Below, one piece after another: positions 1 through 64,000 of a DNA stretch of 64,000 nt. The position numbers and the translations under genes were made by a program. The DNA is from Eunapius fragilis (taxonomy: Eukaryota > Porifera > Demospongiae > Spongillida > Spongillidae), in the NCBI GenBank assembly GCA_963681505.1, contig OY811987.1:2005066-2069065 (forward strand). The letters are read 5' to 3'. Within the stretch, counting starts at the first letter, position 1. The number at the start of each line of letters is the position of its first letter. The notes beneath the pieces are model-generated. The model made no database searches, was not told the DNA's origin, and worked only from the letters and a program-made list of their open reading frames with translations.

Positions 1-2
1 CT

Positions 3-2538
<2,536 letters not shown>

Positions 2539-4300
2539 GGGAAAAGACATCAAAGAGGTTGGGTGTGTGATCTCGTTGACAATGGTCGCAATCTCAGGAG
2601 CCCACATTTTTCTATGTGATATTTTGTTCCTTCCATGTTTCATGAGCTTTGTAAAATGATAGTGTGAGTGTGTATGTGTTTGCTTGCATGTATGCATCTG
2701 TTAACAATTATTTAAAAATAATAGTGATTAATTTTAATTGCTTTGTAAACTTAAGTGATCCATGATCACCTACGATTGTTAAAGAGCAACCCACAATTGG
2801 ATTGGTTGAGGGCAATATGATAATATTTGGGGTCGGTCTGCATGGGCATGGTTTTGAGTTACATGATTCATTTGACATCACAAAGTTGCATGAAAAATTT
2901 ACCTACAGCAATAAATAATTAGCCTTCTGGCTATTGTAATGCAGGAGGTGGCAGCAAGGAATGAAGGAATATTATATATGGGCACTGATGCATGTTCATA
3001 GGTCCAGATCTGTTTACACTCGAGAAGAACACTATGACATATACTTCTTTACCATGCACCTGACTGCCACCAACGGTTCAAATTGATATACTCATGATCA
3101 GAGCTGGTTAAGATATCATTTGAAAACAGAAGTGAACAGGGCAGAAAATTGTCTTCTAAAATTTAGAAAAATGTTGATTTATTCATGCAACCTCGATCTC
3201 AAGACACGTTTAATTTTGTAGCGGCAGTTTGTTTAATCTTATTATCTTTACTGATCTGCACGTCTCCTTGTCGATAGCTCCTGGCTAAGGGATTTGAATT
3301 AAGGCACTAGCTGTTTTACCATGCGTGCTGAAATGATACGGTCTGATGACAGGATGTGAGATTGCATATGTGATACATTATAGTTTTATATGAAGAGCTC
3401 TCACCAGAAAATTGGTCGGCCCGGGGATTTTAGTCCAGCGGACCATTTTTTCGGTGGAAAAATGGTCCTAGGACACGGCGCATTGATAAAATTGGTCCGC
3501 CGAGCCGGACCATTTACATCTATGGAAATCTACACGAATGTCCCTACAGCCCTTTTGTAACCACGAACTGTAAGAATATAACGGTTTCCGTCAGAGGCTA
3601 CTGGAGATAAAGTCAATATACACCAATGTTTACCATGGGGCAAAACATTGGCATGCGCTGATTTCATATCCGCTGTGAATTAGGATAAGCCTTTACAGGT
3701 AAACTGTTTGCAGGTGGACTCAATGAATAACAACATACCAATTCATATTAACTGCTTTCAACCTTTTCCCATAGTTCCAGCGGTAGGATCAATATAGCAA
3801 GCCTCAACGATTCTCTTTTGTTCTCCTGCAGTCCATATATAATATTATTATTATTATTATATAGCAGCAACAATTAGCCCGATGTATATGTATTATTGTA
3901 TATGCGGCAAGTCATGCGACCAGAAGAGTTAGACCTTCAAAGATTTGAACCAAACAGATGAAGCGTTGTTTTCATTTTATTATCCCGTGACGTACATACA
4001 AAAATGTGCATTCAGAATAGTAGGCATTATACCTGGTTCTTTCTCCTTTGAGAACCACAGATAAGGATAAGGAAACAGTTCTTGTATATGCAACATGGTA
4101 TCATGTCGCCATGACCAATATCACCTATTTCATTTTCTGGAAACAGGTGCACCCATCAGTGATGTGGAATGTGTGTGGGTGTGGTGAGTTGTGTTACATG
4201 TACGTCTGCATGGGTGTGTGTGTGAGCATCACATCAACTGATGCATATTATAACGGATCTACTAATGCAGTTTTCACTTTATTTTGCATTGTTGCTATTT
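2539..4300. other. Intergenic stretch without a recognisable gene
   Basis: AT-rich DNA after the PRKD stop codon. I see no convincing coding exon. Positions about 3410-3520 contain a GC-rich patch of short palindromes built on GGACCATT and GTCCGGCGGACC motifs, related to the patches at 5095-5290 and 5560-5610. An ATTATT repeat occurs near 3840. Confidence 0.7.
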
Positions 4301-4309
4301 TTTTTTTAG

Positions 4310-4976
4310 ATACATTCTTACTTTGAGTGACTATTTCTCAAAATGGGTTGAAGCTGTTGCTACACCCAGTAAAGAGGCCCATCAAGTAGCAAGCGCACAC
4401 TCTACAAGGTTTGTATCATTTAACTCTTTGACATGTGCGAGTAATATCAACTAAACAGCTAGATTTTAAACCTTGTAGTGGTATTCGTAGCATTGTGTAG
4501 ATTTAGTGGACTTATTATAGCTTTGTAGTGATAAGATGATTAAAACACCTTTTAAAACGCTACAGTTGTTTGTCAGTTGTTTCTTCGTGTCAAAGTAACA
4601 CACTATGTTTTTGCACGTTATTATAGATTTTTATGAGAATGGGATTGCCCCGTGTTTTGACTACTGATAATGGTTCAGAATTCAAGAACAAGCTAAGTGC
4701 TGAAATGATGAAACAGCTGGGCGGGATAAGACAATGCCTTATCACACCCTACCATCCACAGGTACATTCATTACAGTTGGTTTTGGTGTTTTAACTTGCT
4801 TATTTGGTCTCTGTGTGCAGTCGAATGGTCTTGACGAAAGATTTAATCAAACCTTGCAGAGGATGCTTGTCAAAGCAATTACAGGGAAAAAAGAACTTTG
4901 GGATGAATTCATAGATTCAGCAGTGTTTGCTTATAACACATCCTATCATGAGTCTAGTTGCTATGCACCATTTGAA
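4310..4976 (+). pseudogene. Intron-containing Ty3/gypsy-type integrase core, broken
   Basis: Three coding blocks, about 4310-4408, 4627-4761 and 4821-4976, each bounded by good AG acceptors and GT donors. They read as the retroviral-type integrase core: SDYFSKWVEA, then VLTTDNGSEF with one catalytic Asp, then HPQ/SNGLDERFN with the catalytic Glu region, and AYNTSYHESSCYAPFEV. Retrotransposon pol genes normally lack introns, so this may derive from a host-domesticated integrase gene (GIN-like). The first and second blocks are out of phase by two bases (an extra CA near 4397), and no upstream protease, RT or His-Cys part is seen, so it is probably a decayed copy. Confidence 0.75.
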
Positions 4977-5094
4977 GTAATGTTTTTGTCATAGTTTATC
5001 AGTATTTATATGTATCCAACTTTGTAGTTTGTTTCATCATCAATCCTGCTTATAAACTCCTAAAATTTAAATTTATGTGGAATCTATCCTTTGT

Positions 5095-5290
5095 CAGTGT
5101 AGGACCAAAATGAGCAGCCTGAAATGATCCTAGGTGTAGGACCAAAATGAGCAGCGTAGGACCAAAATAGGCAGCCTGAAATGGTCCTAGGACCGTTTCA
5201 GGCAATGCCTGTTTTAGTCCGCCGGACCCAAACAGGCTGCCTGAAACGGTCCTAGGACCATTTCAGGATAGGACCAAATCAGCCGTGACA
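5095..5290. repeat. Nested palindromic repeat cluster (TAGGACCAAAAT / GGTCCTAGGACC)
   Basis: Several direct copies of TAGGACCAAAATGAGCAGC and inverted copies around GGTCCTAGGACC and AGTCCGCCGGAC form stacked palindromes over about 200 bp. Related short pieces occur at about 3410-3520 and 5560-5610, on both sides of the integrase relic. It is non-coding and probably MITE debris. Confidence 0.7.
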
Positions 5291-5735
5291 GGTACATAAT
5301 TTACGGAATCGTGAAATGCGGATGAATCCCGTAATCTTTACTGTTTCCAATCCCTGTATTCTATTATCTATGGTAGAACAGTATATATCACGCGGGCCAT
5401 CCTTTATTACAAATAGACTCTTAGCCTTTCGTCTAATAATCTTCTTGTGGCTTAGAGTAGGGCCTCTGGTCTTTCAAATACCGAAACACTAAGTCTACAG
5501 ATGCTTCTGTTTCATCGAAATATAAAGACGTAGCAAAATGAATGCGGACAATACTTTTTTCCGGGCCCGGACCAAACATTTCGGCGGACCAAAATTTCCA
5601 TGGTACCTAATTCCGTTGCAAAATCATATATTCGTCTAACCAATCATAATATTCATGCCAATAATCTTATCAATGAAACTTAGTATATATGACGTCATTG
5701 CTTCCTAAATTAATCAATAACGGAAATTATAACTA

Positions 5736-5761
5736 CCCCCCCCCCCCCCCCCCCCCCCCCC
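5736..5761. repeat. Poly-C tract
   Basis: A homopolymer run of about 25 C just before the block duplicated upstream of ATE1-like copies A and B. Similar G or C runs occur near 16646, 26840, 27281, 35520, 37839, 38031, 42360, 43441, 59990 and 62492, several of them inside or beside transposon ends. Confidence 0.9.
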
Positions 5762-5762
5762 C

Positions 5763-6700
5763 ACAAAATTCTTTCTCCATATTTGGTACAGGTTTTTAAA
5801 GCAGGGTTGGTTAATTAAGAGCAGGAAAGAAGTCACTGACGGGGCAGTTCAGGTAAGTCGAGCGGCGCTGGCCGACGACTGGACGGTTTAAATTGGAGGG
5901 GTCGTTAGCCTAAAATTTAAAAGTCAGACATCAAAAGGAGACTTCCTCAATCTAGTCTAGGTGATGCGACCCCGGATAATTACCACAACTAAAGCTAGCT
6001 ACGCCTATCACTTGATGTGCCCCTCCCGTAAGTTAGCGGGCCTTGTGTTTTCGTATATTCTACGACTGTACTGCTATCTAACCAAACCAACTGGTAATAG
6101 CAGTATCGCGCAGCATACATAAATATGCAAGAAATTTAATATAAGCTTGGTTGTATGAAAAAGATAATTGTCTTAATTGCACTATCATCGGTAATGCAAT
6201 GCCATGTTTCTTCAAACAGATATGTCTATTCAAAACACTCTCGTTACTGCAGCAGTCACTGCAGTCAATGATCCTAATTTTATTCTATTAAAAGGTTTTA
6301 TAGAGGATGCTACCTTAGCTGCACCAAAAGTAACACTGCAACGGTAAGAAGATTGTGAATACAAAGCATTGTACAACTTCAGTTATATTTTCTTATAGGC
6401 TTCTAGATGCAATGATACATCTTCAGAAGGAATTTCCTGACAATGAAGTAGTGTTAATGCAGTGCTTAGCTGTAATCGATAACGTCCAATCAATTCTTCC
6501 AAATTATTCACCCGCAGTCATTGAACCACTTCAGACTGCTGTACTTAGTGGGCCTTTTGATTTAGCTCAGAGTTCAACTGTGTGTGCTTTATCTATCAAG
6601 TTCATTTATGCACTGTGGAATGTTTACAAAGTACAACTCTCTGCTTCCTGTGACATGGATGGCTTGGCTCAAGTGTTGAACAGAGTATTGGCTTCTGATA
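5763..6700 (+). repeat. Duplicated upstream block and 5' exons of ARM-ATE1 copy A (partner 11465-12602)
   Basis: Sequence from AAATTCTTTCTCCATATTTGG through the GAGCAGGAAAGAAGTCAC and GGCGCTGGCCGACGACTG motifs, and on into exons 1 and 2, recurs at 11465-12602 with scattered substitutions and indels. The upstream part may hold the promoter or a 5' untranslated exon. A short reading frame in the second copy (ending VERRWPTTED) is not kept in the first, so I do not call it coding. Confidence 0.8.
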
Positions 6701-9700
6701 GCTGCCAAACTAGAACTGTTGCATTTGGAGTGGCTGGGGATACTCTGCAAGGCCTTCTAAGCAACCTCAGTGAAAATCAGCTACAAAACCTAAGTGACAA
6801 AGGAGTGTTCAAGAGCCTGAGGGCCCTTCTGAAATACCCTGCAGAAATGAGTCGCATCACACTAACACAAATCATTCCAAATTTAGCCATCTTTACTAAA
6901 GTGTCGCCTTGTACCAATGAGCTCATGGCTGAGGGATTTGCTGCCACAGTTTTACAATGTGCTGATATGATATGGTCTGATAGCAGGATGCAAGACTGCA
7001 TTTGTGAAATATTATCAGTTCATTGTAAGAACAGGCAGTTTTGCAAAGAGCTATTGAATCATAACTTTTTATTAAAAGCTGCAAATCTTCTTCAACAAGG
7101 ATGTAATCATGCATCATTGTTTAGTCTTATTAATGCGATCAACACTACCATTCCTTATATCTTTCCAAAGATGTGCTTGGAAGACGAAATGTTTGTGAAA
7201 TCAATCCTGGGAATTCTAAGTCCAGATGCCTCAGCATCAATAGATGACATAGAAGATGCCTGCATACTACTGCATAATGTTATTACACATGCGGCTGAGC
7301 CTCTAAAATTGTTAAAATACAAAATAATTAAGATGATGGAGGATTGTGCTACAAAATGGCCCTTGGAGTGCACTGAATGGACTTGTAGAGCTATAGCAGT
7401 TGTAGCACAGAGCTTTATTCCACGCAAAAATCTCAAGGAAGACAACCCAAACATACAAATTTTGGATAGGAACATGTCTGAAAGAGCCAATGATTTCTTT
7501 AAAGATAAGCATTACCTTTTTTTAAAAGACAGGCTATTGGACCCACGCCTTTGTTGTGAACCTGATCTGCTTAGGATCATGTATATCACTCTCCATAACA
7601 TCATAGTAGCATCACCTGATGACGTCCTTCAGGATATTTACTCTCCAGAATTCATCGAATTCTTCACTTACATCTTTATTCGAGATACCACCTTGTTTCC
7701 TGAAAAAGCTACAGATATTATACAATGTTCTTGTGCATTCATTCTTACAGCATCATGCAACAAAGAGATTTCAGGCTTTAGGCAGGCCAACTTCCATACA
7801 GCAGTAGTCAACCTTCTCCAGAAGGCACATACAACTGCCATGTGCAGAGATGTATCTGATCTTCTAGAATGCCTAGCTGGGCAGTACAAGGAGTATCTCC
7901 TAGACCTGAGTCCACTCGTGGAATGCAATGCAACGGTTGTTGCACTAGATGTACTCAAATTCATCGACTGCAAAAATGGTGAGGACCGATCTTGTGCATC
8001 ACTCCTTGCATCATTCCTATTGACAATGACATGTGACACACATGTTTGTAATGAGATGTACACTACAGGACAGATGCACACCCTCATAAAGCTTGTGCAG
8101 AGAGTGGAGTGCAGCCCCGATATTTATACTATGTTGGTGGCATCCATTGGTTCCATTGCATTCCCAGAATATGAGCGAAAGAAAGCCCTCACTGATCTTA
8201 ATTTCCACCTTACACTGTTGGAGGGCATTAGAGGCATTGCTAGCACAAGCCCCCTCAATACAAATAGTCTCTGCTGCTGTATTGCCACACTGAATGACAT
8301 AGTTTGCAATCACCTTGTTGGAGATATGCTCATAGCAGATGATTGCGTGTCCACGGTGATGAACGTCTTGGATATTAGTAGAGATCAAACAAGGGCTCTA
8401 TTTGATCCATGTCTTGACTTGTAGAGTACACTCACATCAGCATTACTTGTTCAAAAAAAGCACTCCACCATTTATAGGTTACTCAATATACTGTTAGACA
8501 TACTGAGAGACAGCACACAAATGACTCCATCAGAAATAGGCACAGCTACATCCATCATTCTCATGTGTCAGGAGGACGATGAAATTGTTATGAAACTTGG
8601 TGAATTAGATGAGACAAAGCTATTAATAGAGATTCTTAGCTTGAAGGGTATAGGTTTTGTTACTCACCGGTACTGTGCAGCAGCCATTGACAGGCAATTT
8701 CTTTACTTACTGCCAACAAAACATCCCACGCAAAATGCTAAGAAAAGTATTGATCCTTTATCAACACAGACCAACATTGAAAATGTTATTCATAATCTTG
8801 TTCCAAACATTCCAAAAGCTCCAGAGTTAGATGATGTCTCCAAACAGCAATTAACCTCATTGGGTATTAACCTGGGTGAGCCTTTACTTCGTATAGGCAG
8901 AGTATATGGAACAGAAGTGGGAGGGTGCTACTCATGTCAGGGAGGGGAGTGGTTCGAAGATATTGGTGTACGTTATCAAGGCCTGACATGCCATCAGTAC
9001 CAAGCGCTTATAGAGATGGGTTGGTCCCGAAGGGGGGGTGTGAAGCTATACCGTAGCAGCAGTTTCCATGATGTTCAGTGCGCCATCTGGGAAACAAAAG
9101 TATCAGTTCATGATTTTGACTACCACGCACACAAGAGCTATATAAAAGTTATGAAAAGGATACCAGTTGATCGACTTGCCATTGAGACGCTGCCTGTACA
9201 CTACTCTAAAGAATCATATGATTTGTACAACAAGTACAATTTAGAACGTCATGGATGGCCACCAGTGTCGACGAAGGAGTATTGTGAGCATACTGTGGAC
9301 AGTCCCATTACAAATGAGACAGTAAATGGTATTGAGTATGGAAGTTTTCACCAGCTGTATCGATTGGATGGAAAGCTTGTAGCTGTTAGTCTGATTGATA
9401 TAGTCCCAAAGGGCATTGTCAGTCTGTACATGTGGTACAGTCTGGAGAAGGAAGTTTCCAAGTACTCACTTGGAGTTTATTCTGCTCTCAAAGAGATAGA
9501 GTTTGTTCGAGAGCTGAGCAAGAAAAATCCAGAGATGAAGAATTATTACATCCAAGGGTGGGCTAAAAATTGCAAGAAGCTTGCGTACAAGGCCAACTAC
9601 TCTCCTACATCATTCTACTGTCCCTGTATAACACCAGAATGGCTTCCATCCTTGGAGTCTGTAAAAGAGGCTACAGAGAAGTACCTCAGGGAACACACAA

Positions 9701-10050
9701 ATGATCAAAATGGCCTTCCATCTAGTAATGCCACCACATCCATAGCTATGGAGACTACAGACAAGGACAAGAAAGTGTCACCTGATGTGCCATGTTCAGC
9801 ATTTGAGAATGACAGAGCAAAGTACCAGCAACTGACAGGGCACAAGCCTGATGTTAGCAAGATGGTGGTCTGTTTGAATGAGACAACTTATGTGTGCCTT
9901 GGTACCATGTTCTCCTTATTTGATATGAACCAGTCTCAACAAGATGTGATAAAGAAACGGTTTGAAGAGATTTTAGTTTCAATAGATTCTAGCATGGTTC
10001 ATAATGTGGTAGTGGATTTGAAGACCCAAGCAGTTCCATGCCATTTGTAA
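6222..10050 (+). CDS. ATE1: ARM/HEAT-like solenoid fused to arginyl-tRNA-protein transferase (copy A, one in-frame TAG)
   Basis: Exon 1 is about 6222-6343 (start ATG at 6222, donor GTAAG) and exon 2 is 6399-10050; the phases fit. The frame is open for about 1257 codons except for one TAG at 8422-8424 (codon about 716). Residues about 45-800 are a helix-rich, Leu-rich armadillo/HEAT-like region. The rest is ATE1: an N-terminal domain with a CYSC pair, LTCHQYQALIEMGW and VQCAIWE, and a C-terminal GNAT-like domain with SFHQLYRLDGK, IVSLYMWY, SLGVYSALKEIEF and LAYKANY. ATE1 transfers Arg from Arg-tRNA to protein N termini that carry Asp or Glu. A Leu codon (TTG to TAG) explains the stop when aligned to copy C. 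If translation stops there, a 715-aa solenoid protein results. A downstream ATG at 8521 could in principle give a 509-aa enzyme. Confidence 0.88.
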
Positions 10051-11464
10051 AATGTGAAATATAGTTAGATATCAAGAGTGCAATGGCTTGTGTTAGTCAT
10101 AGATAGAATGAAGAGGCTATTCAATTATGTTTTGCAGTTGTCTCATATGTGTAATAATGAATGAACACACACCAGAGGTGGTTCATTACAAAATGCATTC
10201 AATATCTTCTTCAGGATTATTAATCAGGCAAGATTGCATTGATCCTATTGCCATTGATTTTTTCAGCCATACTATGGAGCTCATAGTTCAGATGACAATA
10301 GTATAGGGTATGCGCATATGTCAATATCATTAATCACGCGGGAGACCTAGTCTGCATGGGTCCGGAACATAAATATGGGTCTTTGTCGTGTCCCATAGGT
10401 TTTGCGCCAGAAGAATGTAATCCCAGCAGTACCGCACGCAGATTGCTGTAATTGTTCAGTTTCACGGCATGCTTATTGTGTGCGTTTATCAGTATATGGA
10501 ACAGTGTCCAGCAAAATCACCCTTATGATACTTTATCAAATTTTCCAGGACAAGCAAAAGAAAAGAATGCTCGCATTGAAATGTATGGCTAATAATAAAT
10601 TCAGTGCCTAATAACTTTATGATGGATAGTAAAATTTAGGTTGCGTAAGGACCATTTGATAGAAGCTCTTTGGAGTTCACGGAAAAGGAAAAAACTTGAA
10701 AACTTGAAAAACTATCCAGAAGGTTGATTTTGCTGGACACTGTCCCATATGTTTTCTACGGATCCCAATCTAATTTAGTGTGTTAGAGAGGGGATATTAC
10801 AAGCACAACGGAGCCTTGGACCCTCCTTTCAATCCACATGTGCGCTCAATACTATACAGGCTTAATAAGCAAGCTTGATTAGCTTGAAAACATAATTGAA
10901 CAGGATTCCGCCGCGCAACGCGCAGGAGGGGGTACCTGCTGACTATCTAACCAACCCCTTTATAAAATCTTGCCCGTCTATGGGACTTAATATATATATA
11001 CACATGTTTGAATAATGCACATGGAATGCGGGGACTATTATACAACGTACATAGACAGCACGCAAGAGGTCTAAAAGTACGCCTTCGAATAATAGTGATA
11101 TTGAACTTAATATTGGTGCTAGCCGAAAAATACTCTCGAATGATGCTTCTAAATGACCCTGTTTCTGAAGGGTGAGTTACATGTATTTGCAATTGTATGA
11201 TTTTAATTACATCACCTGTCACTGTTGAATAACGCATGCATGTTTTTATAATTTCCAATTTGCAAACAATAAAAAGCAGCTGGGATTTTTCTCCCCAGGC
11301 CCCACTGCATTGCATGGGGGATGTTACAGTGCTTCCCCAAACCCCTTGCTGGTTTGGTGGGGCACGCCCTCACCCATTATGCATGCACCCGTTTAACTAA
11401 AAATTCTATATTTGGCGCCGCCCCTCCGTGCTGCGCCTTCCGCTACTGTTTACGTAGCGTATCC
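10051..11464. other. Intergenic DNA between copies A and B
   Basis: No gene seen. It contains the inverted-repeat element at 10494-10750. A G/C-rich fragment at about 11280-11370 resembles the GGGGGATGTTACAGTGCTTCCCC segment found near the right ends of the hAT elements at 24960 and 49140. Confidence 0.6.
10494..10750. mobile_element. MITE with about 27-bp terminal inverted repeats
   Basis: The ends ATATGGAACAGTGTCCAGC and, reversed, ATATGGGACAGTGTCCAGC match over about 27 bp, and both continue with AAAATCA. The element is 257 bp and has no coding capacity for a transposase. A TA target duplication is possible but cannot be separated from the repeat, so the superfamily is left open. Confidence 0.75.
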
Positions 11465-12145
11465 TCCTGGCACAAAATACTTTCTCCATATTTGGACAGG
11501 TTTTTAAAGCCGTTGGTTAAGAGCAGGAAAGAAGTCACCGACGGGCAGCTCGCTAAGTTAGTCGAGAGGCGCTGGCCGACGACTGAAGATTAATAAATCA
11601 GTAAATTTAAATTGGAGCGGTCGTTAACCTAAGATAGTCGGAACTGACGGGCATCAAGAGGAAACGTCCTCTAGTCTAGGTGATCCATGCATGCGACCTC
11701 GGGTAATTACCGTAACTAAATCTAGCTGTACGCCTAGCTATTAGCTGATGTGCCCCTTCAATCCGCATTCCTTAAGGTATGCGGAGTCTTGTGATTTCGT
11801 GTTATCTACAAGCTATCTAGGAATGCCGACAAACTGTAGCTTATTCAGTCTTAAAAAAATCACGTGACAAAGCATCCTGCATGCGTCCGGCTATAAACGG
11901 AGGTGTATAATTGTTGAGCATAACGGTGTTGCGGTTTAACGGTAACCAAACCATATGAATGGAATAACCATAGTTAGTTGATACAAATTCACTCCGTCAC
12001 ACTGGTGTCTTAAATGATATAAATATGCACGAAATAATACGTTATAATACTGATTACTGAATATAAGATCGGTTGCATGAAAATTGCCATGCAGTAAATG
12101 CCTTGCACTATCATTAATGTAATGCCACATTTCTTCAAAACAGAT

Positions 12146-12602
12146 ATGTCTCTCAAAAGCAATCACATTACTGCAGCAGTGACTGCAGTCAGTGATCCTA
12201 ATTTTATTCTATTAAAAGGTTTTATAGAGGATGCTACCTTAGCTGCACCAAAAGTAACACTGCAACGGTAAGAAGATTGTGAATACAAAGCATTGTACAA
12301 CTTCAGTTATATTTTCTTATAGACTTCAAGATGCAATGATACATCTTCAGAAGGAATTTCCTGACAATGAAGTAGTGTTAATGCAGTGCTTAGCTGTAAT
12401 CGATAACGTCCAATCAATTCTTCCAAATGATTCACCTGCAGTCATTGAACCACTTCAGACTGCTGTACTTAGTGAGCCTTTTGATTTAGCTCAGAATTCA
12501 ACTATGTGTGCTTTATCTATCAAGTTCATTTATGCACTGTGGAATGTTTACAAAGTACAACTATCTGCTTCCTGTGACATGGATGGCTTGGCTCAAGTGT
12601 TG
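12146..12602 (+). pseudogene. ARM-ATE1 copy B, truncated after the start of the solenoid
   Basis: Exon 1 (12146-12267) and the start of exon 2 (from 12323) are nearly identical to copy A, with the same donor and acceptor. Similarity stops at 12602, immediately after the codons for GLAQVL. The reading frame then runs into unrelated DNA and ends at a TAG near 12618. The lost part includes nearly the whole solenoid and all of ATE1. The foreign sequence at the break is a transposase relic on the opposite strand. Confidence 0.9.
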
Positions 12603-12606
12603 GCAC

Positions 12607-13303
12607 TCATTTGGTCTTAGAAAAAGCCAGGTTTTTCATGTACCCTAGTTCATACCCACATTGTTTACCAAAAATGGCATGGGTGCATTTCCTGCTAGAT
12701 GAAATGGCATTTTCTTCATACAGCTGATTGCACAAATCATTTGGACATACAACATAAAGTTTTCCTTGTATTTTACTGTGTGACACAACATTAAAAAGTG
12801 CATCTAATGTTGTAGGGAATATGCTACAAAGAGGATGTCCAATAAGTTTTAGCACGATAGCAATCAGTGCACACACAGATAGAATAGCAGCCTTAGTTAC
12901 CTTTTGCTTGAAGTAGATTCGCACTAAAATGATACAAATACATTTAAGCAAATTGTTATGTGTACACCACCAGCCTGATGTTTGCGTTTGTTCTTTGCGC
13001 AGAAGCATTTGCTTCACCTTCTTGTACTTCCATCTCACTATTGTCAGTCGTTGTAGTTTCATTACTAGACGTGCCTTGATGAGTGTCAAGTAATGTTTCT
13101 GAACTTGATGACTCTGTTTCAGAATCAGAGGAGTTTGTATTGGGAACAATACACACATCAGTAGAATCTGAAGATTCACTTTCTGATTCATGAGAATGTA
13201 ATTGCAGACCTGTATGTAAGAAGTAATACTGATCACAGATAATCATGATAACATGTTGCCCAAATGGCTTAATGTGGTTTGGCAAATATGTAAAATATTT
13301 CAA
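12607..13303 (-). pseudogene. Tnp2/CACTA-like transposase N-terminal relic
   Basis: On the minus strand a segment reads LDALFNVVSHSKIQGKLYVVCP, followed by Cys residues and FGKQCGYEL. This resembles the Cys-rich region that precedes the Tnp2-type transposase domain in CACTA/EnSpm elements. A serine- and glutamate-rich acidic stretch (SESESSDSTD, about 12960-13250) precedes it in another frame, probably across an intron. The ORF stops at about 12607, next to the break in ARM-ATE1 copy B. No catalytic domain remains. The family call rests on the zinc-finger-like spacing only. Confidence 0.45.
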
Positions 13304-13458
13304 GCAAGTTTAATAAATAACAGTAAAAAAGGTTAGGCTAATGGAAACTTATGCATCGGACCCTAGGTAGGCCAATTTAATAAGTTTGTGTTATAATACA
13401 TATGGTAAAATTGCATGCTTACCAGAATTGTCTTGTGCTCCCTCATTCATGAAATCTT

Positions 13459-16412
13459 CAGTAGCGGATCCAGCGAGGGGCTAGGGGGGGCTATAGCCCT
13501 CCCTCCCCCCCTTCCAATTTATATTATTCATACCATGTGACGTGTACATTTAATTTTAGGTAATAATTAATAAGTTGTTAATTGTTTGCTTTCGCACGCG
13601 CGCGCTGTGTTTCCGACATCAATGGCAGAGAACGGGGCAGGACCCTCTAAAAAGACCAAGATATGGAGATGCTCTCTTTTAGACCACTTTTCGTGATCAG
13701 GCACATCGCCATCGGCGTCTGTTAGTGTTATTAGCAATGACGAGACACCATTGGATGGTTCCTTCGAGGTTTCTGGTGATCGAGGTTCCTTGGATGGCCC
13801 TTTTGAAGATGTAGCGAGAGGTGTGTCAGATCATATGAGCCTCCTCTGCCAGATCATATTCAGCCTCCTCTGCCAGGCCCTCTGCAAATGGCGGGACCAC
13901 CGGATTGTGGTTTGATGAAGTTTCGTATTCTTGATGGCTCTGCTACTGATGAGGAAAAATATTGGATTGTGTCACTTTTAGAACAACCAAAAGAGTTTGT
14001 ATTAAAATTAAAATTTCCTGCATCAAAGGAAGGTAAGCAAAAGAGGTCATTCCAAAGCGCTTGGTTCATTAAGTACCCTTGGCTGACATATAGCAGAATG
14101 GAAAATGGTGGCTATTGTGCGCATTGCTTTGTGTTTGCATCTGGATGTAGTCTCGGTGTGTTGGTTAGATCGCCAATGGTGAAGTTTAAAAAGGCTCTTG
14201 AGACTCTTCAGTTGCATGACATTACACAATACCATCGGGAAGCTAGGATCAAAGCTGTAGCATTTATTAATGTGATGGAAGGAAGACAGGCAAGTATTGC
14301 CAATTCCCTGAACGAAACGTACGCCATAACAGTGCAACGAAATAGGAATGTGTTAAAATCTATTATGGTCACTGTTGAGTTTTGTGGCCGACAAGGAATA
14401 GCACTACGGGGACACAGAGATGATCGAATCTACCTTGATGAGCAAGACAACAATCCAGGAAACTTTCAAGCCTTATTACAATTCCGCTGCAATGCAGGAG
14501 ATAATGAACTTTCATCTCATTTTCAGGAATGCTCCAAAAATTCTACGTATCGCTCTAAGACCACACAAAATGACATCCTCAATGTATTTGGGAGCATGAT
14601 TAAGGAGACTATTATAGCAAAAGTTAAAGCAGGTAAATACTATGCCATGATTGCAGATGAAGTTCAGGATGCTCCATCCATTGAACAGATATCAGTTGTA
14701 TTGCACTACGTGCACAAAGTTGGCTGCCGATATACGATAAAGGAAAGTTTTGTTGCATTCAAAGAATTGCATAGAGTAATGACTGGTGCTGCAATAGCAG
14801 AATCACTGCTAGAAGAGCTCAAAGAACTAGATCTAGATTTGGATCATCTAAGAGGACAGGGCTATGATGGAAGTGGAGCTATGGCAGGCAGTGTACAAGG
14901 TGCCAGCAGTATCATCCTTCAAAAGCATCCACTTGCCATCTTTGTTCACTGCTGCAGTCATGTTTTGAATCTGTCTATAGCTTTCATGTTCTGACGCATT
15001 GGTGAGGAATATGATGGGCAGTGTCAGTGAAGTGCATAAGTTCTTCGAGCATGGTAAACGTCAGGATAAGCTGACAGAGGTGATTGATGCAACAATGCCC
15101 AATACCAAGAAAGTAAAAATAAAATCCCTGTGCAGAACTCGTTGGATTGAGCGTCACGATGCCTTAGAAGTGTTTGTTGACTTATATCCTGCAATCATAC
15201 AATCACTTCGAGATATCTCTTAAAATGGAACAGAGAAACAGTTCAAAGTGCAACAGGTTTAGTAGGGTGTATTGAAAATTTTTCTTTCGTTATTTCTTTA
15301 GTGGTTGTTTTTAATATTATGTGCTATATCAAGGGACTAACTGTTCTTTTACAACTAGAGTCTTTGGATATTGTTCAAGGGATTCAAATGGTGACTGAAG
15401 TAAAGGAAATACTAAGTGATGTTAGGGAAAACATTGTTGAACATTACCAGCTATGGCACAAACAAGCTGTGGAATTGGTGCAGCAGTCTGATTGTGAAGA
15501 GCCATCAATACCACGCAGATGCAATAAACAAACGCAACGAAGTAATGTTGAAGCAGATGATCCAGAGATGTACTACAGAAGAACTATCGCTATTCCTTTC
15601 CTTGACCACCTTCTTAATGAGCTAGGTGAACGGTTTACTTCTCATGCAAATATAGCTACTCTTGGATTGTGCCTCATACCTAAAGTTTTTATGGAAAGGA
15701 GTGACTGGAATGTTCATGTACAAAGCTTCGCGAAGATGTTCCAAAGTGATTTGCCGGCACCACTTTCATTGACTGCTGAACTTCATACATGGAAAATGAA
15801 ATTCCATAAATGGAAACCATCGGAACTTCTAATGAATCCTTTAGCAGCATTAAATGAGTGTGACAACAGAGCCTACCCTAACATCTTTGTACTACTTCAG
15901 TTGTTATGCACAATCCCCGTAACATCGTGTGAAGCAGAGCGGTCATTTTCTGCCCTGCGTAGAATAAAAACGTTTCTCCGCACCACTATGGGAGAGAAGC
16001 GGTTGAATGGCCTTGCACTGTTACACATCCATCGGGAAATATCTGTTAATCTGGATGAAGTTGTAACAAAATTCGCCCAAAAACACAATAGAAAACTACA
16101 ATTACTGTAATTATTTTTGTTCATGAATTGCTGTATGCGTTGATATACACTGCCACAATTATTATTTCATTCCCGCTACTGCATGCATGCGCTGATACAC
16201 TGCCACAATTATTATTTCATTCCCGCTACATGTAGTCACAATTAGCTGAACTTGAAACTTGCGTAATTTTTTAGCACGCCGAATTAACATTTTCAAAAGC
16301 TTCCGCGCTTCGCGCGGGAGGGGGCACATCTGCACCCTCCCCCTTTGGGTGATCCCCTCCACTACAACCCCCTTCTTAGCCCCCCCAACGGATAATCCTG
16401 GATCCGCTACTG
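13459..16412 (+). mobile_element. hAT element 1 with 5-bp target duplication
   Basis: The left end CAGTAGCGGATCCAG at 13459 and its exact reverse complement ending at 16412 form 15-bp terminal inverted repeats, with G-rich subterminal sequence continuing inward. The flanks carry ATCTT at 13454-13458 and 16413-16417, a perfect 5-bp target duplication. The internal transposase is annotated separately. Confidence 0.9.
13625..16110 (+). pseudogene. hAT transposase (ZMYM1-like, TTF zinc finger / DUF4371 type), degenerate
   Basis: The main open frame runs 13888-14994 and continues after lesions at 14999-15223 and 15301-16110. It has a TTF-type zinc-finger region (SAWFIKYPWL, then GYCAHCFVF), the DUF4371-like core (FCGRQGIALRGHRDD, MIADEVQDA with a catalytic Asp, GQGYDGSGAM) and the C-terminal hAT dimerisation block (TSCEAERSFSALRRIKTFLR). 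An in-frame TGA at about 14994 coupled with a frame change, and a gap near 15230, break it. It is the cargo of hAT element 1 and lies just downstream of the Tnp2-like relic. Confidence 0.92.
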
Positions 16413-17007
16413 ATCTTGCTGCTCAGCTTCCAACACCTCATCTTCCCCACCAGAATGTTCACTTGCTGCACAGATGTAAATATTGTACATGTACATGCGC
16501 ACATGTAATATAGAGTTTCAATAAGATTCATGCATGACATAAACTCGGTATATGAAACAATAAGCCACATAATGGCGAATAGGGGTTGGGGATTATACTC
16601 ACAATCAGTTTTGGTCAAGTATGACCATATATGGTGAAATTGACCCCCCCCCCCCCCCCCCCGTATCCGCCACTGGTGACATTGTAGGATTGCAACATAC
16701 CAGAAAATGTGACATCCTGGGATTCCCGTGAACTTCTTTCCTCCTCCTCACGATCACACTTACACGCACAGCCTTCTCTGTCCATCTCATTGGCGCCGGC
16801 CTCAGCAGTACTAGTCCCATACATTCTACGGTGTCTAAATACTGTCGAATACGAATAGAAGCATTTCGTCTTGACAGTCTTGTATCTTGCACAATTGCAA
16901 GCATACAACCCCCCTAAAGATCTTTTTCGCTTTCCAACGTGCATTGTTTCACACTGACTAGAACGCATGCACAATATAATTTCCAATTGCGCACGTGCAT
17001 TTTCAAA
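16413..17007. other. Intergenic DNA with a solitary transposon right end
   Basis: At about 16640-16672 a run of C followed by GTATCCGCCACTG matches the right terminus of the hAT family in this window. No matching left end with the same flanking duplication (GTGAC) was found, so this is a fragment. Nothing else is recognisable. Confidence 0.6.
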
Positions 17008-18004
17008 ATGTCGTCAGAGAAGGCCCTTTCTTCGCGAAAGTCTCTTGTAGAGAATGACACCCATCACAATCGAGATTTTCAACGAAGTCAAATACGTTTG
17101 ATGGAGGAGAGAATCCTCCAATTGGAACAACGTATAGATGCGCTAGAGGATGCAATGGCTGAAGTAAACATCCACATCGCGGAGGGTAGCCTGGGTAAGC
17201 TAAAGTGAAGAGTTGAGGCGCTGGTATGTGATTTAATTGGTAAGCCTATTCATCTTTGGCAGAAACACCACAAACCACAAAAGCCGCCAAAAGTCGTGTA
17301 CCTTTGGTGATGATGAGCATAGCAAATTACAAAGATACGTACGCTTACATGCACTTTCAATTGTGATCCATAGGAAGTTCTTCAGGATGCATTCCAGCAA
17401 CATGCAGCTGAGGTGAAACTCTTACTTAAGGAAAAGACTTGGTCGGAAGTCGAAGACACACTCAAAAAGAAGTTATTGGAGTCTGTCATCGCGCTTATGG
17501 CTTTCCATAAGTATCCAGTGCCTAACAAATCAACTCTTGTGAAAAGAGTGAAGGTATGTAAGACAGTATATATGCATATATGAACACGCAGCTACGTTTT
17601 CCCTCATGTTTAAAAGGACTTCTACACTACAAGGAGGAGTAAGTCCTTGGTCAAGGCCGACCCAGAAAGGAGGAAGCAGCGTCGTGTGGCCTTGATGAGA
17701 AGTCGGTTAACTCACCTAAGTCATGCATGTATTTTGTGATCCTGCATGCCACACAATTAAGAATATTATTGTAGGCCACTCGAGATAAGGTTGTAAGAGA
17801 TGCCATAGAATTGGGGGAGCTGACTGCCGACGATAAAGAAAGCATTGAAAAGCTACGTTCGTCCATTGCGATGGTACCGCTGTCAGATGTAGATGTTGCT
17901 AGCGATGAAGAAGAAGAGCGAGCGACTTTCGAAAAGCAGCGCCTGTTACACCTCAGCAGGGCACGGGCTGTTCGGGCTGCTCATCGATCTGAAGAATTAG
18001 TTTA
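17008..18004 (+). CDS. Hypothetical coiled-coil protein, multi-exon
   Basis: Start ATG at 17008. Probable exons are about 17008-17194, 17377-17553, 17617-17711 and 17775-18004 (stop TAA). The first encodes a heptad-like helix (MEERILQLEQRIDALEDAMAEV). The second has VLQDAFQQHAAEVKLLLKEK, the third a basic segment (ERRKQRRVALMRSR) and the last an acidic-to-basic helix (DVDVASDEEEERATFEKQRL). The first two junctions have canonical GT-AG sites with fitting phase; the last junction is unresolved. I do not recognise the family. It lies between two hAT elements and could belong to a mobile element. Confidence 0.5.
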
Positions 18005-19640
18005 AAATGTAACAATCTGACTTTTTTTTTGTGTCTTTTAACCCCTGTCTTAACCACGTGGCTATTGTATCAAATCAATGCAAGAATCCTACTCTGAGTT
18101 TATGAATATTTCACACAAGAAATTACAATCGATTTCTCAATAGAATCAAATGACAAATCCACTTATGATTCATGAAGATTTCTCAACGGAAATGACAGTT
18201 GATTTCTCAATGGAATCAAATGGCAAATATAAATTATAATGATTCTAGTTTGATTTCTCAATTGAAATTACTCGTCAATCAATTTTTGATTTGTCATCTG
18301 ATTTGTACTCATAAATCACATGTTAAATCATGCTTTGATTCTATGCATTCTTTTCCTGTGAATTTCTTCTCTCTCCATGGTCTGCACAGAAGCACCTTCT
18401 TGGAATACACATGTGTTGCTACATTCGGGGATGATTGACACAGGTTTTTGGATGTTGTCACTGGAGGTGGTGAAGACAACTTTGCTGAGCTCGACAAGAG
18501 AGGACAGTTGTATTCATTTAGAAAGGGTGCCCTCCAGCTGACAGTAGTGATTTGAACCCTTGGACTAAGCAATGTACCATGCCACTTGACGTTTTGAATA
18601 CTCCAAGTAAAATTCCACATTGTGTTGAGTACTGAGTGGCGGAGTATGCCAGGGATTTTTTGATGCTGTTAAACAACCACATGCTAGGCAGGCCACATGC
18701 CACATCTGCTTCAAAGGAAAAAAACACACCTCCTTCACTTGGTGCAGTCCATGAATGAATTTGGGCCATCGTCTGCATTCAATGCTGAACAGTATGTGCA
18801 CATTATAAGCTCTCACTTCAGAGTAAAAAGATGAAAATGAAAGGTATTTATATTTGAATGCTTGTAAAGTACCTTCTTTCAAGGTGTGGCAAGGCATTGA
18901 AAGACTTATTCTTTTCTAAACATACGCTCCACACTATGTGTGGTATTCTAATTAAAGAGCTTCAGCCAGGAGCCGAAAGAAAGTTAGAGTTTAAGAGATG
19001 TGCATGCATCATGTGGCACACACTTCTCAGGCTATGAAGTACTCCTATATTTGTCCTCTTTGCCTCTTGTATCTGAGGGTAAGCAAACGACCACACTACA
19101 GAACCTGCAGCATTTGTCGTATCAAGTTAAGCTTACTGGGGTCACTTGTACCGACAATGTTTCAGGCTAGTGCAAGTTGTAACTCGAGACTTTTCTACTG
19201 CCAATTGTGGGGAGTACATCCAGTTTGAAATGCTGAGGTACATGTAGATATTATTATGGGTTCTTCGTATTGCATAGAATTCACAGTAGGCGATCTGGAA
19301 CACCTAAATGTAAAGAGATGTCCATTGAAAAAAAATTATTTTTAAAGAGTTCATGCAGTACCTTAGATAAACACAACAATACAGCTTTCTGTCCTTCATC
19401 TAGGTAAGGGCTGATTATGAAAATGGCCATCTGGGCCCAGGCTGTAAAATTTCTCGCAAGAAATGATTGAAAATACGGCAGACATTGCCATAAAGCTTCA
19501 CCCGCATCCTGGATGTGTTAAACACCCTTACTCTTGCCAAATCTCTTTCTTCTGCCTGGCATTCATCTTCAGCATAAGCTCTTCCAGTGCGCTTTGACAT
19601 GACCGTACATATGCATTTATAATGTGCTCATTGAAATGGC
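18005..19640. other. Intergenic or intronic stretch, nothing recognised
   Basis: AT-rich, with repeated GATTTCTCAATGGAATCAAATG-like motifs at about 18120-18320. Short open frames occur on both strands, but none shows a domain or good splice pattern. Confidence 0.5.
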
Positions 19641-19651
19641 TTCACTGACCA

Positions 19652-20085
19652 GTGCTACTCCGTCTCGACCTGATCGTCAACACAAAATATCTCAAGGAGG
19701 TCCAAGAATTCGCGCTTCTGGACAATCGGGCACTCCGTTCACAGCAAGCACTCCTGTCTGCCAGTGCATCCATTATGTGGAATTTTAAATCAAATCCTAC
19801 AAGAGCTAACCCTGTTGAAGAGAGAGAGCGCAAAGCAGAATGCAACTCTCGTAAAGCTGAAACAACAACAGATGCAACTGCAGACTACACTAAATGAGCT
19901 AGCGCTAAAGTCCTTTAGCATCAAAAGAAGTCTGTATAAGGTACATGATTTGCTTTGCACATGTTATCCAAGCTCGTGCACAATGCATGCATATGTTTCA
20001 TTAACAGGATTCCTTGCTTAAGACTGTTGGAACTATATTCTGCAATACTCCTAGTAGAAAGCCCTCCACTGCAGAGATATCAGTA
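19652..20085 (+). CDS. Possible coiled-coil exons of an unrecognised gene
   Basis: A block ending near 19939 (KQQQMQLQTTLNELALKSF) with donor GTACAT is followed by an AG-bounded block at about 20009 (DSLLKTVGTIF) ending near a possible donor. The helix is Gln- and Leu-rich. No start or stop can be assigned, and the first block changes frame within it. It may be the N-terminal part of a gene, or transposon-derived. Confidence 0.3.
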
Positions 20086-20213
20086 GGTTTATGAAACAAT
20101 GCATGTAAGTACATGCATGTAGAATTTGCAATAATTGATTCAGGCTGGGATTAAGGAGGTGATGGGGTCAAGCCCAAATCAGAAGCTTTTCTCAAGGAAC
20201 ACGGAGTGGCCTG

Positions 20214-20690
20214 GTGACTAATCAGGAGAGACTAAAGCCTGAGATCCAGGAAGAGATGTGGGAACGTAAAATAAGGTTGCAACAAGCCAGACAGAAACCA
20301 GCACAAGAGCAATTGGAACCCATACAAGTCGGTCAGCCGGTGTTGGTGCGGGATTGGTTTTTTAAAAAGACCCAATGGAACAGGGGACAGTGCGTGTCGG
20401 ACAGATCATACATTGTGGAGGTGGATGGGCATATCTTGAGAAGGAATAGTGTTTCTGAAGCCCTCTAGTCACCAGCCGGAGACGGAAGAAAAAGCGTTGG
20501 ATCACGCACCCACCAAGGAGCGACCAGTCCCAAACTTGGCGACCCTACCTAGGGAGGTGACTACGATGCAAAGGGAGGACCCAAGTATTCATTCAGCACC
20601 GGTGATCATGGATAAGCCTCAAGGAGGAGCATCAGTAAATCAACAATTGCCTGCCGCAGTGGAATGTTCCCCGTTAACTATATAATATGT
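20214..20690 (+). pseudogene. 3' end of a Ty3/gypsy-like pol (integrase C-terminal region)
   Basis: The segment EQLEPIQVGQPVLVRDWFF, followed by a strand-rich stretch with YIVEVDGHILRRN, matches the small SH3-like domain at the C terminus of Ty3/gypsy integrases. A Pro-rich tail follows after a frame change near 20460. No reverse transcriptase, RNase H or catalytic integrase core is present. It is followed by a purine tract and an LTR-like start. Confidence 0.6.
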
Positions 20691-20771
20691 ACCCTGGCTC
20701 TTGGAAGTGCTAGGGGACAAACATGATCAGGACGTGTTGTGCGGGAACCCAATTGTTTCAAGAATTTTGTA

Positions 20772-20900
20772 AAAGGCGACCATACGCCAGGCAACAATGC
20801 TGCATGCAACTCAATGAATCCAATTATATTTTCAGTAAAACATTAGTTTACTGATATTATAGTGTTGCGTGCAACATGTTGCCTAGTGTATGGTCGCCTT
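20772..20900. mobile_element. Short MITE with about 37-bp inverted repeats
   Basis: AAGGCGACCATACGCCAGGC at the left and the reverse complement of TAGTGTATGGTCGCCTT at the right pair over about 37 bp, around a spacer of about 55 bp. It sits between the pol remnant and the purine tract, so it inserted into the retroelement. Flanking A/T bases prevent a firm target-duplication call (TAA possible). Confidence 0.7.
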
Positions 20901-20908
20901 AACTCATT

Positions 20909-21046
20909 GTGGAGGGGGGATGTTGTATAAATGATGATGTAATGTGGGGGTTGGGGTTCACGTGAGTGCACTGTGACTGCTCAGTGCATGCTTGATAGCG
21001 GAGTTCTAAGAGGTAATAAAGCCGCTTCCGTACTAGACATCTCAAA
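20909..21046 (+). repeat. Polypurine tract and start of a 3' LTR (putative)
   Basis: GGAGGGGGGA is followed at 20921 by TGTTGTATAAATG, the arrangement expected where a polypurine tract meets an LTR that starts with TG. An AATAAA signal occurs at about 21014 and a CA end is possible near 21046. No 5' LTR copy is present in the window, so the borders are tentative. Confidence 0.45.
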
Positions 21047-21360
21047 CCGCATCAATCTAGATTGATCTGGCTCTGATTTGCTTTAGGTTGAGTCCGCACT
21101 AGGAATTTAATATTCATAGCAAACCGGATCAGAGTCGGTTTGGGTGTTAAAATGGAATCTGCTGTACAACTTTGCTGGTCTGCGTTCATGGAACTATGCA
21201 TAACGCACCGTAGGAATAGGCTAAAAAGGGCAGGCATAATTATGGTATAACCGTACTCATTGTGCAGACGTGCAATCCCCTGGTAGATTGATTTGTTGCG
21301 GCTGATTCCATCGAGGTGGAGTAGGACGTCAGCCGCCCCCTTACTCCCACCCAGTGTACG

Positions 21361-24300
21361 CATTGGCGGATCCGGGGGGGGGAACTAGGGGATTCCCCCC
21401 CGCTGGACCGCCGTAGTAATATTCATTCACTACATCATTGTATAATTAATGCGCGGATGTGTCGATTACCTAGGCGTTGGATCGTGGCGGCCGTTAGGCG
21501 CTAGCCGGCTCTATATCCTTTGATAAAGGCCTTTTTTTTATCGACGTGATATTATTGCAGCAGACAAAGACCCTTTCTCAAAAGCACTATACATCCTGTG
21601 TAAAGGCATTATTTACGTCTCAGTTCAGTGTGCTTTGCTGTTGTCGGATCATTTGTCAGTCATCTTAGCAATTTCTCTCTGTTTTAACGGTGAGTATAAA
21701 ATTTTGTAAATTAATCTTCATGCTAATAGTATACCAATAGAGTTTCAAAAGTCGAATTTCCAAGGTGTATACACAAGCAAACTAACTAGGACCTGGGTAA
21801 GTTAATATAATGTGTAGCCCACATCGAATTCTTGTCATTGCATTATTTAATAGTTGTCGAACTCTCATGATATTCCTAGCTACTTGTGAATCTAAAACTC
21901 AAAAGCTCAGCATTTATATCACGTACGTGCCATGGTCAATGTTTGTTTTTAAATTCCATAATGCGTATATGCACGATCGACCTTATATACATATACATTA
22001 TATATATATATATATATAGATGGAAGGTGGCACGAAACGGTGTGCCATAGAGAAGGAAGGGGACAGAAATCCAAAGTTCATAAACTATCGAGCAATATTC
22101 GATCTTTTTTTGAACATCCATAGAAATTAATGTAACTGGTGAATGTTCAAGCGTACAGACAATACAACCCATCATGTGTACTGATATAGCACAGCACGAT
22201 TCTATATCTGCGCTGCAAGCTGTTTTATCAAAGTCTCCAAATGATTTACTAGACCAAATGATATCAGATGAGGAGATCGATGAAGACGCAGGACATAAGT
22301 AGCTTTGATGACCAGTCTGCATGTTCAGTACCATTTTTGGCAAATTACACAGGCAGTAGTAAGCAAATTGAAAGCACCAATATTGAGTCTGTACGGCACA
22401 ATTCTGCAGAAGTAGTAGATACTGTAAAAGATATTGGTTTGGTGACTTACGGAATTTCTCAACCTAAAAGTGTTATGGAAAAATTACTCACAGAACAGCC
22501 TTTATTGCCTTCAATTTTGCCAGTACATGTATATGAAAAGGGTGGCAAAACTATAAAGCAATATTTCAGAAAAGCTTGAAAGAGTGAATACCATTGGTTG
22601 GTATGGTTACCTTCAAAGGAAGGTGCATATTGTAAGTATTGCGTACTATTTGCAAAAGTTCCAAAGGGCAGGTGTCGTGGAGGTGGTGTATTCGGAAAAT
22701 TGGTAGTAACTCCGTTCCAAGATTTTAAAAATTCTAAAGGAAAAGAAGGCGTTCTTGACAAGCATGACTCATATCAGTACCACAAAGATGCTATGTTGAT
22801 GGGCAAAGCTTTTCTGGAACAATGTAGAAATCCAGCTCTGCGTATAGATAATGTGTTAGATATGCAGTCATAAGAACTAATGAAGTCAAACCGACTGGCC
22901 CTGAAAAGCATTGCTGAATGCATTATTTTCTGTGGTAAACAAGGCATCTCCTTTCGCAGGCACAGAGATGACTACACGGCAGGTCCTGGTACGAATAAAG
23001 GAAATTTTTTGGCTTTGTTGGAATTCAGAGCCAGGACAGATGCAACACTTCAGAACTTCATTACCAATGCACCTAAAAATGCTTGCTATACTTCTAAAAC
23101 AATTCAAAATGACATGATAGAACTTTGTGGAAACTATGTAAGGCGAGTACACAAATGCAACGGTTATGAAGGGTGGCTATTTTGCCATTACTGCAGATGA
23201 AGTAACTGACTCATCGAACAACCATTCTGTACTTGGCACATGCAAAAGAATGTTGGATATCAGCAATCCCAGCAATGTATTTGTCAAAGAGCAACTATTT
23301 GATTTTGTTCAACTAGAACGAACAAATTCAGAATCTGTTTGCAAGACATTAATGGAGTCGTACATGTCGCGTAGCATTGATCTAAACAGAGTTAGAGCTC
23401 AAACGTATGACACGACGAGTTCAATGTCATCAGCAGCAAATGGAGTTAATGGACGATTCAGGGCGTCATATCCAAAAGCCATTTATTTGCCATGCAATGC
23501 ACATATTTTGAATTTGTGCATCAGTGCTAGCTGCAAATTACAGCCAATTCGGAACGTGATAGACACAATGAATGAAGCACATCTGTTTTTTCACAATTCA
23601 CCTAAAAGGCAGGCTTTTTTTGAGCGCGTATTAGAGGAATGCTGTCAGGATGTGAAGTTAGAGAAACTTAAAGGATTGTGTTGAACTCGATGGGTAGAAC
23701 GCCACGAAGCTTATGAAAAATTTAAGGAACTCTTCCCTGCAGTAATTATGACGATGGATATGATCTGCCATCCTGATATGTACAACAACCCATCATTGAA
23801 TGACTGGGCATGGGATAGGGAGACAAAGGACAAGGCTAATGGTATAGCATCATGCCTTAAGCGATTTGAAAATATTGTGTCTTTCGTCGTACAAAAAAAT
23901 GCTCTATACCCACTCAAAGGTATCGCTGCCAAATTGTAATGCCGAGAACTGGACGTGTATGAGGCCTACCAACAGATTGATGACACTATAGCTCTCATAC
24001 AGCAATACAGAAGTGAAATTGAAGTGTTTCATGACAAGGTGTACGATGAAGCAAAGAAGCTTGCGGAGGACATTGGAAGTAACGAAGAAAAGCCTAGAAC
24101 TGTTAACGGGAGACAAATGCAATGTTGCAACATACCGGCAGAAACCACAACTGAATATTTCAAGAGGAGTTTGACAATACCATTTTTGGATTATCTATTA
24201 TCTGAGATGAAGGAGCGCTTCTCTGTTACGAATAGACAGGCTGTTACAGCAATACTGTCCTTGCTGCCCCAGATAGCTATCAAATGTGCACTGGATTACA

Positions 24301-25086
24301 AAATGTTTACATTTTACGAAAATGACCTTTCATCATACTCCTCACTGCCCTCAGAAACTGGATCACTGGGTTATTTATTGTAGGAGAAAAATTGAAACAT
24401 CCAGCCCACCTGAAACCTTGGTTAATTGCTACACACATGCAGACCCCGACATTTTCCCAAACATTCAAGTTCTTTTAAGTATTGGGCGCATATTTCCAGC
24501 CACAAGTTCAGAAGCAGAATGTTCTTTTTCTGTTCTTCGGAGGCTAAAAACGTCATTGAGAAATAAAATGGGAGAAGAGCACCTAGCGTCACTCGCATTA
24601 ATGCATACAAATTATAATGCAACTATAGATCCTGAAATGATTGTTGAACGTTTTGTTACAGCAAATCCAAGACGCCTATTCAGACCTTTGTATGATGAGT
24701 AAAGCATTTAACCTGTATACTGTGAGTCATTTTTCATTTTTGCAATCCAGGATTATAGCATGCGCGATTTCATATTTAGGTACGGCGTTTATATGGCAGT
24801 ACATGTACAAGTATAGTAATTACATGATGCATGAATGCATATGTAGATAGGACTGCGGTTAAAATAGCGGAAGCAAGTAACTCTTGTCATATTATATCTG
24901 TTACTACGCAATTATGCTATGTTTTGTGACTTAAAAAGTGTGAAAGTTGCAAAGCGGCTGGGGCGGAGCCCCAGACCCTGATGGGGGAGCTTACAGCGCT
25001 CCCCCATACCCCCTAGCTGTGTGGAGGCGTGTCCCTTACCGCGATCACTTTCCCCTCCTCGCTCCGAAATCCTAGATCCGCCCCTG
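21361..25086 (+). mobile_element. hAT element 2 with 5-bp target duplication
   Basis: The left end CATTGGCGGATCCGG and right end CCTAGATCCGCCCCTG are imperfect inverted repeats of the same type as hAT element 1. GTACG flanks both sides (21356-21360 and 25087-25091). The right subterminal block (about 24955-25020, GGGGCGGAGCCCCAGACC) is nearly identical to that of hAT element 3 at 49140, so the two belong to one family. Confidence 0.88.
22200..24702 (+). pseudogene. hAT transposase of element 2, multiply broken
   Basis: It reads like the other two hAT proteins: WLPSKEGAYCKYCVLF (TTF-type finger), IIFCGKQGISFRRHRDD, AITADEVTDSS with the first Asp, RAQTYDTTSSMSSAANG with a second Asp, and SSEAECSFSVLRRLKTSLR for the C-terminal Glu and dimerisation block. 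In-frame stops occur at about 22577, 22871 and 23682, and at least two frame changes (about 23160 and 24380) interrupt it. The catalytic region is otherwise kept, so decay looks fairly recent. It cannot make a full transposase. Confidence 0.92.
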
Positions 25087-25091
25087 GTACG

Positions 25092-27279
25092 GATCTCCTT
25101 CAATTCCACAGACGTCCATCTTAAATTAATAATTTTGTTGCCCGAATCGCAACTCGATCTAGTTTACAGTGCTACGAAGCGGATCCAATGCGGTTCGAAG
25201 CGGATTGAGTGCGGAAGCAGCCGAAGCGCCTTTAATCAATCGATATTTCTGGGAGTAAAGCGTAGGTGTGTCTTACTGTATGTCGTGTAGATGTATGGCC
25301 TGGGTACGAGATTTTTTGTTTTATCAAGCCTCATATACCAAATTAGGGACTACTCGGTTTTTATTTCGCCCGATGAGTCATTAATTTCGTGTTTCCGACC
25401 CCTAAGGATAAAATCCGGATATATGCCGAAGCGATTGGTGCTGTTGGCGCTCTTCAACATTGCTTCTAGCTCCAGTTCTTCGTGGCAAAGAAGGAAGAAT
25501 AAAATGACGGCGAATAAGTTGGCCCGGGCAAGAATATTTTTGTTCTCTAAAAGCGTGCGCTGTTATGACACAGAACCAACGCAAAACTGTTCATATTTGT
25601 GTTATCGTTCGATAGCGAAAAAGAAGGAAATGATCTAATTCACGGCCATGCGAGTCACGTTTTTAACGACTTCATCATCCGACATGAATCCTATATCGAT
25701 CTGCTTCCGTTCCGATACATGTATATCATTATATGATCTCTGCTTCGTGGCTCATGTTCCGTCATACTTGGTGCCCTGCTCAGCAGGAAGGAATGCTTAA
25801 TATTATACTAGTATGCAGTAATGTTTGTGGTACTATTCATAACCATAATAATCTTCCAGCAACCAGGCTAGGCTGTGGCCTAGCGATCATAGCAATTCTC
25901 GGTCGATTAACATTATTCGTGCGTGCGTAAAACTCACCTAGAATGAATACTTCGATTTCGAATTGTTGCGCACCCACACAGTTTACGATCTGATTATTTT
26001 GTACTCCGGATGTGATGTCACTTAGACACTACGAAGAAGTCCGTTGTTGTCTCTAGCTTTTATTGGGCCCCACAACGATGTAACTATATGAGGCCCAGTA
26101 AAAGCTAGAGACAACAAAGAGACAACAACGGACTTCTTCGTAGTGACTAGGTGACATCACATCCGGAGTACAAAATAATCAGATCGTGAAGTTGTCTATT
26201 AATTACCATCGTTGTTTTGAAGGCGCACGTGACGAGGTTCTTACGTCAATACGCGATGTATACATTTCAAATACCTTTGACCATTTTGGGGGAAATAACC
26301 ACTTACCAGATGTGCAGTTTTGTCCCTCCTGGTGCTGAAGTAAACATTTGAAGGCTCAAAGTGTCAAGGTAAGTACTGTGGTTATTTTAACTGTGGGGTG
26401 GGTACCGGTAGTGCAGCCAGAATTTAGGTAAGTGTCAGAGACTACTGCCGCCAAGATCGGACCGCGGACGAATTACGTCTGTTGTGGGATATACGCATCG
26501 CACAAAGTTTAATTACGGTACGTTGCGCCGGAGCATGGCAGGAGCCTCACGCAAATACTAAGGTGATTTTGGTACAAACAGCTTCGATCGATATGCCGCT
26601 TCCCAAATAAATTATGCACTCTCTTTTGATTCTTCAATATGTATAATCACGTATTTAGGTTAATAATCATATCGTACTTTGTCTTAAGGCCAGCATACAC
26701 GGGTCGACTTCCTGCCGATTTATGGCCTGCAACTCAAATGAATACGGGAGAAAATTCAGTAAACTAAAGTTTTACGGAGTTTTTACACATATTCATTTCA
26801 GTTGCAGGCGATAATGCACTTGTCAATGGTGCCTGCAACCCCCCCCCCCCCCCCCCCCCCCGGTGCATTTGACATTTATTAGCCCCATTGTTGGAGACTA
26901 ATAACTGGTCAAATGACCCCTCCTCGACCCAGTCCCGTTACATGTTTGATACCTTTTATAACCTACGTTTCGTTCCTGCTATTCAAAACGAACGCGCGTT
27001 AGCCTTTGTAGGTATACCGCTGATATTGTGCCGCTATAAAAGTTGCAGTTATAATTGTACTAGTAGTTTGGTATTAAAGTGCATGTTCTTGTTTCCGGTA
27101 CGGTACAGGCTAGGTATGAATGTGCCAAGGTCGTCACAAGTTTTGAGCTACAAAACACGCCGATAGGGTGAGGTCACAAGCACGTTGGTTTACGATTAAA
27201 ATTCTTTTTCCGCGGTCGAGGTCAAATCCCCGTGTACGGTCAAATGCGTACCGCGTGATTAGCCTGTCAAATCCCCCAT

Positions 27280-27315
<36 letters not shown>

Positions 27316-27620
27316 CGGGGGGTTTGCAGGGTTGCAGTTACCATTGTAAAGGAAATAAGTGCGAGGGAACGGACAATATGTTAAAGACGTGCTCCTCATA
27401 CGTGATTATAGCATGGTTATATAAGTGAGAGGGGAGGAGAAGATGGGCAGGTCAGTAAAGGAAATACGGGCAGGGATGGGTGATGATCTAGACAAAATAA
27501 AATTGAAGTATATTGTGCAGCAAATAATGACAGCCAAGCCTCAAAAGCAATTGGCCAATTCATAACATGTACTATCTGTATATTGTACTGACTGATGTTG
27601 TAAAAACAGAAACAAGAAAC
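25092..27620. other. Intergenic DNA upstream of ARM-ATE1 copy C
   Basis: No gene recognised. It contains a strong fold-back at 25985-26187, a poly-C run at about 26840 and a poly-G run of about 40 bp at 27281. The promoter of copy C should lie in the last few hundred bases, but no clear TATA or other element stands out. Confidence 0.6.
25985..26187. repeat. Long near-perfect inverted repeat (fold-back element)
   Basis: ACGATCTGATTATTTTGTAC at the left is mirrored at the right end, and the match continues inward through CTCCGGATGTGATGTCAC, CTACGAAGAAGTCCGTTGTT and CTAGCTTTTA. Each arm is about 90 bp and the central loop is short. It is probably a MITE or fold-back element. No clear target duplication is visible. 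Confidence 0.85.
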
Positions 27621-30600
27621 ATGTCCAGCCATAACAATGCAGACGATGGTAGTGGGGACACAGGAGTAGATCAACCAATGGGAACATCAACAGACGTACT
27701 GCCTAAGGTAAGCCAATTAATATACTAACTTCAGAGAATGCTGACATAAAGTGCAGCTTATTATATTGCAGGATGAACAGGCTGCACCTCAAGCTGACCA
27801 CCTTCACAACTCAATGGACAATGTAGCAAATGATCCTAATTTTATTGTAATTAAGAACTTTCTTGAAAATCCTGACCAAACACCAGCAGTAGAGACACTG
27901 CACAGGTGAGTAATCTGATCATGTCCGAGTACATAATTCAAAGGGATCTATTATAGGATATTTGACGCTATGCTACAGCTACAAAAGTCATATCCTGGGA
28001 ATGAAACAGTGTTGACGGTGTGCTTATTGGTAGTAGAACTCTACCAATCTGTTCTTCCAGCTCAACTGCTTCCTGCTGCCAAGTCACTTCAGAGTGCTGT
28101 TATAAGTGTGAATTCTGATCCAACTCTCAGTGCTCTATCATTGCAGTTCATTACAGCACTGTGTGCTGTTTACAAAGTAGAACTCTCTTCATCCTGTGAC
28201 ATGGATGGACTGGCTCAAATGCTGAATGGGGCACTACATGGGGACAAAAAACAAACCAGGACTGTTTCCTTTGGAGTGGCTGGGGACACCATGCTTGGTC
28301 TGCTTGAACATTTTAGTGATCAGCAGCTACAAAATCTGAATGCTAAAGGAGTCTACAAGTGTCTAAGGAACCTTCTGAAATACCATGATGAAATGGATCA
28401 CGCTAACCTCAGAAAGGTGATTATGAACATCTACTCCTTTACTTGTGTGTCACCATGCACTGAAGAGGTTCTTGGTGAAGGGTTCATCAGTATACTCCTG
28501 TCAGCTGCAGAGACAGTCTGGTCTGAGCGTGTAATGCAGGAGAGCATGTATAGAATACTATCAATTCATTGCAAGAACAGAAGATTTATTGAGGAGCTGT
28601 TGAACCAAAACTTCCTATTGAGAGCTGCTAAACTTTTCCAGCAAGAATGCTACCATGCATCACTGTTCAGATTTATTTTTGCCTGTATAGGTTCTGCACC
28701 TGAGATGTTTTCAAAGCGATGCTTAGAGGAAGCAGAATTTATGCAAATTGTGCTCAGTATTGCCAACCCTGCTTCCTCAAGGGCCAAGGAAGATGTTGAG
28801 GATGTCTGCAAGCTCCTGACATTATTGTGTGCAGTTGATTCACCCAAATTGTTTGAATACAGCATAGTCACAAAGATTGAGGATTGTGCCAAAATGTGGC
28901 CTAAGGAAATCGCTGTATGGGGATGCAGGGCTTTGGGGGCTGTAGCAGAATCCTTATGCCCATATAAAAGCTTTCAAATCCAGCTGGCAAGTCTTCAGGG
29001 CGACATTCCAGGCATTGCTCCAGAGCAGGATCAGATAATGTTGACCAGAGCAGCCAATTTCTTTGGAGAGAACCACCACCTCTTTTTGCAACAAATGCTA
29101 TCCGACCCTGCCCTTAGTGCCAATCTTGATATACTGGCTGTCCTATATAACACACTGCAGAATATCATAATAGCATCTCCACAAGAAACTATAACTCGCA
29201 TGTGCTCCCAAGACTTCATTGAGTTCCTTGTCTTCATCTTTATCAGAGACACCATAACATTCACTGAGATGGCAGCAGACATTGCGCAGTTCATTCATAT
29301 ATTCCTTCTAAGGATCGGGAGTAAAGAAGAGCTTTCTGCTTTTTGCAAGGCAAATTTCCATGTAGCTGTGGTCAACCTCCTTCAAGAGACTGCCGAAGAG
29401 AGCACACGTGTCACGGCCGCTAGCCTTTTAAGATACTTGGCTGTACAATACAATAAATTACTTAAAGATCAGAAGCCACTCTTAGAATGTCAGGCCCAGA
29501 AAGTTGCGCTGAATTTGCTCAAAGCTTGCAGAAATGAGGATGGTGATGAATCGAGATGCGCATCAAACCTCCTGTCACTGCTCCTAACAATGTCTGGTGA
29601 CAAAGCCATTGCCCAGGAGATGTACACAGCAGGATCGTTGGACACCCTCCTGGAGCTGATACAGACAGGGTGCAGTTCATACATGTACGGAATGTTGGTA
29701 CTAGTAATTGGGTGTGTCACCTATCCTGAGTATGTGAGGCAAGTTTACCTTGCTGATCGCAAATTCCACCTCACACTCCTGCAGGCAATCAAAGATGGTG
29801 CAGACTCAAGCCCACTTGACCTCCATCTCCTCTACTCATGCATTGTAACATTGACCATTGTAGCTTGCAATGACGCCATCAAGAATGAGCTTGTGGAAGG
29901 CAAGTGCATGAGTGCAGTGACCAAGGTGGTTAATGGCGCCAGTGACAATGCTGACATCTGCAGCTCAGGCCTAGGCTTGCTCTGCTCCCTCATGTCCTCA
30001 CCCCTGGTTCAGAAGCAGCCAAGTATCACAGAGGACATACTTGTTACAGTGGCCAACATTATGAAGGGGAGCAGTGCCAAGCATGACAAGGTCATCAGGG
30101 CAGCAGCATCCATCATTCTCACCTGCCAGGACAATGATGAAATGCTGGTGAAGATTGACGCAAGTGGTGTTATAGGACATCTGTTGGATGTCGAGCAGTG
30201 TAACAATGTACATACAAATAAGTGTTGCACCATGGCAATTGAAAGGCAGCTCCTTCATTTGGTATCAATTAAAACTGCAAAGCAAGAAGTTGTAGATACC
30301 TGGGCGGTTCCTAAATCAACACAAAGCAAACTTCAATGTGCTCAGCCAAAAGAAAGCCTTGTTCCAAATATTCCAAAAGCTCCGGAGCTAGATGATTCCT
30401 CCAGACAACAGCTAGCCTCATTGGGTATTAACCTGGGGACCGGTGAGCCTTTACTTCGCATAGGCAGGGTATATGGGGTTCACGTGGGAGAGTGCCACTC
30501 CTGTCAGAGAGGTGAGTGGTTTGAAGAGATAGGTATATCCACTCAAGGTCTGACATTCCATCAGTACCAAAGTCTTATAGAGAAGGGTTGGTTCAGAAGA

Positions 30601-31605
30601 GGGGGAGTGAAGCTATACCACAGCAGCTGTTGCCATGACGCCCAGTGTGCCTACTGGGAAGCAAAAGTATCAGTTCATGATTTTGACTGCCGCGCACACA
30701 AGAGCTATGTAAAAGTCATGCGAAGGATACCAGTTGATCGGCTTACCATTGAGACGCTGCCTGTACACTATTCTAAAGAATCATATGATTTGTACAACAA
30801 GTACAACATAGGACGCCATGCCAAGACCTTGGTATCTGAGAAGGAGTATTGTGAACATACTGTGGACAGTCCCATTCAAAATGAGACAATAGATGGTATT
30901 GAATATGGAAGTTTTCACCAGTTGTATCGATTGGATGGAAAGCTGGTGGCTGTTAGTCTGATTGATGTAGTCCCAAAGGGCATTGTCAGTCTGTACATGT
31001 GGTACAGTCTGGAGAAGGAAGTGTCCAAGTACTCTCTTGGAGTTTATTCTGCTCTGAAAGAGATAGAGTTTGTTCGAGAGCTGAGCAAGAAGAATCCAGA
31101 GATGAAGTATTACTACCTCCAGGGATGGAATGAAAATAACAAGAAGCTTGCGTACAAGGCCAACTACCCTCCTGAATCATTCTACTGTGCCTGTATAACA
31201 CCAGAATGGCTTCCATCCTCAGAGGCTGTGAAAGAGGCTACAGAGAAGTACCTCAGGGAACACACACATGATCAAAATGGCCTTCCATCTAGTAATGCCA
31301 CTACACCAATAGGTGTAGAAACTACAGACAAGGACAAAAAAGTATCACCTGATATGCCATGTTCAGCATTTGAGAATGACAGAGCAAAGTACCAGCAACT
31401 GACAGGGCATAGGCCTGATGTTAGCAAGATGGTGGTTTGTTTGAACTATACCACATACATGTACCTTGGTGAGGTGTTCTCCACATTTAAGATGGAGAAG
31501 TCACAAAAGGATTTAATGGAAATACAGTTTGAACAGATGTTAGTTGCAATGGATCCTGATCTGGTTCAAAGTGTGGTTGTAGATTTGAAGGCGCATGTCA
31601 TATGA
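27621..31605 (+). CDS. ATE1: ARM/HEAT-like solenoid fused to arginyl-tRNA-protein transferase (copy C, intact, 1289 aa)
   Basis: Exons are 27621-27707, 27772-27905 and 27957-31605, with GT-AG borders and fitting phases; the total is exactly 1289 codons plus TGA. Residues about 80-830 form a Leu- and Cys-rich all-helical region, best read as armadillo/HEAT repeats. Residues about 905-985 are the ATE1 N-terminal domain: CHSC at about 920, LTFHQYQSLIEKGW, SSCCHDAQCAYWE. Residues about 1015-1165 are the ATE1 C-terminal catalytic domain: SKESYDLYNKYN, YGSFHQLYRLDGKLVAVSLI, YSLGVYSALKEIEFVREL and LAYKANYPPESFYC. A tail of about 120 residues follows. ATE1 uses Arg-tRNA to arginylate N-terminal Asp/Glu or oxidised Cys in the Arg/N-degron pathway. 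Usual ATE1 proteins are about 500 residues, so the solenoid more than doubles the length. Its role as substrate-binding module is inference. Confidence 0.93.
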
Positions 31606-34193
31606 CTTTTGTTGTGTGTTGGACTATTTTTGTGTGTCTTTATTAGGTTTACTAGCGTGGTTATTTATTGATACCAATGGTCATTGTACAGTCTGTAATG
31701 AGTTCATGTGACATAGTCACTGAAAAATTGGTGAACATTGGTATCATGGAAGGCGATACCAATACTTCTGCTGCATTTGATATTCCGGTTTAATCCACTT
31801 CTGGTTATGTTTGTGAGAGAGAAATATTGTGAGTGATACTGATTGGGATTGAGTTAGGCTGCTATGAGTTAAGAGTTAAGTTGCTATGTCTGATGAGCGG
31901 TTAGACTGCTATATAAGTGTGATGAGTTAGACTAAGTTTGATGAGTTGTGTTGCTATGTGTGATAACTCAGGCAGCCAAGTGTGATAAGTGGTAGCCAAG
32001 TGTGATAAGTTATAAGTGAATGATTATGGCGCCAAAGGCACCTAGTACAGTGATGAAGGCTTACAGCAACCTGGGAGAAACATTGTTAAAAAGATTTCAG
32101 AGAGACAGGTGAGTTTTGGGGGCGGATTTGAGAGGCCTACCCTAAGGGGACCTTCGTTGGCCCCTACCTTATGAATGTACACCTAAACAATCATGCCTTG
32201 ATTCTCTTTTAGGCTGCTATATATGTAAGTGTGAGGAATTAGTTTACTAAGTGCGAGGAGTTAGGAGTTAGGTTACTAAGTGTGATGAGTTAGCTTATTA
32301 AGGGTGAGGAGTGTGACAAGTTAGCTAGGCAGCCAAGTGTGTCTAGTTGATAGGCTTGTTTAGCATGGCAGTGAGGCTATGAATATGGTGATAGCAAGGA
32401 GGGTTATAAGCAAGATGGCAGATGATATCAGTATGGAGGACAACCATGCAGATGGTAGAAGCATGGAAAAGGGAGGATTTTTAAGATGGTGGCAGCTTGC
32501 AAAATGATGACAAATCAAGTTAGCGTCATCACGTGATGTACATGAAATTAGAAGAATCCTTTTCTTCTTTAATACCCCATCCTCACTGCCTTCACTATCT
32601 TCTCTCTGCTGTCCTCCACTTTGATACATGTGTCATCTTTAAGTTCTTTCTCATACACCTTTCTTCTGAATTCAACATATCCGGTAATACCAATATCCAA
32701 ACACTAACTCATATGGAGTGTACTTTGTGGATTCATGAAGTTATCCACATGGAGCGACCAGAACCATCACATTTGTTAGAAGAGTAAAATATATCATAGA
32801 TGATTTTTAATAATTATCTGCAATGAGCATGATTCATGGAAAGCCTCGCTGAACCGTACGGTGAAAAATCTAGGCAACTATATATTATCTGGTGCTAGTA
32901 TGACAGAAGCGATAGCACACTTACTGATTGAACCAAACGGACAAATCACTTCACTTACAAATTGCTCACTGCCACTAAACCAAGAATTTGATTACCACGC
33001 TTTATCACAAAGCAAGACTCGGATGTAAATAGAGCATGCAGTAATACAATACATATATTGAAATTGCATATGGTTGATGCCAGAAAGGGAGGACTTACAA
33101 CAAGTAAAAAGCTATATGAGGAATTTGCTCTCCACGTTTATAAACACTGATTCAGGTAGCAGATAGTTTTTGTCTCAAGCATTTAATTTGAAAAAGGTGA
33201 GATGATCTGTATAATATTATCATGCAAATATCAGAATTTGATCGTGTTTACAATCAAAATGGCTAGTAAAAACGTTGGATTGTACAAGGCTTCCGGGGTT
33301 TCGTCCCAGACCACCAAATATTACTCTTAAGCGGCCTCTTGACCCCCGGTCAAGTGCACTTGCGCTCAGAGATATCTCTGTTGGTGCATTACTTGTCTTC
33401 GCATGCTACAGATGTGCCAGAGTCCAGGTCATCTGAGCCCCACCCATTTGTACTCCTCCTTGCTACAGGCCTGCATGGAGCCTTGAGGACCAATTATGTT
33501 AGCGATCACACCAAAAGTTTTTTCTACAACAAAGGGTACTACAATTATGATTCAGTTTATACCAGCCTGTCCCACACTACGTTGTATGACCATGCCTCAG
33601 TTAAAGGACACTGTAGGATTGTGATTGTGTGAAAAGGCACATCGTCTGTACTAACTGCCTACCTGGCCGCCTTGCATGATAAATGTGAGAACGCGTCGAC
33701 TGAGGCCTGTGAATATGTTTCTGCTAATGCAGCAGCAGCAGCTGAAGGGATAGCAGCCACATGCAAGTTGACAAAAAAAACTGATTCTGAGTAATGCCTA
33801 AGGCTATTGTTGATGAAAGCCCTAATTCTATTAATACATTGCACTAAAAGATACGACCTGCAACCTAGGCACACTTGTCCCATCTTCATCATTGGGTTAT
33901 CACACTTGAAACAAATAATGTACATGTTAAAATAATACATTACTCATACCAGTGGTCCGATTCTGACTGGGGTCTTCAGTTGCATGCTTTCTTCAGGCTC
34001 TAATGGTAAGTGATGAGCATTTTCAAAAACGAATGTACCACATATTTTGTGTAGAGGTGTGGAATTTTCAACTTTTAAATTAAATGAGTAACAGTATAAG
34101 AACGAGACAAAACAATACAGTTACAGTTACAGTTAATCTCATAGGCTGTGTGTCCTCTCTGGACTGATGTGACTTTTAATTACCAGCCCCTAT
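31606..34193. other. Intergenic DNA with a degenerate tandem repeat
   Basis: Positions about 31830-32345 carry loose repeats of GTGTGATGAGTTAGGCTGCTAT units, split by a non-repetitive piece at about 32030-32210. That piece has a short ATG frame ending at a GTGAGT donor (32028-32109), possibly an orphan exon. A 97-codon frame at 33339-33632 has no recognised domain. No gene is called. Confidence 0.5.
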
Positions 34194-34574
34194 TAAGGCT
34201 TGAAACCTGGTGGATAAAAAGAGAACCGGTTTTAAGAGGTTATTTCTAATAAAGAACCAATCGGTTAAGGTTATTGTGCAAAACATGAACCGGTAGGTTA
34301 GGTTACACTAGACTATTGAGATTATGACACGTTTATATAATCATGCCTCATAAGACAACCTTTATTGTACAGGCATTAATAAATTAACAGTGCAAAATGT
34401 TAATACTGATAATTTAGCCTGCAAAATAATATTTTGCTCGCCAGAAAAAAAAAAGTAACCGGTAAGTTGTAAAAAAGAACCAGTTGAAGCAGTTATTAAT
34501 TCCTGTGAGAACCGGTTGAAGCAGTTATTGATTCCTCGCTACCGATTAACCAACACAACCAGTTTCAAGCCTTA
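34194..34574. mobile_element. hAT-type MITE with 8-bp target duplication
   Basis: The terminal inverted repeats TAAGGCTTGAAAC / GTTTCAAGCCTTA are perfect over 13 bp. GCCCCTAT flanks both sides (34186-34193 and 34575-34582), an exact 8-bp duplication as made by most hAT transposases. Inside are several AACCGGTT-like motifs. There is no coding capacity. Confidence 0.9.
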
Positions 34575-35500
34575 GCCCCTATACGTTAACACATTAAACT
34601 ATAGCCATACACAATAATAATTGAAGTACATAGGTTTAATTACTGGCTGGTTCGACCTTGTCGGTCATTACACATGCACAAGCATGATCTAGGCGTATGC
34701 ATTCGCGCAAATATAAGTATAGCATACATGCATGCATACAGATCATTCAATTCATCGTGTATCGTTAAATCACAACAGATATGAACAGTTCACACAAGTT
34801 GATCGTCCGTGGCCTGTAAAATATTAGCCACAAGCTTTGAAATTGGACGACCAGAGGACCTACCATATTTTAAAACTGATATCGATTAGCTGTCAAGTTA
34901 ATTTGCTGTTGCGATTAACGCCTCACAACCTATCTATATTTAATTAGGCGCCAAAAATAAGTATTGTGCTCCAATGTTCAATATGGCTATACAAAGGTAT
35001 ACATGTATTGTACAGAGCGGCCACAATCATGCAGAAACCACACGAGATGTAATACATTTCTATTCCATTCATTATACACTTGCACTTACTGTTCTGGCCC
35101 AATATTAATGTAATGCCTCCATAGGTTTCCTTTTTCTATTTTCATCAGTTGACATCTTGTCCTACAAGCTTGTCTCCAGTCTCGTCTTCTTCACTATACA
35201 TGTACCTGTAACTTAAACTGTAACAAAGCATAATCTGTCCGGGCCAGTTGAATTAAGAACTTACACCAGCTTCGGGGCTTAGCTTCTAAAATAGAGCTAC
35301 AGCTGTTATGGAACACAAGTGTTTAAACACAACCCAATTGTTCGTGGTAAAAAAATTGCGCCATTAAAAACCCGCGCCATTTTAACCCGCAAAATGAAAT
35401 GTAATTCATCTGTTAATGAATTAATAATTTTCATGTTTATATTCCCGGCCGCAGATCATACTAAGGTTAAACGACCGGCTAAGTTGGTTAATCAGTCATG
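34575..35500. other. Intergenic DNA, nothing recognised
   Basis: AT-rich sequence between two MITEs, without open frames of interest or repeats that I can name. Confidence 0.6.
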
Positions 35501-35505
35501 AATGG

Positions 35506-35512
35506 CACTGGC

Positions 35513-35552
<40 letters not shown>

Positions 35553-35779
35553 GGGGGGGTTGCAACCCCCCCTTTCCTCCTATTACATAATACGCAAAAT
35601 GCGGCTTAAGTAAAAAAAACTCGTAATTTTTTCATGCATTTTAGTACACCGAATTAACGTTTTCAAAAGCTTCCGCGCTTCGCGCGGGAGGGGGCACATC
35701 CCCCTCCCGCACCCTCCCCCTTTTGGTGACCCCCCTCCACTACAACCCCCCTTTTCTCTAAATCCTGCGTCCGCCACTG
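35506..35779. mobile_element. MITE of the 5-bp-duplication hAT family
   Basis: The left end CACTGGCGGACGGAGG is followed by a long poly-G run and the right end is CCTGCGTCCGCCACTG. AATGG flanks both sides (35501-35505 and 35780-35784). The right half (AAAAGCTTCCGCGCTTCGCG, then CACCCTCCCCC and TCCACTACAACCCCC) matches the right end of hAT element 1 near 16290-16390, so this is an internally deleted relative. Confidence 0.9.
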
Positions 35780-35873
35780 AATGGGCTAACATTATAAGAT
35801 ACATGTAGATGATTTTCGTGAGAAGGCGTACCCCCTATAAGCGCATGACTTAGAACGATGAATAATTGAGGTA

Positions 35874-36051
35874 TTGAGTTGTTGTGCTTTTAGTTGTAGA
35901 AATCGTGGTGGTGAGCGTTTGGGCCTAGTTTCTATCGTTTTCCATCGAAAAATGGAGACAGGTTACGTAGGTGGATTCAAGCGATTCGTAGGGAGGATTG
36001 GCAGCCTTCAAAGTACTCTCGAATCTGTGGCGACCATTTTGTGTCAGGTTA
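35874..36051 (+). pseudogene. THAP zinc-finger domain exon with a frameshift
   Basis: One frame gives the CAFSC start of a THAP domain. After a one-base frame change near 35930 another frame continues with YRFPSKNGDRLRRWI, the conserved Trp, and CGDHFVS, which is the C-x2-H end of the C2CH module. A GT donor follows at about 36049. THAP domains are DNA-binding modules found in P-element-type transposases and host regulators. The frame change makes it a relic unless it is a sequence error. Confidence 0.7.
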
Positions 36052-36138
36052 GTGAGGAGTGTGGAAGTCACAATTGAGCGAGGCAATAATTTTGTAGGCA
36101 AGCCTGTTGACGAACCCAGTGATGTGGACTATGTCCCT

Positions 36139-36519
36139 TCACGATTCTCTTAGGTTAAAGAGACAATTGAATATTATATATCGTGCATGCATGCACTCTA
36201 GTCTAACTGACCCTGCTGTGCAAGTGCAGTGAGCGGACACGGTCAACCCAGATGACCCCGCAATATTCCACGCTTCGTGGATCTGGTCTGCAGTTCGTTG
36301 ACTAGGGTTAGCCTTGGCTTTCAACATACAGCACTTTTGGGCTCCTTGGCCGAACTCCATTGCAAGCACAGTCCTCACAAAACCCGATTCAAAATAGTTG
36401 TAGGCTTCAAGTTGCTTCCATGATAAAAGCTGCTCTTGAGTATAAGTTCCCAGGCGATTGATGAAATAGCAAAATATATTGCCATACTCTACACGCGGCC
36501 ACAACGACATGCATATCAT
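36139..36519 (-). pseudogene. SWIM-type zinc-finger ORF fragment (mobile-element-associated)
   Basis: The minus-strand frame contains WKQLEAYNYFESGFVRTVLA and then VSAHCTCTAGSVRLEC. This resembles proteins with a SWIM finger (CxC...CxH) next to a YqaJ-like nuclease that are common in the repeats of marine invertebrates. The second half of the finger is altered (the expected Cys-x-His after CTCTAG is not visible) and no nuclease domain follows. It is called from pattern memory. Confidence 0.5.
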
Positions 36520-36979
36520 CAGAGATAATATATATTATCTCTGACGAGAGTGTAAATCACGATCCGATGACGATAACAAAAAAAAAAAATCCCTCCTTGC
36601 CAATTCACCTCTCTAAACAGATAAAGCATCATAAACCTTCGGGAGGCTACCCGTTCTGAAAAAAAGGTGCATAACCCTGTGCGAGTTGTGTTAATTATGT
36701 ACCGCTGTAAATCTACACGCGTCAACGGCTTTTGTAAGGTCAAATCACTATAAAACCCTTACCTTTGATAAAGACGATGAAAAATGTCGAACACAAATTG
36801 GTAGAACCACGTTCTGGACACTTTCTCTGGATTCACTCACCTCAAAGGTGTGACTCTCGCGATCACGGAGTGCGCTCTCTAAAGTATGGCTTGTGCACGT
36901 CCAAGAAAGCACTGGCATTGGGCTAACAAAAGCATTTCTGCACTAATTGGTACATTAATTGATTCGTTTTCGCTAGAAA

Positions 36980-37468
36980 AATTGCTTTTCATGCATAAGG
37001 AACTTAATGATGTAAATGAGGCTACTGCCACCTGGACTAAGGCTTGACCTGGGAATCAGAGGTGTTTGGCAACCACAGGTGGAGGCGTTGTTTGATGTCC
37101 GTGTCATAGACACTGACGCCCCATCACACTGCCATCGAACACCTAATGCCATTCTTGAGTCAAGCTCATTGGAGAAGAAGAGAATGTACAAAAAGGCAGT
37201 TGAAGACAGAAGAGGCACCTTCACCCCATTTGTCCTTTCTGTGGACGGACTACTACACAAAGAGGCTAGTCACTTCCTAAAGCACATGGCCACTGCTATG
37301 TCTTCCAAGTGGGACAAAGCCTATTCCATTACCAGCCGCTATGTCAGATCACGGCTTGCTTTTTCAGGGGTTCGAGCAGTGAGCCTCTGTCTTAGAGGAT
37401 CCCGCACCAAATGGAGAAGTGGGCTGGGGTTTGAAGATGGTGCTCCTCTGGCCTCATTCATGGATTAA
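36980..37468 (+). CDS. ORF of a repeated mobile-element-associated protein family
   Basis: The reading frame from about 37016 encodes FDVRVIDTDAPSH, EKKRMYKKAVEDRRGTFTPF, SVDGLLHKEA and CLRGSRTKWRSGLGFEDGAP. I recognise this as the C-terminal block found after reverse transcriptase in many invertebrate LINE-like ORFs, but no reverse transcriptase precedes it here. It is probably the 3' piece of a truncated element. The frame is open through its whole length. Confidence 0.5.
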
Positions 37469-37790
37469 ATTTATTGTCTTATTATTTCTCTTTTTTTTAA
37501 AATACTTATCATCTAATTGTATGTATTTTATGTTTTTAAATCAAAATTTAATAAACTTTATGATGTAAATATTCATTATTGTCATGTGATTACGCAAGCT
37601 GCAAACGTGGATATAATAGTGACATGGTTAATTTTTTCCCCAGACCACCCTCGAGCCAGTTTGGAAGAGCCGCCAAGACCTTTATTGCCTAGGGCCGCCA
37701 AATATCTAAGGCCGGCCCTGCCTTAGCGGAATAGATATGTGACGTGCGTGGTTGCTATGACATTGATCACATGTCATAATGTATACGTTA

Positions 37791-38029
37791 GGAGGCTTGT
37801 CCAAACTACGTTTGGAAAAATTAGCGTCATTGTGACGTTAGGGGGGGGGGGGGGGGGGGAGGTTGTGACGTTAAGAAAAAATTTACTGTCCACAAGTATT
37901 GTTTTATAATACGGAACATCTAGTTAGCTGCAGCGTTAACTCCAGTGGCAGCAGTTACGTCTAATCAGACTACACTGCACATTGAGTAATGTTTCATGCT
38001 ATAAATCTAACAAAAACGCTATGACGCTT

Positions 38030-38062
<33 letters not shown>

Positions 38063-38120
38063 ATGTTAACGTCACAATGACGTACGCTAATTTTTCCAAA
38101 CATAGTTTGGACAAGCCCCC
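37791..38120. mobile_element. MITE, PIF/Harbinger-like, TTA target duplication
   Basis: GGAGGCTTGTCCAAACTACG at the left and the reverse complement of the right end (GGGGGCTTGTCCAAACTATG) continue through TTTGGAAAAATTAGCGT, making arms of about 50 bp. The interior holds two poly-G runs. TTA lies at both borders (37788-37790 and 38121-38123). A related right end without a partner is at about 43440-43508. Confidence 0.8.
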
Positions 38121-38189
38121 TTATATGTGCAATATCGCTGAAAGCAGAATTAAGCAGGGACAGGGTTACGGCCACCGTGTGTTCTGATC

Positions 38190-39498
38190 ATGTTCATGCC
38201 GCTCAGCGTGCGAGAGCGAATGTCCTCGGAGTTCTTCCCGCTCCTCCGCCGTAAGTGTAGCAGAGCCTGTGTGTAATGTGCTCACACTTCTTCGCAACAA
38301 CAGACCAAAAAGCCGACGTACGTAAATTGATCCGCGAGACCGTCGCATTTCTCCTGGTTCTTACCCTACGCAATGGTCTAATTGCTGCTGGGGAGATCTT
38401 CTTACTCATCAGGCTTCTCGCGATCGTTCTCAGAGATGTCGTAGGCACTGAACGTGTTCTAACACTGTTTGAACCCTTACATATGTCAGCAGACATTGGG
38501 CAGTTTCTTGAAGGACCACTTCACGCACTATCGTGGCTCACTATCACTACGACCTCGTTTGTTTGTCTCTGCCTTCAGACGACCGTACTTTGGCAAACCC
38601 GACGAAAGATATTTCAGTTGTGCACACGCCTTCGCCTGCTGCTCTTCGTCTGCCTGTTACTGGCGGGAATATTGTCGGCGAGTACGTTGTCCATCATAAC
38701 CGAGAAGGCAAATGACACGGTGAAACAGTTCGAGAGGGGTGTTTGGTTTACGTTGCTGTTCGATGTAACAGCCATTATGCGTCTAATACAAAGCATCGTT
38801 TCAGGTCAGTAGCAGAAAGTGAGCCTTTTCCCCTCCGGCCATTGCCAATTCTACTTACACAGCGTCGAATCAAATTTTGATCTGCAATTGATTTTGACAG
38901 TCATATTCCTGATACAGGATGTTGTTGAACATCCTGTACCAGGAATGTGACTGTCAAATCAATTGCAGATCAAAATTGGCGTGCTTTGTTATTGCGTAAC
39001 AATGAGGGAGGGCGCCGACATTCCGGGCCGGTCAGTTCATTTATTAATTTTTTCTTTTTTTGAACGCACACATGTACACATATAGCGACGTTTACGGCCA
39101 TCATTGCACCCATGAGCTACAGTTGGGCACGTCAGCTAGATGACAAGGGTAAGGAGTCAATCAGGAAACTACTGTGCTGGCGCGTGTTCCTCTTTCTGCA
39201 CTGGAACATACTGCTACCAATATTTCTCAGCAATAGCCCTGTCGGTGTGTTTTCATCAGTTTCCCACAGCTTCAGCCTGCTGTATCGCGCTTTTGTTATT
39301 ATCTGGCTCTTCCTACTGGCCGCATATGTCAGTGTACCCGTGGGAGAAGAGGAGCAGGGGCCACAGGGGAGCAGTGCGGAGCGCGTATACCCCAAGCCTG
39401 CTGCCAAAGCTGCTGGATACCCTGATAACTCAGAACTTGTCACCCTTGGACGTCGTACCCACTCTGGCCCTCCGCCAGGAGATGAGCTAGTACTGTGA
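38190..39498 (+). CDS. Multi-pass membrane protein, unknown family (paralog 1, intact)
   Basis: Exons are about 38190-38250, 38304-38804 and 39086-39498 (stop TGA). GT-AG borders and phases give exactly 324 codons. Hydrophobic segments predict about six membrane helices: FLLVLTLRNGLIAAGEIFLLI, SWLTITTTSFVCLCL, LLLFVCLLLAGILSASTL, a segment around LIQSIVSATFTAIIA, VFLFLHWNILLPIFL and FVIIWLFLLAAYVSV. A short, soluble, charged C terminus follows. I recognise no family. The start ATG at 38190 fits the exon phase, but upstream exons are possible. A second copy at 44611-49663 shows the same exon structure and about half of the residues, so the protein is under constraint. It lies tail-to-tail with a CEBPZ fragment. 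Confidence 0.75.
38871..38979. repeat. Perfect hairpin in the second intron of membrane gene 1
   Basis: Arms of about 50 bp, starting CAAATTTTGATCTGCAATTG and ending CAATTGCAGATCAAAATTGG, fold around a GTTG loop near 38922, with only a few mismatches. The homologous intron of paralog 2 lacks it and has a (CA)n array instead. It may be a small fold-back transposon; a long microRNA-type precursor is a remote alternative. Confidence 0.8.
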
Positions 39499-39813
39499 TC
39501 AAGCTCAACCTAATGATCCAGCCCCGCCCCATGAGCTCCACCCCCAACTGATACTGCTTTGCCACATGCAATAATACTGCTCTGTTACAATGGTAATGCC
39601 CTTCCTACTGGACCCACCTTATTAGCTTACTTAGTCTTAGTTTACTGAGTTATACTGACTGTTACGTTTGAGTGAAATACTATACCAATGTACGAAACTA
39701 CCTACTTCACTTCAGTGAGATTACTTTCGGCAACAATTCATCTGCTATAGCATACATGTGTGTTTGATAATACATACATAGCAGGTGTCAACAATGGGCG
39801 TGTCCTTTGGAAG

Positions 39814-42442
<2,629 letters not shown>

Positions 42443-42774
42443 AAGAGGTGTGGGAATAAGACCAGACGTAAGTATATGAGGGGGTAGTACGAAATGGCAT
42501 CGCTAACCTTTTAGTATCTAAAAACGCATTTCTAGCATGATAGAATAGTAACTATTTACCAGACTTAAAAATCGTACGTGGCCAAAAGTTGTAATTGCTT
42601 GCTCTTTAGGTATACTGCAAATCTGGTAAAGATCCATTGCGGGAGAAATTCGCTTCACAACATTTTTGTTACCGGGATCACTACAAGTGTTGAATATCAT
42701 GCAAGAGTAAAGAGTTACATGATGCGTGAAACATACTTGTACACTAAACTTGCTCTGCCAGATTTGCATTTTAA

Positions 42775-44341
42775 CACGCGGTTTACGACAGATGCGAGGA
42801 AATCTTGATTATTTTGGGGATATTCATAAAATAATAATTCCCTCCTAGTGGAGTTGCATGTTTTTTCTTGCAGTATTATCTATATAAAGCATTTTGATAC
42901 TCAGTACATATTTACGACTGCCCTATGGAAAATCCCCAGGTTTTTTATAGGCTCGTATTGTCGAACAACTCCGCAAACCTACCGTACCAGGGACTCGCCA
43001 ATTCCTGGTAGATTTCACTAGTTATACCATTATGTTGATCTAATATGTGTATAAAAATTGTTTCTTAACATTCGCTTCTCTGTTTGCATCGATTTATTAA
43101 GGGTAGTGTATCGGCGTGGCAAGCCGGTCTCGCATAACGGGCCACGCCCATCTTTGGATACCTTTCGATTAGAATAACAAAATTGTTTTGCTTACTCTTC
43201 CCGCAAATACATAAAATGCCAATGGAATATTAGTACTGTTGGCTAGCAATGCATATATAAATACACAAGTGGGCATGTCAAATTGTCAATATGGCAGCAT
43301 GTACAATTACACAGTTTTAAGCATGCACGCTTTTACTCGTTCAATATAAGCTCTGGCTTGTTTCCAGTTTTATTTACATTGTGCTCAGCAAGATAACTCT
43401 GAAGCTGAGGCTTCGACCATTTGAGCAGTGGTTTGTTTGAACCCCCCCCCCCCCCCCCAACGTCAAAATGGCGTTAAGTTTTCGAAAATAGTTTGGAGAC
43501 GCCCCCTAACAGACTAAGAACATGGCAAATGAAATCCCGACTTCATAATTGCTATGTGATATGATAGCAATACTAGGAACATCAGCAATGATAGCATCAG
43601 AAGTGATAGTTGCGAGAACAGTTGTGTCAGCAAGAACTGTTGTAGTAGCGGGAAGTTCAGGAACAGTAGCACTACCAGGAACATCAGCGAGAACAGTAGA
43701 AACTAGTAGAACATTAGCGGGAGCAGTAGCATTAGCAAGAACATCGATCAGCGGGAACTGCAGTAGCCCTAGCAGGAACAGTAGCCCTAGCAGGAACATT
43801 AGCGAGAACAGTAGCAGATGTGCTGACTGCATGAATAGCAGGAGCGCTATGACGATGATGTCTGATCTAGCTCTGTTTAGCTACTGGTCGTAGCCGTAGG
43901 CCTACATCAGTTTGTGGAGGCGTCCGCGGGGTTTTCGTCGACAGCTACAGCAATCATGGCATTCATGTTCTGCAAGCTCCATTTCTATATTTATGTTTAC
44001 CTTTTCCTGCAGAGCACCTAGGCACCATCCCTAATTGTAAGTGATGTTTACTTTCCAATCACGGTTAATTACATTCATTGCCGACGATCGCTCGCAACGA
44101 AAACAAATACTAAAGAACTGTGGCTTGAATACTGTGGTACATCGTTAAAACGATAATGAGATGACTTTGAAATGTTACAGTACGACAACTGAACATGCTT
44201 GCTGATTTTTACTTTTCCAATTTCATCTATAATGATTGGAGTATTATTAAACATGTTTTGCTTAGAAAAAAAATCTATAGGAGGAAATTATGAATATTAT
44301 ATATTCCCCAAAATTTCCCCGCATCTGTCGTAAACCGCGTG
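42775..44341. mobile_element. piggyBac-like non-autonomous element flanked by TTAA
   Basis: CACGCGGTTTACGACAGATG at 42775 is repeated in inverse orientation ending at 44341, and the match goes on for some 25 bp, with looser similarity to about 75 bp. TTAA lies exactly at both borders (42771-42774 and 44342-44345), the target duplication of piggyBac transposases. No transposase is encoded. The interior has a run of imperfect 15-base repeats (AGCAGGAACAGTAGC type, about 43600-43830) and a partial Harbinger-like end at 43440-43508. It lies between the two units of the segmental duplication. Confidence 0.75.
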
Positions 44342-45263
44342 TTAAAGATAATTACAGCTGAAAATAATTATTGGAGTAAGTATGATGTTTTCCACTGTGT
44401 AGCCAAGCTTAGTAGCTGGCTGCTGTGATCGGCATTAGCTAATGAGATACAGTGGCACTAAGCCGATGGATCACTCATTATTTTATCGTAATGCTGCAAT
44501 CTGATTGGGTGGTCACCTTTTATAAGCGGTGATGTAATTGTAATCCATCCGCTGTGCTTACAGTTTTCTGTAATCTATATTGCATCAGACAAACACACTT
44601 ACAGGCTCTCATGTGGAGTATATTGTTTGAGTTTTTCCCTCTCTTTTACCGTAAGTATTGGCAGTAGTGCATGCTTTTACCGGCTGATGTTGTTGACGGG
44701 TATCTCTCATTCAGACCAAAAAGGCGACGCGCGCACATCAATCTATGGGACTAGCAGACTACTCGTTGCTCGCAATCTACAAAACGCTCTAGTTGCGGCT
44801 GGAGCGCTGTTCCTCTTCGCCAGACTTATCGCAGTCGTCATCAGAGACGTCGTTGGGCTCACAGAATGGCTGTTAGAGCCGCATACCGAGGCGCAGGCCA
44901 CTGGCACCGTCGACGTTCGACTTATAGAAGCCCCTCTTCATGCCGTAACCTGGCTGACGGTCATTATGATTTCGACGGCTTGTTTCTATCTACAGGCGTT
45001 CCTATTGTACCGTACCTGGTGGAAGATATGGGAGTCGTGCGCACGCCTTCGTTTATCGATGACCGTCTGCTTGTTCCTTATGGGAATTTTCTCGTCTGGA
45101 ACGTTGTCCATTATCGCCACTAATGCAAATGTCGCCGTAAAACAGTTGGAGATGGGCGCTTGCTTCAAGTGCCTCTTCTACCTGACAACCGCGATTCGCT
45201 TGGTCCAAAGTATCTTTTCAGGTATTAATAAACACGAAGGGGTCGGTGGAGTTTTTGTTTGTG

Positions 45264-45427
<164 letters not shown>

Positions 45428-45464
45428 CACCTACTAGCGATGTTCACGGCCATCATTGCACCTG

Positions 45465-48400
45465 CAGAGGCGGATACAGGGGGGGGGTCCAGGGTGTCCG
45501 GACACCCCCCTTCCAGCCGATCATGAATAAATTAACGCGACCATATCTTAACCACTTCTGGTTATCATGGCGACAAAGCGGTCAGCAACGATACTCACGT
45601 TTTTCTCAAAACGAGTGAAGCAAACAGGTAATCATTTAGCACGAGAGTTCGCCGTATTGCCAGTGAAGGTGGAAGTATAGAAATAATGACTATTTTATTT
45701 TAATTGGCTAGCTACCATGGTTACAGCAGACCAGCCACTTGTAGAAGCTGAAGGCAGTTCCGGTTCGGGGTATGCACATGCAGCAGATAATTTTAGAGGT
45801 TCGTCGCAGCATCAAACATCGGATGTTGGCGGTACGATATGGTGTTGATTTTTTCTTCGCTGTACAATAGTTTTAAATGTATACATGTATACCATGCAGA
45901 ATCACACAGTTGTCTCCAGAGTGCCTGTTGCTCCACATCTCGTTGCAGTGACTCCCTAGGCAAGTTTGTAGAAATATAGAGTTAGTAGAACTCTAATTCT
46001 TTCTGTATAGATTGTGCTCCAGAGATGTCATTGCACCACTCCTTTGGTAATTCTGGCAGCCAATTGACGGCACACTCTGAAATCAGTACACCTGTCACAC
46101 CAGGTACATTAAATGTGTTTAAAGTGCACAGTATCATTTGTAGTCGGCAATGATGTGCATATATCTACACAACCATTACAACTGAACAACAGGTTATAGT
46201 TATCGTTGCAGTATAATTACTGAAGTCATCACTTTATCTAGTTACATAATTTAAAGGCAACTGATGTTTGATATTAATTATAACTGTTGCAGCTTATGAA
46301 GATACTGACACCCTTGTCACGTATTCACATGACATTGGTGAAGTGGCCAGTGGTACGATACAGTCCACGTCACTTTCAGCTCAAGAAAAGGCCAGTTTTT
46401 TGAAAAATCATTTTGTTCCAGGCAAAGATTACAAATTTTCCACACAAATCTTGCCAAAAGAAGGTGGCAAAAAGCAGAAGATGCTCACGTTTCAAAATTC
46501 TTGGCTTGAGCAGCACAAATGGCTAGTATATAGCCCATCGCAACAAGGAGGGTTTTGCAAGTATTGTGTGCTGTTTCCTCCCACAACTTCTCAAATCAAA
46601 ACAGGTGTTTTGGTATCCATTCCAATGAAGAAGTTCAATAAAGCAACAGGGAAGTGTGGTTATTTAGCTATGCATGAACAACTTGAATATCATAAAGATG
46701 CGGTAGTAAGGAGTATGTCCTTATGTGAAAGTTTGGAACACCCAGAATCAAGCTTACCTTATAAAATTTCAAGTCTGAATAAGGAGTTGTATGACAAAAA
46801 TTTCAGTATTTTAAAATCAATAGTAAAGGCAATAATATTTTGTGGAAAACAAAATGTACCTTTACGTGGTCATCGAGATGATAGCACATCTACAACAGTT
46901 AATAAAGGAAATTTCTTGGCTCTTTTGCACCTCATGGCTGAAACTGATACTGTATTAAAGGACCATCTTGAACAAGGAAAACGAAATGCTAAATGCACAT
47001 CAAAAACAACACAAAATGAGATCATATCAATTATTGCTGATTATATTCGAGAACGTACAACAAAATCATTACAGCTTTCAACCAGTGTTTTTTCAATCAT
47101 AGCTGATGAAGTTACTGGGAAGTATGACAATAAAGAAATATTATCTATTTGTGTTCGTTTTATTGAGGGGGAGAATATTAGTGAAGTGTTCTTGGATTTT
47201 GTGGAGTTAATAAGAACAACAGGAGCACACATTGCAGAAGCTATTATGCTAAGCCTGGCCCAAAACAAGGTCGACATACTCAAATGCAGAGGACAAGCTT
47301 ATGATGGTGCAGCTGCTATGTCTTCTGAAAGAGTTGGAGTGCAGGCAAGAATAAAAGTTGTGTGCCCACTAGCTTTATATACCCATTGCAGAAGCCATGT
47401 TCTTAACCTTAGCATAGCCTCTGCTTGCAAGGTTCCTCAAATAAGTTCTATGGTAGATGTTATTAATGAAACATTCAAGTTTTTCAATAATTCTCCCAAG
47501 CGACAAAGATTTTTTGAACATATTTTGGATGCTTTTGAATCAGATTGTACCAAAAGCAAGCTTCTTGGACTTTGTCAGACTCGTTGGGTGGAGCGGCATA
47601 CATGTTATGAGACATTTTATGAACTGTATGTCTATATTTGCTGCTGCTTAGAAGCTATAATTAATCCTTCTGTGTATCTAGATAAAAATTTGGACCAAAA
47701 TTGGGATTGGGATTCTGATTCAAAAGTAAAGGCACAAGGTCTCTTGCATTCCTTGAAGTCAACGCAAAACATTGTGTCATTTTTGGTTGCAAAGAATGCT
47801 CTAGAATTAATTAGACCTATTGCTGTTAAACTACAGAAGAAAGACCAAGACATTGTCGCAGCATCGAATATGATTGATGAAGCAATAAGTAACATTAAGG
47901 ATTTAAGAGAGAATATTGAAACAGAGTTTTGTGATTGGTTTTCAGATGTTAAAAGAATTGTGGAAGCTGTTGGTAGTGAAATTAGTGTACCACGAATTGC
48001 TGGGAAACAGACTTATCGTGCAAATGCCACAACAGATGGTGCTACACCTGAAGGTTATTACCGTGTGAATGTTGCAGTCCCATTTTTAGATCATTTACAT
48101 CAAGAAATGAGTAGCAGATTTGACCATGAGAACAGAGTAGGTAATGAATTGTTTAATTTAGTTCCAAGTATAATTATTACACTAAGTAATTTACAGCCAT
48201 TAGTGGAAGGTTTGCTCTTTTGGAAACTTGACATGCCTTCACCTTCTTCACTTTTATGTGAAATTAAGTTGTGGCAAAAGCACTGGACAAAAAGATCTGA
48301 AGTTTCTGATATCCCTGAAGATCTGTCTACAAGTTTTGTCAGCTGTGATGCAGACGTGTATCCAAATATCATAGTACTATTAAAAATAGGGTGTACTCTT

Positions 48401-49271
48401 CCTGTATCTAGCTGTGAAGCTGAAAGGTCTTTCTCTGGCTACAGAAGAGTAAAAAGTTATATTCGAAGTTCAATGACTACAGAGCGACTTGCCGGTCTAA
48501 CTCTAATGCACCTGCATAATGACATTGAAATTAATGTTGACCTAATTTGCCAACAGTATATTAGTAAATATAACAGAAGAATGTTTAAATCTTGTATTTT
48601 GTTCGAGTAAGCCATGTTGCATTTCATTTGTACATGTCATTGCATTTCATTTGTACATGTCATGTCATTCATATATATTGCTGTGTTAAAAAAAGTTAGT
48701 TTCCCGGATTTACATGCATTGCATGACACATGATACAATAACGTATTTAGCATTGTATAGTACGGGTTTTGAATAGATACAGGATGCTTGCATGCGTACA
48801 CATGTATCATTGGACCTGACGCAATAATATAAATTTTCTAGAAACGAGCGCCGAAGTTGACGCGTACAAGTGAAATGTACGCGTAATTATATAGTCTCAA
48901 GTGCGTATGAAAGAAGTTGTGGTAGAGGTCACTTATTTGATATAGACCCTTTTTCGCCGATATTTAAATGAAGTACTTTGTAACCCGGCCTGATTATAGT
49001 TTAAATGCGACTGAGCTACGTACATCATGCACACAAATCACGATTTATGACCATTTCAGATGCATGCAATGATGCATCTATACTGTGCTAAGCATGGGTT
49101 TTTGGAAGCTAATTAATGATGCGAAAAGCGTTGGCTCCTGGGGCGGAGCCCCAGACCCCGATGGGGGAGCTTACAGCGCTCCCCCATACCCCCTAGCTGC
49201 TATTGTACCCCTCCCCTCATTAATAATTCATTATGGACACCCCCCTCATTCAATTCCTGTATCCGCCCCTG
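45465..49271 (+). mobile_element. hAT element 3, full length, in a coding exon
   Basis: The left end CAGAGGCGGATACAGG and right end CCTGTATCCGCCCCTG are inverted repeats. CACCT precedes the left end (45459-45463, plus one G) and follows the right end (49272-49276). The undisrupted paralog at about 39105-39120 reads TTGCACCCATGAGC and confirms that a single CACC(T) site was duplicated. It carries an intact transposase gene and shares a right-end block with hAT element 2. Confidence 0.92.
45717..48610 (+). CDS. hAT transposase, intact, four exons, 861 aa
   Basis: Exons are 45717-45831, 45900-45959, 46011-46103 and 46293-48610. Phases agree and the sum is 861 codons plus TAA. The second intron uses a GC donor (GCAAGT). 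Domains: a low-complexity N terminus, a TTF-type zinc finger (SWLEQHKWLVYS, then GGFCKYCVLF, residues about 155-185), a DUF4371-type core with IFCGKQNVPLRGHRDD, SIIADEVTG (first Asp, about 360), GQAYDGAAAM (second Asp, about 423), and a C-terminal SCEAERSFSGYRRVKSYIR block (Glu about 797) used for dimerisation. It is ZMYM1-like. All catalytic positions expected for hAT transposases appear present, so the element may be active or recently so. Confidence 0.9.
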
Positions 49272-49863
49272 CACCTATGAGCTGTAGTTGGGCAAATCAT
49301 CTAGATGGCAAAGAAAAAGAATCAGTAAAGAAACTACTTTCTGGGCGCGTCTTTCTCTTTCTGCACTGGAACGTCCTACTACCAACATTCAACAACAACG
49401 CATCATCCTCAGCTGATACTGTCCTCCACGTGTGCAGTCTCTTGTATCGCGTTTTTGTTATTACCTGGCTTTTCCTACTGGTCGCATACGTTAGTGTATC
49501 TGTGGAAGAAGAGGAGCAGGTCCCCCGGAAGGAGAGGAGTGAACTTGTTAAAAATCCGGCTCCAGCATTCAAGCAGGTCGTAACTGTATGCTATTCCGCT
49601 CGGTTACCTCATATTCGGCCGGAAGATGAGTTAGCATTGCCGAAGGCCCATAGACATAGTTGACTTATGCTCTGCTCAGCCCACTGGCACTGATACCGCG
49701 TTGCTCCAACCAATGATTGTGACACTGCTGCACTCCTGCGATTGGACCCGCCTAACTAAAATACCATACCTATGTATGAATCTAACTTCAGTGAAACAAT
49801 TCATATGTTATAGTTGTTGTTTGATAATACATGGTGTCACCAATGGGTGTGTCCTTTTGGAAG

Positions 49864-51233
49864 TCACCTCCTTCCTCTGTTTGAGCCCCTGCTGGATCCC
49901 CCTGCTCCCCTTGATCCCCTCAGACCCCCCCTCCCTGCTGGTCCCTTTCTCCCCCTGGACCCTCCCCTTCCTCCAGGTACTCCTCTTCCTCTTCGTCCAC
50001 CTCTTCCTCTTTCTCTGTTGCCATGGTATTGTCTCCCCTCCCACTTCAGCTGCTTGCTGTTGTCTTCTGTCCCAGCTGTCTCCAGTAGGTGAGCAAACTA
50101 GTGCACAAAACACAAAAAGAGGCTATGGTAAACACCAATTGTATTCAATGTTATCACATGTTGCTAACTAATTTACTAACCAACCCCATTGTTTATAAGC
50201 TGCACATATATAGGTGGCTAGGGAAGTATTTGAGTACCAAGCTGGTTTTTATGAAACTTGCTAATGCATGCTGTGCGTGGTTATATGCAGCTAAATTCAA
50301 TGATGTAATACTACAGGGAATGTATTCTTACACATGCATGAACCTGGTACCAAAGAGTTAATGCATAGAAGCAGGGTTAAGAATGCAAGATGGGTGTGGC
50401 CTTATGACTTAGGGTGGGGTATACATACCTCCTCAGCAGAAGCAAACATTGTGTTGGGATCAAAGCCTTCTTCCTCATCACTAGAGGAGGAGGAGGAGGG
50501 GGGGGGGGAGGGGGAGAATGTGAAGCAATCCCACTGGCAGCCAGAATGAAAATCAAACCTTTTCTTCCTTTTCTTCTTGGCGGGTTCCATACCAGACTCC
50601 TCCCCTTCCTCCTCCTCCTCTGAGGTCATGTTGTCCAGAAGTAGCTTCTCCATCTCTTGCTCCGTTGCTTGGTCCTTGACCCCACCCCCTTCATCATCCT
50701 CGTCCTCTAGGTCTTCATCATCAAGCACATCATAGTTGAACTCTGAGGGATGGGGAGGAGAGGAGAAAGGTGGGTGAAGGAACTAGAGACAGCTGGGTAC
50801 CCCCCCCCCACACCACACCACCAGCTCAACTAGAGACAGCTGGGTACCCCCTCCCCCATACCACACCACCAGCTCAACTAGAGACAGCTGGGCCCCCCCC
50901 ACACCACCAGCTCAACTGACCTTCCTCATCACCAGTATCCTCATCAGGCATTCCTCCCTCTACCTCCTCCTCCTCCTCCCCAGCACTCTCGTCACTACCC
51001 TTCTTCTTTCCCTTCTGTCTCTTGGCCTTAGCTTCTCTCTCTAGCTGACTGGACCACACCTCATACAGGCCCACCTCATTTACAGACAACATACCCTGCA
51101 AAGTCCATATCATAGTCACCATCACCATCACCATCATCCATATCTGCCACTTCCTCCGCAAGCTCAAGTGACTCATCTTCTTTTTGGGTCTTCTTTGACT
51201 TAGCATCACTCTCAGTCTTGTGCTTGAAGTACC

Positions 51234-51305
<72 letters not shown>

Positions 51306-52155
51306 ATTTGACATACCTTTGGTATTGCCACACGCCCTAAACAGACTCACCTGTGCATGAACAGCTCATCACTTCGCACTTTCGCCTCATTCATAGCAGC
51401 AAATGATGTAGAATTAGCTGCAGGATGGACCCATGGTGTAACAATGCCCACAGTGACCACACTAAAGGGCTACATGCCCACAGTGACCACACTAAAGGGC
51501 TACATGCCCATAGTGACCACACTAAAGGGCTACATGCCCATAGTGACCACACTAAAGGGCTACATTAGTGCATTTACCACTGCCAGTACTATTGCAAAGA
51601 TGACAACACAGGCCCATGGAGCATGACACCATATATGGTAGGGCAACTAACCAGGGACTTCTTTCTTTGTATCCATGTAAACTCTAGAAAGCCTCTGTGT
51701 GTGGTGACCAGTTACTGACACTAGATACAAATATCAAACTGAAACATACTTGCATAACAGAGCCCCCATGATCTCTTTCTTTCTGCTTAGGATTCTTGTA
51801 AACAAACCTATCCAGAAACCTACAAAGGTACGATGTTACATTATCCTGCCCCTCTCTGACCCCCCCCCCCCCCACACACAACATAAACATTGTAATCACC
51901 TGATCAGAGTGAAGTCCTGCAATGGGTCTCCATGGTAACTAACTGACTCTCCCTGGTGTGGTGTGGAAATAAGGAGACATAAGTATATGAGGGGGAGGGG
52001 CATCACATGCTTGTAGTCAGGATACATGCTATTAATTCCAATGTCAAGATTTTCTTATTAGTGCCCACCAACAGCAAGAATCATACTCAGCCTCAACTTA
52101 CCGAAGCAATTGTTTTAGCGAACAGGTTAACTGAAGGATGGTAGTGATTGGACAG

Positions 52156-52216
<61 letters not shown>

Positions 52217-55200
52217 GAGTGAAGGCTGAACTCAAGCACAATCATATATAGATGCACACACACTGCAGGCAACATGGTTGAGATCTTACACGCTCCAACT
52301 CCCACAGACAGGTGCTCTCTGCTCCACAATGAAGTGGGTTCCTGTGATTGATGTTGTAAGGGGGTTCCCCTTCCTCCTTATTCCAATTGCCACCCACACC
52401 AGTGTGTCCCCTGTTGCTGTTACCATGGCTACCTTCTTTAGGCTCCTCCCCCTCTGAGGTACCATCGCGCACAGATGTGGCTGTCTCCTCGACAGCATCA
52501 CTGAAGTGCTCGAGATCAGTGCACTCTGATTGGAGTATGAACGACCACAGGGCTGGGCGGAGCTTCAGAACCTGCACAAACACATACTTGTAATCTAAAA
52601 TTTTAACCCCCACAGGTTGATACAACCAATACGTATCATATAAACGTACATCTTTACAATATACTAATTACCAAAGACTTACCTCTGAAATAAGCATCAG
52701 ACACCCACACACGAAGGTAGGAGCATGCGATCCACATATCTGAAGGATTCGCTTGAGAAATGCCTACAAGAAGGGTTAACTGTGAAACACACTTCATCAC
52801 AAGTGAACGGCCGTACTTAACAAAATGGTGGACAGTACCTTAACTCTGTTCACCACAGGATCATTCTTCAGAGACTTGTACAGCACGTTCAGGAACATCG
52901 CCTAGGAACAATGATGGGAGGGGACAGGAAGGAGGAGGAGAGGGGACAGGAAGGAGGAGAGGGGACAGGAAGAAGGAGGGGGAGAGGCAACAGGAAAAAG
53001 ATGAAGAAGCAAGTATGAACTACAATGCTAACATATGTACCCAATTAATCATAGATTGACTGAAACGGGAGTGACTTAAGTCAGTGACTTAAGTCACTAC
53101 CCTGGGATACAGTGAAATGAGATTTATACCTAGCTATTCAAACAAATTCTTTACATGTGGTTGATTGTTAATACAGATAACAGCAGGTTTATATATATGA
53201 ATTTCATTTAAGCTACACATGAGTAAAAATGGTATGAGTACCAAAGGCATTGTGTTTCACTGATTACATATATGCTTTACTATACAGGCACTTTCATGCT
53301 TAGAATGCTGCCATTTTCCATTTCAGAGCACACAGTACAATAGTTCTTTTGCATACACTGCAAGCTCTACTAGCATAGGTAGCTACACAAAAAGCAGAGT
53401 TTTTATTGTACAATGGATGCAGGCTCAATGGATCATGGATGCAGCTGCCAAGAAATATTTTCTGTATTCTTTTGTTCATTAAAACCATCAACAAGACGTC
53501 TAACAGGGGCCCAGTTGTCTCCTGTAGCCTCAAGTGCAGGGCAGTACATGTAAGAGAGATGTCGCAAGAGGAATTTCAAAGCGGTCCCTTGACAAGCCAT
53601 ACCGCTCGAGGGGCAGGAAACAGACCATCTTTCGTGACCACAAATCCCTCCTAGCTTCTGATGTCCTTGTTAAGGAATACAGCACACCAAAAACTGCCAA
53701 GATTTCTTCTTCAGTGGCATTAGGGCATCCTACAGGCAATTGGTCTGAAGTCCAAGAAATCACATCTGGCAGCATTTGTGATGCATGGAAAAGACAATTT
53801 CCAGTAGTCCAGAGGCGTCCTGTGTACCTCTTCTACATCATTGCACCACAATATGTGTGTACCAAACTGAGGTGAGGATCTCTAATCTTCAACAATGCCA
53901 TCTACTGCCTCTGCCATCACCAACGTCATTGCTTTCTTGATCATGTGGTTCTTCAACCGGCGGATTTGGAGAACTGCTTGCTATGGAAATGGCTGTGGGA
54001 ATGGATGCTTCAGCATTGCCGCCTGCTGCAGTGCTGTGCCGCCTAATGCTGCGTGCGGAAAACGCCTTCGAAGTAGCGACTTCATCAAAATAAACGATGT
54101 ATTTACACTAGGCCCTTTACCATCCATTCTCTGCACATCCCCAAGCAGTTCTTTTTCCTTAAAAAGCCTTCCGTTCCTCTGCTTTGCATGTTTGTTGCCT
54201 AATACCTTAGCTGCATTGCATGTAACACGATCGCCAACAAGGAAAGGCATCGCGGTTTGAACATAAAAAAGGGGCGTATTTTGTAATGTTTGCCGCCAGA
54301 CAGCTATAAAAGCTGCCCTGTTTGCTACGCTCCTCTGGCTTAAAATACAACCATTTTAGAATAGTTTAAAGCTGCATGCCACATAGCAAGTGTACAATTT
54401 TTAAAAAAAATAGCTAGCGTCACCAATCCTCGAGTTTTATCGTTCCAAACGTTCAGTGACTTAAGTCACTAATTAATGACTTAAGTCACTAATTAATGAC
54501 TTAAGTCACGATCCGTCAATCTATGATTAAAGTGCTTATGTAGTGTATTTATTAAACTTTCATCACTTGGCAATAGGTGGAGGCAGCCTCACCTGTCCAT
54601 GGGCATTCCTCAGGGCTGGGTCCACCAGCTTTGTGTACAGGGCCTGGTAGTAGCGACCAGACACCGACTGCTTGGACTCCATGATCTGGTAGAGCAACAT
54701 GAGGGACTGGATCCCCGTGGCAACGGGTCCAACATGGACCACTTTGAACAGTGTGTGCAGATGGTCCTCCAATGAGGGGATCTCCCCTATAGCAGGAAGG
54801 TATCTGGTCATTTATCCCCATACATTAATACATGCATACACACATACATGCATACATACATACATACATACATACATACATACATACATACATACATGCA
54901 TACACACATACATACATACATACATACATACATACATACATACATACATACATACATACATACATACATACATACATACATACATACATACATACATACA
55001 TGCATACATACACACACACATACATAATATGTATATCGCATACATACCTTTGACAAATGGAAATGCTCTGTTGACACCAGTCAAAATAGCAGCCAACACT
55101 TTGGCATCCAACTGACCTTGCTTCACATACACCTAAATAATAAATGGACCAGATATCATGACCCTTCAAGCAGTGCACGATGGTTGGGGCAATAATAGGT

Positions 55201-58200
55201 TATAAATATCCTTGTTGTTGAAATAACAGGAAGCCTCACTAAGAAGCTGTGGACTGTCACATGATGGAACAGATGTACAGTAAGTACAGGAATGTCAAGT
55301 GATGCTGACGCCAGTCTAAACATCTCATCCCACAAGGGACCAAAATGTACTATGAGTGTGAAATGAAATGGTGCTTTTACTGCGCTGCTTAATATTTTTT
55401 GTTCTGGAATGTCCAGGGATTGGTTTTGTGGTGGTGGTCCATTGGAAGGGAACGTGGGTACAAGAGCAGGGGGTCTGGTTTATGTGGGCCCCCCAAAGAC
55501 AGGGGAAGAGCAGGGGGTTTAGTTTATGTGCCGCCCCCCCCCCCCATAATAAAATAAAATAGAGGGTCTAAACCCTCAGAGTGAGAAGGTCTACGAAGAA
55601 CAGCCAGAACAGTGGCCTGCATGCATCTGGTACATGCTCATTATGCACACGTGTATGTACTACATATATGCAATATCGCAGTGGGTTGGCATGTGTGAAC
55701 TCCACTGCTTCACCAAAATGGTTAGACCCCAATCTCAACGCAGCATGACAAGCTGGGCACCAGGCATTATGAGCAGGTGTGTCGTACCACCATTGGGTGA
55801 GGGATGGTTGGTCATGACCATTTAAGGCAAGGCATGAGGGGGGAGGGAGAGGAGGGGGAAGCCTCACAAGCCATACAGTGTAGGACAGTGTGGACTCATG
55901 ATATGATGTTGTTAGCAATTCCGCCTGTATCGTCGTCAACAGACCAATCATATGTGCTCCTATAAATATATAGCTTCACCTCGTACCTATTATTAGACTA
56001 TGCAGTGTGTCTATAAATACCCAATTCGCAGCACAGCATGTACATAAGCACTTCCAACTTATGACCACCCATAACTGCTTTATGGTACCACATGGAATTA
56101 TTAATTATTCATAAAGATAATGTACCCCCCTAAAGTGTAGAGGGGTCACTGCGCTATGAATGTACCCCCCCCAAAGTGTAGAGGGGTCACTGATGCAGTT
56201 GATAGTATTGAGTGTATATCAAACCCCATATATGACCAGCTTAAGTTATGTAACTGCAATTATTAACAATATTAGAAATAACGTGTGTGTATGCATGTGT
56301 GTGCGTGTGTATTGTGTGTGTGCATGTGTGTGTGCATGTGTGTGTATTGTGCGTGTGCATGTGTGTGTATTGTGCAGGTGTGTATGTGTGTGCGTGCATG
56401 TGTGTATTGTGCGTGTGTGCATGTGTGTATTGTGCATGAGTGTGTATTGTGCATGTGTGTGCATGTGTGTATTGTGTGTGCGTGGTTTCATTGTTGGTGT
56501 TGCTACAAGGAGTGTGGGATGCTTCACACAGGAAATACCACCATTGAAACAATTAGAATTAGTAAGTGGTCTCCATGTTGAGCAGTATGCTATACCCAGC
56601 CAATCACAAGTACTTAACCCACGATAGATAACATATAATAATCTTATCTGTGGTCCCCTCTCCTTCCCTCCCCCACATACCTTAAAGAAGGTCAGATATA
56701 TGTCCACCAACTTTCCAGCCAACGCCTCATCTTCCTTGTTGATCACAAACTGGTTGAGGCAGCAGATACCATAGTACCTGAAATCGACCAGTTGGGTGAG
56801 TGACCACACCCACGCCACACCCAAACGTACTGTGCCTTGGGACTGATGTTGGGTCTGTGGATGAGAGCCTCTACTTCCCTGGCAACTATCACCTTCATGT
56901 TGATATGGTGGCTCACTGGACATGGTGGGCATTATATAGAGCGTAAGCTAAATAACAATGCTTAATTTACAACCACACAAGTGACGACTTCCCACAAGGG
57001 TGTAATAGCTGCAATGTAGCCATGGTTACCAGCCCTGTCATACTGGCAAGCATTCAAGGTTTAGATGAACAGGTGCCCCAAACATGGCTTAGTGGCTTAA
57101 TACATGCACACGTATATCCCCTCCCACCCCCAAACATTTGTTTCTTAAAAACTTGTGTTCAAATTAGCATATTTAACACTATTTTCAATACCAAGTTGGA
57201 GTGCCAAAATTAATTCCAAAAAAGGGTTGCAGAAACATTACATGTAACAGCTAAACACAAGCTTTTTAAACGAGTGTGTGCACACTTTATTTTTTAGAGT
57301 ACACATCTGAACAGACCATTGGGAGAGTGTGTATCAAAGCATTCCTTTGAGATAGTCGCAAACTAGATCACACCATATAAGGAAGAAGCTTTCAAGGATT
57401 TCCCCCCCCCCCCCCCCCCACACACACACATATTATACCACTCCTTCCTACACAGCTCCAAACGTACACAGCTTGAGCAGGAAGAAGATGGTCTTGGATG
57501 CAACCTTCCTCACGGGGTCCCCCAGCTTGTTGACCAGCAGTTGGAGGAGTGTCTGCTCTTGCTCAGGCTTCTGGTAGAGAAGGTCAAAGATGTGACCCAG
57601 GATCTTCTCACGTATGTTGGCCACTGTGTCGTGGGAGAGGCGCTGGGAATGGGAGTACGGAGATACGGGAGTATGGAGATATGGGGAGGGAGAGGAAATG
57701 AAGTGTGGTGTGGTGATGGAGGTGTACAGGTGATGTGTGAAGGTGAAGGTGTGGCAATGTAGATGGTCTGCACGAACACTCACGTCCAATATGGCGATGT
57801 ACTGAGCATATTTAGACTTGAGCTGGTCCTCAAAGTACCAAAGAAGCAGCCATTTCACCCTGGTGCGGAGAGGATGTTCATTCCTGACCAGAAGGTCTAG
57901 TGGTTGCTGGGGAGGGAATGGAAGTAGTGTAGCCATGTGACCATGTTGGGTATGTATGTAAGGACTGGTCACACCACAGGGTATGTATGTAAGGACTGGT
58001 CATACTGTAGGGTATGTTCCGCAAGTACCTATGTGGCCATACATACTTGCTATCTGACAGGCCTAGCCATAATTACACACCCAGCATTACAATGTGTGGG
58101 GATATGATAAATGCAGAGCCTTTATAGCTTAAAATGAAAATTTCAATAACTGAGTTATTATTTTACAGACACAACAAATGCCCGCAAAATCAGATGTTAG

Positions 58201-60978
58201 CATTTCAGATATGATAATGTATATTGCTTATATACACAAGAACACACCAGCACAAACACAAACATATACATGCTTACAGCACACACACACACACAGGCAA
58301 GTACATGTACAACAATAAATAAACCTGTTTCAACGACTTCAATTTTCTTTCACTGGCCAACAGACAAGACAACCATAATTCCTTCAAACTATCTGCAAAG
58401 AGAGAGTAACACGTAACTCTCATCTTGCTGTTCTTGTTTCCAAACCCTTATTAAAGCACACCATGATATAGACCTCTCCACCAAAATTGAAAAGGATAAT
58501 GTAAAAGTTGCGACTTAATTAATACATGGTTCCCAGACCACCGGATGAAGTCATATGACACTATCTTAAGTGACGAGGTAGCTGCTAACCTACTGCCAAA
58601 ATGCACTCTCTCTTTCCCTTCTTGCTGGCCATAGCCAGAAGGCTATCCAGGTAAGACAGCGTGTGCACAGGCGACTCCTAGAAACAGTGGAGGAAGACAT
58701 GCGGGTCATAAAGAGGTGTGGTCAGTGGAGGAAGACATGCGGGTCATAAAGAGGTGTGGTCAGTGGAGGAAGACATGTGGGTCATAAAGAGGTGTGGTCA
58801 GTGCTAAAGAGCAGACAATAATGGGAAAGGATGGAGAGGGGAGGAGGAAAGGGGACAAGGGTGTATCAAAAGGGGTAAGAACTGGGATAATACCGCAGAG
58901 AAAATTGAAGCTGTCTGATCACATAAAAACACATTCACATACATATTCACTGTGGCCTTAGATGTCTTAAAGACAAACCTACGCCAACCAACGTATAATA
59001 ATGTACAGAGACTAACTACAGCCACCCATGTGCACACCAATACACAACAAAACTGTTCACCTGTATGACCAATGTAAGTGCCGCCATCTTATCGCTGAGT
59101 GTACCAGAAGACAGCACAGTTCTCAACCACTGCACGTCAGATCTTCCCTTCTCCTTCTCCCTCACTGAGGGGGGGGGGAAAGAGGGTAGGAGATAAGCGG
59201 GAGGAGGGGAAGAGAGGTGAGAAGATGGGGAGGAGAGGCGAGGAGGGTGAGGATAGGAGATGGGGAGGAGGGGTGAGGATATGGGATGGGGAGGAGGGTG
59301 AGGATATGGGATGGGGAGGAGGGTGAGGATATGAGATGGGGAGGAGGGTGAGCAGAGGCAAGGAGATGGGAAGGAGAGGTGAGGAGATGGGAAGGAGAGG
59401 TGAGGAGATCGGGAGGAGAGGCAAGGAGGGTGAGGAGATGGGGAGGAGAGGTGAGGAGATGGGGAGGAGAGGTGAGGAGATGGGGAGGAGAGGTGAGGAG
59501 ATGGGAAGGAGAGGTGAGGAGATGGGAAGGAGAGGTGAGGAGATGGGGAGGAGAGGCAAGGAGGTGAGGAGATGGGGAGGAGAGGTGAGGAGAGGTGAGG
59601 AGATGGGGAGGAGAGGTGAGGAGATGGGAAGGAGAGGTGAGGAGATGGGGAGGAGAGGTGAGGAGATGGGGAGGAGAGGCAAGGAGGGTGAGGAGATGGG
59701 GAGGAGAGGAGATGGGAAGGAGAGGTGAGGAGATGGGGAGGAGAGGTGAGGATGAGTATGTTGAGTGGAGGAGACGGGAGGATAAGAAAAACTGAATGAG
59801 GGTTGGAGATGTGAACTACCTCAACAAATGGTACCTTGTTCATAAACACGCACTTCGGCTTCCATCAGTTCCTCCCCGACCTTGCACAAATGGCCAATCA
59901 CTCCGGGGCTCACCGGATATGCCGGTCCACTGGACGCAGCCTGCAATGTGAGCAGGATGACCACACCCACAAGATGGCGAGGAGACCCCCTCCCCCCCCC
60001 CCCCCCCCCCCCCCCCCAGACACCCCTCACCTGCACAGACCACGGTTCTCCTAAGTTGAAGTCCATCAACATCTTTGTGTGGGGCTTGGCCACAATCGTG
60101 AGCAGTTGTTCCCCGATGTGCTCCCTCCCTGCAGGTGCGCTCCCTCCATCACGCTTCTCTCCCTCTGCCATCTTACTTTCGGTCGTGCTCTCTTTCTTTC
60201 TCAGCCTCTTTGTCAACTCTGTGCCTGCCCTGGTGGGCAGGCCTGTCTCCTCCCCTCCTCCAGTGGGAGGATGCCCCGCCCCCTCTTTGCCCTTCCTCTC
60301 CTCCTCCTTTCCGGTGGAATCAGCTCTGGTTGTCTGCTTCTCTTTCTTTGACGACTTTTTCTCTTTGCCTGCCTTCAATCCCTCTCCCTCACCTCCCCTT
60401 TTCCCCTCCTTCCTCCTCAATACCCCTCCATCATCCACACCATCACCTCCATTCTTTCCCTCCTTCCTCCTCGCCGCACCTCCATCATCCACAGCTCCCC
60501 CAGGTGTGCCATCTCTGGTCTCCTTGGCTGCCTTTCCCTTCGGCCCACTCTTCACGCCAGCCAAACCATGATCCTCCATCTTCAGGCCTCTGACAAACTC
60601 TTCAATCTGCAGTGCAACGTTAACAACTCAAAGTGGTAAGTCCCCTTCCTTCCATAAGTCCCTCATCCACCCATCCCTTCCCACCAACCACCTATAACCA
60701 ACTAACTCTTACAACAAAAACAACCTTTAAACGGAATATCACAGGGGTGGGGTCTAGAGGAAGAAGTGTACCTCATCACGCGACACGCTCCCGTTTCCAG
60801 CGGCTTCGAACTCTAGTTCGCTCGCACTGTTCTCGTCCACTGCATCCAAGAGCACCAGGTCCTCCTGAGTTTGGGAACCAGGACTGTTCATGTGTGCACC
60901 GGTTCCTCACCCCTCACTCACCTCAGAGCCTCCGAGGGCCTGTATCACGTCCAAAGTTAGTTTCTCACTACTCATCAT
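49864..60978 (-). CDS. CEBPZ: CCAAT/enhancer-binding protein zeta (Noc1/Mak21 family), complete
   Basis: About 25 exons; listed 5' to 3' by their + strand limits: 60922-60978 (start MMSSEKLTLDVIQALGG), 60772-60864, 60031-60606, 59835-59940, 59061-59164, 58590-58677, 58325-58392, 57784-57906, 57468-57642, 56831-56915, 56681-56777, 55048-55132, 54593-54786, 52839-52901, 52683-52763, 52290-52571, 52102-52155, 51900-51952, 51750-51819, 51351 to about 51460 (5' border unresolved), 51095-51232, 50921-51048, 50559-50742, 50429-50480, 49864-50097. Family blocks are clear: WLRTVLSSGTLSDKMAAL, LWYFEDQLK, LLVNKLGDP, ILTGVNRAFPF, GRYYQALYTKLVDP, AMFLNVLYKSLKND, NPLHCGAESTCLWEL, YHPSVNLFAKTI, HGDPLQDFTLI, RFLDRFVYKNPK, DELFMHRYF, DYDMDFAG, SAEEFAHLLE. 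The family acts in nucleolar assembly of the large ribosomal subunit. The terminal exon ends in an RG-rich tail. Confidence 0.95.
50780..50920. repeat. Three tandem units of about 50 bp in a CEBPZ intron
   Basis: Units starting AACTAGAGACAGCTGGG, with C-runs and CACCACCAGCTC, occur three times here but once in the duplicate at about 41571-41618. Confidence 0.85.
51236..51304. repeat. (GT)n microsatellite in CEBPZ intron
   Basis: Nearly pure GT, next to the acceptor of the exon that starts YFKHK. The duplicate has a shorter array at 41933-41975. Confidence 0.95.
51444..51563. repeat. 30-bp minisatellite, four units
   Basis: The unit ATGCCCACAGTGACCACACT, followed by AAAGGGCTAC, is repeated four times with one C/T variant. 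The duplicate at about 42118-42150 has one unit, so the array expanded after the duplication. It lies at the unresolved 5' border of a CEBPZ exon. Confidence 0.9.
52157..52215. repeat. (GT)n microsatellite in CEBPZ intron
   Basis: About 58 bp of GT immediately upstream (in CEBPZ sense) of the exon encoding LSNHYHPSVNLF. The CA run on the coding strand forms its acceptor region. Confidence 0.95.
53049..54526 (-). mobile_element. piggyBac-like element in a CEBPZ intron, TTAA flanked
   Basis: The ends TCATAGATTGAC and GTCAATCTATGA are perfect 12-bp inverted repeats, with TTAA at both sides (53045-53048 and 54527-54530). Subterminal palindromes GTGACTTAAGTCAC occur twice at the left and three times at the right. 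Minus-strand frames at about 53530-53775 include EEILAVFGVLYSLTRTSEARR and YGLSRDRFE, which resemble the N-terminal part of piggyBac transposases. Further frames at 53981-54250 and 53300-53533 are unassigned. No complete transposase is visible. Confidence 0.75.
54829..55026. repeat. (CATA)n microsatellite in CEBPZ intron
   Basis: About 200 bp of tetranucleotide CATA/TACA repeat with a few CACA and TGCA variants, filling most of the 261-bp intron between two exons. Confidence 0.95.
55133..56680. other. Large CEBPZ intron with (GT)n-rich stretch
   Basis: No second gene recognised. It contains a GTGTGTGCAT / GTGTGTATT imperfect repeat at 56283-56490 and a tandem pair of CAAAGTGTAGAGGGGTCACTG at about 56130-56190. 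Confidence 0.7.
57918..58020. repeat. Short direct repeats in CEBPZ intron
   Basis: GGGTATGTATGTAAGGACTG, followed by GTCA, is repeated twice in tandem, with a third partial copy. Confidence 0.8.
58690..58802. repeat. About 37-bp tandem repeat, three units
   Basis: The unit AGTGGAGGAAGACATGCGGG, followed by TCATAAAGAGGTGTGGTC, is repeated three times just upstream (in CEBPZ sense) of an exon. Confidence 0.85.
59166..59785. repeat. Polypurine minisatellite of about 600 bp in CEBPZ intron
   Basis: Nearly uninterrupted purines on the + strand, built from GATGGGGAGGAGAGGTGAGGA units of about 20 bp with variants. It fills the intron between the exons at 59061-59164 and 59835-59940. Long open frames through it are artefacts of the repeat. 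Confidence 0.95.
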
Positions 60979-61065
60979 CCTAACGTGTAAGGCGGTGGTT
61001 TTTCCCACGTGGGATTTAATTAAATCGCCGTTCGTATGGTGCCCAGGCCAAAATCGCGTCCAATT
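60979..61065. promoter_or_regulatory. Short bidirectional promoter between CEBPZ and BPNT1
   Basis: Only about 87 bp separate the CEBPZ start codon (minus) and the likely BPNT1 start codon (plus). The middle contains TCCCACGTGGGA (61003-61014), a perfect palindrome with a CACGTG E-box core. MYC/USF-class bHLH factors bind such sites and often regulate ribosome-biogenesis genes. No TATA box is seen. The transcription starts must lie within or very near this region. Confidence 0.65.
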
Positions 61066-63241
61066 ATGGGCGTGTTTGACATGATACGTTTACTAGCAAG
61101 TTGCGTCTCGGTCGCCAATCGAGCAGGTCAAATCATAAAGGAAGTAGCCCAGCAGGGGATGCTTGGCGTCGTGGATAAGGCAAGGTGGATCGAAGCCAAC
61201 CTCTTCTTTCTTTTTACGTTGGTGATCCCGCAGAACGTACGCGATTATCAGACTGAGGCGGACAGGAAAGCCCAGAGGTGTATCGTGTCGACATTAGCCG
61301 CTAGATTCCCCAACATCACTATCGTTGCGGAGGAGGTGGGGTCCGTACGAAACTTCTAAGGCGTATGTAGTTGCAGAACACTTTCCCATTTTAATTAATG
61401 TAATGTCGCAGCACCTCATTAAGGATGACGTAATTACCCTCTCATCACTACTGCAGGTTCTTCCCCCATGTAATGAGGACCAGTTGTGGATGACTTCAGC
61501 GAGGAAGTTCTCCAAGAGCAATGTCCCCCTGACCTCTCCTTCGTGGAAGAGAAGGATGTGAGGATTGCTGCTGCATGTGTGCATGCATATCACGTAGCTG
61601 TTATGGTCATACCACCTGGTCGTACCACCTGATTAGCACTGGTCATTTAGCATTAAGGTCATGCCACCTGATTAGCATTAAGGTCATGCCACCTGGTTAG
61701 CATTAAGGTCATACACCTGATTAGCATTAAGGTCATACACCTGATTAGCATTAAGGTCATACACCTGATTAGCATTAAGGTCATGCCACCTGATTAGCAT
61801 TAAGGTCATTTAGCATTAAGGTCATGCCACCTGGTTAGCATTAAGGTCATGCCACCCAGTTAGTAATACTACCTGGTTAGTAATACCACCGGTTAGTAAT
61901 TCCACCTGGTTAGTAATACCACCTGGTTAGTAATACTACCTGGTTGGTAATACCACCTGGTTAATAATACCATCCAGTTAGTAACACCACCTGGTTAGTA
62001 ATACCACCTGGTTAGTAATAATACCACCTGGTTAGTAACACCACCTGGTTAGTAATACCACCTGGTTAGTAATAATACCACCTGGTTAGTAATACCACCT
62101 GGTTAGTAATACCACCTGGTTAGTAATAATACCACCTGGTTAGCATACCATTAATTACAGTTGTATCAAACCTTCCTCGAAGCAGGTATGGCCATGGCTA
62201 AGGTAGTTGAATGCAGTGTGCTAGAGTACACCTCACTAAACAGCTCATTCACTAACCCAAGTTTGTAGTGATTCTTGAACCCCTGTTTGCGTATCATTAA
62301 CAATTCTTCTTGCAGGTAGTTCTCTGGGTTGACCCTCTTGATGGTACCAATGAATTTATAAAAGGTTATGATTACCACATGCACCTTTCCTCCTCCCCAC
62401 TCCTTTCATATAACAGATTAACATGTGAAGGCCCTTGTGCAGCATTGGGATGCAACACCACCATTATAGGGGAGGGGGCCATCATACACTTTGGGGGGGG
62501 GGGGGGGGGTGTCATAGTACTTCATAGGGGCCACCTGTAGACTAGGGGGGCAGGGAGGGGGTGTCATAGTACTTCATAGGGGCCACCCGTAGACTAGGGA
62601 GGGGGAGGGGGGTGGCACAGTAGCAATGGTGTACTTTCAATTACAGATGCTTTTGTCATAACCATTATCACTGGTCCCCAGGTTTGTATGAATACGTGAC
62701 TGTGTTGGTAGGGATTGCTGTGAAAGGAAAACCTGTGGGCGGAGTACTACATCAACCATTTTGGAACTTATCGGGTGATGTGGGCCAGACCCCATGTGGG
62801 AGAACAGTCTGGGGACTAGTGGGACTGGGCGTGCGGGGGCTTCCCACTCTGATCCCAGCTGGACCAGGCTCAGGATGCACGCTTGTGGCAACATGGCCGC
62901 CATATTCTGATGCAGAGAGGCTCAGAAGGACTATTGAGAGCATTAAGCCAGTGAAGGTGATAGAAGTGGGCGGAGCTGAGGTCCTCCATCTCCTCGAGCG
63001 CAGTGCCCAGGCCCACATCATGCTTGGACTTACGTCACAGAGGTGGGACGTGTGTACGGAGGAGGGGCTGCTACGGGCTGCTGGGGGCGTGGCCACTGAT
63101 ATCCATGGCAACTCAATCTCTTATTTGGCTGACTCAGTGTGTCGCGGTTGCATCTGCGGTTTTGTTGGCAGTGTGGAAGCAAGGCTTCATAATCAGTTAT
63201 TGTCCCAAATCCCAGCGTCTGTGAGGGAGGCAATGTGGTAG
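61066..63241 (+). CDS. BPNT1: 3'(2'),5'-bisphosphate nucleotidase 1
   Basis: Exons are 61066-61179, 61234 to about 61333, about 61486-61557, 62316-62364 and 62682-63241 (stop TAG). The first intron is 54 bp with a GC donor (AAG|GCAAGG) and a CCCGCAG acceptor after a pyrimidine tract; removing it joins LGVVDK to NVRDYQTEADRKAQ as in the family. Metal-binding motifs of the inositol monophosphatase fold are visible: IVAEE at the end of the second block, WVDPLDGT in the fourth, and RWDVCTEEGLLRAAGG in the last. Also seen are VTVLVGIAVKGKPVGGVLHQP and TVWGLVGLG. The enzyme removes the 3'-phosphate of PAP and hydrolyses inositol 1,4-bisphosphate, in a Li-sensitive, Mg-dependent way. The junction between the second and third blocks is not resolved. 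An ATG at 61036 is a possible earlier start. Confidence 0.92.
61600..62160. repeat. Tandem minisatellite in BPNT1 intron
   Basis: Two families run in series: AGCATTAAGGTCATGCCACC units (about 61630-61860) and TTAGTAATACCACCTGG units (about 61860-62150), sharing the CCACCTGGTTAG core. They fill most of the intron before the WVDPLDGT exon. Confidence 0.95.
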
Positions 63242-63359
63242 GAGGAGCCACTGCTGATTGGTGCCGATGTGATGTATGCACTGATGTTAATGTTTTAGCT
63301 GTTTAGGATCTGTGATTTTCTTTGGTCCGGTAACATAATATTGCTCATTATAACCATAT

Positions 63360-63365
63360 ATTAAA
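63360..63365 (+). terminator. Likely BPNT1 polyadenylation signal (ATTAAA)
   Basis: ATTAAA about 120 bp after the stop codon is a common variant poly(A) signal. No stronger AATAAA is nearby. Confidence 0.4.
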
Positions 63366-64000
63366 GATTCAGTCAATGTAGAACTGTTGTGATCCCAGAA
63401 ACAGCAGCTGTTAGGAATCTTGGTTGTATACTTGATTACATTCTTTCATCCTATATCAGAATCTATGAAAATTTATTTACATGTAAGTTGTAACCCAATA
63501 TCAGCTAATATAAACACTTGTGTCCCTTGGATGTTCATAATTAATATTGAAAACATACACCAATGGAGCATCTTTCATCATGATGTTCTGCTGTTAAATA
63601 CTGATGAATAGTTTTGAATGAGATTGACAGATGCTATGGAACCAGAACATTCTGGTGTGACAAATAGTAACGGCTGGATGATGGCAATATAATCATGCTG
63701 CTGCAAACCAACATCCTGGGATGTTTTCAGCGATCGAATTATTTGCCTGAAGACTAACAAGGAACATGCTATTCTAATATTAGATGCATATGTATAACTC
63801 TACAGGCTCTGCTGACTGATCATTTTGGGGGCACAATAGAATTTCTATAAACATCCGCTGGATCACTCCATGGCCGTACATAAAATGCCCTTCTGATTCC
63901 ACCACCATGGAGGTCAATGTATTCTGGTATCACGTACCATGCTTATAACATGGATGATATATATCATGCAGAATATTTGAACCAATTATTGAGATGCACA
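63366..64000. other. 3' flank of BPNT1, nothing recognised
   Basis: AT-rich sequence with only short frames. No domain, repeat or splice pattern that I can support. Confidence 0.6.

Follow-up and report, generated by a model that had tools for sequence, protein, structure and literature searches.

Within the 64,000-nucleotide stretch of Eunapius fragilis DNA that we analysed (hereafter, the window), one gene joins a transferase domain resembling arginyltransferase ATE1 to a long solenoid of armadillo (ARM) type. The locus raises the question of whether the two parts form one protein and, if they do, what such an enzyme would use a solenoid for. ATE1 finds its substrates by their N-terminal residue, and the ARM solenoids of other proteins offer a surface of a peptide-holding kind. 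We propose, with about even confidence for and against, that the ARM solenoid is a built-in substrate receptor for the C-terminal ATE1-superfamily transferase, within a single polypeptide.

A preliminary description of the locus had claimed an intact gene of 1,289 codons, with the fusion lying inside one unbroken exon. Both claims held: the three exons, when joined, yield 1,289 codons and a single terminal stop, and the third exon (3.65 kb) contains the solenoid as well as the ATE part (Table 1). Splicing of the gene is predicted from sequence, and both introns have a GT donor and an AG acceptor. The reading frame at 27937-31605 is open, as is the ORF at 27970-31605 (1,211 aa); its product, P0001, provides the residue numbering used throughout. 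The exon-2 peptide (DPNF...L(H/Q)R) was also found upstream of window copy 1 and the third-copy fragment. A leader comparable to exons 1 and 2 is in-frame with the solenoid in four database proteins (P0021, P0131, P0164, and P0178, all lgn), as expected of a spliced transcript, and P0118 and P0123 have a shorter leader of the same kind. The window gene almost certainly encodes one real fusion protein.

Table 1. Coordinates of the fusion gene, its domains, and its additional copies, numbered from the first nucleotide of the window
Feature	Position	Strand	Description
Exon 1	27621..27707	+	29 codons, polar leader; ATG start, GTAAGC donor
Exon 2	27772..27905	+	codes DPNFIVIKNFLEN...LHR solenoid leader; GCAG acceptor, GTGAGT donor
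Exon 3	27957..31605	+	unbroken; solenoid and complete ATE-like domain; ATAG acceptor
Armadillo-type alpha-solenoid (predicted)	27970..30219	+	residues 1-750 of P0001
ATE_N-like substrate/metal domain	30460..30780	+	CHSC (CxxC retained), then C-A versus C-C of ATE1; from alignments
ATE_C, GNAT-type transferase core	30778..31185	+	residues 937-1072
Tract alike among paralogues	30922..31494	+	residues about 985-1175; from windowed identity and dS
Family signature QGWNENNKKL	31120..31149	+	stands where ATE1 has GFYxxxCxKM
Second full-length fusion copy (window copy 1)	6412..10050	+	57% identical; one in-frame TAG, 8422-8424
Third copy, truncated	12336..12602	+	solenoid start only; tblastn

The gene belongs to a cluster. 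PF04377 matches the genome at 15 sites: 13 on C17 (1.57-2.24 Mb), a single one on C10, and another on C13. When the whole genome was searched with P0001 and P0012, with only the best candidates scored and the counts therefore lower bounds, the same 13 C17 loci and the truncated third copy were recovered, with no solenoid match outside the C17 loci. The frame runs unbroken through both parts at 8 of the 13 loci (L010, L011, L013, L014, L015, L017, L022, and the window gene); L016 has a frame change before about residue 124-148, L012 and L018 are fragmented, and L019 is broken. Window copy 1 is 91% identical to an uninterrupted database protein, P0003, to which the third-copy fragment is 94% identical over 89 aa (51-54% to P0001; tblastn). 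The genes on C10 and C13 encode ATE1 standing alone, each with both Pfam domains above threshold; this settles a point that the preliminary description had marked for checking. Over 414 aa, the C13 gene is 62% identical to EukProt Em0016g318a, a name whose style we take to be that of Ephydatia muelleri. These two stand-alone genes can cover the housekeeping role.

The fusion also occurs among database proteins. Searching with the window protein yielded 31 proteins including the query (1,074-1,385 aa). Residues 380-860 of P0028, a distant member, used as the query against proteins of 688-2,189 aa, yielded 92, and 77 of these had not been in the first set. Both searches considered proteins of similar length only, among 7,995 scored candidates sharing most words, and the family proteins derive from ena, lgn, jgi, and ncbi. 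All 108 long proteins align to a family solenoid across 599 columns or more, and 107 of them, across many contigs, also carry the ATE part, the exception being P0191 (701 aa), whose contig has the same length as that of P0186. A profile search with the ATE part found 83 proteins, including 10 of fusion type but shorter (277-745 aa). Six of the 10 retain the end of the solenoid and four begin inside the ATE part; they are likelier to be truncated predictions than solenoid-free versions. Searches of open-licence PMC papers turned up none on an ARM-ATE fusion, as judged by title and start of abstract.

Two ideas about the origin of the family were rejected. A two-peptide-pattern scan of bacterial and archaeal genome contigs, with patterns taken from the 31-member family set, gave 123 stretches and no relatives, which speaks against bacterial origin or contamination. 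As for a solenoid without ATE as the ancestor, the genome searches with P0001 and P0012, among the best candidates scored, matched only the C17 loci and the stand-alone ATE1 of C10 and C13, and P0191 alone lacks a listed ATE_C among the 92 proteins of the P0028 search, which covered 688-2,189 aa and 7,995 scored candidates.

The preliminary description had also placed a helical-repeat region in front of the ATE part. This region is ARM-like in AlphaFold models of residues 13-1211 of the window protein (pLDDT 83.9) and of a paralogue's solenoid (pLDDT 90.2), and the family profile matches a designed ARM protein (E 6.8e-15). The predicted solenoid fold is thus of the ARM type. No Pfam ARM model exceeded its own cut-off in the window protein; among seven proteins scanned, ARM_ARMC5 matched P0012 below its cut-off (E 6.6e-10; 39.3 bits versus 79.9) and V-ATPase_H_N exceeded its cut-off in P0031 (28.4 versus 25.7 bits). 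The solenoid shares its fold and a profile match with ARM proteins (designed ARM 4rv1, importin-alpha, beta-catenin, ARM_ARMC5), but, unlike theirs, it is joined to a transferase. Several of the ARM proteins among the structural matches are peptide binders, according to their entry titles. Sequence matches to the ARM domain of ZYG11B/ZER1 are weak, with no score over a cut-off (ZER1-like_2nd in 2 of 31 members; ZYG11B 7ep2 by profile, E 9.6e-4). ZYG11B and ZER1 are Gly/N-degron readers of CUL2, that is, readers rather than writers of N-terminal signals. Chains of ZER1/ZYG11B and ARMC5 do not occur in the VIA-align rows, an absence that does not count as evidence.

The closest known system to the C-terminal part is ATE1 (PF04376 plus PF04377; human 8tzv, yeast 7tif/8e3s, K. 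lactis 7wfx). Human ATE1 is its top structural match, its top PDB sequence match (E 7.6e-30), and its top profile match (E 2.8e-42), and the AlphaFold model together with the structure match gives it the overall ATE1 fold. ATE_C matches the window protein at E 2.7e-25 (89.8 bits versus a Pfam cut-off of 25) and all 31 members of the family set at E <= 0.01. ATE_N matches 26 of the 31 at E <= 0.01, with the Pfam cut-off not applied, and scores 15.5 bits in the window protein, under the cut-off of 27. The earlier claim that both ATE1 domains stand at the C terminus therefore survives by fold and alignment, with the qualification that ATE_N is divergent and falls below the Pfam threshold.

The ATE parts of 107 fusion proteins were set against 64 further rows, namely 62 of the 73 non-fusion proteins from the ATE-profile search (P0094 among them; the 11 dropped were shorter than 380 aa or lacked CxxC) and the C10 and C13 ATE1. 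Thirteen positions are kept both in canonical ATE1 and in at least 99 of the 107 fusion proteins (C842, C845, R876, G878, H983, D999, P1002, Y1009, G1024, E1031, K1059, Y1062, and K1063). Other positions are rewritten: the fusion reads QGWNxxNxKL where ATE1 has GFYxxxCxKM, and RRGG where ATE1 has RSG. QGW occurs in all 107 aligned fusion proteins, in contrast to G, F/Y, Y in the other rows; N1057 (103 of 107) replaces Cys, L1060 (105 of 107) replaces Met, and R877 (104 of 107) replaces Ser. Two copies of this genome outside the 107, L013 and L015, read EGW instead of QGW.

The metal site has changed as well. According to PMC10115844 and PMC9884297, the four Cys of ATE1 are ligands of zinc or of an iron-sulphur cluster and matter for activity, and in the yeast enzyme a whole cluster requires all four (PMC9884297). 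In the fusion family, the first is present in 105, the second in 99, the third in 96, and the fourth in 72 of the 107 proteins, so that the CC of ATE1 is often C-S or C-A: the fourth position holds Ser in 20, Ala in eight, and Thr in four, and Cys is missing there in 35 of the 107, including the window gene, which keeps three of the four. Copies L022, L011, and L016 carry all four. The Tyr of CGYC, which contacts tRNA in ATE1, is replaced in the fusion family, by Asn in 95 of the 107 proteins. According to PMC10115844, yeast Tyr22, between the first two Cys, contacts the tRNA 3' end, and helix 299-304 adjoins the tRNA and is in the substrate domain. By our count along the sequence alignment, this helix is the PKMNYK stretch, which overlaps the stretch rewritten in the fusion family.

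In a quick tree of 92 rows, 28 of the 107 fusion rows fall on one side of a branch (SH-aLRT 98), as a group of their own, and the 64 other rows, including P0094, fall on the opposite side; the root of this tree is not known and it contains long branches. P0094 (Logan), the row nearest to the fusion ATE domains, is a stand-alone ATE-like protein of 594 aa that has RRGS, YDVARPV, and an altered MGGFSPLNDKLSYK stretch in common with the fusion. It differs in having no match to any of six family solenoids, and it may be a truncated prediction. Judged from alignment and tree, the ATE domains of the fusion family form a group that is sister to ATE1 and lies outside ATE1 proper. The ATE1 identity given in the preliminary description is thus borne out at the level of superfamily fold and ATE_C, and has to be amended for a sister group whose signature is rewritten and whose metal site is weakened. 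The domain most likely works like ATE1, but because of these two changes we regard the ATE1 reaction, in which arginine is transferred to N-terminal Asp, Glu, or oxidised Cys, as only plausible for it.

These same changes could mean that the domain is a pseudo-enzyme, i.e., an ATE-like fold that performs no transfer and now serves as a tRNA- or N-terminus-binding module on an ARM scaffold. The family-wide replacement of GFYxxxCxKM and of the Pro of YDPD, the frequent absence of the second Cys of CC, the altered first metal motif (CxxC) of the copies at 1.70-1.84 Mb, and the low ATE_N score of the window gene all agree with such a loss. However, the replacement signature is nearly invariant in the 107 proteins, the residues shared with ATE1 are kept, and the core has the lowest dN among the regions compared in most of the seven paralogue pairs described below, which together point to changed specificity more than to decay. 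We therefore consider a pseudo-enzyme rather unlikely and a catalytically active ATE-like domain reasonably probable.

Comparisons among paralogues bear on the role of the solenoid. From the 45 possible pairs among 10 copies, we chose seven divergent pairs that compare four solenoid types. In these pairs, DNA identity is 91-97% (dS 0.08-0.23) over residues 985-1105 and 86-98% (dS 0.07-0.34) over residues 1106-1175, compared with 37-58% (dS from 1.56 to saturated) in the solenoids. Residues 751-940, which include the ATE_N part, are 50-54% identical in five of the seven pairs, and 78% and 82% identical in the remaining two (the window copies and L022-L016). In the pair L022-L016, the N-terminal ATE domain is also alike. 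Since dS of the core is low too, constraint on the protein is ruled out as the sole cause of its similarity, and gene conversion of the core, the simplest reading, is probably the cause.

Protein trees, from which six database proteins repeating genome copies were left out, support core gene conversion in part. The solenoid tree groups relatives across genomes by solenoid type: L022/L011 with P0006/P0009, L016 with P0005/P0010, and L017 and its kin with P0013/P0014/P0016. Topology tests on 24 of the 35 rows of the larger tree, in which P0005, P0006, and P0014 were treated as sharing one genome because their contigs are equally long (186,595), rejected same-genome solenoid groups (L022+L011+L016, p-AU 2.3e-63; P0005+P0006, p-AU 1.0e-6; the eight copies of non-window type, p-AU 5.6e-14). 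Two pairings in the ATE_C tree, L011 with L016 and P0005 with P0006, cut across the solenoid types. When the three orthologue groups were imposed on ATE_C, the first was rejected (p-AU 0.012), the second nearly so (p-AU 0.059), and the third fitted as well or better (p-AU 0.61; log-likelihood 6.3 higher). A grouping of ATE_C by genome throughout is ruled out, as P0013/P0014/P0016 still cluster according to their solenoids, and the window type keeps P0002 and P0004.

More recent divergence was examined in 11 pairs, in which dN/dS is 0.25-0.58 in the ATE part versus 0.44-1.1 in the solenoid; by these ratios, the ATE part is under purifying selection and the recent solenoids are freer. Yet the core has not just stood still: several recent pairs show more DNA divergence in the ATE part than in the solenoid (dS 0.125 versus 0.024 in L014-L013; 0.136 versus 0.043 in L022-L011), which fits import from other copies. 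Of the 165 codons counted within residues 51-800 whose amino acid varies among the five unbroken copies at 1.70-1.84 Mb, 113 lie in two solenoid blocks, namely residues 301-400 and 601-750 of L014, with 48 of 98 codons variable in the first block and 65 of 130 in the second. The ten pairs of these copies yield 20 block values of dN/dS: 12 lie at 0.66-0.93 and eight exceed 1, the latter mostly on few synonymous changes, compared with 0.29-0.82 in the rest of the solenoid; these block values do not demonstrate positive selection on the solenoid. Because block dS is raised in pairs with L017 (0.22-0.44 versus 0.07-0.10), the variable blocks may be older, exchanged blocks.

We suggest the following mechanism. 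The solenoid would hold a target protein, and the ATE-like domain would take an amino acid, most likely arginine or possibly another, from a charged tRNA and add it to the target, which would thereby be marked for degradation or altered in function. With the transferase tethered to the solenoid, tagging would depend on the bound partner. The gene has multiplied within one chromosomal cluster. Exchange among its copies would preserve the similarity of their catalytic cores and leave divergence to the solenoids and, in most pairs, to the N-terminal substrate domain, so that the copies would differ in targets and not in chemistry. Solenoids diverging on an alike core fit different targets and the same chemistry, and a multigene cluster with this pattern, which the preliminary description does not mention, is the best evidence for its idea that the solenoid could pick substrates. 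That this is its main role has, in our judgment, an equal chance of being right or wrong.

The solenoid could instead serve as an anchor that positions the enzyme, for example at cilia, at adherens junctions, or on a ubiquitin ligase, and plays no part in substrate choice, its divergence reflecting relaxed constraint. The structural matches do include chains of axonemal complexes (7jtk_X, 8j07, 9cpc) and beta-catenin, sequence links to ARMC5 and ZER1/ZYG11B exist but are weak, and the block dN/dS values below 1 would fit relaxed constraint. A common anchor, however, would be expected to be conserved among copies within one genome, and in the seven chosen pairs the solenoids have diverged far beyond the core; we regard this explanation as unlikely. 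The chance that two adjacent genes were read as one through an artefact of prediction or assembly is negligible, since no intron separates the parts and the frame is unbroken at most of the loci and in many contigs, with nearly all long proteins carrying both parts.

If the solenoid is indeed a substrate receptor, then receptor-directed, tRNA-dependent tagging would have evolved in animals, in a large family whose transferase has its own ARM receptor and a rewritten active-site signature. The family would supply naturally varied receptors mounted on a single catalytic core, with which substrate choice could be tested directly. Recognition gene families are known to combine an alike core with diverging receptors, and the pattern gives a lead that can be tested. 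A further conjecture, which we hold to be improbable, is that the cluster is a recognition-and-tagging repertoire, in which the solenoid of each copy steers a conversion-kept cassette to a different protein, possibly derived from a pathogen or a self marker, in innate immunity or allorecognition, and the amino acid is possibly not arginine.

A second combination of ATE with an extra domain occurs in P0099 (EukProt). Unlike the fusion, this protein has the canonical signature GWYVDSCPKM and no listed ARM model; its extra domain is a RanBP2-type zinc finger (PF00641, precomputed).

The two stand-alone ATE1 genes of this genome are located on contigs C10 and C13, and their mutual identity is only 37%. 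Human ATE1 is matched by the C10 gene (E 2.3e-120), while the C13 gene shares 62% identity with EukProt Em0016g318a and is identical to database protein P0037.

Coordinates of stand-alone ATE1 genes and of other reading frames in the window
Feature	Location	Reading frame or match
Stand-alone ATE1 (L020)	C10:1516000-1523000	One frame
Stand-alone ATE1 (L021)	C13:2233500-2240500	One frame
hAT-family transposase (DUF4371, Dimer_Tnp_hAT)	Window 13807-16110	Two separate frames
hAT-family transposase (DUF4371, Dimer_Tnp_hAT)	Window 46265-48610	Single 781-aa frame
Inositol monophosphatase-like reading frame	Window 62624-63241	PF00459, E 2.2e-13

Protein P0094 (Logan, 594 aa) is a stand-alone sister of the ATE domains of the fusion family, with a changed signature, and it has no solenoid match in comparison with six family solenoids. 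It could represent the pre-fusion state; alternatively, it could be a truncated prediction. Another added domain occurs in protein P0099 (EukProt, 651 aa), an ATE1 that carries a RanBP2-type zinc finger (PF00641).

The database protein P0003 has an uninterrupted frame and is 91% identical to the second full-length fusion copy in the window (6412-10050), which carries one TAG. The contig of P0003 is equal in length to the one given for the window gene. P0003 may represent an allele of this copy, another assembly, or a further copy. The two hAT-family transposase regions of the window are found both beside the fusion copies and in the space between them.
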